Positions 1-45,109 of a stretch of DNA of 45,109 nt are shown here, in pieces (the first letter of the stretch is position 1; each line of letters begins with the position of its first letter). The notes under the pieces are model-generated. The model was not told the origin of the DNA, searched no databases, and was given only the letters and a program-made list of their open reading frames with translations. The position numbers and the translations under genes were made by a program. This DNA is from an uncultured Caryophanales bacterium (lineage in GTDB: Bacteria; Bacillota_I; Bacilli_A; Acholeplasmatales; Anaeroplasmataceae). The stretch covers positions 1 to 45,109 of the forward strand of contig CAMOUB010000002.1 of the NCBI GenBank assembly GCA_946626345.1. Reading direction: 5' to 3'.

Positions 1-29
1 AGGCCTAAAAATAATCTCTTCTTTTTCAT
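1..29 (-). CDS. 5' end of an unidentified gene (runs off the window)
   Basis: An ATG on the minus strand at 29-27 is preceded by a good ribosome binding site (AAAGGAG, complement of 36-42) and opens the reading frame MKKKRLFLG before the window ends. The Lys/Arg-rich start followed by hydrophobic residues suggests a secreted or lipoprotein signal peptide. Nothing else of the product is visible. It lies downstream of the sigma-factor pair but beyond that unit's terminator, so it probably has its own promoter near the palindrome at 59-84. Confidence 0.5.
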
Positions 30-58
30 TTTTTTCTCCTTTAAATTTCCTTTTCCTA

Positions 59-84
59 GTGATTTAAAAACGTTTTCATATCAC
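59..84. promoter_or_regulatory. 26-bp palindrome, LacI/CcpA-type operator candidate
   Basis: An inverted repeat with arms GTGAT/ATCAC and core AAAACGTTTT is exactly centred on a CG step, as in operators of LacI-family proteins. The inner 14 bases (65-78) differ from the cre consensus TGWAANCGNTNWCA at one position. It sits 30 bp upstream of the start codon of the gene leaving the window, so it could control that gene. Inference from sequence only. Confidence 0.4.
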
Positions 85-125
85 TCACAACTTTTAAACA
101 ATTAATATTTATATTTTATTGGTAA

Positions 126-168
126 AAAATAAAAAAACTTGAGATTTAATTTAAAATCCCAAGCTTTT
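126..168 (-). terminator. Rho-independent terminator of the sigma-factor unit
   Basis: The stem CTTG-A-GATT pairs with AATC-C-CAAG around an AT-rich loop. On the minus strand it is followed by a long T-rich run (complement of 121-137). It lies directly behind the stop codon of the membrane protein at 170. Confidence 0.6.
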
Positions 169-169
169 T

Positions 170-1279
170 CTACTTTAAATATTCATTTTTAGAATTATTG
201 AATACATATTTATATGAATCTTCATCCTTAGATACAATAATATAATCAGAATCTCTAGATTGAATCTTACATTTTAAATAATCTTTTTCTGTTGGCTTAA
301 TGCTTCCTACTGATGTATATCCATTTTTAAATGATACTTCTCTTGTTTCAGATGTTTCTAAATCAATCTTTTGTTCAATAAATATTTCACGATCAATATT
401 ATTTATATCATCAGAATATGTATATGTATATTCACATCTATCCTTTTTGAATACTTCTTTTACCTTTACAGTTCTATTATTAGATAATGTAACTACATTA
501 ACATATTCAAAATATTTATTTGTTTTAGTTTCAACATATTTAAATGTTCCATTGAATTCATATTCAGAAGCTTCTATTACTACTACACCATTTACACTTG
601 AATCACTCTTATAATTTGCTTCGCCAACATTCTTTTCACCAAGAATTATTTCATCTAAATAAATATCATAATTAAAATCTTTAGCTCTAACTTCTATTTT
701 CTTAGAATATTCAAATGATTCATTATTATTATTTTTCTTTATACAAGTAGGTTCTTCTCTTAAGCCATACATTGCTTCAATAGTTGGCATATATAAAGAT
801 AAGTCATTAACTAATTGATTTTCTTCTGATTCTGTCATTCTTGGTTTAGATGCATCATCTAATATAACATTATCATATGTTAATTTATCAAATGTATTTG
901 CAGCAGTTATGATATTATAAACATCATGTGATTCCATCATGCTCATAAATTCCATTGCTTCTTCATATGAAATATTAGAAAAATCAAATGAATCATCTAC
1001 AGTTTCTATTGGTGTAATTGGATCAACTGTTTTTCCTGGATTTTTACCATTACTATTTTTTACGCTATTTGTAATAAATGGAATGGATAGACCAAGTAAG
1101 AATACTGCAGTTAATGGAATTGCACTTAGTAATACAGGAACCCATCTTGGCTTTTTACTTACTGTATCTGTTGGAACTAATACTTTAGATGTATCAACTT
1201 TATTTATAATATTAGAAGATAAATCATGAATTTCTTGCTTATTTGAAGCATTAATTAATCTCTCTTTAATCTTATTCAT
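170..1279 (-). CDS. Putative membrane-anchored anti-sigma factor
   Basis: 369 aa. Residues 1-47 are hydrophilic and probably cytoplasmic, residues about 48-70 form one transmembrane helix (VLLSAIPLTAVFLLGLSIPF), and about 300 residues of polar, Lys/Glu/Asn-rich sequence follow, probably outside the cell. The start codon overlaps the end of the ECF sigma factor gene by 8 bp. That translational coupling is typical of sigma/anti-sigma pairs, and it is the main reason for the call. I see no zinc-binding HxxxCxxC anti-sigma motif in the short N-terminus, so the sigma-binding segment would be a different type. The outer domain is not recognised. Alternative: a sigma-dependent surface sensor without anti-sigma activity. 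Confidence 0.55.
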   Translation of the reverse strand: MNKIKERLINASNKQEIHDLSSNIINKVDTSKVLVPTDTVSKKPRWVPVLLSAIPLTAVFLLGLSIPFITNSVKNSNGKNPGKTVDPITPIETVDDSFDFSNISYEEAMEFMSMMESHDVYNIITAANTFDKLTYDNVILDDASKPRMTESEENQLVNDLSLYMPTIEAMYGLREEPTCIKKNNNNESFEYSKKIEVRAKDFNYDIYLDEIILGEKNVGEANYKSDSSVNGVVVIEASEYEFNGTFKYVETKTNKYFEYVNVVTLSNNRTVKVKEVFKKDRCEYTYTYSDDINNIDREIFIEQKIDLETSETREVSFKNGYTSVGSIKPTEKDYLKCKIQSRDSDYIIVSKDEDSYKYVFNNSKNEYLK

Positions 1280-1799
1280 CTAAAGCACCTGCCTTCCTTT
1301 TTAATTCTTTAATAGCTTTATTGTATATCCAAAGGACAGTACCTAATGGCTTATTAACAATTTTAGCTATTTCTCTAAACTTTAAATCATTGATAATATG
1401 TAAGACTACTATTTCTCTAGATTGGTCATCTAGATCCTTTAGCATTTCTAATGCTTCTATTTCTTTATAGTCTTTTTTATTATCTGGTGCCGCAACATAA
1501 TCTATAACATCTTCATCATGAACTAATCTCTTTTCACGATTATAATAATTAATAGCTATATTATGAGCTATTGTAGATAAATACGCATTGATGCTTGTTT
1601 TGCTTTGATATTTACTTATATTTTCTAAAAATTTAACATAAGTATCTTGCATCAAATCATCAATTGTTGAATTATCCTTAACTATTGCAGCGATTGCGAA
1701 GAATACTGACTTTTTAGTTGAATTATAAAATTCATCAAAATGACGATAATTAGCTACACGAAGTTCTTCTATGATATCATCTATTGTCATTCTCTTCAC
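1272..1799 (-). CDS. ECF-type RNA polymerase sigma factor
   Basis: 175 aa, the usual ECF length. Region 2 lies at about residues 20-88 (DLMQDTYVKFLENISKY, then INAYLSTIAHNIAINYYNR, the DNA-melting and -10-reading part). Region 4 lies at about 115-170 (REIVVLHIINDLKFREIA, then KPLGTVLWIYNKAIKELKR, the -35-reading helix-turn-helix). It would direct RNA polymerase to a small stress or envelope regulon and be held inactive by the overlapping membrane protein downstream. RBS AAAAGGA lies upstream of the ATG. The family call is firm; the regulon is unknown. Confidence 0.88.
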   Translation of the reverse strand: MKRMTIDDIIEELRVANYRHFDEFYNSTKKSVFFAIAAIVKDNSTIDDLMQDTYVKFLENISKYQSKTSINAYLSTIAHNIAINYYNREKRLVHDEDVIDYVAAPDNKKDYKEIEALEMLKDLDDQSREIVVLHIINDLKFREIAKIVNKPLGTVLWIYNKAIKELKRKAGALDE

Positions 1800-1816
1800 A
1801 TCCTTTTAACAAATTT

Positions 1817-1844
1817 ATAATAGCGTTTATTGGTAAATCATAAA
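1817..1844 (-). promoter_or_regulatory. Possible promoter of the sigma-factor unit
   Basis: On the minus strand TTTATG is followed by 16 nt and TATTAT. The -10 is embedded in TAAACGCTATTAT, and the same 13 bases recur at the minus promoter at 8098-8110. A shared extended -10 could mean shared recognition, perhaps by the ECF sigma itself. Weak -35; low confidence. Confidence 0.3.
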
Positions 1845-1875
1845 ATATTTTAACATATTTAATATTTTTTTTAAA

Positions 1876-1903
1876 GAAATAAAAAACCAGCACTAGGCTG
1901 GTT
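1876..1903 (-). terminator. Terminator of the transglutaminase-like lipoprotein gene
   Basis: The perfect stem AACCAGC/GCTGGTT (1885-1891 with 1897-1903) has a 5-nt loop. On the minus strand it is followed by TTTTTTATTTC. Confidence 0.85.
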
Positions 1904-1908
1904 AAATG

Positions 1909-3063
1909 TTAATAAACTAAATTAGATGTTGCTAAAGTAGGTATATTATATAAATATTGAATACCATAATCCATATTACCTACATTAGATAATAAAACAT
2001 GTGAATTAGTAAAATCACTATCTACTTTTCCAAAATATTCATAAGATAGTTTTGGTGTTAATACATGGTTATAATAATATATTGGATCATCCCATGTTAG
2101 ATCAAATCCATACCATAAATTATTAAGCTTTACATAATTCCAAGCATGTGATTCTGAGTGGCTACCATCTACTCCATATCCTGAGCCAAATGCACATTCT
2201 ATATTATTTTTACCTAATAAATATTGGAATGATTTAGCATATGATTCACATACACCTTTTCCTTTTGTCATAATACCAATTATATTATGAGAATATGATG
2301 AATCATCAGCTGTTACGCCATCTTCTTTAAATGCATAAGATGAATTATTAATAATATAATCATGTATCTTTTTTACTTTTTCTATATCATTTTTACAATC
2401 TTTAATTTCTTCTTTTATTAAATTTTCATATGTTGTAATCTTTTGATTAAAATCTTGTCTTACTGATGCTAGATGATAATCTTCATCACATATTAATTGT
2501 AAATATTGACTAGTACCCTTTGATCCATTTAATAATAAATTATCTAAGAAATAGAATTCAGGATAATCTAAAGATACTGTTTTATAAATAGCTGCCGCTT
2601 CATTATAAGATAGATTATATTTAGAGAAATTAACATTATTATCAATAATATAATAATCACCTGATGTGCTATCTCCAAATACAATATGAGTTGTCTCTAA
2701 ATCAGTATTTGATGAGTAGAAAGTATTAAGTGAATTATATACATCTTTATAAAAAGAAATATATTTATCCTTTTTTTCATATTTTAATAAATCAGAATAA
2801 CCATACATTATAAATTCATCATCATCAGAATCTGTTGATGAAGTTGACTCTTCTGTTATATCTTCTTTTGTAGTTTCAGTTGGGATATCTATAGATGATT
2901 CAGTTGTATCTTTTGGTGTATCACTTTCTGTAGTTGTTGTAGGTTCTACAGATTCAGAATCTATTTCTTCAATAGAAAACATATCCTCAAAAAAGCTACA
3001 TGATGCAAGTGAAAATGCGCCTAAAATTCCCATACTTAAAATAATACATTTTTTTAATTTCAT
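1909..3063 (-). CDS. Lipoprotein with transglutaminase-like (cysteine protease-fold) domain
   Basis: 384 aa. The signal peptide has lipobox SLASC (Cys about 22), so the protein should be lipid-anchored outside the membrane. Residues about 30-85 are a low-complexity Thr/Ser/Glu/Asp linker. The C-terminal half carries a transglutaminase-like core: KGKGVCESYAKSFQYLL supplies the Cys, SHAWNYVKLNNLWYGFDLTW the His and the start of the Asp motif (DLTWDDP). Such domains in Firmicutes surface proteins are thought to act as peptidases or cross-linkers of cell-surface protein; substrate unknown. A possible promoter TTTATA-N17-TAAAAT lies upstream. It is divergent from pepT. Monocistronic by its own terminator. 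Confidence 0.8.
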   Translation of the reverse strand: MKLKKCIILSMGILGAFSLASCSFFEDMFSIEEIDSESVEPTTTTESDTPKDTTESSIDIPTETTKEDITEESTSSTDSDDDEFIMYGYSDLLKYEKKDKYISFYKDVYNSLNTFYSSNTDLETTHIVFGDSTSGDYYIIDNNVNFSKYNLSYNEAAAIYKTVSLDYPEFYFLDNLLLNGSKGTSQYLQLICDEDYHLASVRQDFNQKITTYENLIKEEIKDCKNDIEKVKKIHDYIINNSSYAFKEDGVTADDSSYSHNIIGIMTKGKGVCESYAKSFQYLLGKNNIECAFGSGYGVDGSHSESHAWNYVKLNNLWYGFDLTWDDPIYYYNHVLTPKLSYEYFGKVDSDFTNSHVLLSNVGNMDYGIQYLYNIPTLATSNLVY

Positions 3064-3125
3064 GCTATCACAATCCTTTAATTAATTTTATCACAACATT
3101 TTGTTAATATAAATATTAAAATTTC

Positions 3126-3154
3126 TTGTAATCTATTTTTGAATTAACTATAAT
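3126..3154 (+). promoter_or_regulatory. Promoter of the pepT-XRE-kinase operon
   Basis: TTGTAA, 17 nt, TATAAT; transcription would start near 3161, about 22 nt before the pepT ATG, leaving room only for the RBS. Confidence 0.7.
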
Positions 3155-3182
3155 CAAAATAGGGAGTATTTCGAGGTGTAAA

Positions 3183-4385
3183 ATGGAATTATTAGATTAT
3201 TTTTTAAAGTATGTTAAGATTGATACTATGTCTGCTGAAAATACAGATACTATCCCTTCAACAAATAAGCAATTTGATTTAGCAAAAGTACTTGCTAAAG
3301 ACCTAGAAGACTTAGGATTAGAAAATATAAAGATTTCTAAAAATTGTATTGTAACTGCAGTATTAAAATCAAATTGTAATTCAAAATTAAAAATTGGATT
3401 TTTAGCTCATATGGATACAATTCCTGGCTTTTCAGGTACAAATGTAAAACCAAATATTATTAAAAATTATGATGGGAATATAATTAAATTAAATAAAATT
3501 GAGTTAAATCCAAAGCAATTTCCTTTCCTATTAGATTTAAAAGGTAAAACATTAATTACCACAGATGGTACTACTGTTTTAGGAGCTGATGACAAAGCTG
3601 GTATTGCAAACATTATGGCAATGCTTAAATATTATAAGGATAATAAAGATATTAAGCATGTTAATATTCATATAGCATTCACACCAGATGAAGAAATTGG
3701 GGCAGGTATTCAGGCATTTGATACAAAAGCATTTGATGCTGATTATGCATATACAGTTGATGGTGGATATTATAATGAAATTAATTATGAAAACTTCAAT
3801 GCTGCATCATGTAATGTTAAAATTCATGGATTAGATATTCATCCTGGTTCTGCAAAAGGACAAATGAAAAACGCATCATTAATATTAATGGAATTCAATT
3901 CATTATTACCTGTAAATGAAAGACCTGAATATACAGATATGTATGATGGATTTAATCATTTATGTGAAATGAAAGGTGCTGTAGGAGAGGCTATTGCTTC
4001 ATATATATTAAGAAATCATTCATTAAAATTATTAGAAAAACAAAAAAATGATTTCATAAATGCATGTGAATTCATCAATAAAAAATATGGCAAAGGTACA
4101 TGTGAAATTGAATTAAAGGATTCATATCTAAATATGAAAGAATTAATTGATAAAGACCCAAGATGTATTGATAGAGCAATCAATGCTATTAAAAATTTAG
4201 GATTCACTCCTTCTTTCTTGCCAATTAGAGGTGGAACTGATGGAGCTTGGTTAACTCAAATGGGATTAAATACACCAAATTTAGGTACTGGTGGCTATAA
4301 TTGTCATGGTCCATATGAATTCGCGTGCTTAGAAGAAATGGAAAATGTAGTAAAAATTTTAATTGAAATTGCAAAAGAAAGATAG
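3183..4385 (+). CDS. pepT: Peptidase T (tripeptide aminopeptidase)
   Basis: 400 aa, normal length for PepT. A cytosolic M20-family dinuclear zinc aminopeptidase that removes the N-terminal residue from tripeptides. Visible motifs: AHMDTIPGFSG (His76, Asp78), TDGTTVLGADDKAG (bridging Asp136), TPDEEIGAG (general base and ligand Glu170/171), the HPGSAKGQMKNA dimerisation-domain loop, PIRGGTDGA and the C-terminal ligand motif TGGYNCHGP. The ATG at 3183 is preceded by GAGGTG four bases away. It is the first gene of a three-gene plus-strand unit with an XRE regulator and a vitamin B6 kinase. Confidence 0.95.
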   Translation: MELLDYFLKYVKIDTMSAENTDTIPSTNKQFDLAKVLAKDLEDLGLENIKISKNCIVTAVLKSNCNSKLKIGFLAHMDTIPGFSGTNVKPNIIKNYDGNIIKLNKIELNPKQFPFLLDLKGKTLITTDGTTVLGADDKAGIANIMAMLKYYKDNKDIKHVNIHIAFTPDEEIGAGIQAFDTKAFDADYAYTVDGGYYNEINYENFNAASCNVKIHGLDIHPGSAKGQMKNASLILMEFNSLLPVNERPEYTDMYDGFNHLCEMKGAVGEAIASYILRNHSLKLLEKQKNDFINACEFINKKYGKGTCEIELKDSYLNMKELIDKDPRCIDRAINAIKNLGFTPSFLPIRGGTDGAWLTQMGLNTPNLGTGGYNCHGPYEFACLEEMENVVKILIEIAKER

Positions 4386-4392
4386 TGATATA

Positions 4393-4920
4393 ATGGCCAA
4401 CAATTTAGGTAAGCTTAGAAAAGAATTTTCATTAACACAAGCTGATTTAGCAGCTCTTTTAGATACTTCTTCTACTAATATAGGATATTATGAACAAGAA
4501 AAAAGAGATTTCTCCACAAAGCTTTTAATTAAATTATCAGATATGTTTAAAGCATCAATTGATTATATACTAGGTATAAGAGATGATGGTATTTATGTAT
4601 ATTATGAAGGTGATAATATAATTGAATATAAAATTAGTGAAGAAAAGCTTAACGAATATCTTAAGAAAAAAGTTATTTATTATAAAGATGATAGCTATAG
4701 AAGATATATAAATATTAATGAATTATTAGGACTTAAAAGTGCGTCTAATTTATCAAATCTTATGCAAAGCTTTAATAGCCTAACAGAATTAGAATCTTTA
4801 CTAGGTGAATTACCTATTCAATCTAGAGATGATTTAGATAGAATATATTCTTTAGAAAAAATAAAAGCTTTACCTATTGAAAAAATACATGCATTAAAAA
4901 AATTATTAGAATTCTTATAG
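4393..4920 (+). CDS. XRE-family helix-turn-helix regulator
   Basis: About 175 aa from the ATG at 4393. The ORF track begins at a TTG (4363) inside pepT, but the ATG seven bases after the pepT stop is the likelier start. Residues about 4-58 are a classical HTH_3/XRE domain (LGKLRKEFSLTQADLAALLD, then TNIGYYEQEKRDFSTKLLIK and SIDYILG). The remaining 115 residues are polar and helical, with no recognised ligand domain. Its position between pepT and the kinase in the same operon suggests local or nutritional regulation, but the target is not shown by sequence. The RBS is weak (AAAGA), consistent with translational coupling to pepT. Confidence 0.85.
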   Translation: MANNLGKLRKEFSLTQADLAALLDTSSTNIGYYEQEKRDFSTKLLIKLSDMFKASIDYILGIRDDGIYVYYEGDNIIEYKISEEKLNEYLKKKVIYYKDDSYRRYININELLGLKSASNLSNLMQSFNSLTELESLLGELPIQSRDDLDRIYSLEKIKALPIEKIHALKKLLEFL

Positions 4921-4932
4921 GAGGATATTTTT

Positions 4933-5754
4933 ATGGAAACTAAAAAAGTATTAAGTATTCAAGATATTTCATGTTATGGACAGTGCTCACTAACTGTTGC
5001 CTTACCTATATTAAGTCATTATGGATTAGAAACTGCTATACTTCCATCGGCAATATTATCTACTCACACATCAGGATTTGAAAATTTTACATTTCATGAC
5101 CTAACAGATGAAATGCCAAAAATTATCGAACACTGGGTAACTGAGCATATTACATTTGATTGTATATATACAGGATATATTGGATGCCGTAAGCAATTTG
5201 ATATTATATTAGATAATAAACATAAGCTATTAAAGGATGGAGGCTTATTTATAGTAGATCCTGCCATGGCTGATAATGGTGCATTATATCCAGGCTTAGA
5301 TGAATTTATAGTTCTTGGTATGAAAAAGATGTGTATGTATGCTGATTATATTTTACCTAATGTAACTGAAGCATGTTTATTAACAGGCATTGAATATAAA
5401 GAGCCTAAAGATCAAACTATAGAATATTATAATAATTTGTTAACTGAATTATATAGACTTGGAGCTAAAAATATAATTCTTACAGGAGTCCTAGATGGTC
5501 CTGATACAATTGGTGCGATTGGATTTGATGGAATTACAAGAACTACTATCCTAAAAGAAAAAATGGAAAAATCTTACCATGGCACAGGAGATATATTCTC
5601 AAGTGTAGTTGTTGCAGATATATTAAATGGTAAATCAATGAAAGAAACACTACATCACGCTACTGATTTTATTATAGAAGCTATTGAAGAAACAATTGAT
5701 GATCCAAATCATAATTATGGTGTAAAATTTGAACAAATATTAAAAAGAGAGTAA
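4933..5754 (+). CDS. Pyridoxal/pyridoxamine kinase (PdxK/PdxY type)
   Basis: 273 aa, ribokinase-fold kinase that phosphorylates vitamin B6 vitamers with ATP for salvage of pyridoxal phosphate. Visible motifs: the N-terminal SIQDISCYGQCSLTVALPIL, STHTSGF substrate loop, TGYIG, VDPAMADNG, LPNVTEACLLTG and the catalytic anion-hole motif YHGTGDIFSS, in which Asp is the base. A strong AGGAGG overlaps the stop codon of the XRE gene, so it is co-transcribed with pepT and XRE. Which vitamer is preferred cannot be told. It ends tail to tail with bioY, another cofactor-acquisition gene. Confidence 0.9.
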   Translation: METKKVLSIQDISCYGQCSLTVALPILSHYGLETAILPSAILSTHTSGFENFTFHDLTDEMPKIIEHWVTEHITFDCIYTGYIGCRKQFDIILDNKHKLLKDGGLFIVDPAMADNGALYPGLDEFIVLGMKKMCMYADYILPNVTEACLLTGIEYKEPKDQTIEYYNNLLTELYRLGAKNIILTGVLDGPDTIGAIGFDGITRTTILKEKMEKSYHGTGDIFSSVVVADILNGKSMKETLHHATDFIIEAIEETIDDPNHNYGVKFEQILKRE

Positions 5755-5769
5755 AACTAGTTTACTCTC
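5740..5769 (-). terminator. Terminator of bioY, overlapping both convergent stop codons
   Basis: The perfect stem GAGAGTAAA/TTTACTCTC (5747-5755 with 5761-5769) contains the stop codon of the kinase and that of bioY. On the minus strand it is followed by TTTTTAATATT. Confidence 0.75.
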
Positions 5770-6335
5770 TCATTGAAGAGCTTAGGCTCTTCTTTTTCTT
5801 CTTTATAAATAATTACTTTCAATCTTGAATAAATAATACAAGATAATATTACAGTAAATATATCTTTAATAATAAATGGTAATACACCAATTTGTAATAT
5901 ATTTAATAAATCTTTATTTACGCCCTTATAATAATTAAATATTATATACATATAAGATACACCACATACATTAATTATTAAAAGGCCAACCATACTTAAT
6001 ATATATTTTAAATAGAATTTATTAGATTTAGATGCTATACCTATAATAGGTGCAGATACTAAAAATCCTATTATAAATCCAAATGATGGCATATAAATAT
6101 AAGCTATACCTCCACCTGATGAAAATACAGGAATTCCAATTAATCCTAATATTATATATACTAAAAATACAATAAATGCTTTAAATGAACCTAATAATAA
6201 CGAAACAATAAATACAGAAAATGTTTGTAGTGTTAAAGGGATTGGCCCTATTTGAATATTTATTTTTGATGCAACAATAATTATAGCTAAAGATATAGCC
6301 ATAATACATAAATCTTTAATCTTTAACTTTTTCAT
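5757..6335 (-). CDS. bioY: Biotin transporter S component BioY
   Basis: 192 aa, integral membrane protein with about five to six hydrophobic segments. BioY features: the N-terminal KIKDLCIMAISLAIIIVASK, the conserved IQIGPIPLTLQTFSVFIVSL, an LGLIGIPVFSSGGGI segment and YIYMPSFGFIIGFL. It binds biotin and normally works with the shared ECF ATPases and T protein, which are not in this window. SD GGAG sits 8 bp before the ATG. There is hardly room for a promoter (16 bp) between the upstream terminator hairpin and the start, so expression may depend on read-through of that hairpin. The C-terminal tail is charged and doubles as the terminator of the opposite operon. Confidence 0.93.
   Translation of the reverse strand: MKKLKIKDLCIMAISLAIIIVASKINIQIGPIPLTLQTFSVFIVSLLLGSFKAFIVFLVYIILGLIGIPVFSSGGGIAYIYMPSFGFIIGFLVSAPIIGIASKSNKFYLKYILSMVGLLIINVCGVSYMYIIFNYYKGVNKDLLNILQIGVLPFIIKDIFTVILSCIIYSRLKVIIYKEEKEEPKLFNERVN
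5775..5800 (+). terminator. Terminator of the pepT operon, inside the bioY 3' coding end
   Basis: The stem GAAGAGC/GCTCTTC with loop TTAG is followed by TTTTTCTTCTTT on the plus strand. The same bases encode the charged C-terminal tail of BioY on the other strand. Confidence 0.8.
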
Positions 6336-6340
6336 TATAA

Positions 6341-6372
6341 CTCCAAAATAAAAATGCCCAAATGGGCATTTT
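6341..6372 (-). terminator. Terminator/attenuator between the 426-aa membrane protein gene and bioY
   Basis: The perfect stem AAAATGCCC/GGGCATTTT (6351-6359 with 6364-6372) is followed on the minus strand by TTTTTATTTTGGAG. The last bases are the bioY ribosome binding site. Confidence 0.8.
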
Positions 6373-6373
6373 A

Positions 6374-7654
6374 TTATTCTTCAATGTCCTTTTTATCTTC
6401 TTTATTAGACATATCATCTATTTCATCAACATTTTTATTTTCTTCTATTTGTTTTACTTCAGGTTTATTTTTACCAGATTGATCATAAGCAAATGATTCA
6501 GGCTTTTGTTCAGGCTCTTTATTAACAATCTTAGCTCTAATAACAGTCTTTCTATCATTTCTAAAGATAAAGTCTCTAAGCTTTTGGAAATGGAATAATA
6601 AAACATAAATAACAAATAATACTAATACAACTAATGCTTCAATTCCAATTGTTCTCCATACTGCTTTAGCAACAACTGAACCAGTAAAGATTTCTTTTTC
6701 TTGTAATGCCATTTTAACATGACTATCAAATTTATTACCAGCCTTTAGGTCAGCATTGAAATTATCTAATGTATTATTGAATGTTTCAGTTTTCTTTTGA
6801 TATACTTCTTTAGATACTTCTATTTTATTTGTAATAGTGTATTTTTTAGCTAACTTATATGAATCATAATATGGAAGATAATCCTTATAAGCATTAAATA
6901 CTATTCCGGCTTGATCATCATTATAGAATAATTCATCGAAATTAAATCCAAAATTAATATTTGATTCAAATACTTTAGTCTTTTCATTATCAATAATATT
7001 AAATGATACAATGTCACCATCTAATTTTTCTTTAATAGCTTTAATAGTTTCTTCTGTAATTTGGAAATTATAAAAACCATATCTTGTTCTATCACTAATG
7101 AAATCTCTAGCATAATTTAAGGCATATTCACTAATAGATTTTGGCTTAGTATTATAGAATTCAGCATTAGAATTTGCAGAAATTCTAAATGGGAATAAAT
7201 AAGTTAATGCATTACCATTATCATCTAGCTTTGATGATACAAATTCAATGCCTGTTGAATTAACCTTTATATTATTATCTTCTAATGTATCAGCTGATGA
7301 GAATTTTGAATTAAAGATATAAAAATTATATGCCTTATTAAAGCCATGATATAATACACCTTTTTTCTCAGTTTCATCAGGGTAATATAAGAAATTATTT
7401 TCAGCAGCTGATGCTGATACAATTAATTTTAAATCATCCTTTGATTCATCTACTGATGGAATGTCATAATATAAGCCACCAAATAGAACTTGAATATTTT
7501 CATAGTCTTTTGCTGCAATATAATCATTTGTTAATTTAATAATATGATCGCCCTTTGCAGTATTAAAGAATATCATACCTGTAAAAATACAGATTATTGC
7601 TGCAAAAGAAATATATAAAACTTTTATAATAAGTTTACCAGTTTTATTTCCCAT
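6374..7654 (-). CDS. Two-TM membrane protein of unknown function
   Basis: 426 aa, not recognised. Residues about 8-30 are an N-terminal transmembrane helix or uncleaved signal (VLYISFAAIICIFTGMIFF). Residues 31-325 are a polar extracytoplasmic domain rich in Lys/Asn/Tyr, residues about 330-352 a second helix (TIGIEALVVLVLFVIYVLLF), and the last 70 residues a cytoplasmic tail strongly rich in Lys/Glu/Asp. This in-out-in layout resembles membrane scaffolds or sensors but no enzymatic motif is visible. RBS AGGAAGG lies upstream of the ATG. Promoter TTGAAT-N16-TACAAT (7720-7693) reads into it. It is probably in one transcript with bioY, separated by an attenuating hairpin. Confidence 0.7.
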   Translation of the reverse strand: MGNKTGKLIIKVLYISFAAIICIFTGMIFFNTAKGDHIIKLTNDYIAAKDYENIQVLFGGLYYDIPSVDESKDDLKLIVSASAAENNFLYYPDETEKKGVLYHGFNKAYNFYIFNSKFSSADTLEDNNIKVNSTGIEFVSSKLDDNGNALTYLFPFRISANSNAEFYNTKPKSISEYALNYARDFISDRTRYGFYNFQITEETIKAIKEKLDGDIVSFNIIDNEKTKVFESNINFGFNFDELFYNDDQAGIVFNAYKDYLPYYDSYKLAKKYTITNKIEVSKEVYQKKTETFNNTLDNFNADLKAGNKFDSHVKMALQEKEIFTGSVVAKAVWRTIGIEALVVLVLFVIYVLLFHFQKLRDFIFRNDRKTVIRAKIVNKEPEQKPESFAYDQSGKNKPEVKQIEENKNVDEIDDMSNKEDKKDIEE

Positions 7655-7692
7655 AAATTAATAATCCTTCCTAAAATAACGCTAACAAAAAT

Positions 7693-7720
7693 ATTGTATC
7701 ATTTTTTATTAAAAATTCAA
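7693..7720 (-). promoter_or_regulatory. Promoter of the membrane protein/bioY unit
   Basis: TTGAAT, 16 nt, TACAAT on the minus strand. It lies back to back with the tRNA-His promoter. Confidence 0.55.
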
Positions 7721-7729
7721 CCTTTTCAC

Positions 7730-7757
7730 TTTACAATTAATAAAAATTGTGTATAAT
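7730..7757 (+). promoter_or_regulatory. Promoter of tRNA-His
   Basis: TTTACA, 16 nt, TATAAT; the tRNA begins about 25 nt downstream of the -10. Confidence 0.65.
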
Positions 7758-7781
7758 ATTAACTGCACGTCAATTAAATAT

Positions 7782-7858
7782 GGCGCACATGGTGAAGTGG
7801 TTAACACATCGGATTGTGGCTCCGACACGCGCAGGTTCGATCCCTGTTGTGCGCCCCA
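7782..7858 (+). tRNA. tRNA-His (GTG)
   Basis: Acceptor arm GCGCACA/TGTGCGC with the extra G-1 that pairs with discriminator C73, as only tRNA-His has. Anticodon arm TCGGA-TTGTGGC-TCCGA gives anticodon GTG. T arm GCAGG-TTCGATC-CCTGT. CCA is encoded at 7856-7858. Confidence 0.96.
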
Positions 7859-7870
7859 ACGTGAATAATT

Positions 7871-7901
7871 AAAGCTTGGAAACAAGCTTTTTTTGTTTTT
7901 A
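7871..7901 (+). terminator. Terminator of tRNA-His
   Basis: Stem AAAGCTTG/CAAGCTTT with a GAAA tetraloop (7871-7890), followed by TTTTTGTTTTT. Confidence 0.9.
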
Positions 7902-7904
7902 TAA

Positions 7905-7942
7905 GTAAATTATAAAAAGAAAAAGCCTGAATAATTTCAGGC
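7905..7942 (-). terminator. Minus-strand terminator (distal of two)
   Basis: Stem GCCTGAA/TTCAGGC (7925-7931 with 7936-7942), followed on the minus strand by TTTTTCTTTTTATAA. No annotated gene precedes it; see the transcript candidate at 7985-8091. Confidence 0.7.
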
Positions 7943-7969
7943 CCAACTCTTTTTTATAAAACGTACAAT

Positions 7970-8000
7970 TATAAAAAAGAAAAGTTCCTATAAAGGAACA
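7970..8000 (-). terminator. Minus-strand terminator (proximal of two)
   Basis: Stem GTTCCT/AGGAAC with loop ATAA (7985-8000), followed on the minus strand by TTTTCTTTTTTATAA. Confidence 0.7.
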
Positions 8001-8091
8001 AGAAAAAGAAATGAAAATTTTTGAAAGCATTTATTAAAAATCGCGTTCGCTTTCATAACGCACTTATAATATACAATAAAATTTCAATATG
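7985..8091 (-). ncRNA. Candidate small RNA (or leaderless mini-ORF) transcript
   Basis: A minus-strand promoter (8126-8098) and two tandem terminators bracket about 106-167 nt with no annotated gene. Inside are nested inverted repeats (GCGTT/AACGC and TGAAAGC/GCTTTCA), so the RNA could fold. A 22-codon ORF starting MKANAIFNKCF and ending at a TAG in the proximal terminator is present but lacks a ribosome binding site. Function unknown; it may also be only a relic 3' region. Confidence 0.35.
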
Positions 8092-8097
8092 TAAACT

Positions 8098-8126
8098 ATA
8101 ATAGCGTTTACATGTTTTTTTGTAAA
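8098..8126 (-). promoter_or_regulatory. Promoter of the short minus transcript
   Basis: TTTACA, 17 nt, TATTAT on the minus strand. The -35 overlaps TGTAAATGTTTTCA (8121-8134), one mismatch from the cre consensus. The -10 lies in TAAACGCTATTAT, shared with the sigma-factor upstream region. Confidence 0.5.
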
Positions 8127-8145
8127 TGTTTTCATAAATAAAAAT

Positions 8146-8192
8146 GAAAAAAAGCTATGTAGAAAGCCATTTTTTTAGACTTTACATAGCTT
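8146..8192 (-). terminator. Terminator of the giant CvpA-like gene
   Basis: The stem AAGCTATGTA/TACATAGCTT (8152-8161 with 8183-8192) with a 21-nt loop is followed by TTTTTTTCATTTTT on the minus strand. Confidence 0.8.
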
Positions 8193-8207
8193 ATTTTTCA
8201 CATAATT

Positions 8208-11200
8208 TTACATAAATTTATCTCTTATTTCTATTACAAATGCAATTGTAGAATCTGCTGTTAATAATTTTACTTGTGATAATGACTCACAATTATTATT
8301 AACCTCATAACAATTAGTTAATAATGGATCAATAAACTTATATGGTAATAATACATTTCCTGAATCAACTAAATTATAGTTATCATGTCCTTCAATTTGA
8401 ATTACTGAAGTATTTGTAATATATGTTTCATAATTAATCAAATTACCTGAAACCATAAATCCAGAGATTAATAGGTCAGATACAATATATGATAATATAT
8501 TAGAATCTAATACTGTATAAACTTCTTCTACACTTAATCCGGCAAGTACTTCAAAGTCAATAACAATACTAAATGATTCAGTATTAAATACCTTTATACC
8601 TGCAAGTAAATTAGTTATTTCAGTTGCTGATAATATACATATATCATTATTTTGCCAATCTTTTTCTAATGTAGCATATAATTCATCCTTTAATACATAA
8701 GTATTTCCAGAATCATTTCTTACTTGTTTTGTAATAGTCGCTCTTAAAATGTAGCTTGATACTACACTTTCAGGATTTGTTACATCTGTTGGCTTTAATG
8801 TATTTGCATCAAAGCTACCAAATGTAATTTCTTCTGCTGTACCATGTTCAATAGCTAATAATAATTCTTTAATATATTCAGCCTTTAAAATCATGATATC
8901 TGGTGTGAAATCAAATGTGTTATAAGGAATAACTACTGATTCGTTTTCAACTAAATTCTTAGAGAATGTTGCTCTTATAATCATTGATTCATCAATTGTA
9001 GAAATTGTTGTATCATTGATTCTTAATAAATCCATATTAAATCCATGAATATTAGATACATTACATCCTATCATAAAATCTCTTATTCCTTCTAATTCTT
9101 CTTTATAATAGAAATAATCTGTATTAGATACTCTTTCATCTAAATATTTAGATTTATTATGTTCAACTATATCAGGATTATTACTGATTTCTTCATGAGC
9201 CTTAATATAAATTATATCCCAAACTGATAGTGAATTAGATACTATAGAGTAATCTATATTTTCATCAACTATTAATGATGAATAATCAGTATGAATCTCA
9301 AAATCAGAAATTGAATTAAATCCTAATTCATTAACTGCGCTAATTGCGTTTACTAATTCAGATTTCATTAAGAATTTATAATCATCTGATTCATATCCTG
9401 ATTCTAATTCTTTAATTGCAGATATAACATTTGCTCTATTACCTAATGTATTTAATGTATCAAAATAATTATTAGATAATGTAGCTTTCATAATGATTGA
9501 TGTATAAATAGTATCAATTTCATCTTCAGTTAATTCTAATAATTTATTTTTAACTGTTGTATTATTTAATCCATTTTCAGAATTAATTTTAACATCATCT
9601 AAAATAAATACATTTGCACTATCTAATATATGATTAATTTCATCTGTTAAATACCATATATTATTAGCAAAATCATTTGTTAATTTATCCTTTGTGGCAT
9701 TAGCTAAATGGACACTTGGAATAATTAAATCATCTGATACATCAGGTAATTTATAAGTAATAGTTGCATTAAAGATTAATGATTCAACTAAATCTCTTGC
9801 AAGTCTTATTGTAATAATATTAGGATTATAATTAAATTCTTCAATATTTATTGCTCCATCAATTCCTACAGTATAGAATGATTCCTTATTTACAGTTATT
9901 TTATCTAAGAATAGCTTAGCTTCATTAATAGTTAAATAAGTATTATTAGCTTCATTCTTTTCTAATACTATATCAGGAATAACTATATCTTCTTTAGAAT
10001 TCATCTTAGAATAGATAGTTGCTCTAAAGATTTTTGATTTTGCAAGTGTTTGATTATTATCAATATTTAATATAATACTATTCATACTAGGATTAGATAA
10101 ATCAAGATTTAATACATTTATTACATCTAATAAATCCATAATATCATCTTTTACAATTAAATTATCATCTACTATTATTGAATCAGTTGGTACACTAATA
10201 TCTTCTGCTTCATTTACATTAAATGTAATTGTTGCCATTAATATATAAGAATTACCAATAGATTCTTTTGTATTATCATTAATAATAATATCTGATGGAG
10301 AGAAATCATTAATATCAATTTCATCTTCCCCACTAGATTCTTTTACTATATCCTTTAATGATTTAATTTCAAGCTTCTTATAGAATGATGTTTCAAGTCC
10401 ATATCTATTTTCATGAGCTTTAATATGATCTTTTATTTTATCATTTTCTATAATTACATCATTCATCTTATTTGATACTATATTCCATACAATAATAGAA
10501 TCATATAATTTATCAAAATTAATATCATTATTAAATATTATATTAATATAATTAGCACTATCTATCATACTAGCATTATTAATACCTAATTCTTTTAAGG
10601 CATTAATTAATAATTTAACCTCAGATGATTTATATGTTAATTCATTAAAAGTATCATCTAGCGTATAAGTTATAGCTAATGCTTCTTTTGAATAATTAAT
10701 TACATCAGCTGAAGCTAATGTATTAATATTTTCATCTAGCTTATTAGATATTGTATAATTTACAATTATTGATTTGTAGCATAAATCAATATCACTATTT
10801 GATAAATCAAATACTTTATCCTTAATTTCATCAGTATTAACTTCACCAATTGTTTTATTTTCACCAACAATAGTAATTAATGAATTTAGCATATTATCTA
10901 ATTCTTCTTTTAAATACCATGTAGTATTAATGAAATTATTAATTAAATATTCCTTGTTAGCTTCTTGTTCTAGCTTATTTGGTATATCTATACCATAATC
11001 TAAATTATTAGCTATTTTATTAATAATAGTAGCATGTAAGATATTAGAGCTTGTAAAATCAAATAATTCTTCTATCTTAAAGCTGTTTTCTGAAATATTA
11101 ATATTAACTATGTTAACTTTAACATTTTCATCACTAGTACCAAATATATTTTCTCTATTAGCAACTAATACAGAAAGTAAATTATGTAATTCAGTTTCTG

Positions 11201-12125
11201 ATATATAATCATTATTTAATGTATAAATGTTATCATTTGGAATTACAAGGGTATCATTTGATGATATTTCATTATCAAATGTAGCTCTAAAGATTTTTGA
11301 ATCAACTAATGAATCAATATCAGCTTCCTTTAAATATATTTCTTCAATATTAGCTTCTTCTAAATCTAGATCTAATTTTTTAGCTACAACCACAATCTTA
11401 GATATTTCAGATTTTAATATAACCTTATATGAAATTTCATCTTTTATATATGTATCATTATCATCATATGCATCTGTAGGTATTATTACACCCTTTACAT
11501 CTTCACTTGTCATATGATTTGATAATGAAGCCTTTAATATTTCAGATTCATAACAAGCATCAAGCTTTGTATAATCCTTACCTGGAATTTCATCATTTAG
11601 CTTCATTATATTATTTTTTAATAAATTGGCTGTTTGTTCTTCATCATTTAAATCAATATCACTATTTGATAAATCAAATGCATAGTCTAATCCCTCAATT
11701 AATTTATTTAATTCTTTTGTTTCTTTCCAAATATTTGTATCTAAATATTCTTTTAATTCATCCCTTGAGGCATCATTTTTATAATTATCAGGTATTGTAA
11801 CAAGGTTCTTTATATTTGAATCTCCATTAGCCATATAATTAATTACAGTGGCATTAATTATATCACTTTCAAGTAATCCATCTTTATTATTAATTATAGT
11901 TTTAATTAGATTAGTATTATCTGTATCAGATATACTAGGTAATATTACAACTAAGCTATCTACTACAGATATTAATTCTTCTTTTTTAATTAAATTAACC
12001 TTATTTGAATCAATTGTTTCTAATACTGTATTAGGAACAATTATTTCAACACCAGATATAACTGAATAGCTTACAATTAAGCCTGATACAACAGATCTAA
12101 ATAATGTTGAATAGAATATTGTGCT
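8208..12125 (-). repeat. About 15 degenerate protein modules with a five-module super-period
   Basis: By eye, modules of about 70-105 residues begin with variants of L-x-S-x-I-[IL]-x-AT-[IL] (for example ESDIINATVINYM, DSKIFRATFDNEI, KSKIFRATIYSKM, ESLIFNATITYKL, SSYILRATITKQV). They continue with [VI]-I-P and an E-L-x-x-L helix. FDLSNSDIDL occurs twice, and the W-Y-L-x-x-E-[LI] module type occurs about every fifth module, so a block of about five modules seems to have been duplicated. Confidence 0.7.
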
Positions 12126-14198
12126 TGCAGGAGATGGTTCTCCTTCATATTTTGTTCCTAGTGCTTTAAATATATCAACAATTAAATCATTTCTTTCTTT
12201 TTCAGTACCTTCTGTAAATACCTTATATTTCTTTAATGATTCAGTTAAGAAATCATTTTTTAATAGTATCTTAAATGCTTCTAAGAAATTATATGTTTCA
12301 CCATTTAGCATTAAAGAACCATCTGTATTATATTGATTAGCATAAGATATTCTTGGTACATAAATATCAGGTATATATGTCACTAAGAAGTTTTTAATAG
12401 CATTTGCACCACTACCTGTTTGGAATGCTCTATCTAATATTTTTGAATCAGATACTAATGATTGAATGTTTTCATATTTTTCCATGTTTTCTTGTGCGTT
12501 AGGATTATTTCTATCAAACATTTCTAATATGTTAGTAAATACATCTTGATTTTTATTATAAACATTTTTAGCAATAGATATTGTATCTTTAGATGCTTGT
12601 AATAAAGATTTAATTTCAAATACCCAGTCAAATGTTTCATTTTCAAGTCCTCTAAGTAATACCTTAGCTGATGTATTTTCTACATTTGAATTATTAGGAA
12701 CTGCGTTCTTTAGATATCTATTATCAAGATAAATATATAATCTTTCTAATATAGAATTCATTTCAGTTTTTCTTTTATCACTTAATATAGATAATTTTTC
12801 TAAAGAAGGTAATACATTTTCTAATAAATTCATAATCTTCATTGCATCATCATTTGTTTCATCTAATTTTAATGATGATAATGCAACCTTTAATAATGAT
12901 TTAGCATCATCCTTAGTTAATAAGCTTGATGCTTTCATAAATGGTCTAATTTGATAATTAGGATTAGAATCTATATTATCTAGGTCAGCCTTTTCTTCAG
13001 GGATATATTTAGATAAATATCCTTTTTTAAATACTAATGATATTAATCCAACTGCATCACTATCAGTATTTACTTTTAATTCATCTATATGATTTACAAT
13101 AGAATCTAACAATGATAATGAGAAATTAACAAAATATGTTTTAGCATCAAATGAATCTATTACTTTATTAAATTCTTGTTGGAATCCCTCATTAGACATA
13201 ACAGACATTAATGTATTCATGATATCTTTATTATCATTAATAGCACTAACTATTTCATCTTTACCATATTTCATTAATAAATCGATTGTTGTTCTTGCAA
13301 ATTCAGTATAAGCACCCATTTCATTTGCGAAATTGAAATTAGCATTTATTCCTCTTTCAGGATCATTAATTTTACCAGAGAATACTAAATCAGCTGCGTA
13401 TAGATAAAATGGCATATTATCTTTTACTTTAATTGTATTTAATATTTTAAATATACCAGCAGTACCATATGAACCAAATGCTTCATATACTTTATATCCT
13501 TCTGTTAATTTAGAATCATTAAAGGATATATCATCTTTATATTTATTTTCACCAGTTCCTCCTGCAATATAGAAAAATGAACCAATAAATGCTAAAACAA
13601 CAATACCTGTAACTAAGCCTCTAATAGCACCTACAATCATTCCTAAGAATCTATGCTTTTTATATTCTTTATCAGTTTCAAGCTTATTGTTAGCTTCTTC
13701 GATTTTTTCTTTTCTTCTTCTTTCAGGATAGAATATTAAATAAATAATATAGAAAATAAATACTAAAGCTAAATAAATGAATATGCATAAAAATGCTAAA
13801 ATTATTTTATATACAAGTAATACTAGCTGTAATAAGTATTGTCCATTTTCTTTTAATATTAATTGAATACCATCACCATAATTCATTTGTTTTGGTATAT
13901 ATTCAATTAATATTTCAGTCATTTTAGAAGATTCCTCAGATACTCCAAGCTGACGCTGAAGACCACCTTTACCCATAAAATTATTTATAAATCCTACTAG
14001 GCCAGAATCTACCGTTTTAGAATTAGTAAGCACTGCAAAAATAATAATACATATTACAAATGCAACAAGTGCGTCTATAGCAAGTATTAAACTTTTTCTA
14101 AATCCTCTAATAATTCCTAATATAATAGCGAATATTAAAATAGATAAAAATAATAAAGTTGGTATTAAAATTACTAAGGTTTTAGCCATATCGCCCAT
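8208..14198 (-). CDS. Giant CvpA-like membrane protein with a large degenerate repeat array
   Basis: 1,996 aa. The first about 225 residues resemble a CvpA-type membrane domain: four hydrophobic segments, with GFRKSLILAIDALVAFVICI early and RFLGMIVGAIRGLVTGIVVL after a charged cytosolic loop. CvpA proteins are normally about 160-250 aa, so this one is about eight times longer. The following 1,770 residues are hydrophilic, rich in Asn/Asp/Ile/Leu/Glu and low in Cys. From about residue 690 to the C-terminus they form about 15 diverged modules with consensus S-x-I-x-x-AT followed by an I-P motif. Where the large part lies relative to the membrane is not certain; presumably outside. Strong RBS AAGGAGG before the ATG, own promoter and terminator. 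Function unknown; the size and repeats suggest a structural or adhesive role. Confidence 0.7.
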   Translation of the reverse strand: MGDMAKTLVILIPTLLFLSILIFAIILGIIRGFRKSLILAIDALVAFVICIIIFAVLTNSKTVDSGLVGFINNFMGKGGLQRQLGVSEESSKMTEILIEYIPKQMNYGDGIQLILKENGQYLLQLVLLVYKIILAFLCIFIYLALVFIFYIIYLIFYPERRRKEKIEEANNKLETDKEYKKHRFLGMIVGAIRGLVTGIVVLAFIGSFFYIAGGTGENKYKDDISFNDSKLTEGYKVYEAFGSYGTAGIFKILNTIKVKDNMPFYLYAADLVFSGKINDPERGINANFNFANEMGAYTEFARTTIDLLMKYGKDEIVSAINDNKDIMNTLMSVMSNEGFQQEFNKVIDSFDAKTYFVNFSLSLLDSIVNHIDELKVNTDSDAVGLISLVFKKGYLSKYIPEEKADLDNIDSNPNYQIRPFMKASSLLTKDDAKSLLKVALSSLKLDETNDDAMKIMNLLENVLPSLEKLSILSDKRKTEMNSILERLYIYLDNRYLKNAVPNNSNVENTSAKVLLRGLENETFDWVFEIKSLLQASKDTISIAKNVYNKNQDVFTNILEMFDRNNPNAQENMEKYENIQSLVSDSKILDRAFQTGSGANAIKNFLVTYIPDIYVPRISYANQYNTDGSLMLNGETYNFLEAFKILLKNDFLTESLKKYKVFTEGTEKERNDLIVDIFKALGTKYEGEPSPASTIFYSTLFRSVVSGLIVSYSVISGVEIIVPNTVLETIDSNKVNLIKKEELISVVDSLVVILPSISDTDNTNLIKTIINNKDGLLESDIINATVINYMANGDSNIKNLVTIPDNYKNDASRDELKEYLDTNIWKETKELNKLIEGLDYAFDLSNSDIDLNDEEQTANLLKNNIMKLNDEIPGKDYTKLDACYESEILKASLSNHMTSEDVKGVIIPTDAYDDNDTYIKDEISYKVILKSEISKIVVVAKKLDLDLEEANIEEIYLKEADIDSLVDSKIFRATFDNEISSNDTLVIPNDNIYTLNNDYISETELHNLLSVLVANRENIFGTSDENVKVNIVNINISENSFKIEELFDFTSSNILHATIINKIANNLDYGIDIPNKLEQEANKEYLINNFINTTWYLKEELDNMLNSLITIVGENKTIGEVNTDEIKDKVFDLSNSDIDLCYKSIIVNYTISNKLDENINTLASADVINYSKEALAITYTLDDTFNELTYKSSEVKLLINALKELGINNASMIDSANYINIIFNNDINFDKLYDSIIVWNIVSNKMNDVIIENDKIKDHIKAHENRYGLETSFYKKLEIKSLKDIVKESSGEDEIDINDFSPSDIIINDNTKESIGNSYILMATITFNVNEAEDISVPTDSIIVDDNLIVKDDIMDLLDVINVLNLDLSNPSMNSIILNIDNNQTLAKSKIFRATIYSKMNSKEDIVIPDIVLEKNEANNTYLTINEAKLFLDKITVNKESFYTVGIDGAINIEEFNYNPNIITIRLARDLVESLIFNATITYKLPDVSDDLIIPSVHLANATKDKLTNDFANNIWYLTDEINHILDSANVFILDDVKINSENGLNNTTVKNKLLELTEDEIDTIYTSIIMKATLSNNYFDTLNTLGNRANVISAIKELESGYESDDYKFLMKSELVNAISAVNELGFNSISDFEIHTDYSSLIVDENIDYSIVSNSLSVWDIIYIKAHEEISNNPDIVEHNKSKYLDERVSNTDYFYYKEELEGIRDFMIGCNVSNIHGFNMDLLRINDTTISTIDESMIIRATFSKNLVENESVVIPYNTFDFTPDIMILKAEYIKELLLAIEHGTAEEITFGSFDANTLKPTDVTNPESVVSSYILRATITKQVRNDSGNTYVLKDELYATLEKDWQNNDICILSATEITNLLAGIKVFNTESFSIVIDFEVLAGLSVEEVYTVLDSNILSYIVSDLLISGFMVSGNLINYETYITNTSVIQIEGHDNYNLVDSGNVLLPYKFIDPLLTNCYEVNNNCESLSQVKLLTADSTIAFVIEIRDKFM

Positions 14199-14247
14199 AT
14201 AGATACCTCCTTCTTATAAACTTTATAATCGAATCATATATATAATA

Positions 14248-14276
14248 ATTTTACTATGAATATTATAAATATTCAA
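14248..14276 (-). promoter_or_regulatory. Promoter of the giant CvpA-like gene
   Basis: TTGAAT, 17 nt, TAAAAT on the minus strand, about 50 bp before the start codon; divergent from the tRNA-Trp promoter. Confidence 0.6.
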
Positions 14277-14301
14277 TATTTTAATAATCGAAAATAATAA
14301 C

Positions 14302-14330
14302 TTGAAAACAAAATACTCTTATGATATACT
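14302..14330 (+). promoter_or_regulatory. Promoter of tRNA-Trp
   Basis: TTGAAA, 17 nt, TATACT, with the tRNA starting 20 nt downstream. Confidence 0.7.
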
Positions 14331-14350
14331 ATCTCTTGATGACGTATTAT

Positions 14351-14425
14351 AGGGGTATGGTGTCAATGGTAGCACACGGGTCTCCAAAACCTTTGGTTCG
14401 GGTTCGAATCCTGATACCCCTGCCA
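14351..14425 (+). tRNA. tRNA-Trp (CCA)
   Basis: Acceptor AGGGGTA/TACCCCT, discriminator G, encoded CCA at 14423-14425. Anticodon loop CTCCAAA gives CCA. T arm TCGGG-TTCGAAT-CCTGA. The top pair of the anticodon stem is a C-T mismatch. The 3' half is repeated 1.26 kb downstream (15640-15684), marking it as an integration site. Only a CCA anticodon is seen, which fits UGA being a stop. Confidence 0.94.
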
Positions 14426-14427
14426 TT
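14383..14427 (+). repeat. att repeat, left copy (tRNA-Trp 3' half)
   Basis: 45 bp identical to 15640-15684, starting in the anticodon loop and ending two bases past CCA. Confidence 0.85.
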
Positions 14428-14459
14428 TAAATTGTAGTCATCATTTTTTTATTTATAAA

Positions 14460-14490
14460 GGTTAAAAAACAATCAACTGTTCATTGATTG
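14460..14490 (-). terminator. Minus-strand terminator at the left end of the element
   Basis: Stem ACAATCA/TGATTGT, followed on the minus strand by TTTTTTAACC. It follows the stop codon of the coding fragment at 14473-14595. Confidence 0.55.
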
Positions 14491-14595
14491 TCTTAAATAA
14501 TTCAAGTATTCTTTTAATGTATTGAAGCCATTCTCTATGGCTTCTTTTTTTAATTCTAATATATCATCTATATTAGTAACATCTCCTATTGTGAT
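14473..14595 (-). pseudogene. C-terminal coding fragment of an unidentified protein
   Basis: An open frame after a TAA reads about 40 codons, including GDVTNIDDILELKKEAIENG and NTLKEYLNYLRQ, to a TGA at 14473. The regular helical, charged pattern looks like real protein sequence, but there is no convincing start codon. It is most likely the tail of a gene whose 5' part was lost during decay of the element. Family not recognised. Confidence 0.35.
14524..14551 (+). terminator. Plus-strand terminator-like hairpin, now downstream of tRNA-Trp
   Basis: The perfect 8-bp stem GAAGCCAT/ATGGCTTC (14524-14531 with 14537-14544) is followed by TTTTTTT. It could now end the tRNA-Trp transcript in place of the displaced native terminator. 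The same bases are part of the coding fragment on the other strand. Confidence 0.65.
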
Positions 14596-14654
14596 TTATA
14601 AACTAATTATGATTTCAATAAACAATATAGTAAATATAATCATTTATAACATTG

Positions 14655-14714
14655 TATAGAAAAATAAAAAGGCTGTAGGTAATTAAGCTTCAAAAGCTTA
14701 ATAACTTAACAGCC
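14655..14714 (-). terminator. Terminator of the element's lipoprotein gene
   Basis: A two-part hairpin, GGCTGT/ACAGCC outside and TTAAGCTT/AAGCTTAA inside, contains the stop codon and is followed on the minus strand by TTTTTATTTTTC. Confidence 0.7.
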
Positions 14715-15147
14715 AATTGATTATTAATGTGATCTGATTTTCTTTTAAAAGTGTAATAGTATCATATTTATTTTCCCATAACTTATCTAAAGTAATTGAA
14801 TATAGTATTAGAGTTTGACCACTATTAGAAAATTTATATTCTGAATCAAACACATCATTTTCACCGTACAAAGGTTTAGTATTTTTTGTGATAGTCATAC
14901 GATTACTTCTAAATTCAACAAGGTAAATAATTTGTTCATCATTCGTATTATAATGCATATATAAATTATATTCTTCATCTATGGTTTCCCATTTAATAAC
15001 AATATCAAGTTCATCTGATTTCCACGAATATCCATCATAATCACCAAAGTCTTTTATCCAAGGTGGAGTACATGAAGACAATATTATAACAAAGAAAAAC
15101 ATTAGAATTAGAAACACTTTTTTCATAAAATTACTTAACCTCCGCAT
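14698..15147 (-). CDS. Small lipoprotein of unknown function in the tRNA-Trp element
   Basis: 149 aa, not recognised. The signal peptide (KKVFLILMFFFVIILSSC) ends in lipobox LSSC, so the mature about 120 residues would be lipid-anchored outside. The mature part is rich in Tyr, Trp, Asp and Glu and probably mostly beta strand. Two starts are possible: ATG at 15147 with GGAG five bases upstream, or the later Met8. It is the only intact gene in the 1.26-kb interval between the tRNA-Trp repeats. It may be cargo (for example surface exclusion) or a captured host gene; the sequence does not say which. Confidence 0.6.
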   Translation of the reverse strand: MRRLSNFMKKVFLILMFFFVIILSSCTPPWIKDFGDYDGYSWKSDELDIVIKWETIDEEYNLYMHYNTNDEQIIYLVEFRSNRMTITKNTKPLYGENDVFDSEYKFSNSGQTLILYSITLDKLWENKYDTITLLKENQITLIINWLLSY

Positions 15148-15226
15148 TAATCTCCGTTTATTCTTTCATCAATTGTTCTTAATATTAATATTTTCGAATA
15201 CGATATACTAATAATATTTCTACTGT

Positions 15227-15274
15227 TGTCCCGTTTTCCAACACTATTTTAAATAAAAATGTCCCGTTTTCCAA
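15227..15274. repeat. Two 15-bp direct repeats, possible transposon-end binding sites
   Basis: TGTCCCGTTTTCCAA occurs at 15227-15241 and 15260-15274, spaced 33 bp. Repeated recombinase-binding boxes of this kind are known at the ends of some insertion sequences such as the IS21 family. No transposase is nearby, so this is a guess about a relic end. Confidence 0.4.
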
Positions 15275-15417
15275 TAAGTATTTTATTATAGAATATTTTA
15301 TTAACAAACCACATAAATACATTACACAATTATGTCATTTTTGTAAAAATCAATAAGATTATTACTAATATTATTACAGCACCTAAATGCTAGTTCCATC
15401 TATTTTGCTTGAAAGCA

Positions 15418-15516
15418 TTAAAGAACCTGTCTTAATCCTTCAACTATCAATGGTTTATGATTTTTATTATCTTTCCATTTGAGCAATTCATTATATGCTT
15501 TTCTTTTTATGTCCAT
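15418..15516 (-). pseudogene. Truncated AAA-type ATPase (DUF4143-like), N-terminal stub
   Basis: A frame of 32 codons begins MDIKRKAYNELLKWKDNKNH and continues through PLIVEGLRQV, then ends in Leu-stop. In the DUF4143 family of AAA ATPases the conserved start reads KR..Y..LL.WK....KPLI.EG.RQVGK, so the gene breaks exactly before the Walker A motif. RBS GGTGGTG and a consensus promoter (15565-15537) are intact. About 370 expected residues are missing, so it is a deletion remnant. Confidence 0.6.
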
Positions 15517-15536
15517 TTTAACACCACCATTTATCT

Positions 15537-15565
15537 TTATTATATTATTTTTCGTAAAATGTCAA
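15537..15565 (-). promoter_or_regulatory. Promoter of the truncated ATPase gene
   Basis: TTGACA, 17 nt, TAATAA on the minus strand, set within an inverted repeat with arms TTTCGT/ACGAAA (15550-15582 region) that looks like an operator. Confidence 0.55.
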
Positions 15566-15639
15566 TTTTACATAAAACGAAATACGTATAGCGTCATTTA
15601 TTACACAAAACGAAAATTTCTATCTAAATTATAGTTTTT

Positions 15640-15684
15640 TCCAAAACCTTTGGTTCGGGTTCGAATCCTGATACCCCTGCCATT
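15640..15684 (+). repeat. att repeat, right copy
   Basis: 45 bp identical to the 3' half of tRNA-Trp (14383-14427). The bases before it (TAGTTTTT) do not resemble tRNA, so it is not a functional tRNA gene. Confidence 0.85.
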
Positions 15685-15697
15685 AAAAACAATACAG

Positions 15698-15726
15698 TTA
15701 AACCTTAAAAAGGTTTAATTTTTTTT
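15698..15726 (+). terminator. Probable original tRNA-Trp terminator, displaced by the insertion
   Basis: Perfect 9-bp stem TTAAACCTT/AAGGTTTAA with loop AAA, followed by eight T. It lies 14 bp after the right att copy, where a tRNA terminator is expected. Confidence 0.8.
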
Positions 15727-16162
15727 ATATAAAAAGCGTAAAGCAATATATACAACTCTAGACCTTCTATTTCTATTTAGATTCCAATCTATTTTTTTCT
15801 TTTTTATGACATTAATAATTATAAATGTAGAATTTGCACCTACTTATACTAATGAACTACATATTATTATAATGTATCCCCCACGGTAAATTGTAAGGTG
15901 TTCCTAAAAAGTTAATTATAACTAGCTAATAACAAGTATTATATTATATTGAGTTATGTTGTCAAACTTTTTGTTTGAATTTTTACATTATTTCAATAAA
16001 CAGAAAAAAACGCCTTATCAAAATTTAAAGCGTCTTTATTTTGGATGCTTAATTACATTTAGGGAACATTATGCTGCTTTTCGACATTTTTGTTCCCTAA
16101 AAAACAATATTTAAAATCATCATATATCATATTTTTTCATTTTTTAAAACAAATATCAATGC
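15727..16162. other. Non-coding stretch with one long hairpin
   Basis: No gene is supported here. The minus strand has a poor 40-codon open stretch ending near 15720 without a start. At 15995-16035 there is a weak minus-strand terminator (ACGC/GCGT stem then TTTTTTTC). At 16058-16101 an 11-bp perfect inverted repeat TTTAGGGAACA/TGTTCCCTAAA encloses 22 nt. Together these could be a short minus-strand RNA or the eroded end of an insertion sequence. Confidence 0.4.
16058..16101. repeat. 11-bp inverted repeat, stem-loop
   Basis: TTTAGGGAACA (16058-16068) pairs with TGTTCCCTAAA (16091-16101). The loop is 22 nt and no T-run follows on either strand, so it is not a standard terminator. Confidence 0.6.
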
Positions 16163-16187
16163 TATAATTAAATTTGAGGTGATATTA

Positions 16188-17069
16188 ATGCCAACAATAG
16201 AAAATGAATTATTAAAAGTAAGTGTAAATCTAAATGGAGGTTCTTTAACTTCTATTTATGATAAGGTAAATAATAATGAACTATTATACAAACCAACTGG
16301 AAAAAGCTGGAGTGGACAAGATGTTGTTATATTTCCTTTTGTCGCAAGATTAAAGGATTCTAAATATCTTTATAATAACCAAACATATTCAATGAAAAAT
16401 CATGGATTAATTAGATATAATGAATTAAAAGTGTTGGATCAAAAATCTACTTCCATAACATTAAGTTTTGACTACAATGAAGAAACACTTAAACAATATC
16501 CATATAAATTTCATTTTGAAATATTATATTCTCTAAATAATAATGAATTAAGTATTTCTTATAAAATTAAAAATGTAGATGATAAAACAATTTATTATGA
16601 ATTTGGAGGTCATCCTGCCTTAAAAGCATCTGGTTATGAATCAAATAATGAATTTATATATGAAAATACTAAATTAAGCTTTTCTAAAGATATTGAATCT
16701 AAAAGATATGTATTAGATGATAGTGGTTCTTATATAGTTAATGAAGAATTAGTAACATTAAAAAAAGATATTATATTAACTAAAGAATTTATTACAAAAG
16801 ATAAAACATTAATATATGATATAAATGGTATAAATAATGTTAAATTATTCACTAATGGTTATACATATTCCTTTGATATTAGTGAAGCTGAAATATTAGC
16901 ATTATGGACTATGCCAGGCTTTGGTGATTATATTTGCGTTGAACCTTGGTGGGGAATACCTGATTATATTAATCCTAACCCTGAATTAAAGGATAAGCCT
17001 TTAATGCATTCATTAAAATGTGGTGATGTAGAAACTAAAAAATACACTATAAAAATAGAAAAAAGCTAA
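16188..17069 (+). CDS. Aldose 1-epimerase-like protein (GalM/LacX type)
   Basis: 293 aa from the ATG at 16188. The ORF track uses a GTG inside the Shine-Dalgarno GAGGTG, so it is three codons too long. The beta-sandwich mutarotase fold is shown by an N-terminal LNGGSLTSIYDK, the catalytic-His motif NHGLIRYNE, FGGHPALKASG with the second His, and a C-terminal FGDYICVEPWWGIPDY carrying the conserved Glu. It would interconvert alpha and beta anomers of a hexose or hexose phosphate in the cytosol. A -10 TATAAT is at 16163-16168 with a poor -35. It stands alone and is not in the galactose operon at 27.8-34.3 kb, though it could serve it. Confidence 0.85.
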   Translation: MPTIENELLKVSVNLNGGSLTSIYDKVNNNELLYKPTGKSWSGQDVVIFPFVARLKDSKYLYNNQTYSMKNHGLIRYNELKVLDQKSTSITLSFDYNEETLKQYPYKFHFEILYSLNNNELSISYKIKNVDDKTIYYEFGGHPALKASGYESNNEFIYENTKLSFSKDIESKRYVLDDSGSYIVNEELVTLKKDIILTKEFITKDKTLIYDINGINNVKLFTNGYTYSFDISEAEILALWTMPGFGDYICVEPWWGIPDYINPNPELKDKPLMHSLKCGDVETKKYTIKIEKS

Positions 17070-17088
17070 GTCGGATTAGCTTTTTTTA
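17062..17088 (+). terminator. Terminator of the epimerase gene, containing its stop codon
   Basis: Stem AAAGCTAA/TTAGCTTT with loop GTCGGA, followed by TTTT; the TAA is part of the stem. Confidence 0.85.
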
Positions 17089-17099
17089 TTTATCTTTAA

Positions 17100-17406
17100 T
17101 TATTCTCTTATACCTTTCATTTCTTTTTTTCTTTGATACATTGCTTGATCTGCTCTATTGAATACAGCTTCAATATCATCACCCTCTTCATAGAATGATG
17201 CACCTACTGCGGCTGATACCTTTTCCCATGGTTCAAGCTTATCATCATTTGTCATTTTATCAAATATGTTATTAATCTTTTCATATAATGAATTAAAACG
17301 ATAATAATCATATCTTCTTAATATAACAGCAAATTCATCTCCACCGATACGATAAACGTAAGAATGCTTAAATACATCACAAACAATTTTAGCAAGCTTT
17401 TTAATT
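17100..17406 (-). pseudogene. Truncated GGDEF (diguanylate cyclase) gene, C-terminal half
   Basis: On the minus strand an open frame without a start reads KKLAKIVCDVFKH, then YRIGGDEFAVILRRYD, later EKVSAAVGASFYEEGDD and FNRADQAMYQRKKEMKG before a TAA at 17100. These are the active-site GGDEF loop and the C-terminal helices of a c-di-GMP synthase. The N-terminal half of the domain and any sensor are gone. The break coincides with the direct repeat at 17407-17470, so arrival of the neighbouring cassette probably destroyed the gene. It is absent from the ORF track because it has no start. Confidence 0.85.
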
Positions 17407-17470
17407 ATAATATAATTTTATCATAGTTTTATAAAGAAAAAATGTAGGAATTAAATCCTACATATTTTTT
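17407..17470. repeat. About 64-bp direct repeat, copy A (downstream of the TIR-NACHT gene)
   Basis: It differs from 20701-20765 by one substitution and one A-run length difference. It contains the terminator hairpin ATGTAGGA/TCCTACAT (17442-17449 with 17456-17463) of the TIR-NACHT gene, with a T-run on the minus strand, plus an AT-rich tail next to the GGDEF break. Confidence 0.85.
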
Positions 17471-20400
17471 TATCTATTCATATATTTTAATATGAATTCA
17501 TAGAAGAATAATAATTTTTTATTTAGTACTTCATATAATCCATTGTATGCTTCAGTACTTATTCCATCTTCTTTTAACATTTCCTTTAATGATTCATCAA
17601 ATGTTTCATATGATGGATTCTTTTCATCCATTTTATTTTTTAAATAATGCATTTCAAAATCCAATTTACATATTAAATCAACGCTTACTATTGGCCATAT
17701 TTTTTCATTTTTTGACAAGAATGAATCGATAATTTCAGTTAATATTTCTTTATCATTAAACTCAATATATTTTACCTTTATTTTAGTTAAGCATTGTTTA
17801 TAAATCATATCGTAGATATAACAAGCTGCAAAATAAGATCTATATATTTCATGTGATATAGAATTACCTGTAATAATCTTTCTTGCCTTTAAGTGATTAT
17901 ATAATTTTTTAGCATATTCATTTAATTCTATATCACTAAAAGAAGAATTCTTTTTATCTAATGACTCCATTTCTTCATCGCTTAAATTAAGAACTACATC
18001 ACTTGGTTTTTTAATATACTCCTTAAATAGTTTTTCGACATCTGGTGTATTTATATCACATAAATCATATGCTAATTTAGTTAATATTTGTCTTGCTGAT
18101 AAATGAATTGTATCGAAAATATCATTTCCTATAGTTCTTTCATTTTCTAATGCTGTAATCAATAATTCTTCTGACTTATCAATGATTTCATATTTTTGTG
18201 TATATAACTTATTTGTTACAAAATAAATATAAATTAAATTTGATATTAATAATGGATTTTTCTTTATATCATCAGATAATATTTCTAAAGTTTGCATAAA
18301 TGCTTCTTTAGAAACTTTATTATTAAATGATATAGTATGCTTATTATCATCCAACTCTTTATCTTTTGATTTTTGTCTTTCTAGTATATTATCAAATAAT
18401 TTAGATATGTCTTCATCATCCATATTTCTAATCTTTAAATTTAAAGAATCAATATTATTATCAGCTATTAATTTTGAGTCAGATAAATTTCTAGATGAGA
18501 ATATTAAATGAATATTGTCTTTTCTATTATTCTTATAGAAATCAATTGCCATATTAACAATTGATTTTGTTTTATCTAATGCTTCATCTAATGCATCAAT
18601 AATAATATAAAAATCTAGTTTATCACTGATTAAAATATTAGATAAATCTTCTCTTATATGATAATATTTTTCTTCTTTAAAACTTATTTTTCTAATAATA
18701 TCTAATAAGTTATTAGTTTTATCTATTTTAGTTTTAATTTCAGAACATGGTAAATAGAAAAATAATTTATTGTTATTTAAATTAATTCTAATTAAATTTT
18801 TTAGATATAAAGACTTACCTGTACCACCAGCTCCATAAATTAATATTGGATTGTTTTTATAATTTAATATATCATTTACATTATATTTTTTATCAACGCC
18901 TACTAAATCTCTATTAATATATCCATTTTCAAATGTTAATGATGTGACAATTGTTTCATCCTTTTGCTTATTCATAACATCACTTAATGTTACCGGAAAT
19001 ACATCATATGATTTTTTTTGAATATTTCTATATTCTCTAAATAATTCTTCTTTTACTACAGTTTTAGTGAATTTTAAAATACCTGCTTCATTATTTTCAT
19101 CATAATTAAAATCAACAGTAAGTGGAATTAATTTAGTAAATGAATTATCTTGCTTATTTAATTCATTAATTACATCTTTCACATCATGATTATCATCTTT
19201 TAATACATATATTTTTATATTCTTATCTGTTATATTTTTTTCTTTTAATGTGTTAAAAATCATTTCAATTTCTTTTGGAATAAAATTACTACTATATGCA
19301 TCATATGATAATAAGATTATATATCCCTTAGCTCTTCTTATACCCTCTTTTACTGCTTCAGTTAGTTCTCCTCTAGCACTAGTATCACTTTCCCATACTT
19401 GATATTTATTGTTTTCTAAAAATAATTTTAATTTATTCTTTTCTTTAGAATTATTATGATTCCAACTAATAAATATATCTATATTTTCAGGAATATTAAG
19501 CTGATCTACATTTTGTTTGTTAATTAAATCTTCAATTTCCTTGATTAAATCATCACATTGAGTATATCCGTTATCATATGCTTTTTTTAACCATTTTAAT
19601 GCAGTATTATAATCTTCTTCTACACCTTCACCGCTATAATAACAATATCCAAGGTTATATTGTGATTCAGCATCGCCTTGTTCGGCTGCTAATTTATACC
19701 ACTTAAATGCCTCTTCTTTATTTTCCTTGACCCCTTCACCATTATCATAACAAATACCCAAATTAAACTGGGCTTTAATATGGCCTTGTTCGGCTGATTT
19801 CTTAAACCATTTAAAGGCTTCTCCAGAGTTTTGTTCCACACCATCACCTTTTAAATAACAAAGGGCCAAATTAAATTGAGCTTTAATATGACCTTGTTCG
19901 GCCGCCAATTTATACCATTTGTAGGCTTCTTTGTTATTTTCTGCTGTGCCTTCACCATTAGCATAATATATACCTAAATTAAACTGGGCTTTAGCATAGC
20001 CTTGTTCGGCTGCTAATCTACACCATTTAAAGGCTTCTCCAGAGTTTTGTTCCACACCATCACCTTTAGAATAACAAAGGGATAAATTAAATTGAGCTTT
20101 ATCAATCCCTTGCTCGGCTGATTTTCTATACCACTTAAATGATTCTTCTTTATTCTTTTCTATTTTCTCTCCAAAACCATAAAAAGTGCCTAAACTAAAT
20201 TGTGCTTCTGCATGACCTTGTTCGGCTGCTAATTTACACCATTTAAATGCTTCTTCTTTATTCTTTTCAACTCCCACACCAAAAAAATAGAGGTTTGCCA
20301 AATTAAACTGAGCACTTGTATGGCCTTGACTTGCCGCCAATTCATACCACTTAATTGCTTCTTTTGTGTCTTTTTCTATTCCATTTCCACTATAATAACA

Positions 20401-20667
20401 ATAACCAACATTATACTGTGCTCTTGCATAGCCTTGTTCTGCAAATGATTTAAACAATTTAAATGATTCTTCTTTATTCTCTTCTATTCCAATTCCATAA
20501 AAATAACAATATGCTAAATAAAGACCATATGTATAGTCATCTTTATGTTTTGATAAATAATCAATCATTTCTTTATAATTGAAATCATTAGAAAATTTAA
20601 TTTCACTATATGGATTATTATCGTCACTTATATATTTAATTAATTCATCTAAGGTATTTATTAGCAT
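17470..20667 (-). CDS. Sel1-repeat/TIR/NACHT protein, NLR-like STAND ATPase, candidate anti-phage defence
   Basis: 1,065 aa in three parts. Residues about 47-371 hold nine 36-residue Sel1 repeats (for example QFNLGICYDNGEGVKENKEE), a helical solenoid for binding. Residues about 395-530 are a TIR domain (IDIFISWNHN; GYIILLSYDAYSSNFIPKEI, whose Glu sits where TIR NADases have their catalytic Glu). From about 585 there is a NACHT-type NTPase: Walker A GAGGTGKS near 611, Walker B FYIIIDALDEALD near 687, LIFSSRN sensor 1, and ISHEIYRSYFAACYIYD near the end. The order is unusual: bacterial NLRs usually put the effector first and the sensor last, whereas here the solenoid is N-terminal. Inference: phage sensing by Sel1, oligomerisation by NACHT, NAD+ cleavage by TIR. 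RBS AAAAGGGAG. Single gene, flanked by direct repeats. Confidence 0.85.
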   Translation of the reverse strand: MLINTLDELIKYISDDNNPYSEIKFSNDFNYKEMIDYLSKHKDDYTYGLYLAYCYFYGIGIEENKEESFKLFKSFAEQGYARAQYNVGYCYYSGNGIEKDTKEAIKWYELAASQGHTSAQFNLANLYFFGVGVEKNKEEAFKWCKLAAEQGHAEAQFSLGTFYGFGEKIEKNKEESFKWYRKSAEQGIDKAQFNLSLCYSKGDGVEQNSGEAFKWCRLAAEQGYAKAQFNLGIYYANGEGTAENNKEAYKWYKLAAEQGHIKAQFNLALCYLKGDGVEQNSGEAFKWFKKSAEQGHIKAQFNLGICYDNGEGVKENKEEAFKWYKLAAEQGDAESQYNLGYCYYSGEGVEEDYNTALKWLKKAYDNGYTQCDDLIKEIEDLINKQNVDQLNIPENIDIFISWNHNNSKEKNKLKLFLENNKYQVWESDTSARGELTEAVKEGIRRAKGYIILLSYDAYSSNFIPKEIEMIFNTLKEKNITDKNIKIYVLKDDNHDVKDVINELNKQDNSFTKLIPLTVDFNYDENNEAGILKFTKTVVKEELFREYRNIQKKSYDVFPVTLSDVMNKQKDETIVTSLTFENGYINRDLVGVDKKYNVNDILNYKNNPILIYGAGGTGKSLYLKNLIRINLNNNKLFFYLPCSEIKTKIDKTNNLLDIIRKISFKEEKYYHIREDLSNILISDKLDFYIIIDALDEALDKTKSIVNMAIDFYKNNRKDNIHLIFSSRNLSDSKLIADNNIDSLNLKIRNMDDEDISKLFDNILERQKSKDKELDDNKHTISFNNKVSKEAFMQTLEILSDDIKKNPLLISNLIYIYFVTNKLYTQKYEIIDKSEELLITALENERTIGNDIFDTIHLSARQILTKLAYDLCDINTPDVEKLFKEYIKKPSDVVLNLSDEEMESLDKKNSSFSDIELNEYAKKLYNHLKARKIITGNSISHEIYRSYFAACYIYDMIYKQCLTKIKVKYIEFNDKEILTEIIDSFLSKNEKIWPIVSVDLICKLDFEMHYLKNKMDEKNPSYETFDESLKEMLKEDGISTEAYNGLYEVLNKKLLFFYEFILKYMNR
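19555..20526 (-). repeat. Nine tandem 108-bp Sel1-repeat units with a recent two-unit duplication
   Basis: Units 4 and 6 are nearly identical over tens of bases (around 19815-19900 and 20032-20115, two units = 216 bp apart), and units 5 and 7 are also alike. This shows recent copy-number change within the putative sensor. Confidence 0.85.
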
Positions 20668-20700
20668 AATATAATCTCCCTTTTAAATAGAATTTAAATC

Positions 20701-20765
20701 ATAATATAATTTTATCATAGTTTTATAAATAAAAAAATGTAGGAATTAAATCCTACATATTTTTT
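20701..20765. repeat. About 64-bp direct repeat, copy B (upstream of the TIR-NACHT gene)
   Basis: Partner of 17407-17470. The hairpin ATGTAGGA/TCCTACAT (20737-20744 with 20751-20758) followed by TTTTTTTATTT on the minus strand ends the BspA-like gene. The AT-rich tail (TATGATAAAATTATATTAT) may carry the TIR-NACHT promoter. Confidence 0.85.
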
Positions 20766-20778
20766 GTGTTTATAATTC

Positions 20779-23184
20779 TTATGGTTCGGTCGGATATTCC
20801 ATATCTAGATTGCTATCAAGAGCTGCAAAGAATAATCTAATAGATGTATCACTTGAACATAAGCTATATTCACCTGGCTCTAATACTGTTTTAAAAGCTC
20901 TTAAAACTAATTCTTCTTCTAGTGGTATTTCTTCTATTTTATTTAAATTATTATCATATAATGCTAGATGTCTTAAATCAATTCTACTTGAGTCATTAGA
21001 AGCAATTACAACAAGCTGTGATTTTTTAGTTACTTTAATTCTTAATGAACCATAGTCATAATGATTTCCGTTCTCACCTACAATTAAACAAGAATAATAA
21101 TATGTATTGCAACAACGAGTAACAAATGATTTAAACTTAGTTTTTGGAGATATTATGAAATTATCATCATAAACATAGTCATTAGTAGAATAACCAGCCT
21201 TAACAATATCTGGATCATTAGATGTTACAACTTCTGGATAAAATTTTGCATCAAAATTATAGGTATTAAAATCGTATTGATCATAATAATTCTCTTTAGC
21301 TGCATTTGGTGTAAATGTAACATTATAATATGGATTTTGATTTTGTAAAACTTCACCATTACTTGTTATTACTGTACCTGCATATAATGCTACCTTACCA
21401 TTTGTAAATTCACCAGGCACTATATTTAATTTACTTAAATTAGTTACAGTTTGAATCTTAGGACAGTTATTGAATGCATTATAAGCTATTTCTTCTACAC
21501 TACTTGGTATTGTTATATTTGTAATACTAGAACCAGAAAATGCGTATGAATCAATAAATATTAAACTTTCTGGTAATTCTACATTTATTATAGTTTTATT
21601 TCCATTAAATGCTTTAGTATTTAATTTAATTACACTATCAGGTAATATAACTTCAGTTAATGAATTAGATGCAAACGCAGATTTACCAATTGATGTTACA
21701 CAATCTGGGAATATAACAGATTCTCTTGTCTCCGTATAAAATGCTCTTCTAGCAATTGAATATGTATAACGCGTAGGACCATTTGATGGTAATACCAAAT
21801 TAGGATCATCATCAAGTTTTCCAAGTAAATAATCTTTATTATTATATGTATAGAATTGATATCCGTCATCAAAAATTGAAATATCTGATTCTTCAGTTGT
21901 TTTAATATTAATAAAATCAGATTCTCCATCTAAAACTCTATTTCCGTCAGCATCAAAAAAATCTTTTGTAACATTTACATTACTTAAATTAATAAATTCA
22001 ACCATTTCTAAGCACATCATAAATGAATCATTTTCAATAGATTTTACACTAGATGGAATAGTTATACTCTTAACACATGAACATGCATAAAATGCTTTAC
22101 TGCCTATTTTAGTAATAGTATCTGGTAAATAAACATATTCTAAAGAATTTTTCAAATATGTCTCAAATGCCCCATCTCCAATTTCAGTTACAGGCTTACC
22201 ATTATACGTAGATGGAATTATTACCTCTTTTGGCAAATCAACATTTGCACCATCTGTATAATAAGATTTTTCTTCAAATCCATCACAAATATAACTATCA
22301 GTATCAGCATTATAAATAAATACTAAACCAGTGGTTGCTTCTTCTGTAACATCAGCAACCTTTTTCCATTTTGCAGTTAATTTAATACTCTTATTAATAA
22401 TATCGTTGAAATCCCATTTTTTATTTTTGTTATACCAACCTAAAAATTCATAACCAGCTCTTGTATTAATCTTAGGTTCTTTTGCTTTCTGATTTTTTTC
22501 TATTATTTGTCTAGATACATATAATTTATCTACTCCTGTATCAAATGATACAGTAACATATTTATTATTAACTATAATTGGTATACCTGTATCATAACCA
22601 TTTATAACCCAAGTATAATTGGTTGAAATAGTAATAGTTAAGTTAGTATCATTGATATCAAATACATATGTCTTATTATCATAAAATTTAATTTTAAAAT
22701 TCTTATGATTTAATCTTTCAATTGATTCAATTTCATTAAATGTATATTCTGATTTAGAATTTGGAATCAATAAATCATATGTTGATTCGTCAGAGAAAAT
22801 AAAACTATATACATTGTCATCATTATCATTAAATGTTTTTCTTAATTTAACAATATTAGCATCATCTTCTGTATTATTTCTAATGTTATCAACAAAATCA
22901 TCGAAATTAGCTGACTTATTAGATATCATTTTATTATTTCTAGATTCTACACTTTCTTTTGGCATATTTGATAATAAATATAGGCCAAACATCTTGGCTT
23001 CATCTAAATTCTTGACATTATCAGATTCATCCAATACAGTAAATGTTTTTGATTCAAAATCAATATCACCATTAGGCTTTATTATATCATTAGTTGTATC
23101 TATTGAATCATTACTTGCTTTATTACAACTAACAAGCACAAAAAATGATAAAAATATGACAAAAAGCATAAATCTTTTTTTCAT
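20779..23184 (-). CDS. BspA-like leucine-rich-repeat lipoprotein with an InlB-type B repeat
   Basis: 801 aa. The signal peptide ends in lipobox VLVSC (Cys about 20). Residues about 205-270 form a Listeria-Bacteroides (InlB B/Flg_new) repeat: VTVSFDTGVDKLYV, then AGYEFLGWYNKNKKWDFND and LTAKWKK. Residues about 320-600 hold LRR_5/BspA-type repeats (LPDTITKIGSKAFYACSCVK, SITIPSSVKSIENDSFMMC, FPDCVTSIGKSAFASNS, ITIPSSVEEIAYNAFNNCP). The last 200 residues are a beta-rich domain of unknown type. Surface-anchored, probably for adhesion to host or bacterial surfaces. Strong own promoter (23260-23232); terminated in direct repeat B. Confidence 0.85.
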   Translation of the reverse strand: MKKRFMLFVIFLSFFVLVSCNKASNDSIDTTNDIIKPNGDIDFESKTFTVLDESDNVKNLDEAKMFGLYLLSNMPKESVESRNNKMISNKSANFDDFVDNIRNNTEDDANIVKLRKTFNDNDDNVYSFIFSDESTYDLLIPNSKSEYTFNEIESIERLNHKNFKIKFYDNKTYVFDINDTNLTITISTNYTWVINGYDTGIPIIVNNKYVTVSFDTGVDKLYVSRQIIEKNQKAKEPKINTRAGYEFLGWYNKNKKWDFNDIINKSIKLTAKWKKVADVTEEATTGLVFIYNADTDSYICDGFEEKSYYTDGANVDLPKEVIIPSTYNGKPVTEIGDGAFETYLKNSLEYVYLPDTITKIGSKAFYACSCVKSITIPSSVKSIENDSFMMCLEMVEFINLSNVNVTKDFFDADGNRVLDGESDFINIKTTEESDISIFDDGYQFYTYNNKDYLLGKLDDDPNLVLPSNGPTRYTYSIARRAFYTETRESVIFPDCVTSIGKSAFASNSLTEVILPDSVIKLNTKAFNGNKTIINVELPESLIFIDSYAFSGSSITNITIPSSVEEIAYNAFNNCPKIQTVTNLSKLNIVPGEFTNGKVALYAGTVITSNGEVLQNQNPYYNVTFTPNAAKENYYDQYDFNTYNFDAKFYPEVVTSNDPDIVKAGYSTNDYVYDDNFIISPKTKFKSFVTRCCNTYYYSCLIVGENGNHYDYGSLRIKVTKKSQLVVIASNDSSRIDLRHLALYDNNLNKIEEIPLEEELVLRAFKTVLEPGEYSLCSSDTSIRLFFAALDSNLDMEYPTEP

Positions 23185-23231
23185 AAAATCACGTCCTTTT
23201 TATTAATTTTAAAATCGTTATTTACATAATC

Positions 23232-23260
23232 ATTATAGTAAAGTATAAACAATTTGTCAA
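23232..23260 (-). promoter_or_regulatory. Promoter of the BspA-like gene
   Basis: TTGACA, 17 nt, TATAAT on the minus strand, about 45 bp before the start codon. Confidence 0.8.
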
Positions 23261-23269
23261 ATTAGAGGA

Positions 23270-23305
23270 CTATAAAGAAAAAAATGTAGGAATTAAAACC
23301 TACAT
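23270..23305 (-). terminator. Terminator related to the two TIR-NACHT flanking repeats
   Basis: Stem ATGTAGG/CCTACAT (23284-23290 with 23299-23305), followed on the minus strand by TTTTTTTCTTTATA. The sequence is a shorter, diverged third copy of the repeat family at 17407 and 20701. Confidence 0.75.
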
Positions 23306-23314
23306 CTTTTTTTC

Positions 23315-23528
23315 TTACCATTCAACTATATTATTGTTTTCATCATAATGCCAATAGTAATTAGTTGTATCTTCAGGTTCTTCTTCTGAATAATAATATA
23401 CTCTAGCATCTTTAACTGCAGTTGCTGAATAGCCTTGAATTTTAACATCAGCATATTCTTCTTTTGTACCACAATAATAAATTGTTTGAATTTCACAACT
23501 TTCAAATCCATATGGTAATACTGTTTTT
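23315..23528 (-). pseudogene. C-terminal tail fragment of a BspA-like surface protein
   Basis: A frame without a start reads SIKTVLPYGFESCEIQTIYY, then CGTKEEYADVKIQ, later VYYYSEEEPEDTTNYYWHYD and ends NNIVEW-stop. This is the characteristic end of LRR_5/BspA proteins (IYY-x-GT, VYYYSE-x-EP, YWHYD). No LRR units remain upstream; the frame joins the response-regulator stub at about 23530. The ORF track shows only another frame (23326-23511). Confidence 0.75.
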
Positions 23529-23531
23529 ATA

Positions 23532-23630
23532 CTAGGCTAATACTACATTATATCCATATTTAGAAACAGTTTCAGATATAATAAAGCTTAAATCCTTATC
23601 ATCATCAATAAGCAATACCTTATAATCCAT
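23532..23630 (-). pseudogene. Response-regulator receiver stub (first 32 codons)
   Basis: From an ATG with RBS GGGGGG and a promoter (23698-23669) the frame reads MDYKVLLIDDDKDLSFII and ends YNVVLA-stop. IDDD is the acidic pocket of a CheY-like receiver domain; the phospho-Asp, the rest of the receiver and the output domain are missing. It stops at the junction with the BspA tail fragment. Probably the remains of a two-component regulator after a deletion. Confidence 0.75.
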
Positions 23631-23668
23631 AATATCCCCCCAAATTAAAATACGAAACATTCTATTGT

Positions 23669-23698
23669 ATTATATAATAATAAAATATTTAACTTCAA
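23669..23698 (-). promoter_or_regulatory. Promoter of the response-regulator stub
   Basis: TTGAAG, 18 nt, TATAAT on the minus strand. Confidence 0.55.
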
Positions 23699-23704
23699 GT
23701 TTTA

Positions 23705-23765
23705 AGGAATGAAAAAGTGGCTATGAAAACCTAACTTTTAAAAAGTAGGGATTCACAGCCACTTT
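23705..23765 (-). terminator. Terminator of the four-module lipoprotein gene
   Basis: A long interrupted stem, with AAAGTGGCT/AGCCACTTT at its base (23714-23722 with 23757-23765), is followed by TTTTCATTCC on the minus strand. Confidence 0.7.
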
Positions 23766-23770
23766 ATATT

Positions 23771-26125
23771 TTATTTTGTATCTAGATTAGCTCTTGGATC
23801 TAAAATAACAGTTGTACCAATATTTCCTACATAGACTTCAAATGTCTCTATCTTACCAAATATTTTACGTGTAAATCCATATGAAACTAATCTATTATTA
23901 ACAAATTTAATTGATACATTAGTTAAATCACCTGAATCTGCCTTTATTAATTCTGCCTCATATGCAGAAGTTTCTGGATTATAAGTTAATTCATCAAAAC
24001 TAAATATTGGTAAATACATTATATTAGCCATGAAATAATCAAATGAATTTGTTTCATTATTTACAGTACTCCATGAACTTTCATAAATATAATAACTATA
24101 TGATACGTTATCTCCTATTGAATTTATATAATATGCTTCTAACATTCTAGTACTATTATTTCTTAAATAACTATCTAATCTTATTCCATCATCATATTGT
24201 ATAATACCTGAATAAATACCATATGAATATGCTAATGTAATATTTAATTTTTCAAGGTCTTCTGGAGTCATATGGAAAAATTTATTAAATGCTCTTTCTG
24301 TTGTTATAGTTGGGCATGGATTTTCAACTTCAGTTTCATCTATATTAGAAATAGAACATGTAACACTTGATTCAGATATACTATTTTCTATTAGATCATA
24401 ACTATATGATTCTAATTTTTGATCTTTAAATTTAATTTTTACATTATTATAAACCAAATCACCAACTTTAATTGAACTTGCTACAAAATAACCATTAGAA
24501 TAATCAAAATCACTTATATCAAAAACTGGAAGATAAAAATTATTTTTATATCTTGCGATAGTTGAATTATCATCTATCAAATCAGTCCAATTTTCACCAT
24601 CAAAATTAGCTTTATTAAAATATAGAATATCTTCTTTAGAATCATAATCTATAAAATTATAATATACCTTTCCTGAATCTAAGTTATTTGTATATGTATC
24701 AATAGCCATTCCATCAGCTATTTCAATTGTACCTTCATAAGTTCCGTAGTGGCTTGCTGAATCTTTATAATTAATTGTTAGATTCATATTTTTTAATGAA
24801 TCATATGAACCAAAATATGAATTGAATGTTTCTTCTGTTACAACATTAGGACATGGATTTTCAACTTCAGTATCATCTATATTTGTTATGTAACATGAAA
24901 TAGTAGATTTTACATAATCCTCTGTTAATTCATAGCTATAAGAACATAATAAATCATTTAAAAATCTAATTGATATATTTTCATAAAGCCTATCATCTAT
25001 TTGAATAGAATCTGCAGTATATAGGTTATCTTCTTTTGAATAAGTAAAATCATCAATATTAAAAATTGGAATATAATAATAATTCTTTGCTGTAGAAACA
25101 CTTAAATTAAAATCAAAATTTAGATTCCATGTTTCCTCTGACCCGTCACAATCATAATTATTACATAATATTTTATCATTAGAAGGATTGTAATCTAAAA
25201 TCTCATAGAATACTTTTCCAAAATCTCCTTCACTTTCAAATGTATCAAGAACCATAGAATCAGCTATTTCAATTGTACCTTCATAAGTTCCGTAGCTTGT
25301 TGAATCTTTATAATTAATTGTTAGATTCATATTTTTTAATGAATCATATGAACCAAAATATTTATTGAATGTATCTTCTGTAACCTCACAAGCTGTAGGA
25401 TTATCAAATTCTACTCCACCAATTTTTTTAACATTTGCTATAAATGAATGTTCAACAGAATCAAAAACAAATTTATAGCTATATGATACTAATTTATTTT
25501 TATCAAATTGAATTGAAATATCTTTATATGTAGCACCAGCTAATTTAATTTCTTTTGCTTCATAAGCTCCAGTTTCTTCATTGAATTTCAATTTATCAAA
25601 ACCAAATAATGGTATGCCTATCTCACTTGCTAATAATTCATTTCCTACTTCATATTCTTTAGGACTATTCCACATGAATAATGGATCATAATTTGATTTT
25701 TCAATAATTAATTTATTAGATACACTATCATAATCTTTTATTCTAATAAATAGCATTTCATCATGGAATTCATCACTCTTATCAACAAGTAATTTATTTG
25801 ATGCTATTTTAATATTTCCAATATTTGTATAAAGACTACTTTCTTCTTTATACTCAAGTTCTATATTTAATTTATTTAATGAATCATTATATGATCCAAA
25901 GAATGAATTAAATACTTCCTCAGTTACTTTTTTATCTTTAGTATCAACAACCATAGTTTCAACAGGATTAGTTGTTCCAGAACTTTCTTCAGTTTCTACT
26001 ACATCCTTTGTTGTAGGCATATCAGAAGTTGATGTTAAATTATCCTTTTTAGCTTTTGTACAAGATGCTAGGGCAGATAAAGATATTACCCCTGTTAATA
26101 AACCAAATAATGCTTTATGTTTCAT
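23771..26125 (-). CDS. Lipoprotein with four tandem modules of unknown function
   Basis: 784 aa from Met8 of the listed ORF: AAAGGAG lies eight bases before the ATG at 26125, while the listed start has no room for it. The signal peptide ends in lipobox ALASC, followed by a Thr/Ser linker. Four modules of about 170-185 residues follow, each opening with a [TS]E-x-x-F-N-x-[FY]-F motif (TEEVFNSFFGSY, TEDTFNKYFGSYDSLKNMN, TEETFNSYFGSYDSLKNMN, TERAFNKFFHMTPEDLEKLN) and each with a [VF]-[SY]-Y segment near its end. Modules 2 and 3 are nearly identical over about 120 bp. Not a family I recognise; a surface binding protein is the natural guess. Confidence 0.7.
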   Translation of the reverse strand: MKHKALFGLLTGVISLSALASCTKAKKDNLTSTSDMPTTKDVVETEESSGTTNPVETMVVDTKDKKVTEEVFNSFFGSYNDSLNKLNIELEYKEESSLYTNIGNIKIASNKLLVDKSDEFHDEMLFIRIKDYDSVSNKLIIEKSNYDPLFMWNSPKEYEVGNELLASEIGIPLFGFDKLKFNEETGAYEAKEIKLAGATYKDISIQFDKNKLVSYSYKFVFDSVEHSFIANVKKIGGVEFDNPTACEVTEDTFNKYFGSYDSLKNMNLTINYKDSTSYGTYEGTIEIADSMVLDTFESEGDFGKVFYEILDYNPSNDKILCNNYDCDGSEETWNLNFDFNLSVSTAKNYYYIPIFNIDDFTYSKEDNLYTADSIQIDDRLYENISIRFLNDLLCSYSYELTEDYVKSTISCYITNIDDTEVENPCPNVVTEETFNSYFGSYDSLKNMNLTINYKDSASHYGTYEGTIEIADGMAIDTYTNNLDSGKVYYNFIDYDSKEDILYFNKANFDGENWTDLIDDNSTIARYKNNFYLPVFDISDFDYSNGYFVASSIKVGDLVYNNVKIKFKDQKLESYSYDLIENSISESSVTCSISNIDETEVENPCPTITTERAFNKFFHMTPEDLEKLNITLAYSYGIYSGIIQYDDGIRLDSYLRNNSTRMLEAYYINSIGDNVSYSYYIYESSWSTVNNETNSFDYFMANIMYLPIFSFDELTYNPETSAYEAELIKADSGDLTNVSIKFVNNRLVSYGFTRKIFGKIETFEVYVGNIGTTVILDPRANLDTK
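24714..25381 (-). repeat. Near-identical stretches in modules 2 and 3 of the lipoprotein gene
   Basis: About 120 bp at 24714-24838 recur at 25260-25381 with few changes, 546 bp (182 codons) apart, showing a recent internal duplication. Confidence 0.8.
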
Positions 26126-26303
26126 TTTTAACTCTCCTTTAAACATAAAATTTTTACATTATCATTTTAAAACTTTTTAAAATATAATACATCAACCATA
26201 TGGCTGATTTTTAAAAACTATTTAATTATTATTTAATATTAATCTGGCTTACCTGAGATATCTTCTATTAAAAAGCTAAAATATATTTTAACTTCATAAT
26301 AAA

Positions 26304-26347
26304 AACCCCATAAGTCATTCATTCTACTTGGTCCAACTTATGGGGTT
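26304..26347 (-). terminator. Terminator of the Wzz-like gene
   Basis: Perfect 12-bp stem AACCCCATAAGT/ACTTATGGGGTT, followed on the minus strand by TTTATTATG. The rest of the 26148-26369 gap shows nothing recognisable. Confidence 0.8.
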
Positions 26348-26369
26348 CACCTTAAAGGCCTCTTTTAAT

Positions 26370-27668
26370 TTATTCTTTAGTTTCTTCTTTCTTTTTAGGA
26401 GTTTCACTTAGTTTATTATAATCTAAAACTAAATTAACGACACAACCAATTACAAATCCTAAAGCAAGTGATGCAATTATTGCGATTGGAGTTTTAATAT
26501 TTCCATTTTCTTTAATTACATTTGAATTTAAGTAATAAGCATTATTATTATCATTTAATACTTCAATATATAAGTCTTCAAAGATATCAGTTTGTTCTTG
26601 TAATTTATTTTTAGATGAATCTAATTCCTTTTCAAAATCATGGCTTTCTTTATTGAAGCTATCATAATTAGGATCTGTTGTATCAATTAATAATACATTA
26701 TTATAATATTCAACCATTTTTTCATAGTCGATATTTTCTAATACAGCTTTAGATATTTCTGCGTTATACACTGAAATATCTAATGAATCTTTTTTAGAAG
26801 CAGGTAAGGCTGCAAGTAAGTCTGTGATAATCTTTTTATATTCGTTTATCTTCTTTTGATTTGTTTCATATAATGCCTTATATGTTCTTGCGTGATCCTC
26901 ATATTCATCTTTTCTTGTATCATAATCTAAGATATATACTTTATTTAATAAGTTTGAATATAATGTATCTACAGAATAATCTGTTAAAAAGAATGTAGAT
27001 GAGAATGATAAATAATATGACATTAATGATTTAGATGAAGATTCTAATACATAATTTGAATATAATTCAATTAAATCTAAATATTGTTTATTAATTAATT
27101 CATATTGCTTTTTTAAATAATTTAGCTTTAAATCTAGTGTGTTAGCTGCATCATAGCTTTCAAAATAATTACTGAATTTTAAATGTAGAATTTTATCACT
27201 GTTAATTCTTGTTGCAGTTTCAACTATTGATTTAACAAATTCTTTTGCTTGATTATTACTAGAGAAATATTTTGAACTTACATTAATTGTATATGAAATT
27301 AATTTGGGTTCTTCTGTCTCAGTATATTTAGCATTAATTGAAATTGCGTTATTATCTAATAATTTATCTACATTAACTGATTTAAATTTATCATTTGAAT
27401 TTTTGATTTCTAATAAATTAGCTTTTGTAATTAATGAATTATAATTAAATGATGCACCATCTGCATATTTACCTTCCATTAAATTAGGCTCTGAATATGT
27501 AAATTCAGCACTATAATTTGTTTTAATTTTATTATAACCAAATAAAATGGCAATAGTTAAAACTAGGCCAACACCAATAGTTACACATAAAAGTAATAAT
27601 TTTCTTCTAAACATTACTTTAATTATTGATACTAATGAAATTCCTTCTTCTTGTTCAAACTCTTCCAT
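26370..27668 (-). CDS. Wzz/polysaccharide co-polymerase-like membrane protein
   Basis: 432 aa. An N-terminal cytoplasmic stub and a transmembrane helix at about 24-47 (LLLLCVTIGVGLVLTIAILF) come first. A large extracytoplasmic, mostly helical and coiled-coil region follows (about 50-385), then a second helix at about 393-415 (TPIAIIASLALGFVIGCVVN) and a Lys/Glu tail. This is the layout of Wzz/CapA-type chain-length regulators: the N-terminal GISLVSIIKVMFRRK and the proline before the second helix fit. No tyrosine-kinase domain is fused or adjacent, and no other polysaccharide genes are nearby, so the assignment is structural. RBS GAGGT before the ATG. Confidence 0.65.
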   Translation of the reverse strand: MEEFEQEEGISLVSIIKVMFRRKLLLLCVTIGVGLVLTIAILFGYNKIKTNYSAEFTYSEPNLMEGKYADGASFNYNSLITKANLLEIKNSNDKFKSVNVDKLLDNNAISINAKYTETEEPKLISYTINVSSKYFSSNNQAKEFVKSIVETATRINSDKILHLKFSNYFESYDAANTLDLKLNYLKKQYELINKQYLDLIELYSNYVLESSSKSLMSYYLSFSSTFFLTDYSVDTLYSNLLNKVYILDYDTRKDEYEDHARTYKALYETNQKKINEYKKIITDLLAALPASKKDSLDISVYNAEISKAVLENIDYEKMVEYYNNVLLIDTTDPNYDSFNKESHDFEKELDSSKNKLQEQTDIFEDLYIEVLNDNNNAYYLNSNVIKENGNIKTPIAIIASLALGFVIGCVVNLVLDYNKLSETPKKKEETKE

Positions 27669-27738
27669 ATTAATACCTCACAATTTTTCCATAAGTATTA
27701 TAACTTATTATTTAAATAATTAAAAGTATTAATTTTAA

Positions 27739-27767
27739 AGCGAAAGAAAAACCTATCCGAAGATAGG
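27739..27767 (-). terminator. Terminator of the alpha-galactoside operon
   Basis: Stem CCTATC/GATAGG with loop CGAA, followed on the minus strand by TTTTTCTTTC; directly behind galK. Confidence 0.8.
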
Positions 27768-27775
27768 CTTATTTT

Positions 27776-28912
27776 TTATATTTCTTTTATTCCATCAACT
27801 ATATTAATCATATACACATCAGGAATAATTCCTAATTTTTCACTATAATATTTTATAACATTATCTTTAAAATTATTATTGTCCTTTTTAATTAAGGCAA
27901 TACCACATCCACCAAAACCAGCACCTGTCATTCTAGCACCTACTGCTCCAAATTTATTTGCTGCCTCTACTATTGTATCTAAATGAATTCCTGTTACCTC
28001 ATAATCATTTTTAAGTGATTCATGTGATTCATTTAATAATCTACCAAGCTGATTAATATCACCTTTTCCTAATGCATTAGAAAAAACAATTACACGAGCT
28101 TGTTCAAGAACTACATGTTTAACTCTTCTATATAAAATATCATCATTTAATAATAATTTTATATCAGGTAGGTCATTAGGCTTTAGCATACATAAATTAT
28201 CAACATCATATTTAGTTTTAATAATTGATAATGCCTTATTACATTCTTCTACTCTTTCATTATATTTAGATTCAACAAGCTTTCTTGGCTTATTTGTTTT
28301 TAATATAACAAACATATAATCATCTAATATCATGTTTTTATATTCATAATTCATTGTATTACAATCTAATAATAATGCATTATTCTTTTTACCAAGGGCA
28401 ATAATTGCCTGATCCATAATACCACTTTTTAATTTACAGTAATCATTTTCTACTGCCTTTGCAGCATATACTATATCTAAAAGTGATAAATTTAGGTTAT
28501 ATATATTAGATATTAATAATCCTGTAACATCTAATATAGCTGCACTACTAGATAAGCCTGAGCCTGAAGGTATTTCAGATTCATAATATATATCTAGACC
28601 ATGCTTAAATTCATATCCTTTTTTAGATAGGATATAAAATAAACCAATTGGATAGATTGCCCATTTAAATCTTTTTGAATAGGATAGATTATCTAATGTA
28701 GTTTCAATACAGCCATTAAATCCTCTAGAAAAGAATCTAATTTTATTATCATTTCTATATTTTACAAATGCTGTTAAATATAGATTTACACATGCAGGTA
28801 AAACTAAACCACCATTATAATCAATGTGTTCTCCTATTAAATTAATTCTTGCTGGAGCTCTAAAGATTCTATTTACAGTTTCTTTAAATTCCATTGTTTC
28901 TTTTTCTGTCAT
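27776..28912 (-). CDS. galK: Galactokinase
   Basis: 378 aa, GHMP kinase that makes galactose 1-phosphate from galactose and ATP, first committed step of the Leloir pathway. Motifs: the galactokinase signature RAPARINLIGEHIDYNGG, the ATP-binding loop SGSGLSSSAA, KSGIMDQAI with the catalytic Asp, and the C-terminal ARMTGAGFGGCGIAL. Its ATG overlaps the stop codon of the upstream gene by one base (TAATG), so the two are translationally coupled. Last gene of the five-gene operon. Neither galT nor galE lies in the window. Confidence 0.95.
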   Translation of the reverse strand: MTEKETMEFKETVNRIFRAPARINLIGEHIDYNGGLVLPACVNLYLTAFVKYRNDNKIRFFSRGFNGCIETTLDNLSYSKRFKWAIYPIGLFYILSKKGYEFKHGLDIYYESEIPSGSGLSSSAAILDVTGLLISNIYNLNLSLLDIVYAAKAVENDYCKLKSGIMDQAIIALGKKNNALLLDCNTMNYEYKNMILDDYMFVILKTNKPRKLVESKYNERVEECNKALSIIKTKYDVDNLCMLKPNDLPDIKLLLNDDILYRRVKHVVLEQARVIVFSNALGKGDINQLGRLLNESHESLKNDYEVTGIHLDTIVEAANKFGAVGARMTGAGFGGCGIALIKKDNNNFKDNVIKYYSEKLGIIPDVYMINIVDGIKEI

Positions 28913-30351
28913 TATTTATCACACTCTTTAGTGGCTAATTTAACTGCATTATATGCGCCATCATAAAAGCCTTCTTTTTTAAGCACTTCAATACGTCCTA
29001 TCATATGTGCTAATAATTCTTTATCAGATAATAATCTATCTAACATTTCATTCATTTCTTTTTTAGTTGGGCACTCAAATGTACCATCACCATATTCTCT
29101 TGAGTGAATAGCACCATAAACCTCATGTCCACCAATATGCTTCATAAATACCTTAGGAATAGGATAATATGCAAGCTCTGATGGCTTAGTAATTAATATA
29201 TCTGAATTTGGCATTAATAGATTTGTAGAATATACTGCCTCAAATATATTATCATTGCATATAGCATAAATACCATATACATCTTTATTTCTAATATCAG
29301 CATTAAATTTCTTTAATTCATTATATTTATTAAAGAATGTTGTAGCCTCAATTCCTTTTAAATCAGAAATCAATTTATTATATACATTATCGTGATCACC
29401 AAAATTTATGAATAATGTAACTTCTTTTTTATTTACATATGGTAATAAATGCTTTACCATTTCCATAAATTGCTTATAGCCTGCACCAGCACCACCAACA
29501 GTCATTAATATTCTAATTGGAATATTTTTATTAATTCTTTCAAGTCTTAGCTTATTATCTTCTTCTAGATTACATAGTAATTCATGATCAATAAAGCAGC
29601 CAATCATTTTTAAATCTTTTTCAGGAATACCTTTTAATGGCTTTTTAGCAAATCCATTTAGCATTTTATAGCCTAAATATGCATATTCAGTTTGAACAGC
29701 ATGTATTGCACCCTCAGATAGATGTAATCCCATTGGCCAGTTATCAGGGATAGCATTAACTACATTTTTTAATCCTGCATGTATTGCACCCTGGCTTGGC
29801 CATACATGTGTTGCAATATATGGAATATCTTTTGGAATGTATTTAAAAATAGGTACTAATAATTCACTATTTTTTTGATCTTTTGCGTTATATGTAATCT
29901 TTTTAAATCCATCTTTATTTAATGGTTCCCAGAAAAAATGATTAAATAATTTAGATTTTTGGCTTATTCTTGATGCCTTTGAATATAATTCATTTTGATG
30001 TCTTATCATTTTAGATCCTGTTGCGTCAAATGATGCTAGATCTAGCCAATAAGGATTATATCCTAATGCTTTAGCACAAGATGCCATTGCGATTGATATT
30101 CTATAATGACCAAAGCCCATTCTAATATTTCCAACGATTAAAGAATTCTTTGGAAACTCACAATTTGTATCTGAAAATACAATGTTATTTGCTGAAATAA
30201 AATCTAGTGCTTCAATTGGTTTAAATCCTAATTTATAATCAGCATCCTTATCATCACCAAATTTTTTAATGTATTTAGCTTTAGATTTTTCAGCAGATTT
30301 AATAGTTTTTTTATCTATTTCATTACCGAAAATAACACTTGTTTTATCCAT
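28912..30351 (-). CDS. GT-B-like protein of unknown specificity in the galactose operon
   Basis: 479 aa. The fold looks like a GT-B glycosyltransferase: NIRMGFGHYRISIAMASCA resembles the glycine-rich start of the N-terminal Rossmann domain of MurG/MGDG-synthase enzymes, ILMTVGGAGAGYKQF the inter-domain strand-loop, and DILITKPSELAYYPIPKVFM the nucleotide-sugar binding region. No signal peptide or membrane helix. It lies between the alpha-galactosidase (8-bp overlap) and galK (1-bp overlap), so it must work with galactose. It could use UDP-galactose or a related donor, or it could be a phosphorylase. I cannot choose. Confidence 0.5.
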   Translation of the reverse strand: MDKTSVIFGNEIDKKTIKSAEKSKAKYIKKFGDDKDADYKLGFKPIEALDFISANNIVFSDTNCEFPKNSLIVGNIRMGFGHYRISIAMASCAKALGYNPYWLDLASFDATGSKMIRHQNELYSKASRISQKSKLFNHFFWEPLNKDGFKKITYNAKDQKNSELLVPIFKYIPKDIPYIATHVWPSQGAIHAGLKNVVNAIPDNWPMGLHLSEGAIHAVQTEYAYLGYKMLNGFAKKPLKGIPEKDLKMIGCFIDHELLCNLEEDNKLRLERINKNIPIRILMTVGGAGAGYKQFMEMVKHLLPYVNKKEVTLFINFGDHDNVYNKLISDLKGIEATTFFNKYNELKKFNADIRNKDVYGIYAICNDNIFEAVYSTNLLMPNSDILITKPSELAYYPIPKVFMKHIGGHEVYGAIHSREYGDGTFECPTKKEMNEMLDRLLSDKELLAHMIGRIEVLKKEGFYDGAYNAVKLATKECDK

Positions 30352-32029
30352 TAATTATTTCTCCTTTTACAGTATTATATTTAAAGCTTTCTTCTTTATC
30401 ATTTAATGTATATTTAATATAAATAAAATTCTTTTCTCTATTAAATGAAACATTTTTAGCATGATAATAAATATCAAAAGCTTTATCTAATAATTTATTA
30501 GTTTCATTATCATATAATGCAATATTATCAGATGTCATTAATACACTACCAAATAATGCATTTATAATTAATAATGCTTCTTTTTGTTTATCATTTAATT
30601 CAATATTATCTTTTCTTAATAAGAATACATCTGGGTCATTTAAGAATAAATGATTATTAAAAATACTTCTATATATTGTATTTTGAATAGTAACCTTTGT
30701 TGATATTCTTTCTCTATGAGCAAGTCTCATAAACCAAACATCATCAAATTTTAGTGATACATCTGGTCCTACTCTTAAATAATCAAAATACATTGAAGAT
30801 GTAAATGGTAATGCACCACAGCCTAATATTAATTTATCCTTTAATATATCTCTAATAAATTTATATGCCATATCTGTTACAATTGCTTTAGTTGTATCAT
30901 AATATCTTGGTAAAGATATTGCATATAAGAAATCTAATTTAAAGAAATCAAAGCCTAAATCCATATAATATTCTAAGCATTTCTTTATATAATCTCTTGC
31001 ATCAGGGTTAAAGAAATCAAGTGCATAAAAACCACTCCAATTTCCACCACATTTTATGAAATTACCATTTTTATCCTTTTTGAATAATTCTTTATGTTCC
31101 CTAAATAGCTTAGACTTTTCTTCAGCAACAAATGGAGCAAGCCAAATACCTGCCTTATAGCCCTTAGAATGGATTTTTTTAACAATTCCATCAAATCCAT
31201 TAGGGAATTTATTAGAATCAATATCAAGCCAATCTCCAACATATGTTTCATATCCATCATCAATTTGAAATAAATTGAATCTATTGTCAAGTGAATCAAG
31301 ATCTCTTAGTATTATATTTTCATTAATATTTTGATAATAATTATACCAAGATGTATATCCTAATATCTTTTCTTGCTTCTTTTCTTTAAATTCCAAATAG
31401 AATTCTTTTAATCCTAAATCATAGCTATTATTAAATGAATAATCAAATATAGTAAATTCTTCACCTTTATTAATTTTACATTTTCTTACATCAGCTAATA
31501 ATTTAACTATACGTTCTTTTCTTAATACCTCATAAATAAGATATGCTTTTTTATAATTATAATTAAAGCTAAAGAATTCTTTATCTCCTTTTATATAGAA
31601 AATATTATAACCATGTAATTTGTTTTTATCATAATCATAAAATAAGACATCACCATATCTATCAAAAGCAAATTTGTTAATTAAAAAGTCACTACTTTTT
31701 TCAAATGTATCATTATTTCTATTTTTCTTAAAGAATCTTTTAGCTCTTCTTGCGATACGCTCATATTCATTAATATAAGCTTCTTTAGTATCTGTCCATG
31801 ATTGATATCCATTTAAGAAGAATTTTGAATCATTATCAAATTCAATATCTAATGTTATTTCAGCTTGATGTAATACAATATCAGTTAAGGCTTTAATTTT
31901 AATTGTTCTTCTAGAACCAAAGGTATTATCTGTAATGATTAAATTATCATCAGATCTATTAGTTGATATTCTATTTTCTTTTAATGTGTTTTTACTATCA
32001 CTTTGGTTATAATATGTTATATTTAACAA
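30344..32029 (-). CDS. Alpha-galactosidase, glycoside hydrolase family 36
   Basis: 561 aa, somewhat short for GH36 (usually about 700). No signal peptide, so cytosolic. Key motifs: GYTSWYNYY, FQIDDGYETYVGDW, the nucleophile in FFKLDFLYA (K-x-D), GCGALPFTSS, and the acid/base Asp in RVGPDVSLKF. It would hydrolyse terminal alpha-1,6-galactose from melibiose or raffinose-type sugars imported by the adjacent GPH transporter, delivering galactose to GalK. The preceding transporter gene ends 14 bp upstream; the next gene overlaps by 8 bp. Confidence 0.92.
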   Translation of the reverse strand: MLNITYYNQSDSKNTLKENRISTNRSDDNLIITDNTFGSRRTIKIKALTDIVLHQAEITLDIEFDNDSKFFLNGYQSWTDTKEAYINEYERIARRAKRFFKKNRNNDTFEKSSDFLINKFAFDRYGDVLFYDYDKNKLHGYNIFYIKGDKEFFSFNYNYKKAYLIYEVLRKERIVKLLADVRKCKINKGEEFTIFDYSFNNSYDLGLKEFYLEFKEKKQEKILGYTSWYNYYQNINENIILRDLDSLDNRFNLFQIDDGYETYVGDWLDIDSNKFPNGFDGIVKKIHSKGYKAGIWLAPFVAEEKSKLFREHKELFKKDKNGNFIKCGGNWSGFYALDFFNPDARDYIKKCLEYYMDLGFDFFKLDFLYAISLPRYYDTTKAIVTDMAYKFIRDILKDKLILGCGALPFTSSMYFDYLRVGPDVSLKFDDVWFMRLAHRERISTKVTIQNTIYRSIFNNHLFLNDPDVFLLRKDNIELNDKQKEALLIINALFGSVLMTSDNIALYDNETNKLLDKAFDIYYHAKNVSFNREKNFIYIKYTLNDKEESFKYNTVKGEIING

Positions 32030-32043
32030 TTAAATCACCACCT

Positions 32044-33654
32044 TTATTCTTCAGTATTTTCTTCTTTTATTTCTTCCTTTTGTTCTGTATCATCATTTGT
32101 AGTTTCTGTTGTAGCTTCTTCTTTTACTTCATCAGTAGAAATTGTTGTATCTTCAGCAGCTAATATAGCCTTAGCTTCCTCTTTTGTTTCCAAGCCACTT
32201 TCTATATGAGCTTTTTCGATTGTAGCTAATACCTTCTTTTCATTATAGAAGAATAATATTACTGCACCTAGTACACAAAATCCTACAGCAACCCATGCAA
32301 CAATTGTTACACCTGTTTCTGTTGCTGCTATATCATTTGATGTCATTAATTCTTCTCTTGTAACATTAGAACCAATAATTGCTAAAGATGTAAATACAAG
32401 CATAGCTATTGATTGACCAAGCTTCATAGCGAATGTACGAGCTGCGAAGAACATACCTTCTCTTTTTTTACCAGTTACAATTGCGTCTTCTTCTGCAACA
32501 TCGGCAACAATTGCTTGAGGAATAATACCAAGTAATGCCATAGGGAATGCTGCGATAACTACGATTAGAATACCTACTACATAGCTTAATCCTGATAAGT
32601 TACCACCTGTAATAGGATAAGCTAATGCTGTAATTACATAAGCTAGGGCAAGTCCTAAGAATCCTGCAATAACAAGCTTTCTTTTACCCCATTTAGCTAC
32701 TAATTTAGATACTATTGGATAGAAGCATGCTGATAAAACAGTCATTCCACCTAGTAAATACATTGTCCAAGATTCATCTAGACCTATAGTTAATTTTACG
32801 AAGAAAGGTAATCCTGTTTGGAATAATGTTAATCCAACAAAATACATAACATCAGATAATGAGAATTTTACGAAATTCTTATTTTTAAATGTAGCAGTTA
32901 ATGACTTAAATGCATTTGTTCCCGCAGGCTTTGCCTCAACGAAATCAGTTTCCTTTAGTAAGAATGTTGGTAATAACATACATACGCACGCAATAATTAC
33001 AAGTGGAATAAAGCAAATAACATAGCTCCAATAATAGCCAACGCCAAAGCCTCTTACAACACCTGCAAATACGAATGGTAGGTAAGCAATTAATGTTCCT
33101 GCAAAATATGTTAATGAAATATATGTAGAAATATTCATTCTATCTTCTTGTGTTTTACCAAATTCAGAAATTAATGCGTTATATGGTGTACAATAAATAG
33201 TCATAAATGTATAGAATAATACTAGCATAACTGCAACCCAAGCAACATTAATACCTGATGGTTCAGTACCACCTGATAATAAGCCTGGTGCCATAAATAC
33301 TAAAACTGTAGTAATAGCAAATGGGATAGCTGCAAATCTCATAAATGGAATTCTTCTTCCCTTAGGATTTTTTGAGTTATCACTTAAATTTGCAATTAAT
33401 GGATCTGATACTGCATCCCATAATCTACATAATGCAGTAATTAATCCTAAAATAGTTAGGAAACCACCAATTATTAAACCTGGAGTAATTAAAGTGTAAA
33501 AATCTAATTCTGTTCCAGAGAAAAAGTTAGTTCCCTTTTCTTTTGTTGGTAAGTAAAATGATACTAGCCAAGCACTAATGATTCCGCCTAGAATCGACCA
33601 TCCCAATTGACCGATGGCAAATATCCACATTTGCTTTTTTGTTAATCTTTTCAT
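32044..33654 (-). CDS. GPH-family sugar:cation symporter (MelB-like)
   Basis: 536 aa from Met4 of the listed ORF. AAGGAGG overlaps the end of the TetR gene and is nine bases from the ATG at 33654, whereas the first ATG is too close. Twelve hydrophobic segments are likely. The GPH signature RLWDAVSDPLIANLSD with the following GRRIPFMRF loop is clear, and the central loop and QAIVADVAEEDAIVTGKKRE match the family. A Glu/Thr-rich cytoplasmic tail ends the protein. By context it imports alpha-galactosides such as melibiose or raffinose. Confidence 0.9.
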   Translation of the reverse strand: MKRLTKKQMWIFAIGQLGWSILGGIISAWLVSFYLPTKEKGTNFFSGTELDFYTLITPGLIIGGFLTILGLITALCRLWDAVSDPLIANLSDNSKNPKGRRIPFMRFAAIPFAITTVLVFMAPGLLSGGTEPSGINVAWVAVMLVLFYTFMTIYCTPYNALISEFGKTQEDRMNISTYISLTYFAGTLIAYLPFVFAGVVRGFGVGYYWSYVICFIPLVIIACVCMLLPTFLLKETDFVEAKPAGTNAFKSLTATFKNKNFVKFSLSDVMYFVGLTLFQTGLPFFVKLTIGLDESWTMYLLGGMTVLSACFYPIVSKLVAKWGKRKLVIAGFLGLALAYVITALAYPITGGNLSGLSYVVGILIVVIAAFPMALLGIIPQAIVADVAEEDAIVTGKKREGMFFAARTFAMKLGQSIAMLVFTSLAIIGSNVTREELMTSNDIAATETGVTIVAWVAVGFCVLGAVILFFYNEKKVLATIEKAHIESGLETKEEAKAILAAEDTTISTDEVKEEATTETTNDDTEQKEEIKEENTEE

Positions 33655-33656
33655 AA

Positions 33657-34271
33657 TTAGCATACCTCCTTCTTAAATGTAAATAATATTATGTCGATTA
33701 ACTTACTTATTAACTCCTTTTTATTAACTAAGCTATCTTGTCTTACTATATCTACTGTAATTGATTCTTTTTTACATAATTCAAGTAATGCCTTAGATGA
33801 TGCATAATATATAGTTTCAATATCATTAACTTCTTTTATAGAATTATCCTTAATTCCATCATTATATGCACTTATAAATAAATCTTTAAATTTATCAATT
33901 ATATTTGCATATTCATTTAAATCAAAACCTGATTTTGAAAGCATGAATGCATCAAATTCATTAATGAATCTATAATAAGATGGATGTTTAATGAAAATAT
34001 ATAAATAATTCATATAGAATTCTTTAATCTTTTCAAAGCCATTTTTAAATTTATCTAGATTAAAATATTCTTTATATACTTTTTTCTCTAGCTTTTCTGC
34101 ACAAAGAATTACAATATTTTCTTTGTTTTCAAAGTATCTATAGATAGTAGCTTCTCCTACTTCTATATTTGTTGCTATATCTTTAATCGTAACGCTACTA
34201 AGACCTTTTTCTAAAAATAGATTTAAAGCTGAATCTATTATTAGATCCTTTTTTAGTTCTTTAAGTCCCAT
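33657..34271 (-). CDS. TetR-family regulator of the alpha-galactoside operon
   Basis: 204 aa from Met4 (34271). The listed ATG at 34280 directly abuts the RBS AAAAAAGGA, so the second ATG has the better spacing. Residues about 5-50 are the TetR DNA-binding domain (LIIDSALNLFLEKGLSSVTI, then VGEATIYRYFENKENIV). The C-terminal part is the helical ligand domain. First gene of the operon; two tandem inverted repeats lie between its promoter and start, so autoregulation is likely. TetR control of an alpha-galactosidase operon is less usual than LacI or AraC control. The ligand is unknown. Confidence 0.9.
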   Translation of the reverse strand: MGLKELKKDLIIDSALNLFLEKGLSSVTIKDIATNIEVGEATIYRYFENKENIVILCAEKLEKKVYKEYFNLDKFKNGFEKIKEFYMNYLYIFIKHPSYYRFINEFDAFMLSKSGFDLNEYANIIDKFKDLFISAYNDGIKDNSIKEVNDIETIYYASSKALLELCKKESITVDIVRQDSLVNKKELISKLIDIILFTFKKEVC

Positions 34272-34293
34272 ATTTTTCATTCCTTTTTTATTT

Positions 34294-34330
34294 TGATAGT
34301 TAGTCTATCATTTTGATAATGCGTCTATCT
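34294..34330. promoter_or_regulatory. Paired operator repeats for the TetR regulator
   Basis: TGATAG-TTAGT-CTATCA (34294-34310) is a perfect inverted repeat, and TGATA-ATGCGT-CTATCT (34314-34330) a near copy exactly 20 bp away. Both lie between the -10 and the TetR start codon. Confidence 0.75.
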
Positions 34331-34336
34331 ATTTAA

Positions 34337-34365
34337 ATAGTATCATATCTTGAAAGCGCTGTCAA
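34337..34365 (-). promoter_or_regulatory. Promoter of the alpha-galactoside operon
   Basis: Consensus TTGACA, 17 nt, TACTAT on the minus strand; the cre site fills the -35 and part of the spacer. Confidence 0.88.
34351..34364. promoter_or_regulatory. Perfect cre site (CcpA catabolite repression)
   Basis: TGAAAGCGCTGTCA matches TGWAANCGNTNWCA at every position. It overlaps the -35, the classical place for repression by CcpA-HPr(Ser-P) when glucose is present. Confidence 0.88.
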
Positions 34366-34472
34366 CACATTAAAAAATAAAAAAATATTATCAAATTCAT
34401 CTGTTAATTTAAATTTATATTATTTTCATTATAGATATATATCTATATTTTAAAAAACGTTTTCCTAAAATG

Positions 34473-34501
34473 TTGACAAAGTAAATAATTTAAATTAAAA
34501 T
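34473..34501 (+). promoter_or_regulatory. Consensus plus-strand promoter with no annotated gene
   Basis: TTGACA, 17 nt, TAAAAT. It points into 34508-34651, which ends in a strong terminator. AAAACGTTTT (34454-34463), similar to the palindrome at 59-84, lies just upstream. Confidence 0.6.
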
Positions 34502-34507
34502 AAAATC

Positions 34508-34651
34508 GAAAATAGGCATAAGCCTATTCACTGTTGCCAAGATATGTATATAATACATAGATTGTTGACTACCCTAAAACATTTTATATTTATATAATAT
34601 CAACGCAAAATAAAAAACCGTTTCTCAACACTCCACCAGAGATACGGTTTT
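34508..34651 (+). ncRNA. Candidate small RNA of about 145 nt
   Basis: It is bracketed by a consensus promoter and a two-way terminator. It starts with a perfect hairpin AATAGGC/GCCTATT (34511-34528) and contains no ORF with an RBS. On the minus strand the same hairpin is followed by a T-rich tract (TTTTCGATTTTATTTT) and could end a minus transcript instead, so the strand is not certain. No known RNA family recognised. Confidence 0.4.
34614..34651. terminator. Bidirectional terminator (lipid kinase operon and plus-strand RNA)
   Basis: AAAACCGT-T-TCTC pairs with GAGA-T-ACGGTTTT around a 12-nt loop; T-runs follow on both strands. Confidence 0.85.
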
Positions 34652-35506
34652 TTATTTTCTTTTAATATCTGAAATAATATTTAAGGCATCTTTACATCTA
34701 GATACTTCTACTTCTTGTGATTCATATAATTCACCATCTAAATTTATATAAGCATCTGTTTTAATTTTAAAATTATCACTTGGTACTATAAAATCCTTTT
34801 TAGGCAATCTACCAAAGATAATAAAGCTTGTAAATGATATAAAGCCTTTTAATCTATTTCTTTTTTTAAACAAGATTAATTTAAAATTATTTCTAAATTT
34901 TTTATTTAATTTAAATCCACCTAAATATCTATTATCTACACCTAAGACTAAATAGAAATTATCAGTTATTGTATTTCCATCATAAGATATTTCATATCTA
35001 GCATTAGCTGGAGTTTTAAATATATATTTTAATATTCTTATATAATATGCAAGTTTTCCTTCTTTTCTCTTTTTAGTTTCATCAACATCATAAGAAATCA
35101 TAGATATACCGCCTGATGCTATACCATATATGAAATAATTATCATTAATTTTATATGCATCATGCTTAATAATGTGATTTTGTTTTATAATTTTTATTGC
35201 TTTTTTAAATGATTTATAACCAAAATTTCTTGCATAGTCATTACATGTACCAGCTGGTATAAAACAGATATTTCTTTTTAGGTTCTTTTCTAATAGTTTA
35301 GAGATAATATCATGTGCTGTACCATCTCCACCTATTATAAGTATTGTATCAGCAGGAATTGATATATAATCTGTTGTCTTAGTTTTATCAATTAAAGGTA
35401 TTTCTATTTCATCATAGATATCCTGTAATTCTTTTTTTAGATATTCAAATTTTTTATCAGATATTTTTTTATTTGAATATCTATTATAAATAACCAAAAG
35501 CTTCAT
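34652..35506 (-). CDS. Diacylglycerol kinase-family lipid kinase
   Basis: 284 aa, normal for bacterial DagK/YegS-type enzymes. LLVIYNRYSNKK starts the fold, LIIGGDGTAHDIISKLL is the nucleotide-binding GGDGT motif, and FIPAGTCNDYARNFG the second conserved motif. A C-terminal beta domain with INLDGELYES follows. It phosphorylates diacylglycerol or a related lipid to phosphatidic acid at the membrane, recycling lipid from lipoteichoic acid or phospholipid turnover. It starts two bases after ktrA, so it is co-transcribed with the potassium uptake genes. Confidence 0.9.
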   Translation of the reverse strand: MKLLVIYNRYSNKKISDKKFEYLKKELQDIYDEIEIPLIDKTKTTDYISIPADTILIIGGDGTAHDIISKLLEKNLKRNICFIPAGTCNDYARNFGYKSFKKAIKIIKQNHIIKHDAYKINDNYFIYGIASGGISMISYDVDETKKRKEGKLAYYIRILKYIFKTPANARYEISYDGNTITDNFYLVLGVDNRYLGGFKLNKKFRNNFKLILFKKRNRLKGFISFTSFIIFGRLPKKDFIVPSDNFKIKTDAYINLDGELYESQEVEVSRCKDALNIISDIKRK

Positions 35507-35508
35507 AA

Positions 35509-36165
35509 TTATTTATTAAAGAATTGATCTAACCTTAAAATATTAGGATTTTTTCCTGCAACTACAACTACATCATTTGCGCAAATATAATCAGTACCAT
35601 GAGGTATTCTAAATTCATCATTTCTTACGATACCAACAATATTTACATCAAATTCGTTTCTTATATTTAATTCAGCTAATGTTTTAGATATAAATTTCTT
35701 TCCAACATTAATTTTAACCATTACGTAATCTTTATCAATAATATAGTAATCAATAATTGAGTCACTCTTTATTTGATTAGCTAAGAATACTGCAGCATTT
35801 TCTTCAGGAATGATTACTTCTGTTGCACCTATCAATTTAAATAATTCTTTATGGCCTTCTTCATCGGCTCTTACAGTTATATTTTTAACATTAAGCTTTT
35901 TTAAATTTACAATTGTTAAAATTGATGCTTCTAGGTTATTACCAATCGCAACTACAGCATGATCTATGCTTCCTGCACCAAGTTCTGTTAATACATCTAG
36001 GTTAGTAGCATCTGCTATAACGCAGTGTGGAACCTTTTTAGATACACTTTTAACTGCATCTTTATCAACATCTACTGCTAATACATCTGAATTTGTTTCA
36101 GCTAGAGTAATTGCTACATTAGAACCGAATCTTCCAAGTCCTATAACTATAAAATTCTTTTTCAT
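35509..36165 (-). CDS. ktrA: Potassium uptake regulatory subunit KtrA (RCK/TrkA-N)
   Basis: 218 aa. An RCK_N Rossmann domain (FIVIGLGRFGSNVAITLAE, acidic VDVD at the end of strand 2, CVIADATNLDVL) binds ATP/ADP or NAD. Residues about 135-218 are the RCK_C domain, which in several KtrA proteins binds c-di-AMP. It forms an octameric ring that gates KtrB on the cytoplasmic face. The start overlaps the ktrB stop by four bases (ATGA). Confidence 0.93.
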   Translation of the reverse strand: MKKNFIVIGLGRFGSNVAITLAETNSDVLAVDVDKDAVKSVSKKVPHCVIADATNLDVLTELGAGSIDHAVVAIGNNLEASILTIVNLKKLNVKNITVRADEEGHKELFKLIGATEVIIPEENAAVFLANQIKSDSIIDYYIIDKDYVMVKINVGKKFISKTLAELNIRNEFDVNIVGIVRNDEFRIPHGTDYICANDVVVVAGKNPNILRLDQFFNK

Positions 36166-37547
36166 CCTATAATCACACTCTCTTCTACATATTGGATTGA
36201 CTCCTCAGATGAAGTCATCCAGTTTTTATTTACTATACCTATAATTGTTAATGGTCCAAGTCTACCAAATAACATTAATACTGATAATATAATCTTATTA
36301 GGAACATTTAATATGGTTGTAATTCCTCTTGATAAACCGGTTGTTGAGAATGCTGATACAACCTCAAACGCTGCCGCATCAATTCCAAGTTCTGGTTGAA
36401 TTACTAATACAATACCTGATATTATTGCACATAATATAATAGCAACATTTACTAAAACGAAGGCTTTAAATATTTGTGAATCAGAAATACTTCTATGGAA
36501 TGCCTTTGTCTTTTTACCCTTAGCATAATGTACAATAACTAATATAATTATTGCGATTGTTGTAGTTTTAATACCACCACCACAAGAACAAGGGGATGCA
36601 CCAATTAACATTAATATCATACATACAACTGCTGCTGCAGGAGTAATTGTACCTATATTATGTGTAGCAAATCCTGCGGTTCTACATGATACAGATGTAA
36701 ATAAGGCTTCAAGCCAATTCATATCCATACATGTAAGCTTTAATAATAATGTACCTAAAACTATTAATACTGCTGTAGTAATTATTGTAAGCTTTGTATG
36801 TAATTTCATTTTTCTCCAGTGGAATCTAGTTTCAAATATATCTTGGAATACTACAATTCCAATTCCACCTGATATTATCATTAATATAGTTGTTATATTT
36901 ATTGTTAACATAGAGGCAAATGATAAGCCATAATTCATATATTCTGAACTTGAAAAGCATACCATACTATCACTACTAAACACATCAAAACCTGCATTAT
37001 TAAATGATGCACAAGAATGGAATCCTGACATCATAAATGCTTTAAATATATCGCCTTTACCATCTACGAATTTAGTATATTCATATATTGGATACCAATT
37101 TAGTAATGTACCAATTACTTGTATTACTATAGATAATAATACAATTCTTTTAACTAAATCTAAAAGACCAGTTACAGAGCTTTGATTTAAGGATTCTCTT
37201 AATATAAAGCTATTAGAAATACCAATTTTTCCACCTATAATAGTGAAGAAAAATACTGCAATAGTTATAATAGATAATCCACCAATTTGCATTAATAAAT
37301 ACATTACTATTTTACCAAACAAAGTCATATCTATGAATAATCCATGTGGCATTACAGATAAACCTGTAACACATACTGCAGATGATGACATAAAAAATGC
37401 ATTTGATATATAATCAGCTACACCTATTGATTCAATGTAATCCTTTGAATATGAAATTGGGAGTAACAATAAACATGTACCAACTAAAATAACTGACACA
37501 AATGTTAAGAGTATATAAATATATGGATGTATTTTTTTGATTTTCAC
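36162..37547 (-). CDS. ktrB: Potassium channel subunit KtrB (TrkH family)
   Basis: 461 aa with eight to ten hydrophobic segments and the four-fold M1-P-M2 pattern of the superfamily of K+ transporters. Filter regions with the expected glycines: SSAVCVTGLSVMPHG, SFNNAGFDVFSSD, SCRTAGFATHNIG and SAFSTTGLSRGIT. The start codon is GTG (complement of 37545-37547) with GGAG ten bases upstream. First gene of ktrB-ktrA-lipid kinase. Potassium import, probably sodium-dependent. Confidence 0.93.
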   Translation of the reverse strand: MKIKKIHPYIYILLTFVSVILVGTCLLLLPISYSKDYIESIGVADYISNAFFMSSSAVCVTGLSVMPHGLFIDMTLFGKIVMYLLMQIGGLSIITIAVFFFTIIGGKIGISNSFILRESLNQSSVTGLLDLVKRIVLLSIVIQVIGTLLNWYPIYEYTKFVDGKGDIFKAFMMSGFHSCASFNNAGFDVFSSDSMVCFSSSEYMNYGLSFASMLTINITTILMIISGGIGIVVFQDIFETRFHWRKMKLHTKLTIITTAVLIVLGTLLLKLTCMDMNWLEALFTSVSCRTAGFATHNIGTITPAAAVVCMILMLIGASPCSCGGGIKTTTIAIIILVIVHYAKGKKTKAFHRSISDSQIFKAFVLVNVAIILCAIISGIVLVIQPELGIDAAAFEVVSAFSTTGLSRGITTILNVPNKIILSVLMLFGRLGPLTIIGIVNKNWMTSSEESIQYVEESVIIG

Positions 37548-37600
37548 TATACCAAAACTCCTATCATAGATAAATTATACAATAAAATTACTGCATAATA

Positions 37601-37627
37601 AAGAAAAAGAGTTTGCAACAAACTCTT
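37601..37627 (-). terminator. Terminator of the DegV gene
   Basis: Stem AAGAGTTTG/CAAACTCTT with loop CAA, followed by TTTTTCTTTAT on the minus strand. A third CAAACTCTT lies just before it. Confidence 0.8.
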
Positions 37628-37638
37628 GAAACAAACTC

Positions 37639-38532
37639 TTATTTTTCTAGCCAAGCATCAGGCATTGCCTTACATATAGCCATTGCTAATGCACCAGGCC
37701 CTATATGACAAGATACAGATAATGATAATGGAGAAACAACTACTTCTTTTCCAGGGAATTTTTCATTAATCATTTTAACAAATGCTTCTGCTTCAGTAGT
37801 GTCAGTACCAGAATATGCAACCTCTAAATACACATTATCAGTTCTACCATCTTTATCTTTTAGGTAACCTTCAATTTTTTCAACACACGCATTTAGCATA
37901 ATTTCTTTTGCATTTTCAACGCTTCTATTTCTCATTCTGAATTTGTCTAATTTTTCGCCTTTAATTAATAAAATTGGCTTTAATTTAAGCATACCACCTA
38001 ATGCGGCAGCAGCTGCAGTGATTCTTCCACCCTTCTTTAAGTATTCTAGTGTATCAACCATAATAAAGATATCAGAATCAAATTTAATTTCTATTAATTT
38101 ATCATGAATTTCTTTTCCATCATATCCAAGTCTTGCAAGTTCCATTGCATCTAGAACTGATTGACGTTGAGTTACAGAAATTCTTTGATTATCTACAACA
38201 AATACCTTACCTTCATAATTAGCCTTTGCAGAAACAGTTGCACTCTCACAAGATCTAGATAATCCTGAAGACATAGGAATATATACTACTTGGTCATATT
38301 CAGTTAATAATTCATCCCAAATAGAATTTACATAACCTATAGATGGTTGGCTTGTTGAAACCTTTGCTCCACCCTTTAGCTTTTCGTAGAACCCTTCTTG
38401 AGTTAATGTAATATCTTCTAAATATTCTTCTCCATCTATATTGAATGGCATAGGAACAACTCTAATGCCTAATTCTTTTGCTTCCTTTTGAGTAATACCG
38501 CTATTACTATCGGTCATAATTGCTACTTTCAT
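37639..38532 (-). CDS. DegV family fatty-acid-binding protein
   Basis: 297 aa, typical length. MKVAIMTDSNSGITQKEAKE, VVPMPFNIDGEEY, the VSTSQPS motif, IPMSSGLSRSCESA, and a C-terminal SVSCHIGPGALAMAICK that lines the lipid pocket. DegV/FakB proteins present bound fatty acids to the FakA kinase for incorporation into phospholipid; FakA is not in the window. Strong promoter (38614-38586), RBS GGAGGG, own terminator, so monocistronic. Confidence 0.92.
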   Translation of the reverse strand: MKVAIMTDSNSGITQKEAKELGIRVVPMPFNIDGEEYLEDITLTQEGFYEKLKGGAKVSTSQPSIGYVNSIWDELLTEYDQVVYIPMSSGLSRSCESATVSAKANYEGKVFVVDNQRISVTQRQSVLDAMELARLGYDGKEIHDKLIEIKFDSDIFIMVDTLEYLKKGGRITAAAAALGGMLKLKPILLIKGEKLDKFRMRNRSVENAKEIMLNACVEKIEGYLKDKDGRTDNVYLEVAYSGTDTTEAEAFVKMINEKFPGKEVVVSPLSLSVSCHIGPGALAMAICKAMPDAWLEK

Positions 38533-38585
38533 AACATCCCTCCAATTATATCACTTTGTGACATATTATTTCGAAATTACGCCTC

Positions 38586-38614
38586 ATTATACCAAACGAT
38601 ATTTTTTTTGTCAA
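38586..38614 (-). promoter_or_regulatory. Promoter of the DegV gene
   Basis: TTGACA, 17 nt including an A-tract, TATAAT: a full-consensus promoter. Confidence 0.88.
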
Positions 38615-38618
38615 TATT

Positions 38619-39662
38619 TTATAGTTTATTATATTTAATTAGCTCTAATGCCTCAGACAATCTTTTCTTCTGATTCGGATTAACTAAATCAGATTGCCAC
38701 AAATTATAATACTCTTTTTTTTCTAGCCACATATATTCAGAAGTTTCTTCTTTTTGAAGTGATATTGAATCAAGATTACAATTAGTTTTTCCATAATATA
38801 TAAAATAAATACAATTAAATACTTTTTTATGATAAATATATAAGAATGTTAAATCTATATCAGAAATACCTGTTTCTTCTAATACCTCTCTTTTTGCAGA
38901 TTCTTCTTCTAATTCCTTATATCTTATAGCTCCACCTGTAGTTTCTAGCATATTAGGGAATGTTTCTTTATTTCTATCTCTTCTTGTTACTAAATATTTA
39001 TCATATTTTTCATTATAAATAATTATATCTACAACGCCTCTTACAAGCCCATTTTTTATATTTTCCCCTCTATAAATAAATCTATCTATTCTATTTAAAT
39101 TAATGTCATATGCTTGAATTTTTTCAACCATATTTAAATAATCTTTTCTTAATAAAATAAATGAATGACTTTCATGTCCATTAAATATAATATTATTTTC
39201 TATATTAAAATGATTTTTTATAAATACTCTTTTAGATCTTAAATTATCTAAGCTACATGACCCTGCTAAATAATCAAGCTTTAAATCTAATAATAAAAAT
39301 CTAACCATTTCCTTTATAGCTTCAGTCATTATACCTAAATTCCAATAATCTTTTGATAACACAAAGCCTAACTCATAGCCCTTTAAATTTTTTATTTTAT
39401 CATTATCAAATCTAACATCTTCAAGTCCAATAGAACCAATTACCTTATTATTTTCTTTATATACAATAGCGAAAGTTTTTCCTCTATCAATAAAATGCTT
39501 TAGAATCTCTTTTGAAACTGAAATTGATTCATGATGAGGCCATCCTGCCATTTCACCTACACCTGGTTCTTTTGCGTATTCATAAAAATCAGATAAATCT
39601 GATTCTTTAAATAATCTTAAATCTAATCTTGAGGTATGTAATATTAATCTATTAAAGTTCAT
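38619..39662 (-). CDS. GNAT acetyltransferase-NUDIX hydrolase fusion
   Basis: 347 aa. Residues 1-175 are a RimJ/RimL-type GNAT domain (TSRLDLRLFKESDLSDFYEY, GYELGFVLSKDYWNLGIMTE, SLDNLRSKRVFIKNHF). Residues about 190-345 are a NUDIX domain with a perfect Nudix box (GAIRYKELEEESAKREVLEE then TGI, matching Gx5Ex7REUxEExGU), so the pyrophosphohydrolase should be active with Mg2+. GNAT and NUDIX halves are usually separate genes. Three bases separate it from the ABC-F gene upstream, so it is in that operon. Substrates unknown. Confidence 0.88.
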   Translation of the reverse strand: MNFNRLILHTSRLDLRLFKESDLSDFYEYAKEPGVGEMAGWPHHESISVSKEILKHFIDRGKTFAIVYKENNKVIGSIGLEDVRFDNDKIKNLKGYELGFVLSKDYWNLGIMTEAIKEMVRFLLLDLKLDYLAGSCSLDNLRSKRVFIKNHFNIENNIIFNGHESHSFILLRKDYLNMVEKIQAYDINLNRIDRFIYRGENIKNGLVRGVVDIIIYNEKYDKYLVTRRDRNKETFPNMLETTGGAIRYKELEEESAKREVLEETGISDIDLTFLYIYHKKVFNCIYFIYYGKTNCNLDSISLQKEETSEYMWLEKKEYYNLWQSDLVNPNQKKRLSEALELIKYNKL

Positions 39663-39665
39663 AAT

Positions 39666-41405
39666 TTATTCCTCATAATTCTGTTTCATTTCTAAAAGAA
39701 TAAAATATCTTTCCATTTTCGTATCATATTCTTTTTCTAATTTATCTATTTCTTCTTGTATATCCATAAGCTTAACGTAATCATATTTTGGATTTTTAAT
39801 ATCTTCCTTTAATTTTTTAAGTTTATCCTCTAATAAAGGTAAATCTAGCTCAATACTATTTAATTCTTGTTTAATCGCTTGAGGTAATCTATTTCTTTTT
39901 CTATTATATTCTACTTTTTCTTTAGTAGCTTCTAACTTTATATTAGTTTCTAAATATTTTGAAAATGAATCAAGTGATTCTTTGATTGAATTATTTTCAA
40001 AGCATAATAATTTATTACATATTTTATCTAAAAAATATCTATCATGAGATACAACCATTATAGGTCCTTTAAATGATAAAAGATAATCTTCTAATAATTC
40101 TAATGTATAAATATCTAGGTCATTTGTAGGCTCATCAAATAATAACATATTAGGATTAGATATTAATACCTTTACAAGCTGTAATCTTCTTTTTTCTCCA
40201 CCTGATAGCATTTTTACTTTACTATATTGTAAATTAGAATCAAATAAGAATCTTTCAAGTAAATCTGAAGCACTAATAGTGCCATCTAATGTTTCAATAT
40301 TTGATTTATAATCCTTTATATAATCTATTACTCTAATTTCAGGATCAATTAATTCTAAGTGTTGACTAAAGTATCCAATTTTTATTGTCTCACCCTTTAT
40401 TACTTCTCCAGAATCAGGTATAACTTCTCCCATTAATATTTTAAATAATGTAGTTTTACCTGCCCCATTATCTCCAACTACACCTATAATATCATCCTTA
40501 TTTAAATCAAAAGAGAAATTAGAAAATAATACATTTCCATCATAAGCTTTAGATATATTTTTAAGTGATATTAATTTTTTACCTAATCTAGTTGAAATAG
40601 AATTTAATTCCATTTCCTTATGCTCATTAAATTCTATTTTAGATAATTCTTTAAATTTCTCTATTCTACTTTTACTTTTAGTTCTTCTTGCCTCAACACC
40701 ACGGCTCATCCATTCAGCTTCTGATTTTAAAATGGATTTTAATCTTTTTTGTGCTTGTTTTTCTTGTTCTAGCCTTTCTGATTTTAATTCTAAAAATTTA
40801 TCATAATTAGCTTCATATAAATATGTTTTACCAAAATCTAATTCAAGCATTTTATTACATACGCGTTGCAAAAAATATCTATCATGTGTAACCATAAAAA
40901 TACCTTTTTTAAATTTAATTAGATATTTTTCTAACCACGTAATTAATTCATTATCTAAATGGTTTGTTGGTTCATCTAATATTAAAAAATCACAAGGTGT
41001 TACAAGTACCTTAGCTAGGGCAACTCTTTTTAGTTGTCCTCCTGAAAAATTAGCAGTTGTAATACTAGAATCATAAAATCCCATTTTAGATAATATAGAA
41101 TTTGCTTCATATTCTAATATTGGATTACTAGTAGTAGAATCTTTCATAATTATATCTAAAAGACTTAATTTAGGGTCAAATTTAGGGTCTTGTTCTAAAT
41201 AATTAATACGACATCCACCTGATATAATAATTTCTCCACTATTTGGTTTTTCAATTCCACATATTAATTTTAATATTGTTGATTTACCTGTACCATTAAT
41301 ACCTACTACTCCTACCTTGTAAGAATCTGTAATAGAAAATGAGGCACAATCTAATATCTTTCTTTCTATATATTTAAATGATACATTATTAAAAGTTATA
41401 TTCAT
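39666..41405 (-). CDS. ABC-F family ATPase (Uup/YdiF-like)
   Basis: 579 aa, two ABC cassettes and no membrane segments. Cassette 1: GINGTGKSTILKLICG, FSGGQLKRVALAKVL, LILDEPTNHLDN. A charged linker (about 200-260, P-site tRNA interaction motif region) follows. Cassette 2: GDNGAGKTTLFKILMG, LSGGEKRRLQLVKVL, LLFDEPTNDLDI. A C-terminal coiled coil (about 500-579) is of Uup/YfmR type. ABC-F proteins act on the ribosome as translation factors or confer ribosome protection against antibiotics; which applies here is not visible. Confidence 0.92.
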   Translation of the reverse strand: MNITFNNVSFKYIERKILDCASFSITDSYKVGVVGINGTGKSTILKLICGIEKPNSGEIIISGGCRINYLEQDPKFDPKLSLLDIIMKDSTTSNPILEYEANSILSKMGFYDSSITTANFSGGQLKRVALAKVLVTPCDFLILDEPTNHLDNELITWLEKYLIKFKKGIFMVTHDRYFLQRVCNKMLELDFGKTYLYEANYDKFLELKSERLEQEKQAQKRLKSILKSEAEWMSRGVEARRTKSKSRIEKFKELSKIEFNEHKEMELNSISTRLGKKLISLKNISKAYDGNVLFSNFSFDLNKDDIIGVVGDNGAGKTTLFKILMGEVIPDSGEVIKGETIKIGYFSQHLELIDPEIRVIDYIKDYKSNIETLDGTISASDLLERFLFDSNLQYSKVKMLSGGEKRRLQLVKVLISNPNMLLFDEPTNDLDIYTLELLEDYLLSFKGPIMVVSHDRYFLDKICNKLLCFENNSIKESLDSFSKYLETNIKLEATKEKVEYNRKRNRLPQAIKQELNSIELDLPLLEDKLKKLKEDIKNPKYDYVKLMDIQEEIDKLEKEYDTKMERYFILLEMKQNYEE

Positions 41406-41468
41406 AAAATCATCCCATTCTTTTTTATTATATCATAAATGATATAAATTAAGACTTTTATGAATAAA

Positions 41469-42062
41469 TTATTTTAAACCATCTATTATTTCTATTAATT
41501 TATTAGCTATTGCTAGATGTCCTTCTATATTTAAATGTTCTCCATCTATTCCAGGATATGCTATTTCTTTAGCATCAAAAAATAATGCATTATATTTTTT
41601 AGCTAATTGCTCATAAGCTTTATATGAATTTAATGATAATAAATAAGAATTATAATTAAAATTATCATCTAATTTAGCAATATCTTTGCTTAAAGCAATG
41701 GGAGATATAATTAATAATTTTTTTATTATATTAGATTCAATTATTACATTTAATAATTTATCCATTGATGATTTAACTTGATCTAAATTTGATGCATTAT
41801 TAATCTTATAATCATTTGTACCAAGCATAATAATAAATAAATCTATATTATCATATTTATCTAATGTTTCTTTTATATTATCTATAGCCTTTCTATTTTC
41901 TCTAGGATCATTATAAATAGTAGTTCTTCCTACTAATCCCTCTTCATAGATATTATAATTTTTATATTTATTTTTTAAGATATTAGAAAATCTATTCTCA
42001 TATCTTTTTCCATCAGGACTATATCCATATGTGTTAGAATCACCGTATAATACAATATTCAT
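41469..42062 (-). CDS. SGNH/GDSL-family hydrolase
   Basis: 197 aa, no signal peptide. The four SGNH blocks are present: block I VLYGDSNTYGY (Ser), block II Gly in EEGLVGRTT, block III MLGTNDYK (Asn), block V DGEHLNIEGH (Asp-x-x-His). Probably a cytosolic esterase or acyl/acetyl-carbohydrate esterase; the CE-type substrate cannot be told. Consensus promoter upstream, RBS TAGGAGG. Confidence 0.9.
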   Translation of the reverse strand: MNIVLYGDSNTYGYSPDGKRYENRFSNILKNKYKNYNIYEEGLVGRTTIYNDPRENRKAIDNIKETLDKYDNIDLFIIMLGTNDYKINNASNLDQVKSSMDKLLNVIIESNIIKKLLIISPIALSKDIAKLDDNFNYNSYLLSLNSYKAYEQLAKKYNALFFDAKEIAYPGIDGEHLNIEGHLAIANKLIEIIDGLK

Positions 42063-42088
42063 AATTATGCCTCCTACTTTTTGACATT

Positions 42089-42117
42089 ATTATAATATCA
42101 TAATCCTACTATGTCAA
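42089..42117 (-). promoter_or_regulatory. Promoter of the SGNH hydrolase gene
   Basis: TTGACA, 17 nt, TATAAT on the minus strand. Confidence 0.85.
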
Positions 42118-42136
42118 TGGGTTTAGTATGATTTAA

Positions 42137-42173
42137 AAATAAAATAAATATAGGATGAGTATAACTCATCCTA
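42137..42173 (-). terminator. Terminator of the PNPOx-like gene
   Basis: Perfect stem TAGGATGAGT/ACTCATCCTA (42151-42160 with 42164-42173), then TATTTATTTTATTTTT on the minus strand. Confidence 0.75.
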
Positions 42174-42236
42174 CTATAACCACTTAAAATTATTTATACC
42201 AGCACCTATTTCAAAATGAAATTTAGCAATACATAA

Positions 42237-42629
42237 TTAAAATTTTTCTGTAATTGGCTTATCTGTAAATGAATAAATTGTAGATGTTGCATCTGATAGG
42301 TAATAGATAACCATATTAGAATCTAATTCATTATACATACCTCTTAAACTTGAATTATTATCTAGCATAGATTTTTTAGCTTCTATAGATTCATCTTTAA
42401 CTAATTTAGTTTTAATTCTTATCCAATTTCCATTTAATATGGCAGATATTGCCACATTATTATTAGCATCAATTTGTTTAGCTACATCCTTTTTAGCACC
42501 AGTAATAATATATAATTTATCATTATATACATTAATCGCACCAAATGGTCTTACTTCAGGAGTATTACCATTAATTGTTGCTACAAAAAATACCTTTGCA
42601 TCATTTAAAAATTTAATTGTCTTTTCCAT
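42237..42629 (-). CDS. Pyridoxamine 5'-phosphate oxidase-like FMN-binding protein
   Basis: 130 aa, the short split-barrel type. FLNDAKVFFVATINGNTPEV, RPFGAINVYNDKLYIITGAK and NVAISAILNGNWIRIKTKLV match the flavin-binding barrel of PNPOx-like proteins in Firmicutes, which usually act as small flavoprotein reductases rather than vitamin B6 oxidases. RBS GGAAGGA. Stands alone between its terminator and the iteron array. Confidence 0.85.
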   Translation of the reverse strand: MEKTIKFLNDAKVFFVATINGNTPEVRPFGAINVYNDKLYIITGAKKDVAKQIDANNNVAISAILNGNWIRIKTKLVKDESIEAKKSMLDNNSSLRGMYNELDSNMVIYYLSDATSTIYSFTDKPITEKF

Positions 42630-42690
42630 AAAAATCCTTCCTATACTTTTCTAATATTTCTTTTGCAAATATACTTGTTTCAATTTGACA

Positions 42691-42785
42691 GTGTACGCAA
42701 TAACTAATACAATTTGCGTACCCCTTCTTGAAAAGTGCGTACCCCTAAGGCATTTGCGTACCCTTAGTGTGTTTTGCGTACCCCT
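42691..42785. repeat. Iteron-like array of GCGTACCC repeats
   Basis: GCGTACCCCT or GCGTACCCTT occurs at 42716, 42737, 42756 and 42776, spaced 21, 19 and 20 bp (about two helical turns). An inverted copy GTACGCAA lies at 42693-42700 and pairs with the first TTGCGTAC. The fourth copy is inside the 3' coding end of the GNAT fusion and encodes its last residues. Confidence 0.8.
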
Positions 42786-44059
42786 ACTTTAATTGTACAA
42801 AGCTTACCCTTAAGCTCATAACCTATCTTTTCATAACAAGCATTAGAAGCTTTATAATCAGCATTAGTATAAAGCATTGGCGTATATCCATTATCTAGTG
42901 CTATTTTAGTAACTTCATACACTAAATTAGCTGCATATTGTCTTCTTCTATACTCTTCTTTTGTATAAACTAAATTAATTGATGCAAGATGTTCATTAGG
43001 ACCATATTTACATGAAGCAACTACATTATCGTTTTTATCCTTCCATAAATAAGTATATCCTTCTTCTATATATTTTTTTGCATCTAATATATAATCTTCC
43101 TTTTTCTTTTTATCAATTCCAATTGATTCATAAAATTCATATATTATATTAGATAATTCATCTAAATCAGATATATCACATTTATGAATATAACCATCAC
43201 ATACTAGAGGTTTAATTGGTTTTTTGCAGTCATAAGCAAACATATTAATCAGAATAGATAAATTAATATTATTCTCTAATGCTTTTTTATTTAAATATTT
43301 ATATAATTCATATTTTATATTAAAGTTATGTTTTCCATTTAATAAGTCTTCAGATATCAATAATTCATATATTTTATCTTTAATATTTTTATTTATATTA
43401 TCTTTTGTCCAAATCCAAATTGGATGAATATCATCAACATAACATATTATAAAATTTTTATGATCAGTATAAATCATTTTGCAATTACCATACATTACTT
43501 TGCCTAATACAAAAAATGTATATTTATCATTGCTTAATAGTTTTATATCATCTTTATTAATACAATTATCAATTTTATTTTGTTCCCTGATTTTTCTTAA
43601 AATATCAACACCTCTTTTAATATTATCTTCGCTATTAAAAGAGATTTTTTTTGCTTCTAGCATTCTTTCTATCGCTTGAAGAATATCTAAAGTGTGATAT
43701 GGTTCATATAAAGAGATTAATTCTTTTAATGGTAATAATTTGTATGCTTGTTTAGATGATATTTCATAAGTATATGAAAAGCATCTATATAAATATCCAG
43801 CCCAATACATCGAATTATGATTATATTTTATAGATCCATATGTTGTCTTACCATATTGATTATCCAATTCAATAAATATATCTTCTATTGTTTTACTATC
43901 ATCCAAAAAAGAATAGTCATCTAATTGTTTAACTATTTTAGAATTCATATACCTTCTAACAAATACTTCAGAACTCATTTCAAGTTTTTTTACTGATAAT
44001 TCAAATAATTCAGCTTGAATATCAGCTAATCTTTTACATTCTCTATCCAATTCTTTCAT
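42764..44059 (-). CDS. Putative antitoxin-like domain fused to a GNAT acetyltransferase
   Basis: 431 aa. Residues 1-150 are a helical domain I cannot assign (SSEVFVRRYMNSKIVKQLDD, then YWAGYLYRCFSYTYEISSKQ, YEPYHTLDILQAIERMLEAK). Residues about 160-431 read as a GNAT protein: a helper region (IWIWTKDNI, NMFAYDCKKPIKP, DGYIHKCDISDLDEL), acetyl-CoA loop YTKEEYRRRQYAANLVYEVT and the C-terminal YTNADYKASNACYEKIGYE. Its ATG overlaps the TGA of the DUF3990 gene (ATGA), with GAGGAG in that gene's tail, so the two are coupled. Inference: the N-terminal domain neutralises the ADP-ribosyltransferase-like partner and the GNAT half is an added function. The last residues (VGVRKTH) derive from the iteron-like repeat. 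Confidence 0.65.
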   Translation of the reverse strand: MKELDRECKRLADIQAELFELSVKKLEMSSEVFVRRYMNSKIVKQLDDYSFLDDSKTIEDIFIELDNQYGKTTYGSIKYNHNSMYWAGYLYRCFSYTYEISSKQAYKLLPLKELISLYEPYHTLDILQAIERMLEAKKISFNSEDNIKRGVDILRKIREQNKIDNCINKDDIKLLSNDKYTFFVLGKVMYGNCKMIYTDHKNFIICYVDDIHPIWIWTKDNINKNIKDKIYELLISEDLLNGKHNFNIKYELYKYLNKKALENNINLSILINMFAYDCKKPIKPLVCDGYIHKCDISDLDELSNIIYEFYESIGIDKKKKEDYILDAKKYIEEGYTYLWKDKNDNVVASCKYGPNEHLASINLVYTKEEYRRRQYAANLVYEVTKIALDNGYTPMLYTNADYKASNACYEKIGYELKGKLCTIKVGVRKTH

Positions 44060-44907
44060 TTTAGAATCTCCTCAATATATTTACCTTCTCTTTTATATTT
44101 AATTAATGCAAATTTTACTTTATTATCTGAATCATTGACATCTTCTTCTTTTTGTTTATAATAAAATTCTCTTTCGGCTTTAGCTATATAGCATCTTTCA
44201 AGAATACTAATCTTACTTGTTGCCTTTTCAGTTAAAAAAACATATTGATTACCTAAATTAGTTGCAGCCAAACAATGCTTGCATTGTTCATCAGTTATTT
44301 CGCCATCAATAAATCTGTCAATTATTCTAAACATTCTATTATCAGCAATAGGCGCAATGACATAATCTGATTTCTTTACTTTTTCTATGATATTTTTAAT
44401 AATTTCATTATCTTCATATTCCTTTAATTTGCCTCTAAAATATGCAACCGCAAGCATCCACTCTTGATTAACATCAAAGAATTCACACTTTAAATCTTTA
44501 TTATCAAATTTCAAAATATATATTGATGAATCTTGGAATCTAGAGACAAATGATGTTGTTTGCTCGATAGACTCACCGCAATAAAATCCATTACCAAAAT
44601 CATTATTTGCTCTACCATAATTAGGTGATATTTCACCTTCTATTATATTTTTAGAACCATGAAATATAATTTTTGATTTAGGATTTTCTTCTTTATACAT
44701 CATTTCTTTAATTTTATTTATTTTAATTCCTTTTTTATACGCATAATTATATATTTTTTCTAAAGTTTCGTTAGTAGGATAATTTTCATCATTTTCAATT
44801 CGTGTAATTGTTTTTTTATCAATATCTATAGATAAAGACATTTCTTCTTGACTTAATTCAAACATTTCACGTATTAACTTTAAATCTTCATTAATTCTGT
44901 ATTTCAT
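44056..44907 (-). CDS. XRE-DUF3990 protein, ADP-ribosyltransferase-like toxin candidate
   Basis: 283 aa from Met4 (44907), nine bases after AAAGG; the listed ATG at 44916 overlaps the RBS. Residues 1-60 are an XRE helix-turn-helix (LKLIREMFELSQEEMSLSID, KTITRIENDENYPTNETLEK). Residues about 75-250 are DUF3990, related to ART/PARP folds: IIFHGSKNII, YGRANNDFGNGFYCGESIEQ, DYVIAPIADNRMFRIIDRFI, QCKHCLAATNLGNQYVFLTE. DUF3990 proteins occur in toxin-antitoxin-like loci, so this could modify host targets with NAD+ and repress its own promoter through the XRE domain. The two inverted repeats over the promoter fit autoregulation. Confidence 0.8.
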   Translation of the reverse strand: MKYRINEDLKLIREMFELSQEEMSLSIDIDKKTITRIENDENYPTNETLEKIYNYAYKKGIKINKIKEMMYKEENPKSKIIFHGSKNIIEGEISPNYGRANNDFGNGFYCGESIEQTTSFVSRFQDSSIYILKFDNKDLKCEFFDVNQEWMLAVAYFRGKLKEYEDNEIIKNIIEKVKKSDYVIAPIADNRMFRIIDRFIDGEITDEQCKHCLAATNLGNQYVFLTEKATSKISILERCYIAKAEREFYYKQKEEDVNDSDNKVKFALIKYKREGKYIEEILK

Positions 44908-44935
44908 TTCGATCATCCTTTCAATTTACAACATA

Positions 44936-44964
44936 ATTATACCATATGCCACCAACAAGTTCAA
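44936..44964 (-). promoter_or_regulatory. Promoter of the XRE-DUF3990/GNAT unit
   Basis: TTGAAC, 17 nt, TATAAT on the minus strand; the -35 lies inside the first operator palindrome. Confidence 0.82.
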
Positions 44965-44996
44965 CAACTTGTTAGAGTCACTTGTCCCTAACAAGT
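44954..44996. promoter_or_regulatory. Paired operators of the XRE-DUF3990 unit
   Basis: AACAAGTT-CAAC-AACTTGTT (44954-44973, perfect 8-bp arms) and ACTTGT-CCCTA-ACAAGT (44980-44996). The two share the half-site ACAAGT and cover the -35 and the region upstream, as expected for XRE autorepression. Confidence 0.75.
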
Positions 44997-45002
44997 TTAA
45001 AA

Positions 45003-45041
45003 AGAAAAAGAAAAAGGCTTGATACGATATTGTATCAAACC
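45003..45041 (-). terminator. Terminator of the tRNA-Leu transcript
   Basis: Stem GGTTTGATAC/GTATCAAGCC on the minus strand (45032-45041 with 45016-45025) with one G-T pair, followed by TTTTTCTTTTTC. Confidence 0.85.
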
Positions 45042-45055
45042 TATTAAATCAAATC

Positions 45056-45109
45056 TGGTGCCCGAAACAGGACTTGAACCTGCACTCTTGTGGAACTAGA
45101 TTCTAAGTC
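45056..45109 (-). tRNA. tRNA-Leu (TAG), 3' part (5' end outside the window)
   Basis: On the minus strand the anticodon loop CTTAGAA gives TAG. A long class II variable arm, T arm GCAGG-TTCAAGT-CCTGT, acceptor 3' strand and encoded CCA (45058-45056) follow. The acceptor 5' strand and D arm lie beyond the window end. Confidence 0.88.

Follow-up and report, generated by a model that had tools for sequence, protein, structure and literature searches.

A CvpA-type membrane domain joined to a giant helical repeat array: a putative surface protein of Anaeroplasma-like and related bacteria

Giant proteins of 1,000–6,000 residues, in which a CvpA-type membrane anchor is followed by an array of repeat modules, apparently constitute an undescribed family in many related bacteria. 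The member described here is encoded in the window, the whole 45,109-nucleotide stretch of DNA that was analysed, from an uncultured Anaeroplasma-like gut bacterium whose genome assembly comprises 1.43 Mb in 114 contigs and is 76% complete. With roughly even confidence, we propose that it is a membrane-anchored, length-variable giant surface protein that acts as a stalk; its fold and topology are predicted, and we infer the stalk or adhesion role.

Gene and domain organization

The gene lies on the minus strand, starts with ATG and has no internal stop. Its features and flanking tRNA genes are as follows.

14351..14425, plus strand: tRNA-Trp, conserved upstream neighbour
8208..14198, minus strand: coding sequence, 1,996 aa, reading frame intact (stop codon at 8208-8210)
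13554..14198, minus strand: CvpA-like four-helix membrane domain, residues 1-215 (hydropathy, profile comparisons)
14121..14177, minus strand: TM1, residues 8-26 (hydropathy)
14031..14087, minus strand: TM2, residues 38-56 (hydropathy)
13749..13805, minus strand: TM3, residues 132-150 (hydropathy)
13584..13640, minus strand: TM4, residues 187-205 (hydropathy)
12120..13553, minus strand: helical linker, residues 216-693, conserved among family members (mostly helices in the AF2 model of residues 1-705)
11877..12119, minus strand: module m0, residues 694-774 (HMM)
11556..11876, minus strand: module m1, residues 775-881, FDLSNSDIDL copy 1, type shared with m4 and m9
10260..11555, minus strand: super-repeat block 1, modules m2-m6, residues 882-1313
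8997..10259, minus strand: super-repeat block 2, modules m7-m11, residues 1314-1734
8514..8996, minus strand: partial block 3, modules m12-m13, residues 1735-1895
8211..8513, minus strand: terminal degenerate module m14, residues 1896-1996
7783..7858, plus strand: tRNA-His, conserved downstream neighbour

A phage origin of the protein was considered and rejected, there being no PHROG match and no structural match in BFVD.

The N-terminal membrane domain

Four strongly hydrophobic helices lie within the first 205 residues, and hydropathy reveals none comparably strong beyond them. The domain shares with CvpA (PF02674) these four N-terminal membrane helices and their spacing, the R-G after TM1 (within G-x-x-R-G-x-R-K), the G-x-x-x-G at TM4 (within G-x-x-x-G-x-x-R), and profile kinship. 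The protein itself matches no Pfam family at E values up to 1, and its own score never reaches the PF02674 gathering score. The kinship is seen in profiles and relatives: profile A6, built from the N-termini of its family, retrieved stand-alone CvpA proteins of 241–252 aa (E 6e-9 to 1e-5), and HHalign against 28 local CvpA orthologs gave p = 1.6e-5, covering TM1–TM2. Among the relatives, 6 of 31 N-termini matched PF02674 (best E 1.3e-5), members of its own family reach it at E of about 2e-4, and a 1,612-aa relative with 12 modules (L172) scored 31.4 bits against a Pfam gathering score of 29.3. These results support the sequence-only reading that the N-terminus is CvpA-related.

The main difference is one of length. 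The local CvpA proteins are about 240–260 aa long and end soon after TM4, whereas the window protein continues for about 1,780 residues, close to the 1,770 first estimated. Given its 1,996 residues, against a CvpA size range of about 160–250 aa, we class it on sequence grounds as a CvpA-domain protein rather than as CvpA, and the same genome has a separate gene for a normal CvpA at another site (G000:C9, L001). Sequence searches found no CvpA relative in the PDB. The AlphaFold2 model of residues 1–705 (pLDDT 80.7) is nearly all helical and had no structural match there.

The N- and C-termini are predicted to lie outside the cell, which would make the ectodomain extracellular. This topology is based on the positive-inside charge distribution in 83 relatives, where loops 1 and 3 carry net charges of +2.8 and +5.7, and the N-tail, loop 2 and the post-TM4 segment carry −0.4, −3.6 and −4.6. 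The ectodomain contains 0.34% cysteine (family median 0.2%), and the other tabulated window proteins are all higher, at 0.68–2.55%. It also evolves faster than the N-terminus, with 41% versus 62% identity in the genome G009.

The transmembrane part of mycobacterial MarP is probably CvpA-like. In MarP (Rv3671c), four N-terminal transmembrane helices tether an extracytoplasmic C-terminal domain (PMC4992679), providing a precedent for the arrangement predicted here, although the tethered part of MarP is a trypsin-like protease and the whole protein has about 400 aa, whereas the window protein carries a helical repeat array. A cleavable signal peptide and an LPXTG-like C-terminus, features of surface adhesins, are absent from the protein when its sequence, with its four-helix N-terminus, is read by eye, and no other anchor was found at its C-terminal end.

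The repeat modules

HMM iteration recovered 15 degenerate modules, each about 85 residues long, from residue 694 to 1996, with a weak extra match at 601–652, in agreement with the number first proposed. Their consensus is approximately S-x-I-L-x-A-T-I-S ... I-V-I-P ... Y-I-x-x-x-E-L-x-x-L-L-x-A-L. When 150-aa segments were aligned to the rest of the protein by BLAST, significant internal repeats were found, with E values down to 4e-13, compared with a best E of 4e-5 over 60 composition shuffles. A module HMM built solely from the window protein matched none of 300 shuffles and also recovered modules in relatives. In its own genome all 13 HMM matches fall inside this gene, and none lies elsewhere.

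Prediction of three adjacent modules, m2–m4, by AlphaFold2 from 39 aligned rows yielded a confident, all-helical array with about three main helices per module (mean pLDDT 93.9, pTM 0.90). These scores suggest a fixed inter-module geometry; the model spans 3 of the 15 modules, and the rigidity of the full array is an extrapolation from it. No entry in Pfam, NCBIfam or the PDB covers the module, and Foldseek of the three-module model against the PDB and BFVD gave no match below E 0.7. The fold may be new; the structural comparison covered the PDB and BFVD. Matches to HDOD, SIM_C, RNase_H and YfiM in the relatives were set aside, as no stretch passes on its own.

Weak profile matches to calbindin and calmodulin in the PDB (E 0.002–0.01), together with an I-x-x-x-E spacing as in EF-hands, raised the idea of calcium-binding EF-hand-like repeats. 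However, the expected D-x-D-x-D-G pattern was not found, Asp occurring in just 20% at loop position 1, 10% at position 3 and 12% at position 5, and Gly in 12% at position 6; the loop length varies, and the canonical module profile retrieved nothing from the PDB sequences at E 0.1. We therefore rejected this kinship as highly improbable.

The degeneracy of the modules, whose mean column identity is 18%, would also suit an adhesin or a host- or particle-binding protein in which the modules carry binding sites and recognition drives the variation in length and sequence. Many of the relatives were recovered from metagenomes of the rumen and gut (their genomes are mostly MAGs titled Acholeplasmatales, Anaeroplasma or Anaeroplasmataceae), and in several species a second, paralogous giant locus adjoins BspA-type LRR proteins. 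Against this explanation, no known adhesin domain was matched in the window protein with Pfam or NCBIfam, and the conserved Ser before helix A, the IP/VP motif and the Glu that starts helix B look structural, unlike a binding loop. We regard it as rather unlikely.

The five-module super-repeat

The modules are organized on a larger scale. The mean module–module Z is 5.6 at an offset of five, and no other offset up to 10 exceeds 2.0. Modules m2–m6 pair one by one with m7–m11 (Z 5–12, summed Z 44.5, permutation p = 0.0002), confirming the block duplication that the sequence-only reading had proposed, and the self-alignment places residues 885–1340 against 1317–1761, at an offset of 421–432 residues. 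Modules m12 and m13 form a partial third copy of the block. The accompanying claim, that module types recur at every fifth unit, holds for the blocks and for m4 and m9 but fails for the FDLSNSDIDL pair on which it partly relied: these copies, at residues 841 (m1) and 1130 (m4), are three modules apart. Modules m1, m4 and m9 are of one type (the W modules), of which m4 and m9 fit the period of five and the m1/m4 pair does not.

Across the relatives, the iterated HMM counted 3–27 modules, the lowest counts coming from partial or distant proteins; among close, complete relatives the range is at least 7–27. The close relatives L032 and L033 have a period of five like the window protein, and in L032 (about 55% identical; same contig as L096) it extends over 20 modules (p = 0.014). 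L034, with 3,067 aa and 27 modules, suggests a period of three, and other relatives periods of one to two. Since the offset-permutation p values in other proteins are mostly 0.05–0.2 or higher, and below 0.05 only in L032, periods other than the five of the window protein are only suggestive.

Distribution of the family

A profile of the first 705 residues detected the protein in 48 of the 55 genomes of the GTDB (Anaeroplasmataceae-type) family, and in 27 of the 31 of good quality, nearly always in one copy. The N-terminal profile matched in 107 of 160 genomes at the order level, for the most part in frames longer than 1,000 aa, and in 122 of 395 sampled genomes at the class level (E 1e-5), in open frames of up to 6,056 aa; short CvpA proteins are among these matches. 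The module, searched for with an HMM whose source proteins belong to the same order as the window, is borne by most giants examined (E to 1e-196, several below 1e-150), and these reach 4,446 aa at the order level and 2,941 aa at the class level. In the window protein, the CvpA-like N-terminus and the module HMM matches lie within one reading frame. Modules of the window family and class-level modules are related by profile–profile comparison (p = 1.4e-15). The giants of family f9 (up to 6,049 aa) and members of f2 and f11 have the N-terminus and no recognised module, so that the CvpA-type anchor seems to carry other ectodomains as well. Giants also occur in single-contig genomes (G049, G253), which makes an assembly artefact unlikely.

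Giant CvpA-type genes are in places paired as neighbours, encoding 2,941 and 955 aa (L173, G253:C1), 2,636 and 1,322 aa (L180, G259:C43), and 2,121 and 1,087 aa (L157, G053:C23).

The sequence-only reading knew of no described protein with this plan. Our paper searches and the family libraries agree, in that no publication describing a CvpA-anchored giant of this kind was found, an absence that is not proof; the plan is not confined to this protein, as the family is class-wide. Gli349 of Mycoplasma mobile, in the Mollicutes, is a very long, repeat-built extracellular protein. We know of no CvpA anchor or window-type module in it or in Giant1–5 of Apilactobacillus kunkeei. The latter, from the Bacilli, are likened to the window protein by description, being very long, repeat-built and extracellular (PMC12863079).

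The locus and the cell wall

In most family members, the gene of the giant is flanked by tRNA-Trp and tRNA-His. Two giants lie between the same tRNAs in f2, and in an f4 member tRNA-Trp is found slightly upstream; the locus is common to families f1 and f2, and probably to f4. Three congeners lack the giant (G003, G004 and G010), and in them the two tRNAs lie 38–313 bases apart, with the usual neighbour genes next to them. The gene is thus dispensable, and since the occupied locus is common to several genera, its loss is the simpler reading for these three species.

Beyond tRNA-His lies a conserved neighbour (6374-7654, minus strand), a 426-aa protein of no recognised family with two hydrophobic segments, which is retained also in species without the giant. 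Other genes of the window, all on the minus strand, encode a 384-aa protein partly similar to MAG6410-family transglutaminase-related lipoproteins (1909-3063), an 801-aa lipoprotein-like protein that combines BspA-type LRRs with a Listeria-Bacteroides repeat (20779-23184), and a 1,065-aa protein (17470-20667) that carries a TIR domain in addition to Sel1 repeats and a weak NPHP3_N-like stretch and may function in signalling or defence.

FtsW/RodA was not found in the window's own genome, at its completeness of 76%. It is present in 20 of the 55 family genomes and patchy even inside one genus, some genomes being incomplete, which suggests repeated loss of the wall machinery in the family. Several FtsW-positive genomes also encode the giant, indicating that it is not tied to wall loss. 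A link between array length and cell-wall loss was rejected, as FtsW presence and protein size have no visible relation.

The chief rival to a surface stalk or adhesive rod is a structural surface coat of which the giant would be a part, an envelope-integrity or cell-shape scaffold that would lend stiffness to the membrane in cells whose wall is missing or thin. The near-universal and usually single-copy presence of the gene in the family and its shared locus favour such a role, and the deoxycholate (bile-salt) hypersensitivity caused by loss of CvpA in Escherichia coli (PMC6705877) fits an envelope function. However, three congeners cleanly lack the gene, it occurs in genomes with and without FtsW, and the module number varies widely among close, complete relatives; we consider the scaffold unlikely, if a little less so than binding by the modules.

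A model for a proposed surface stalk

In the stalk model, the CvpA-type four-helix domain would sit in the cytoplasmic membrane of a bacterium that is probably without a cell wall, with both ends outside. This anchor would hold about 1,780 extracellular residues, namely the helical linker followed by 15 three-helix modules in a stiff array. The array would lengthen or shorten as individual modules or whole blocks are duplicated or lost, and such a length-adjustable stalk would position a surface for contact or adhesion at a distance from the membrane. One point against an adhesion stalk is that presence in 48 of 55 genomes exceeds what accessory adhesins usually show.

The function of CvpA is unclear. 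Our findings would give this common membrane protein a second function, namely to anchor a giant protein that lies outside the cell. They also describe a repeat domain that is missing from every library searched yet present in many genera. With slightly less than even confidence, we suggest that these undescribed, class-wide CvpA-anchored giants, which would define a new type of helical repeat and perhaps also a new fold, constitute one of the main structures on the cell surface in Acholeplasmatales and in related Bacilli, most of them uncultured. Given the small size, regularity and confident prediction of the module, its structure, topology and role are directly testable in culturable acholeplasmas.
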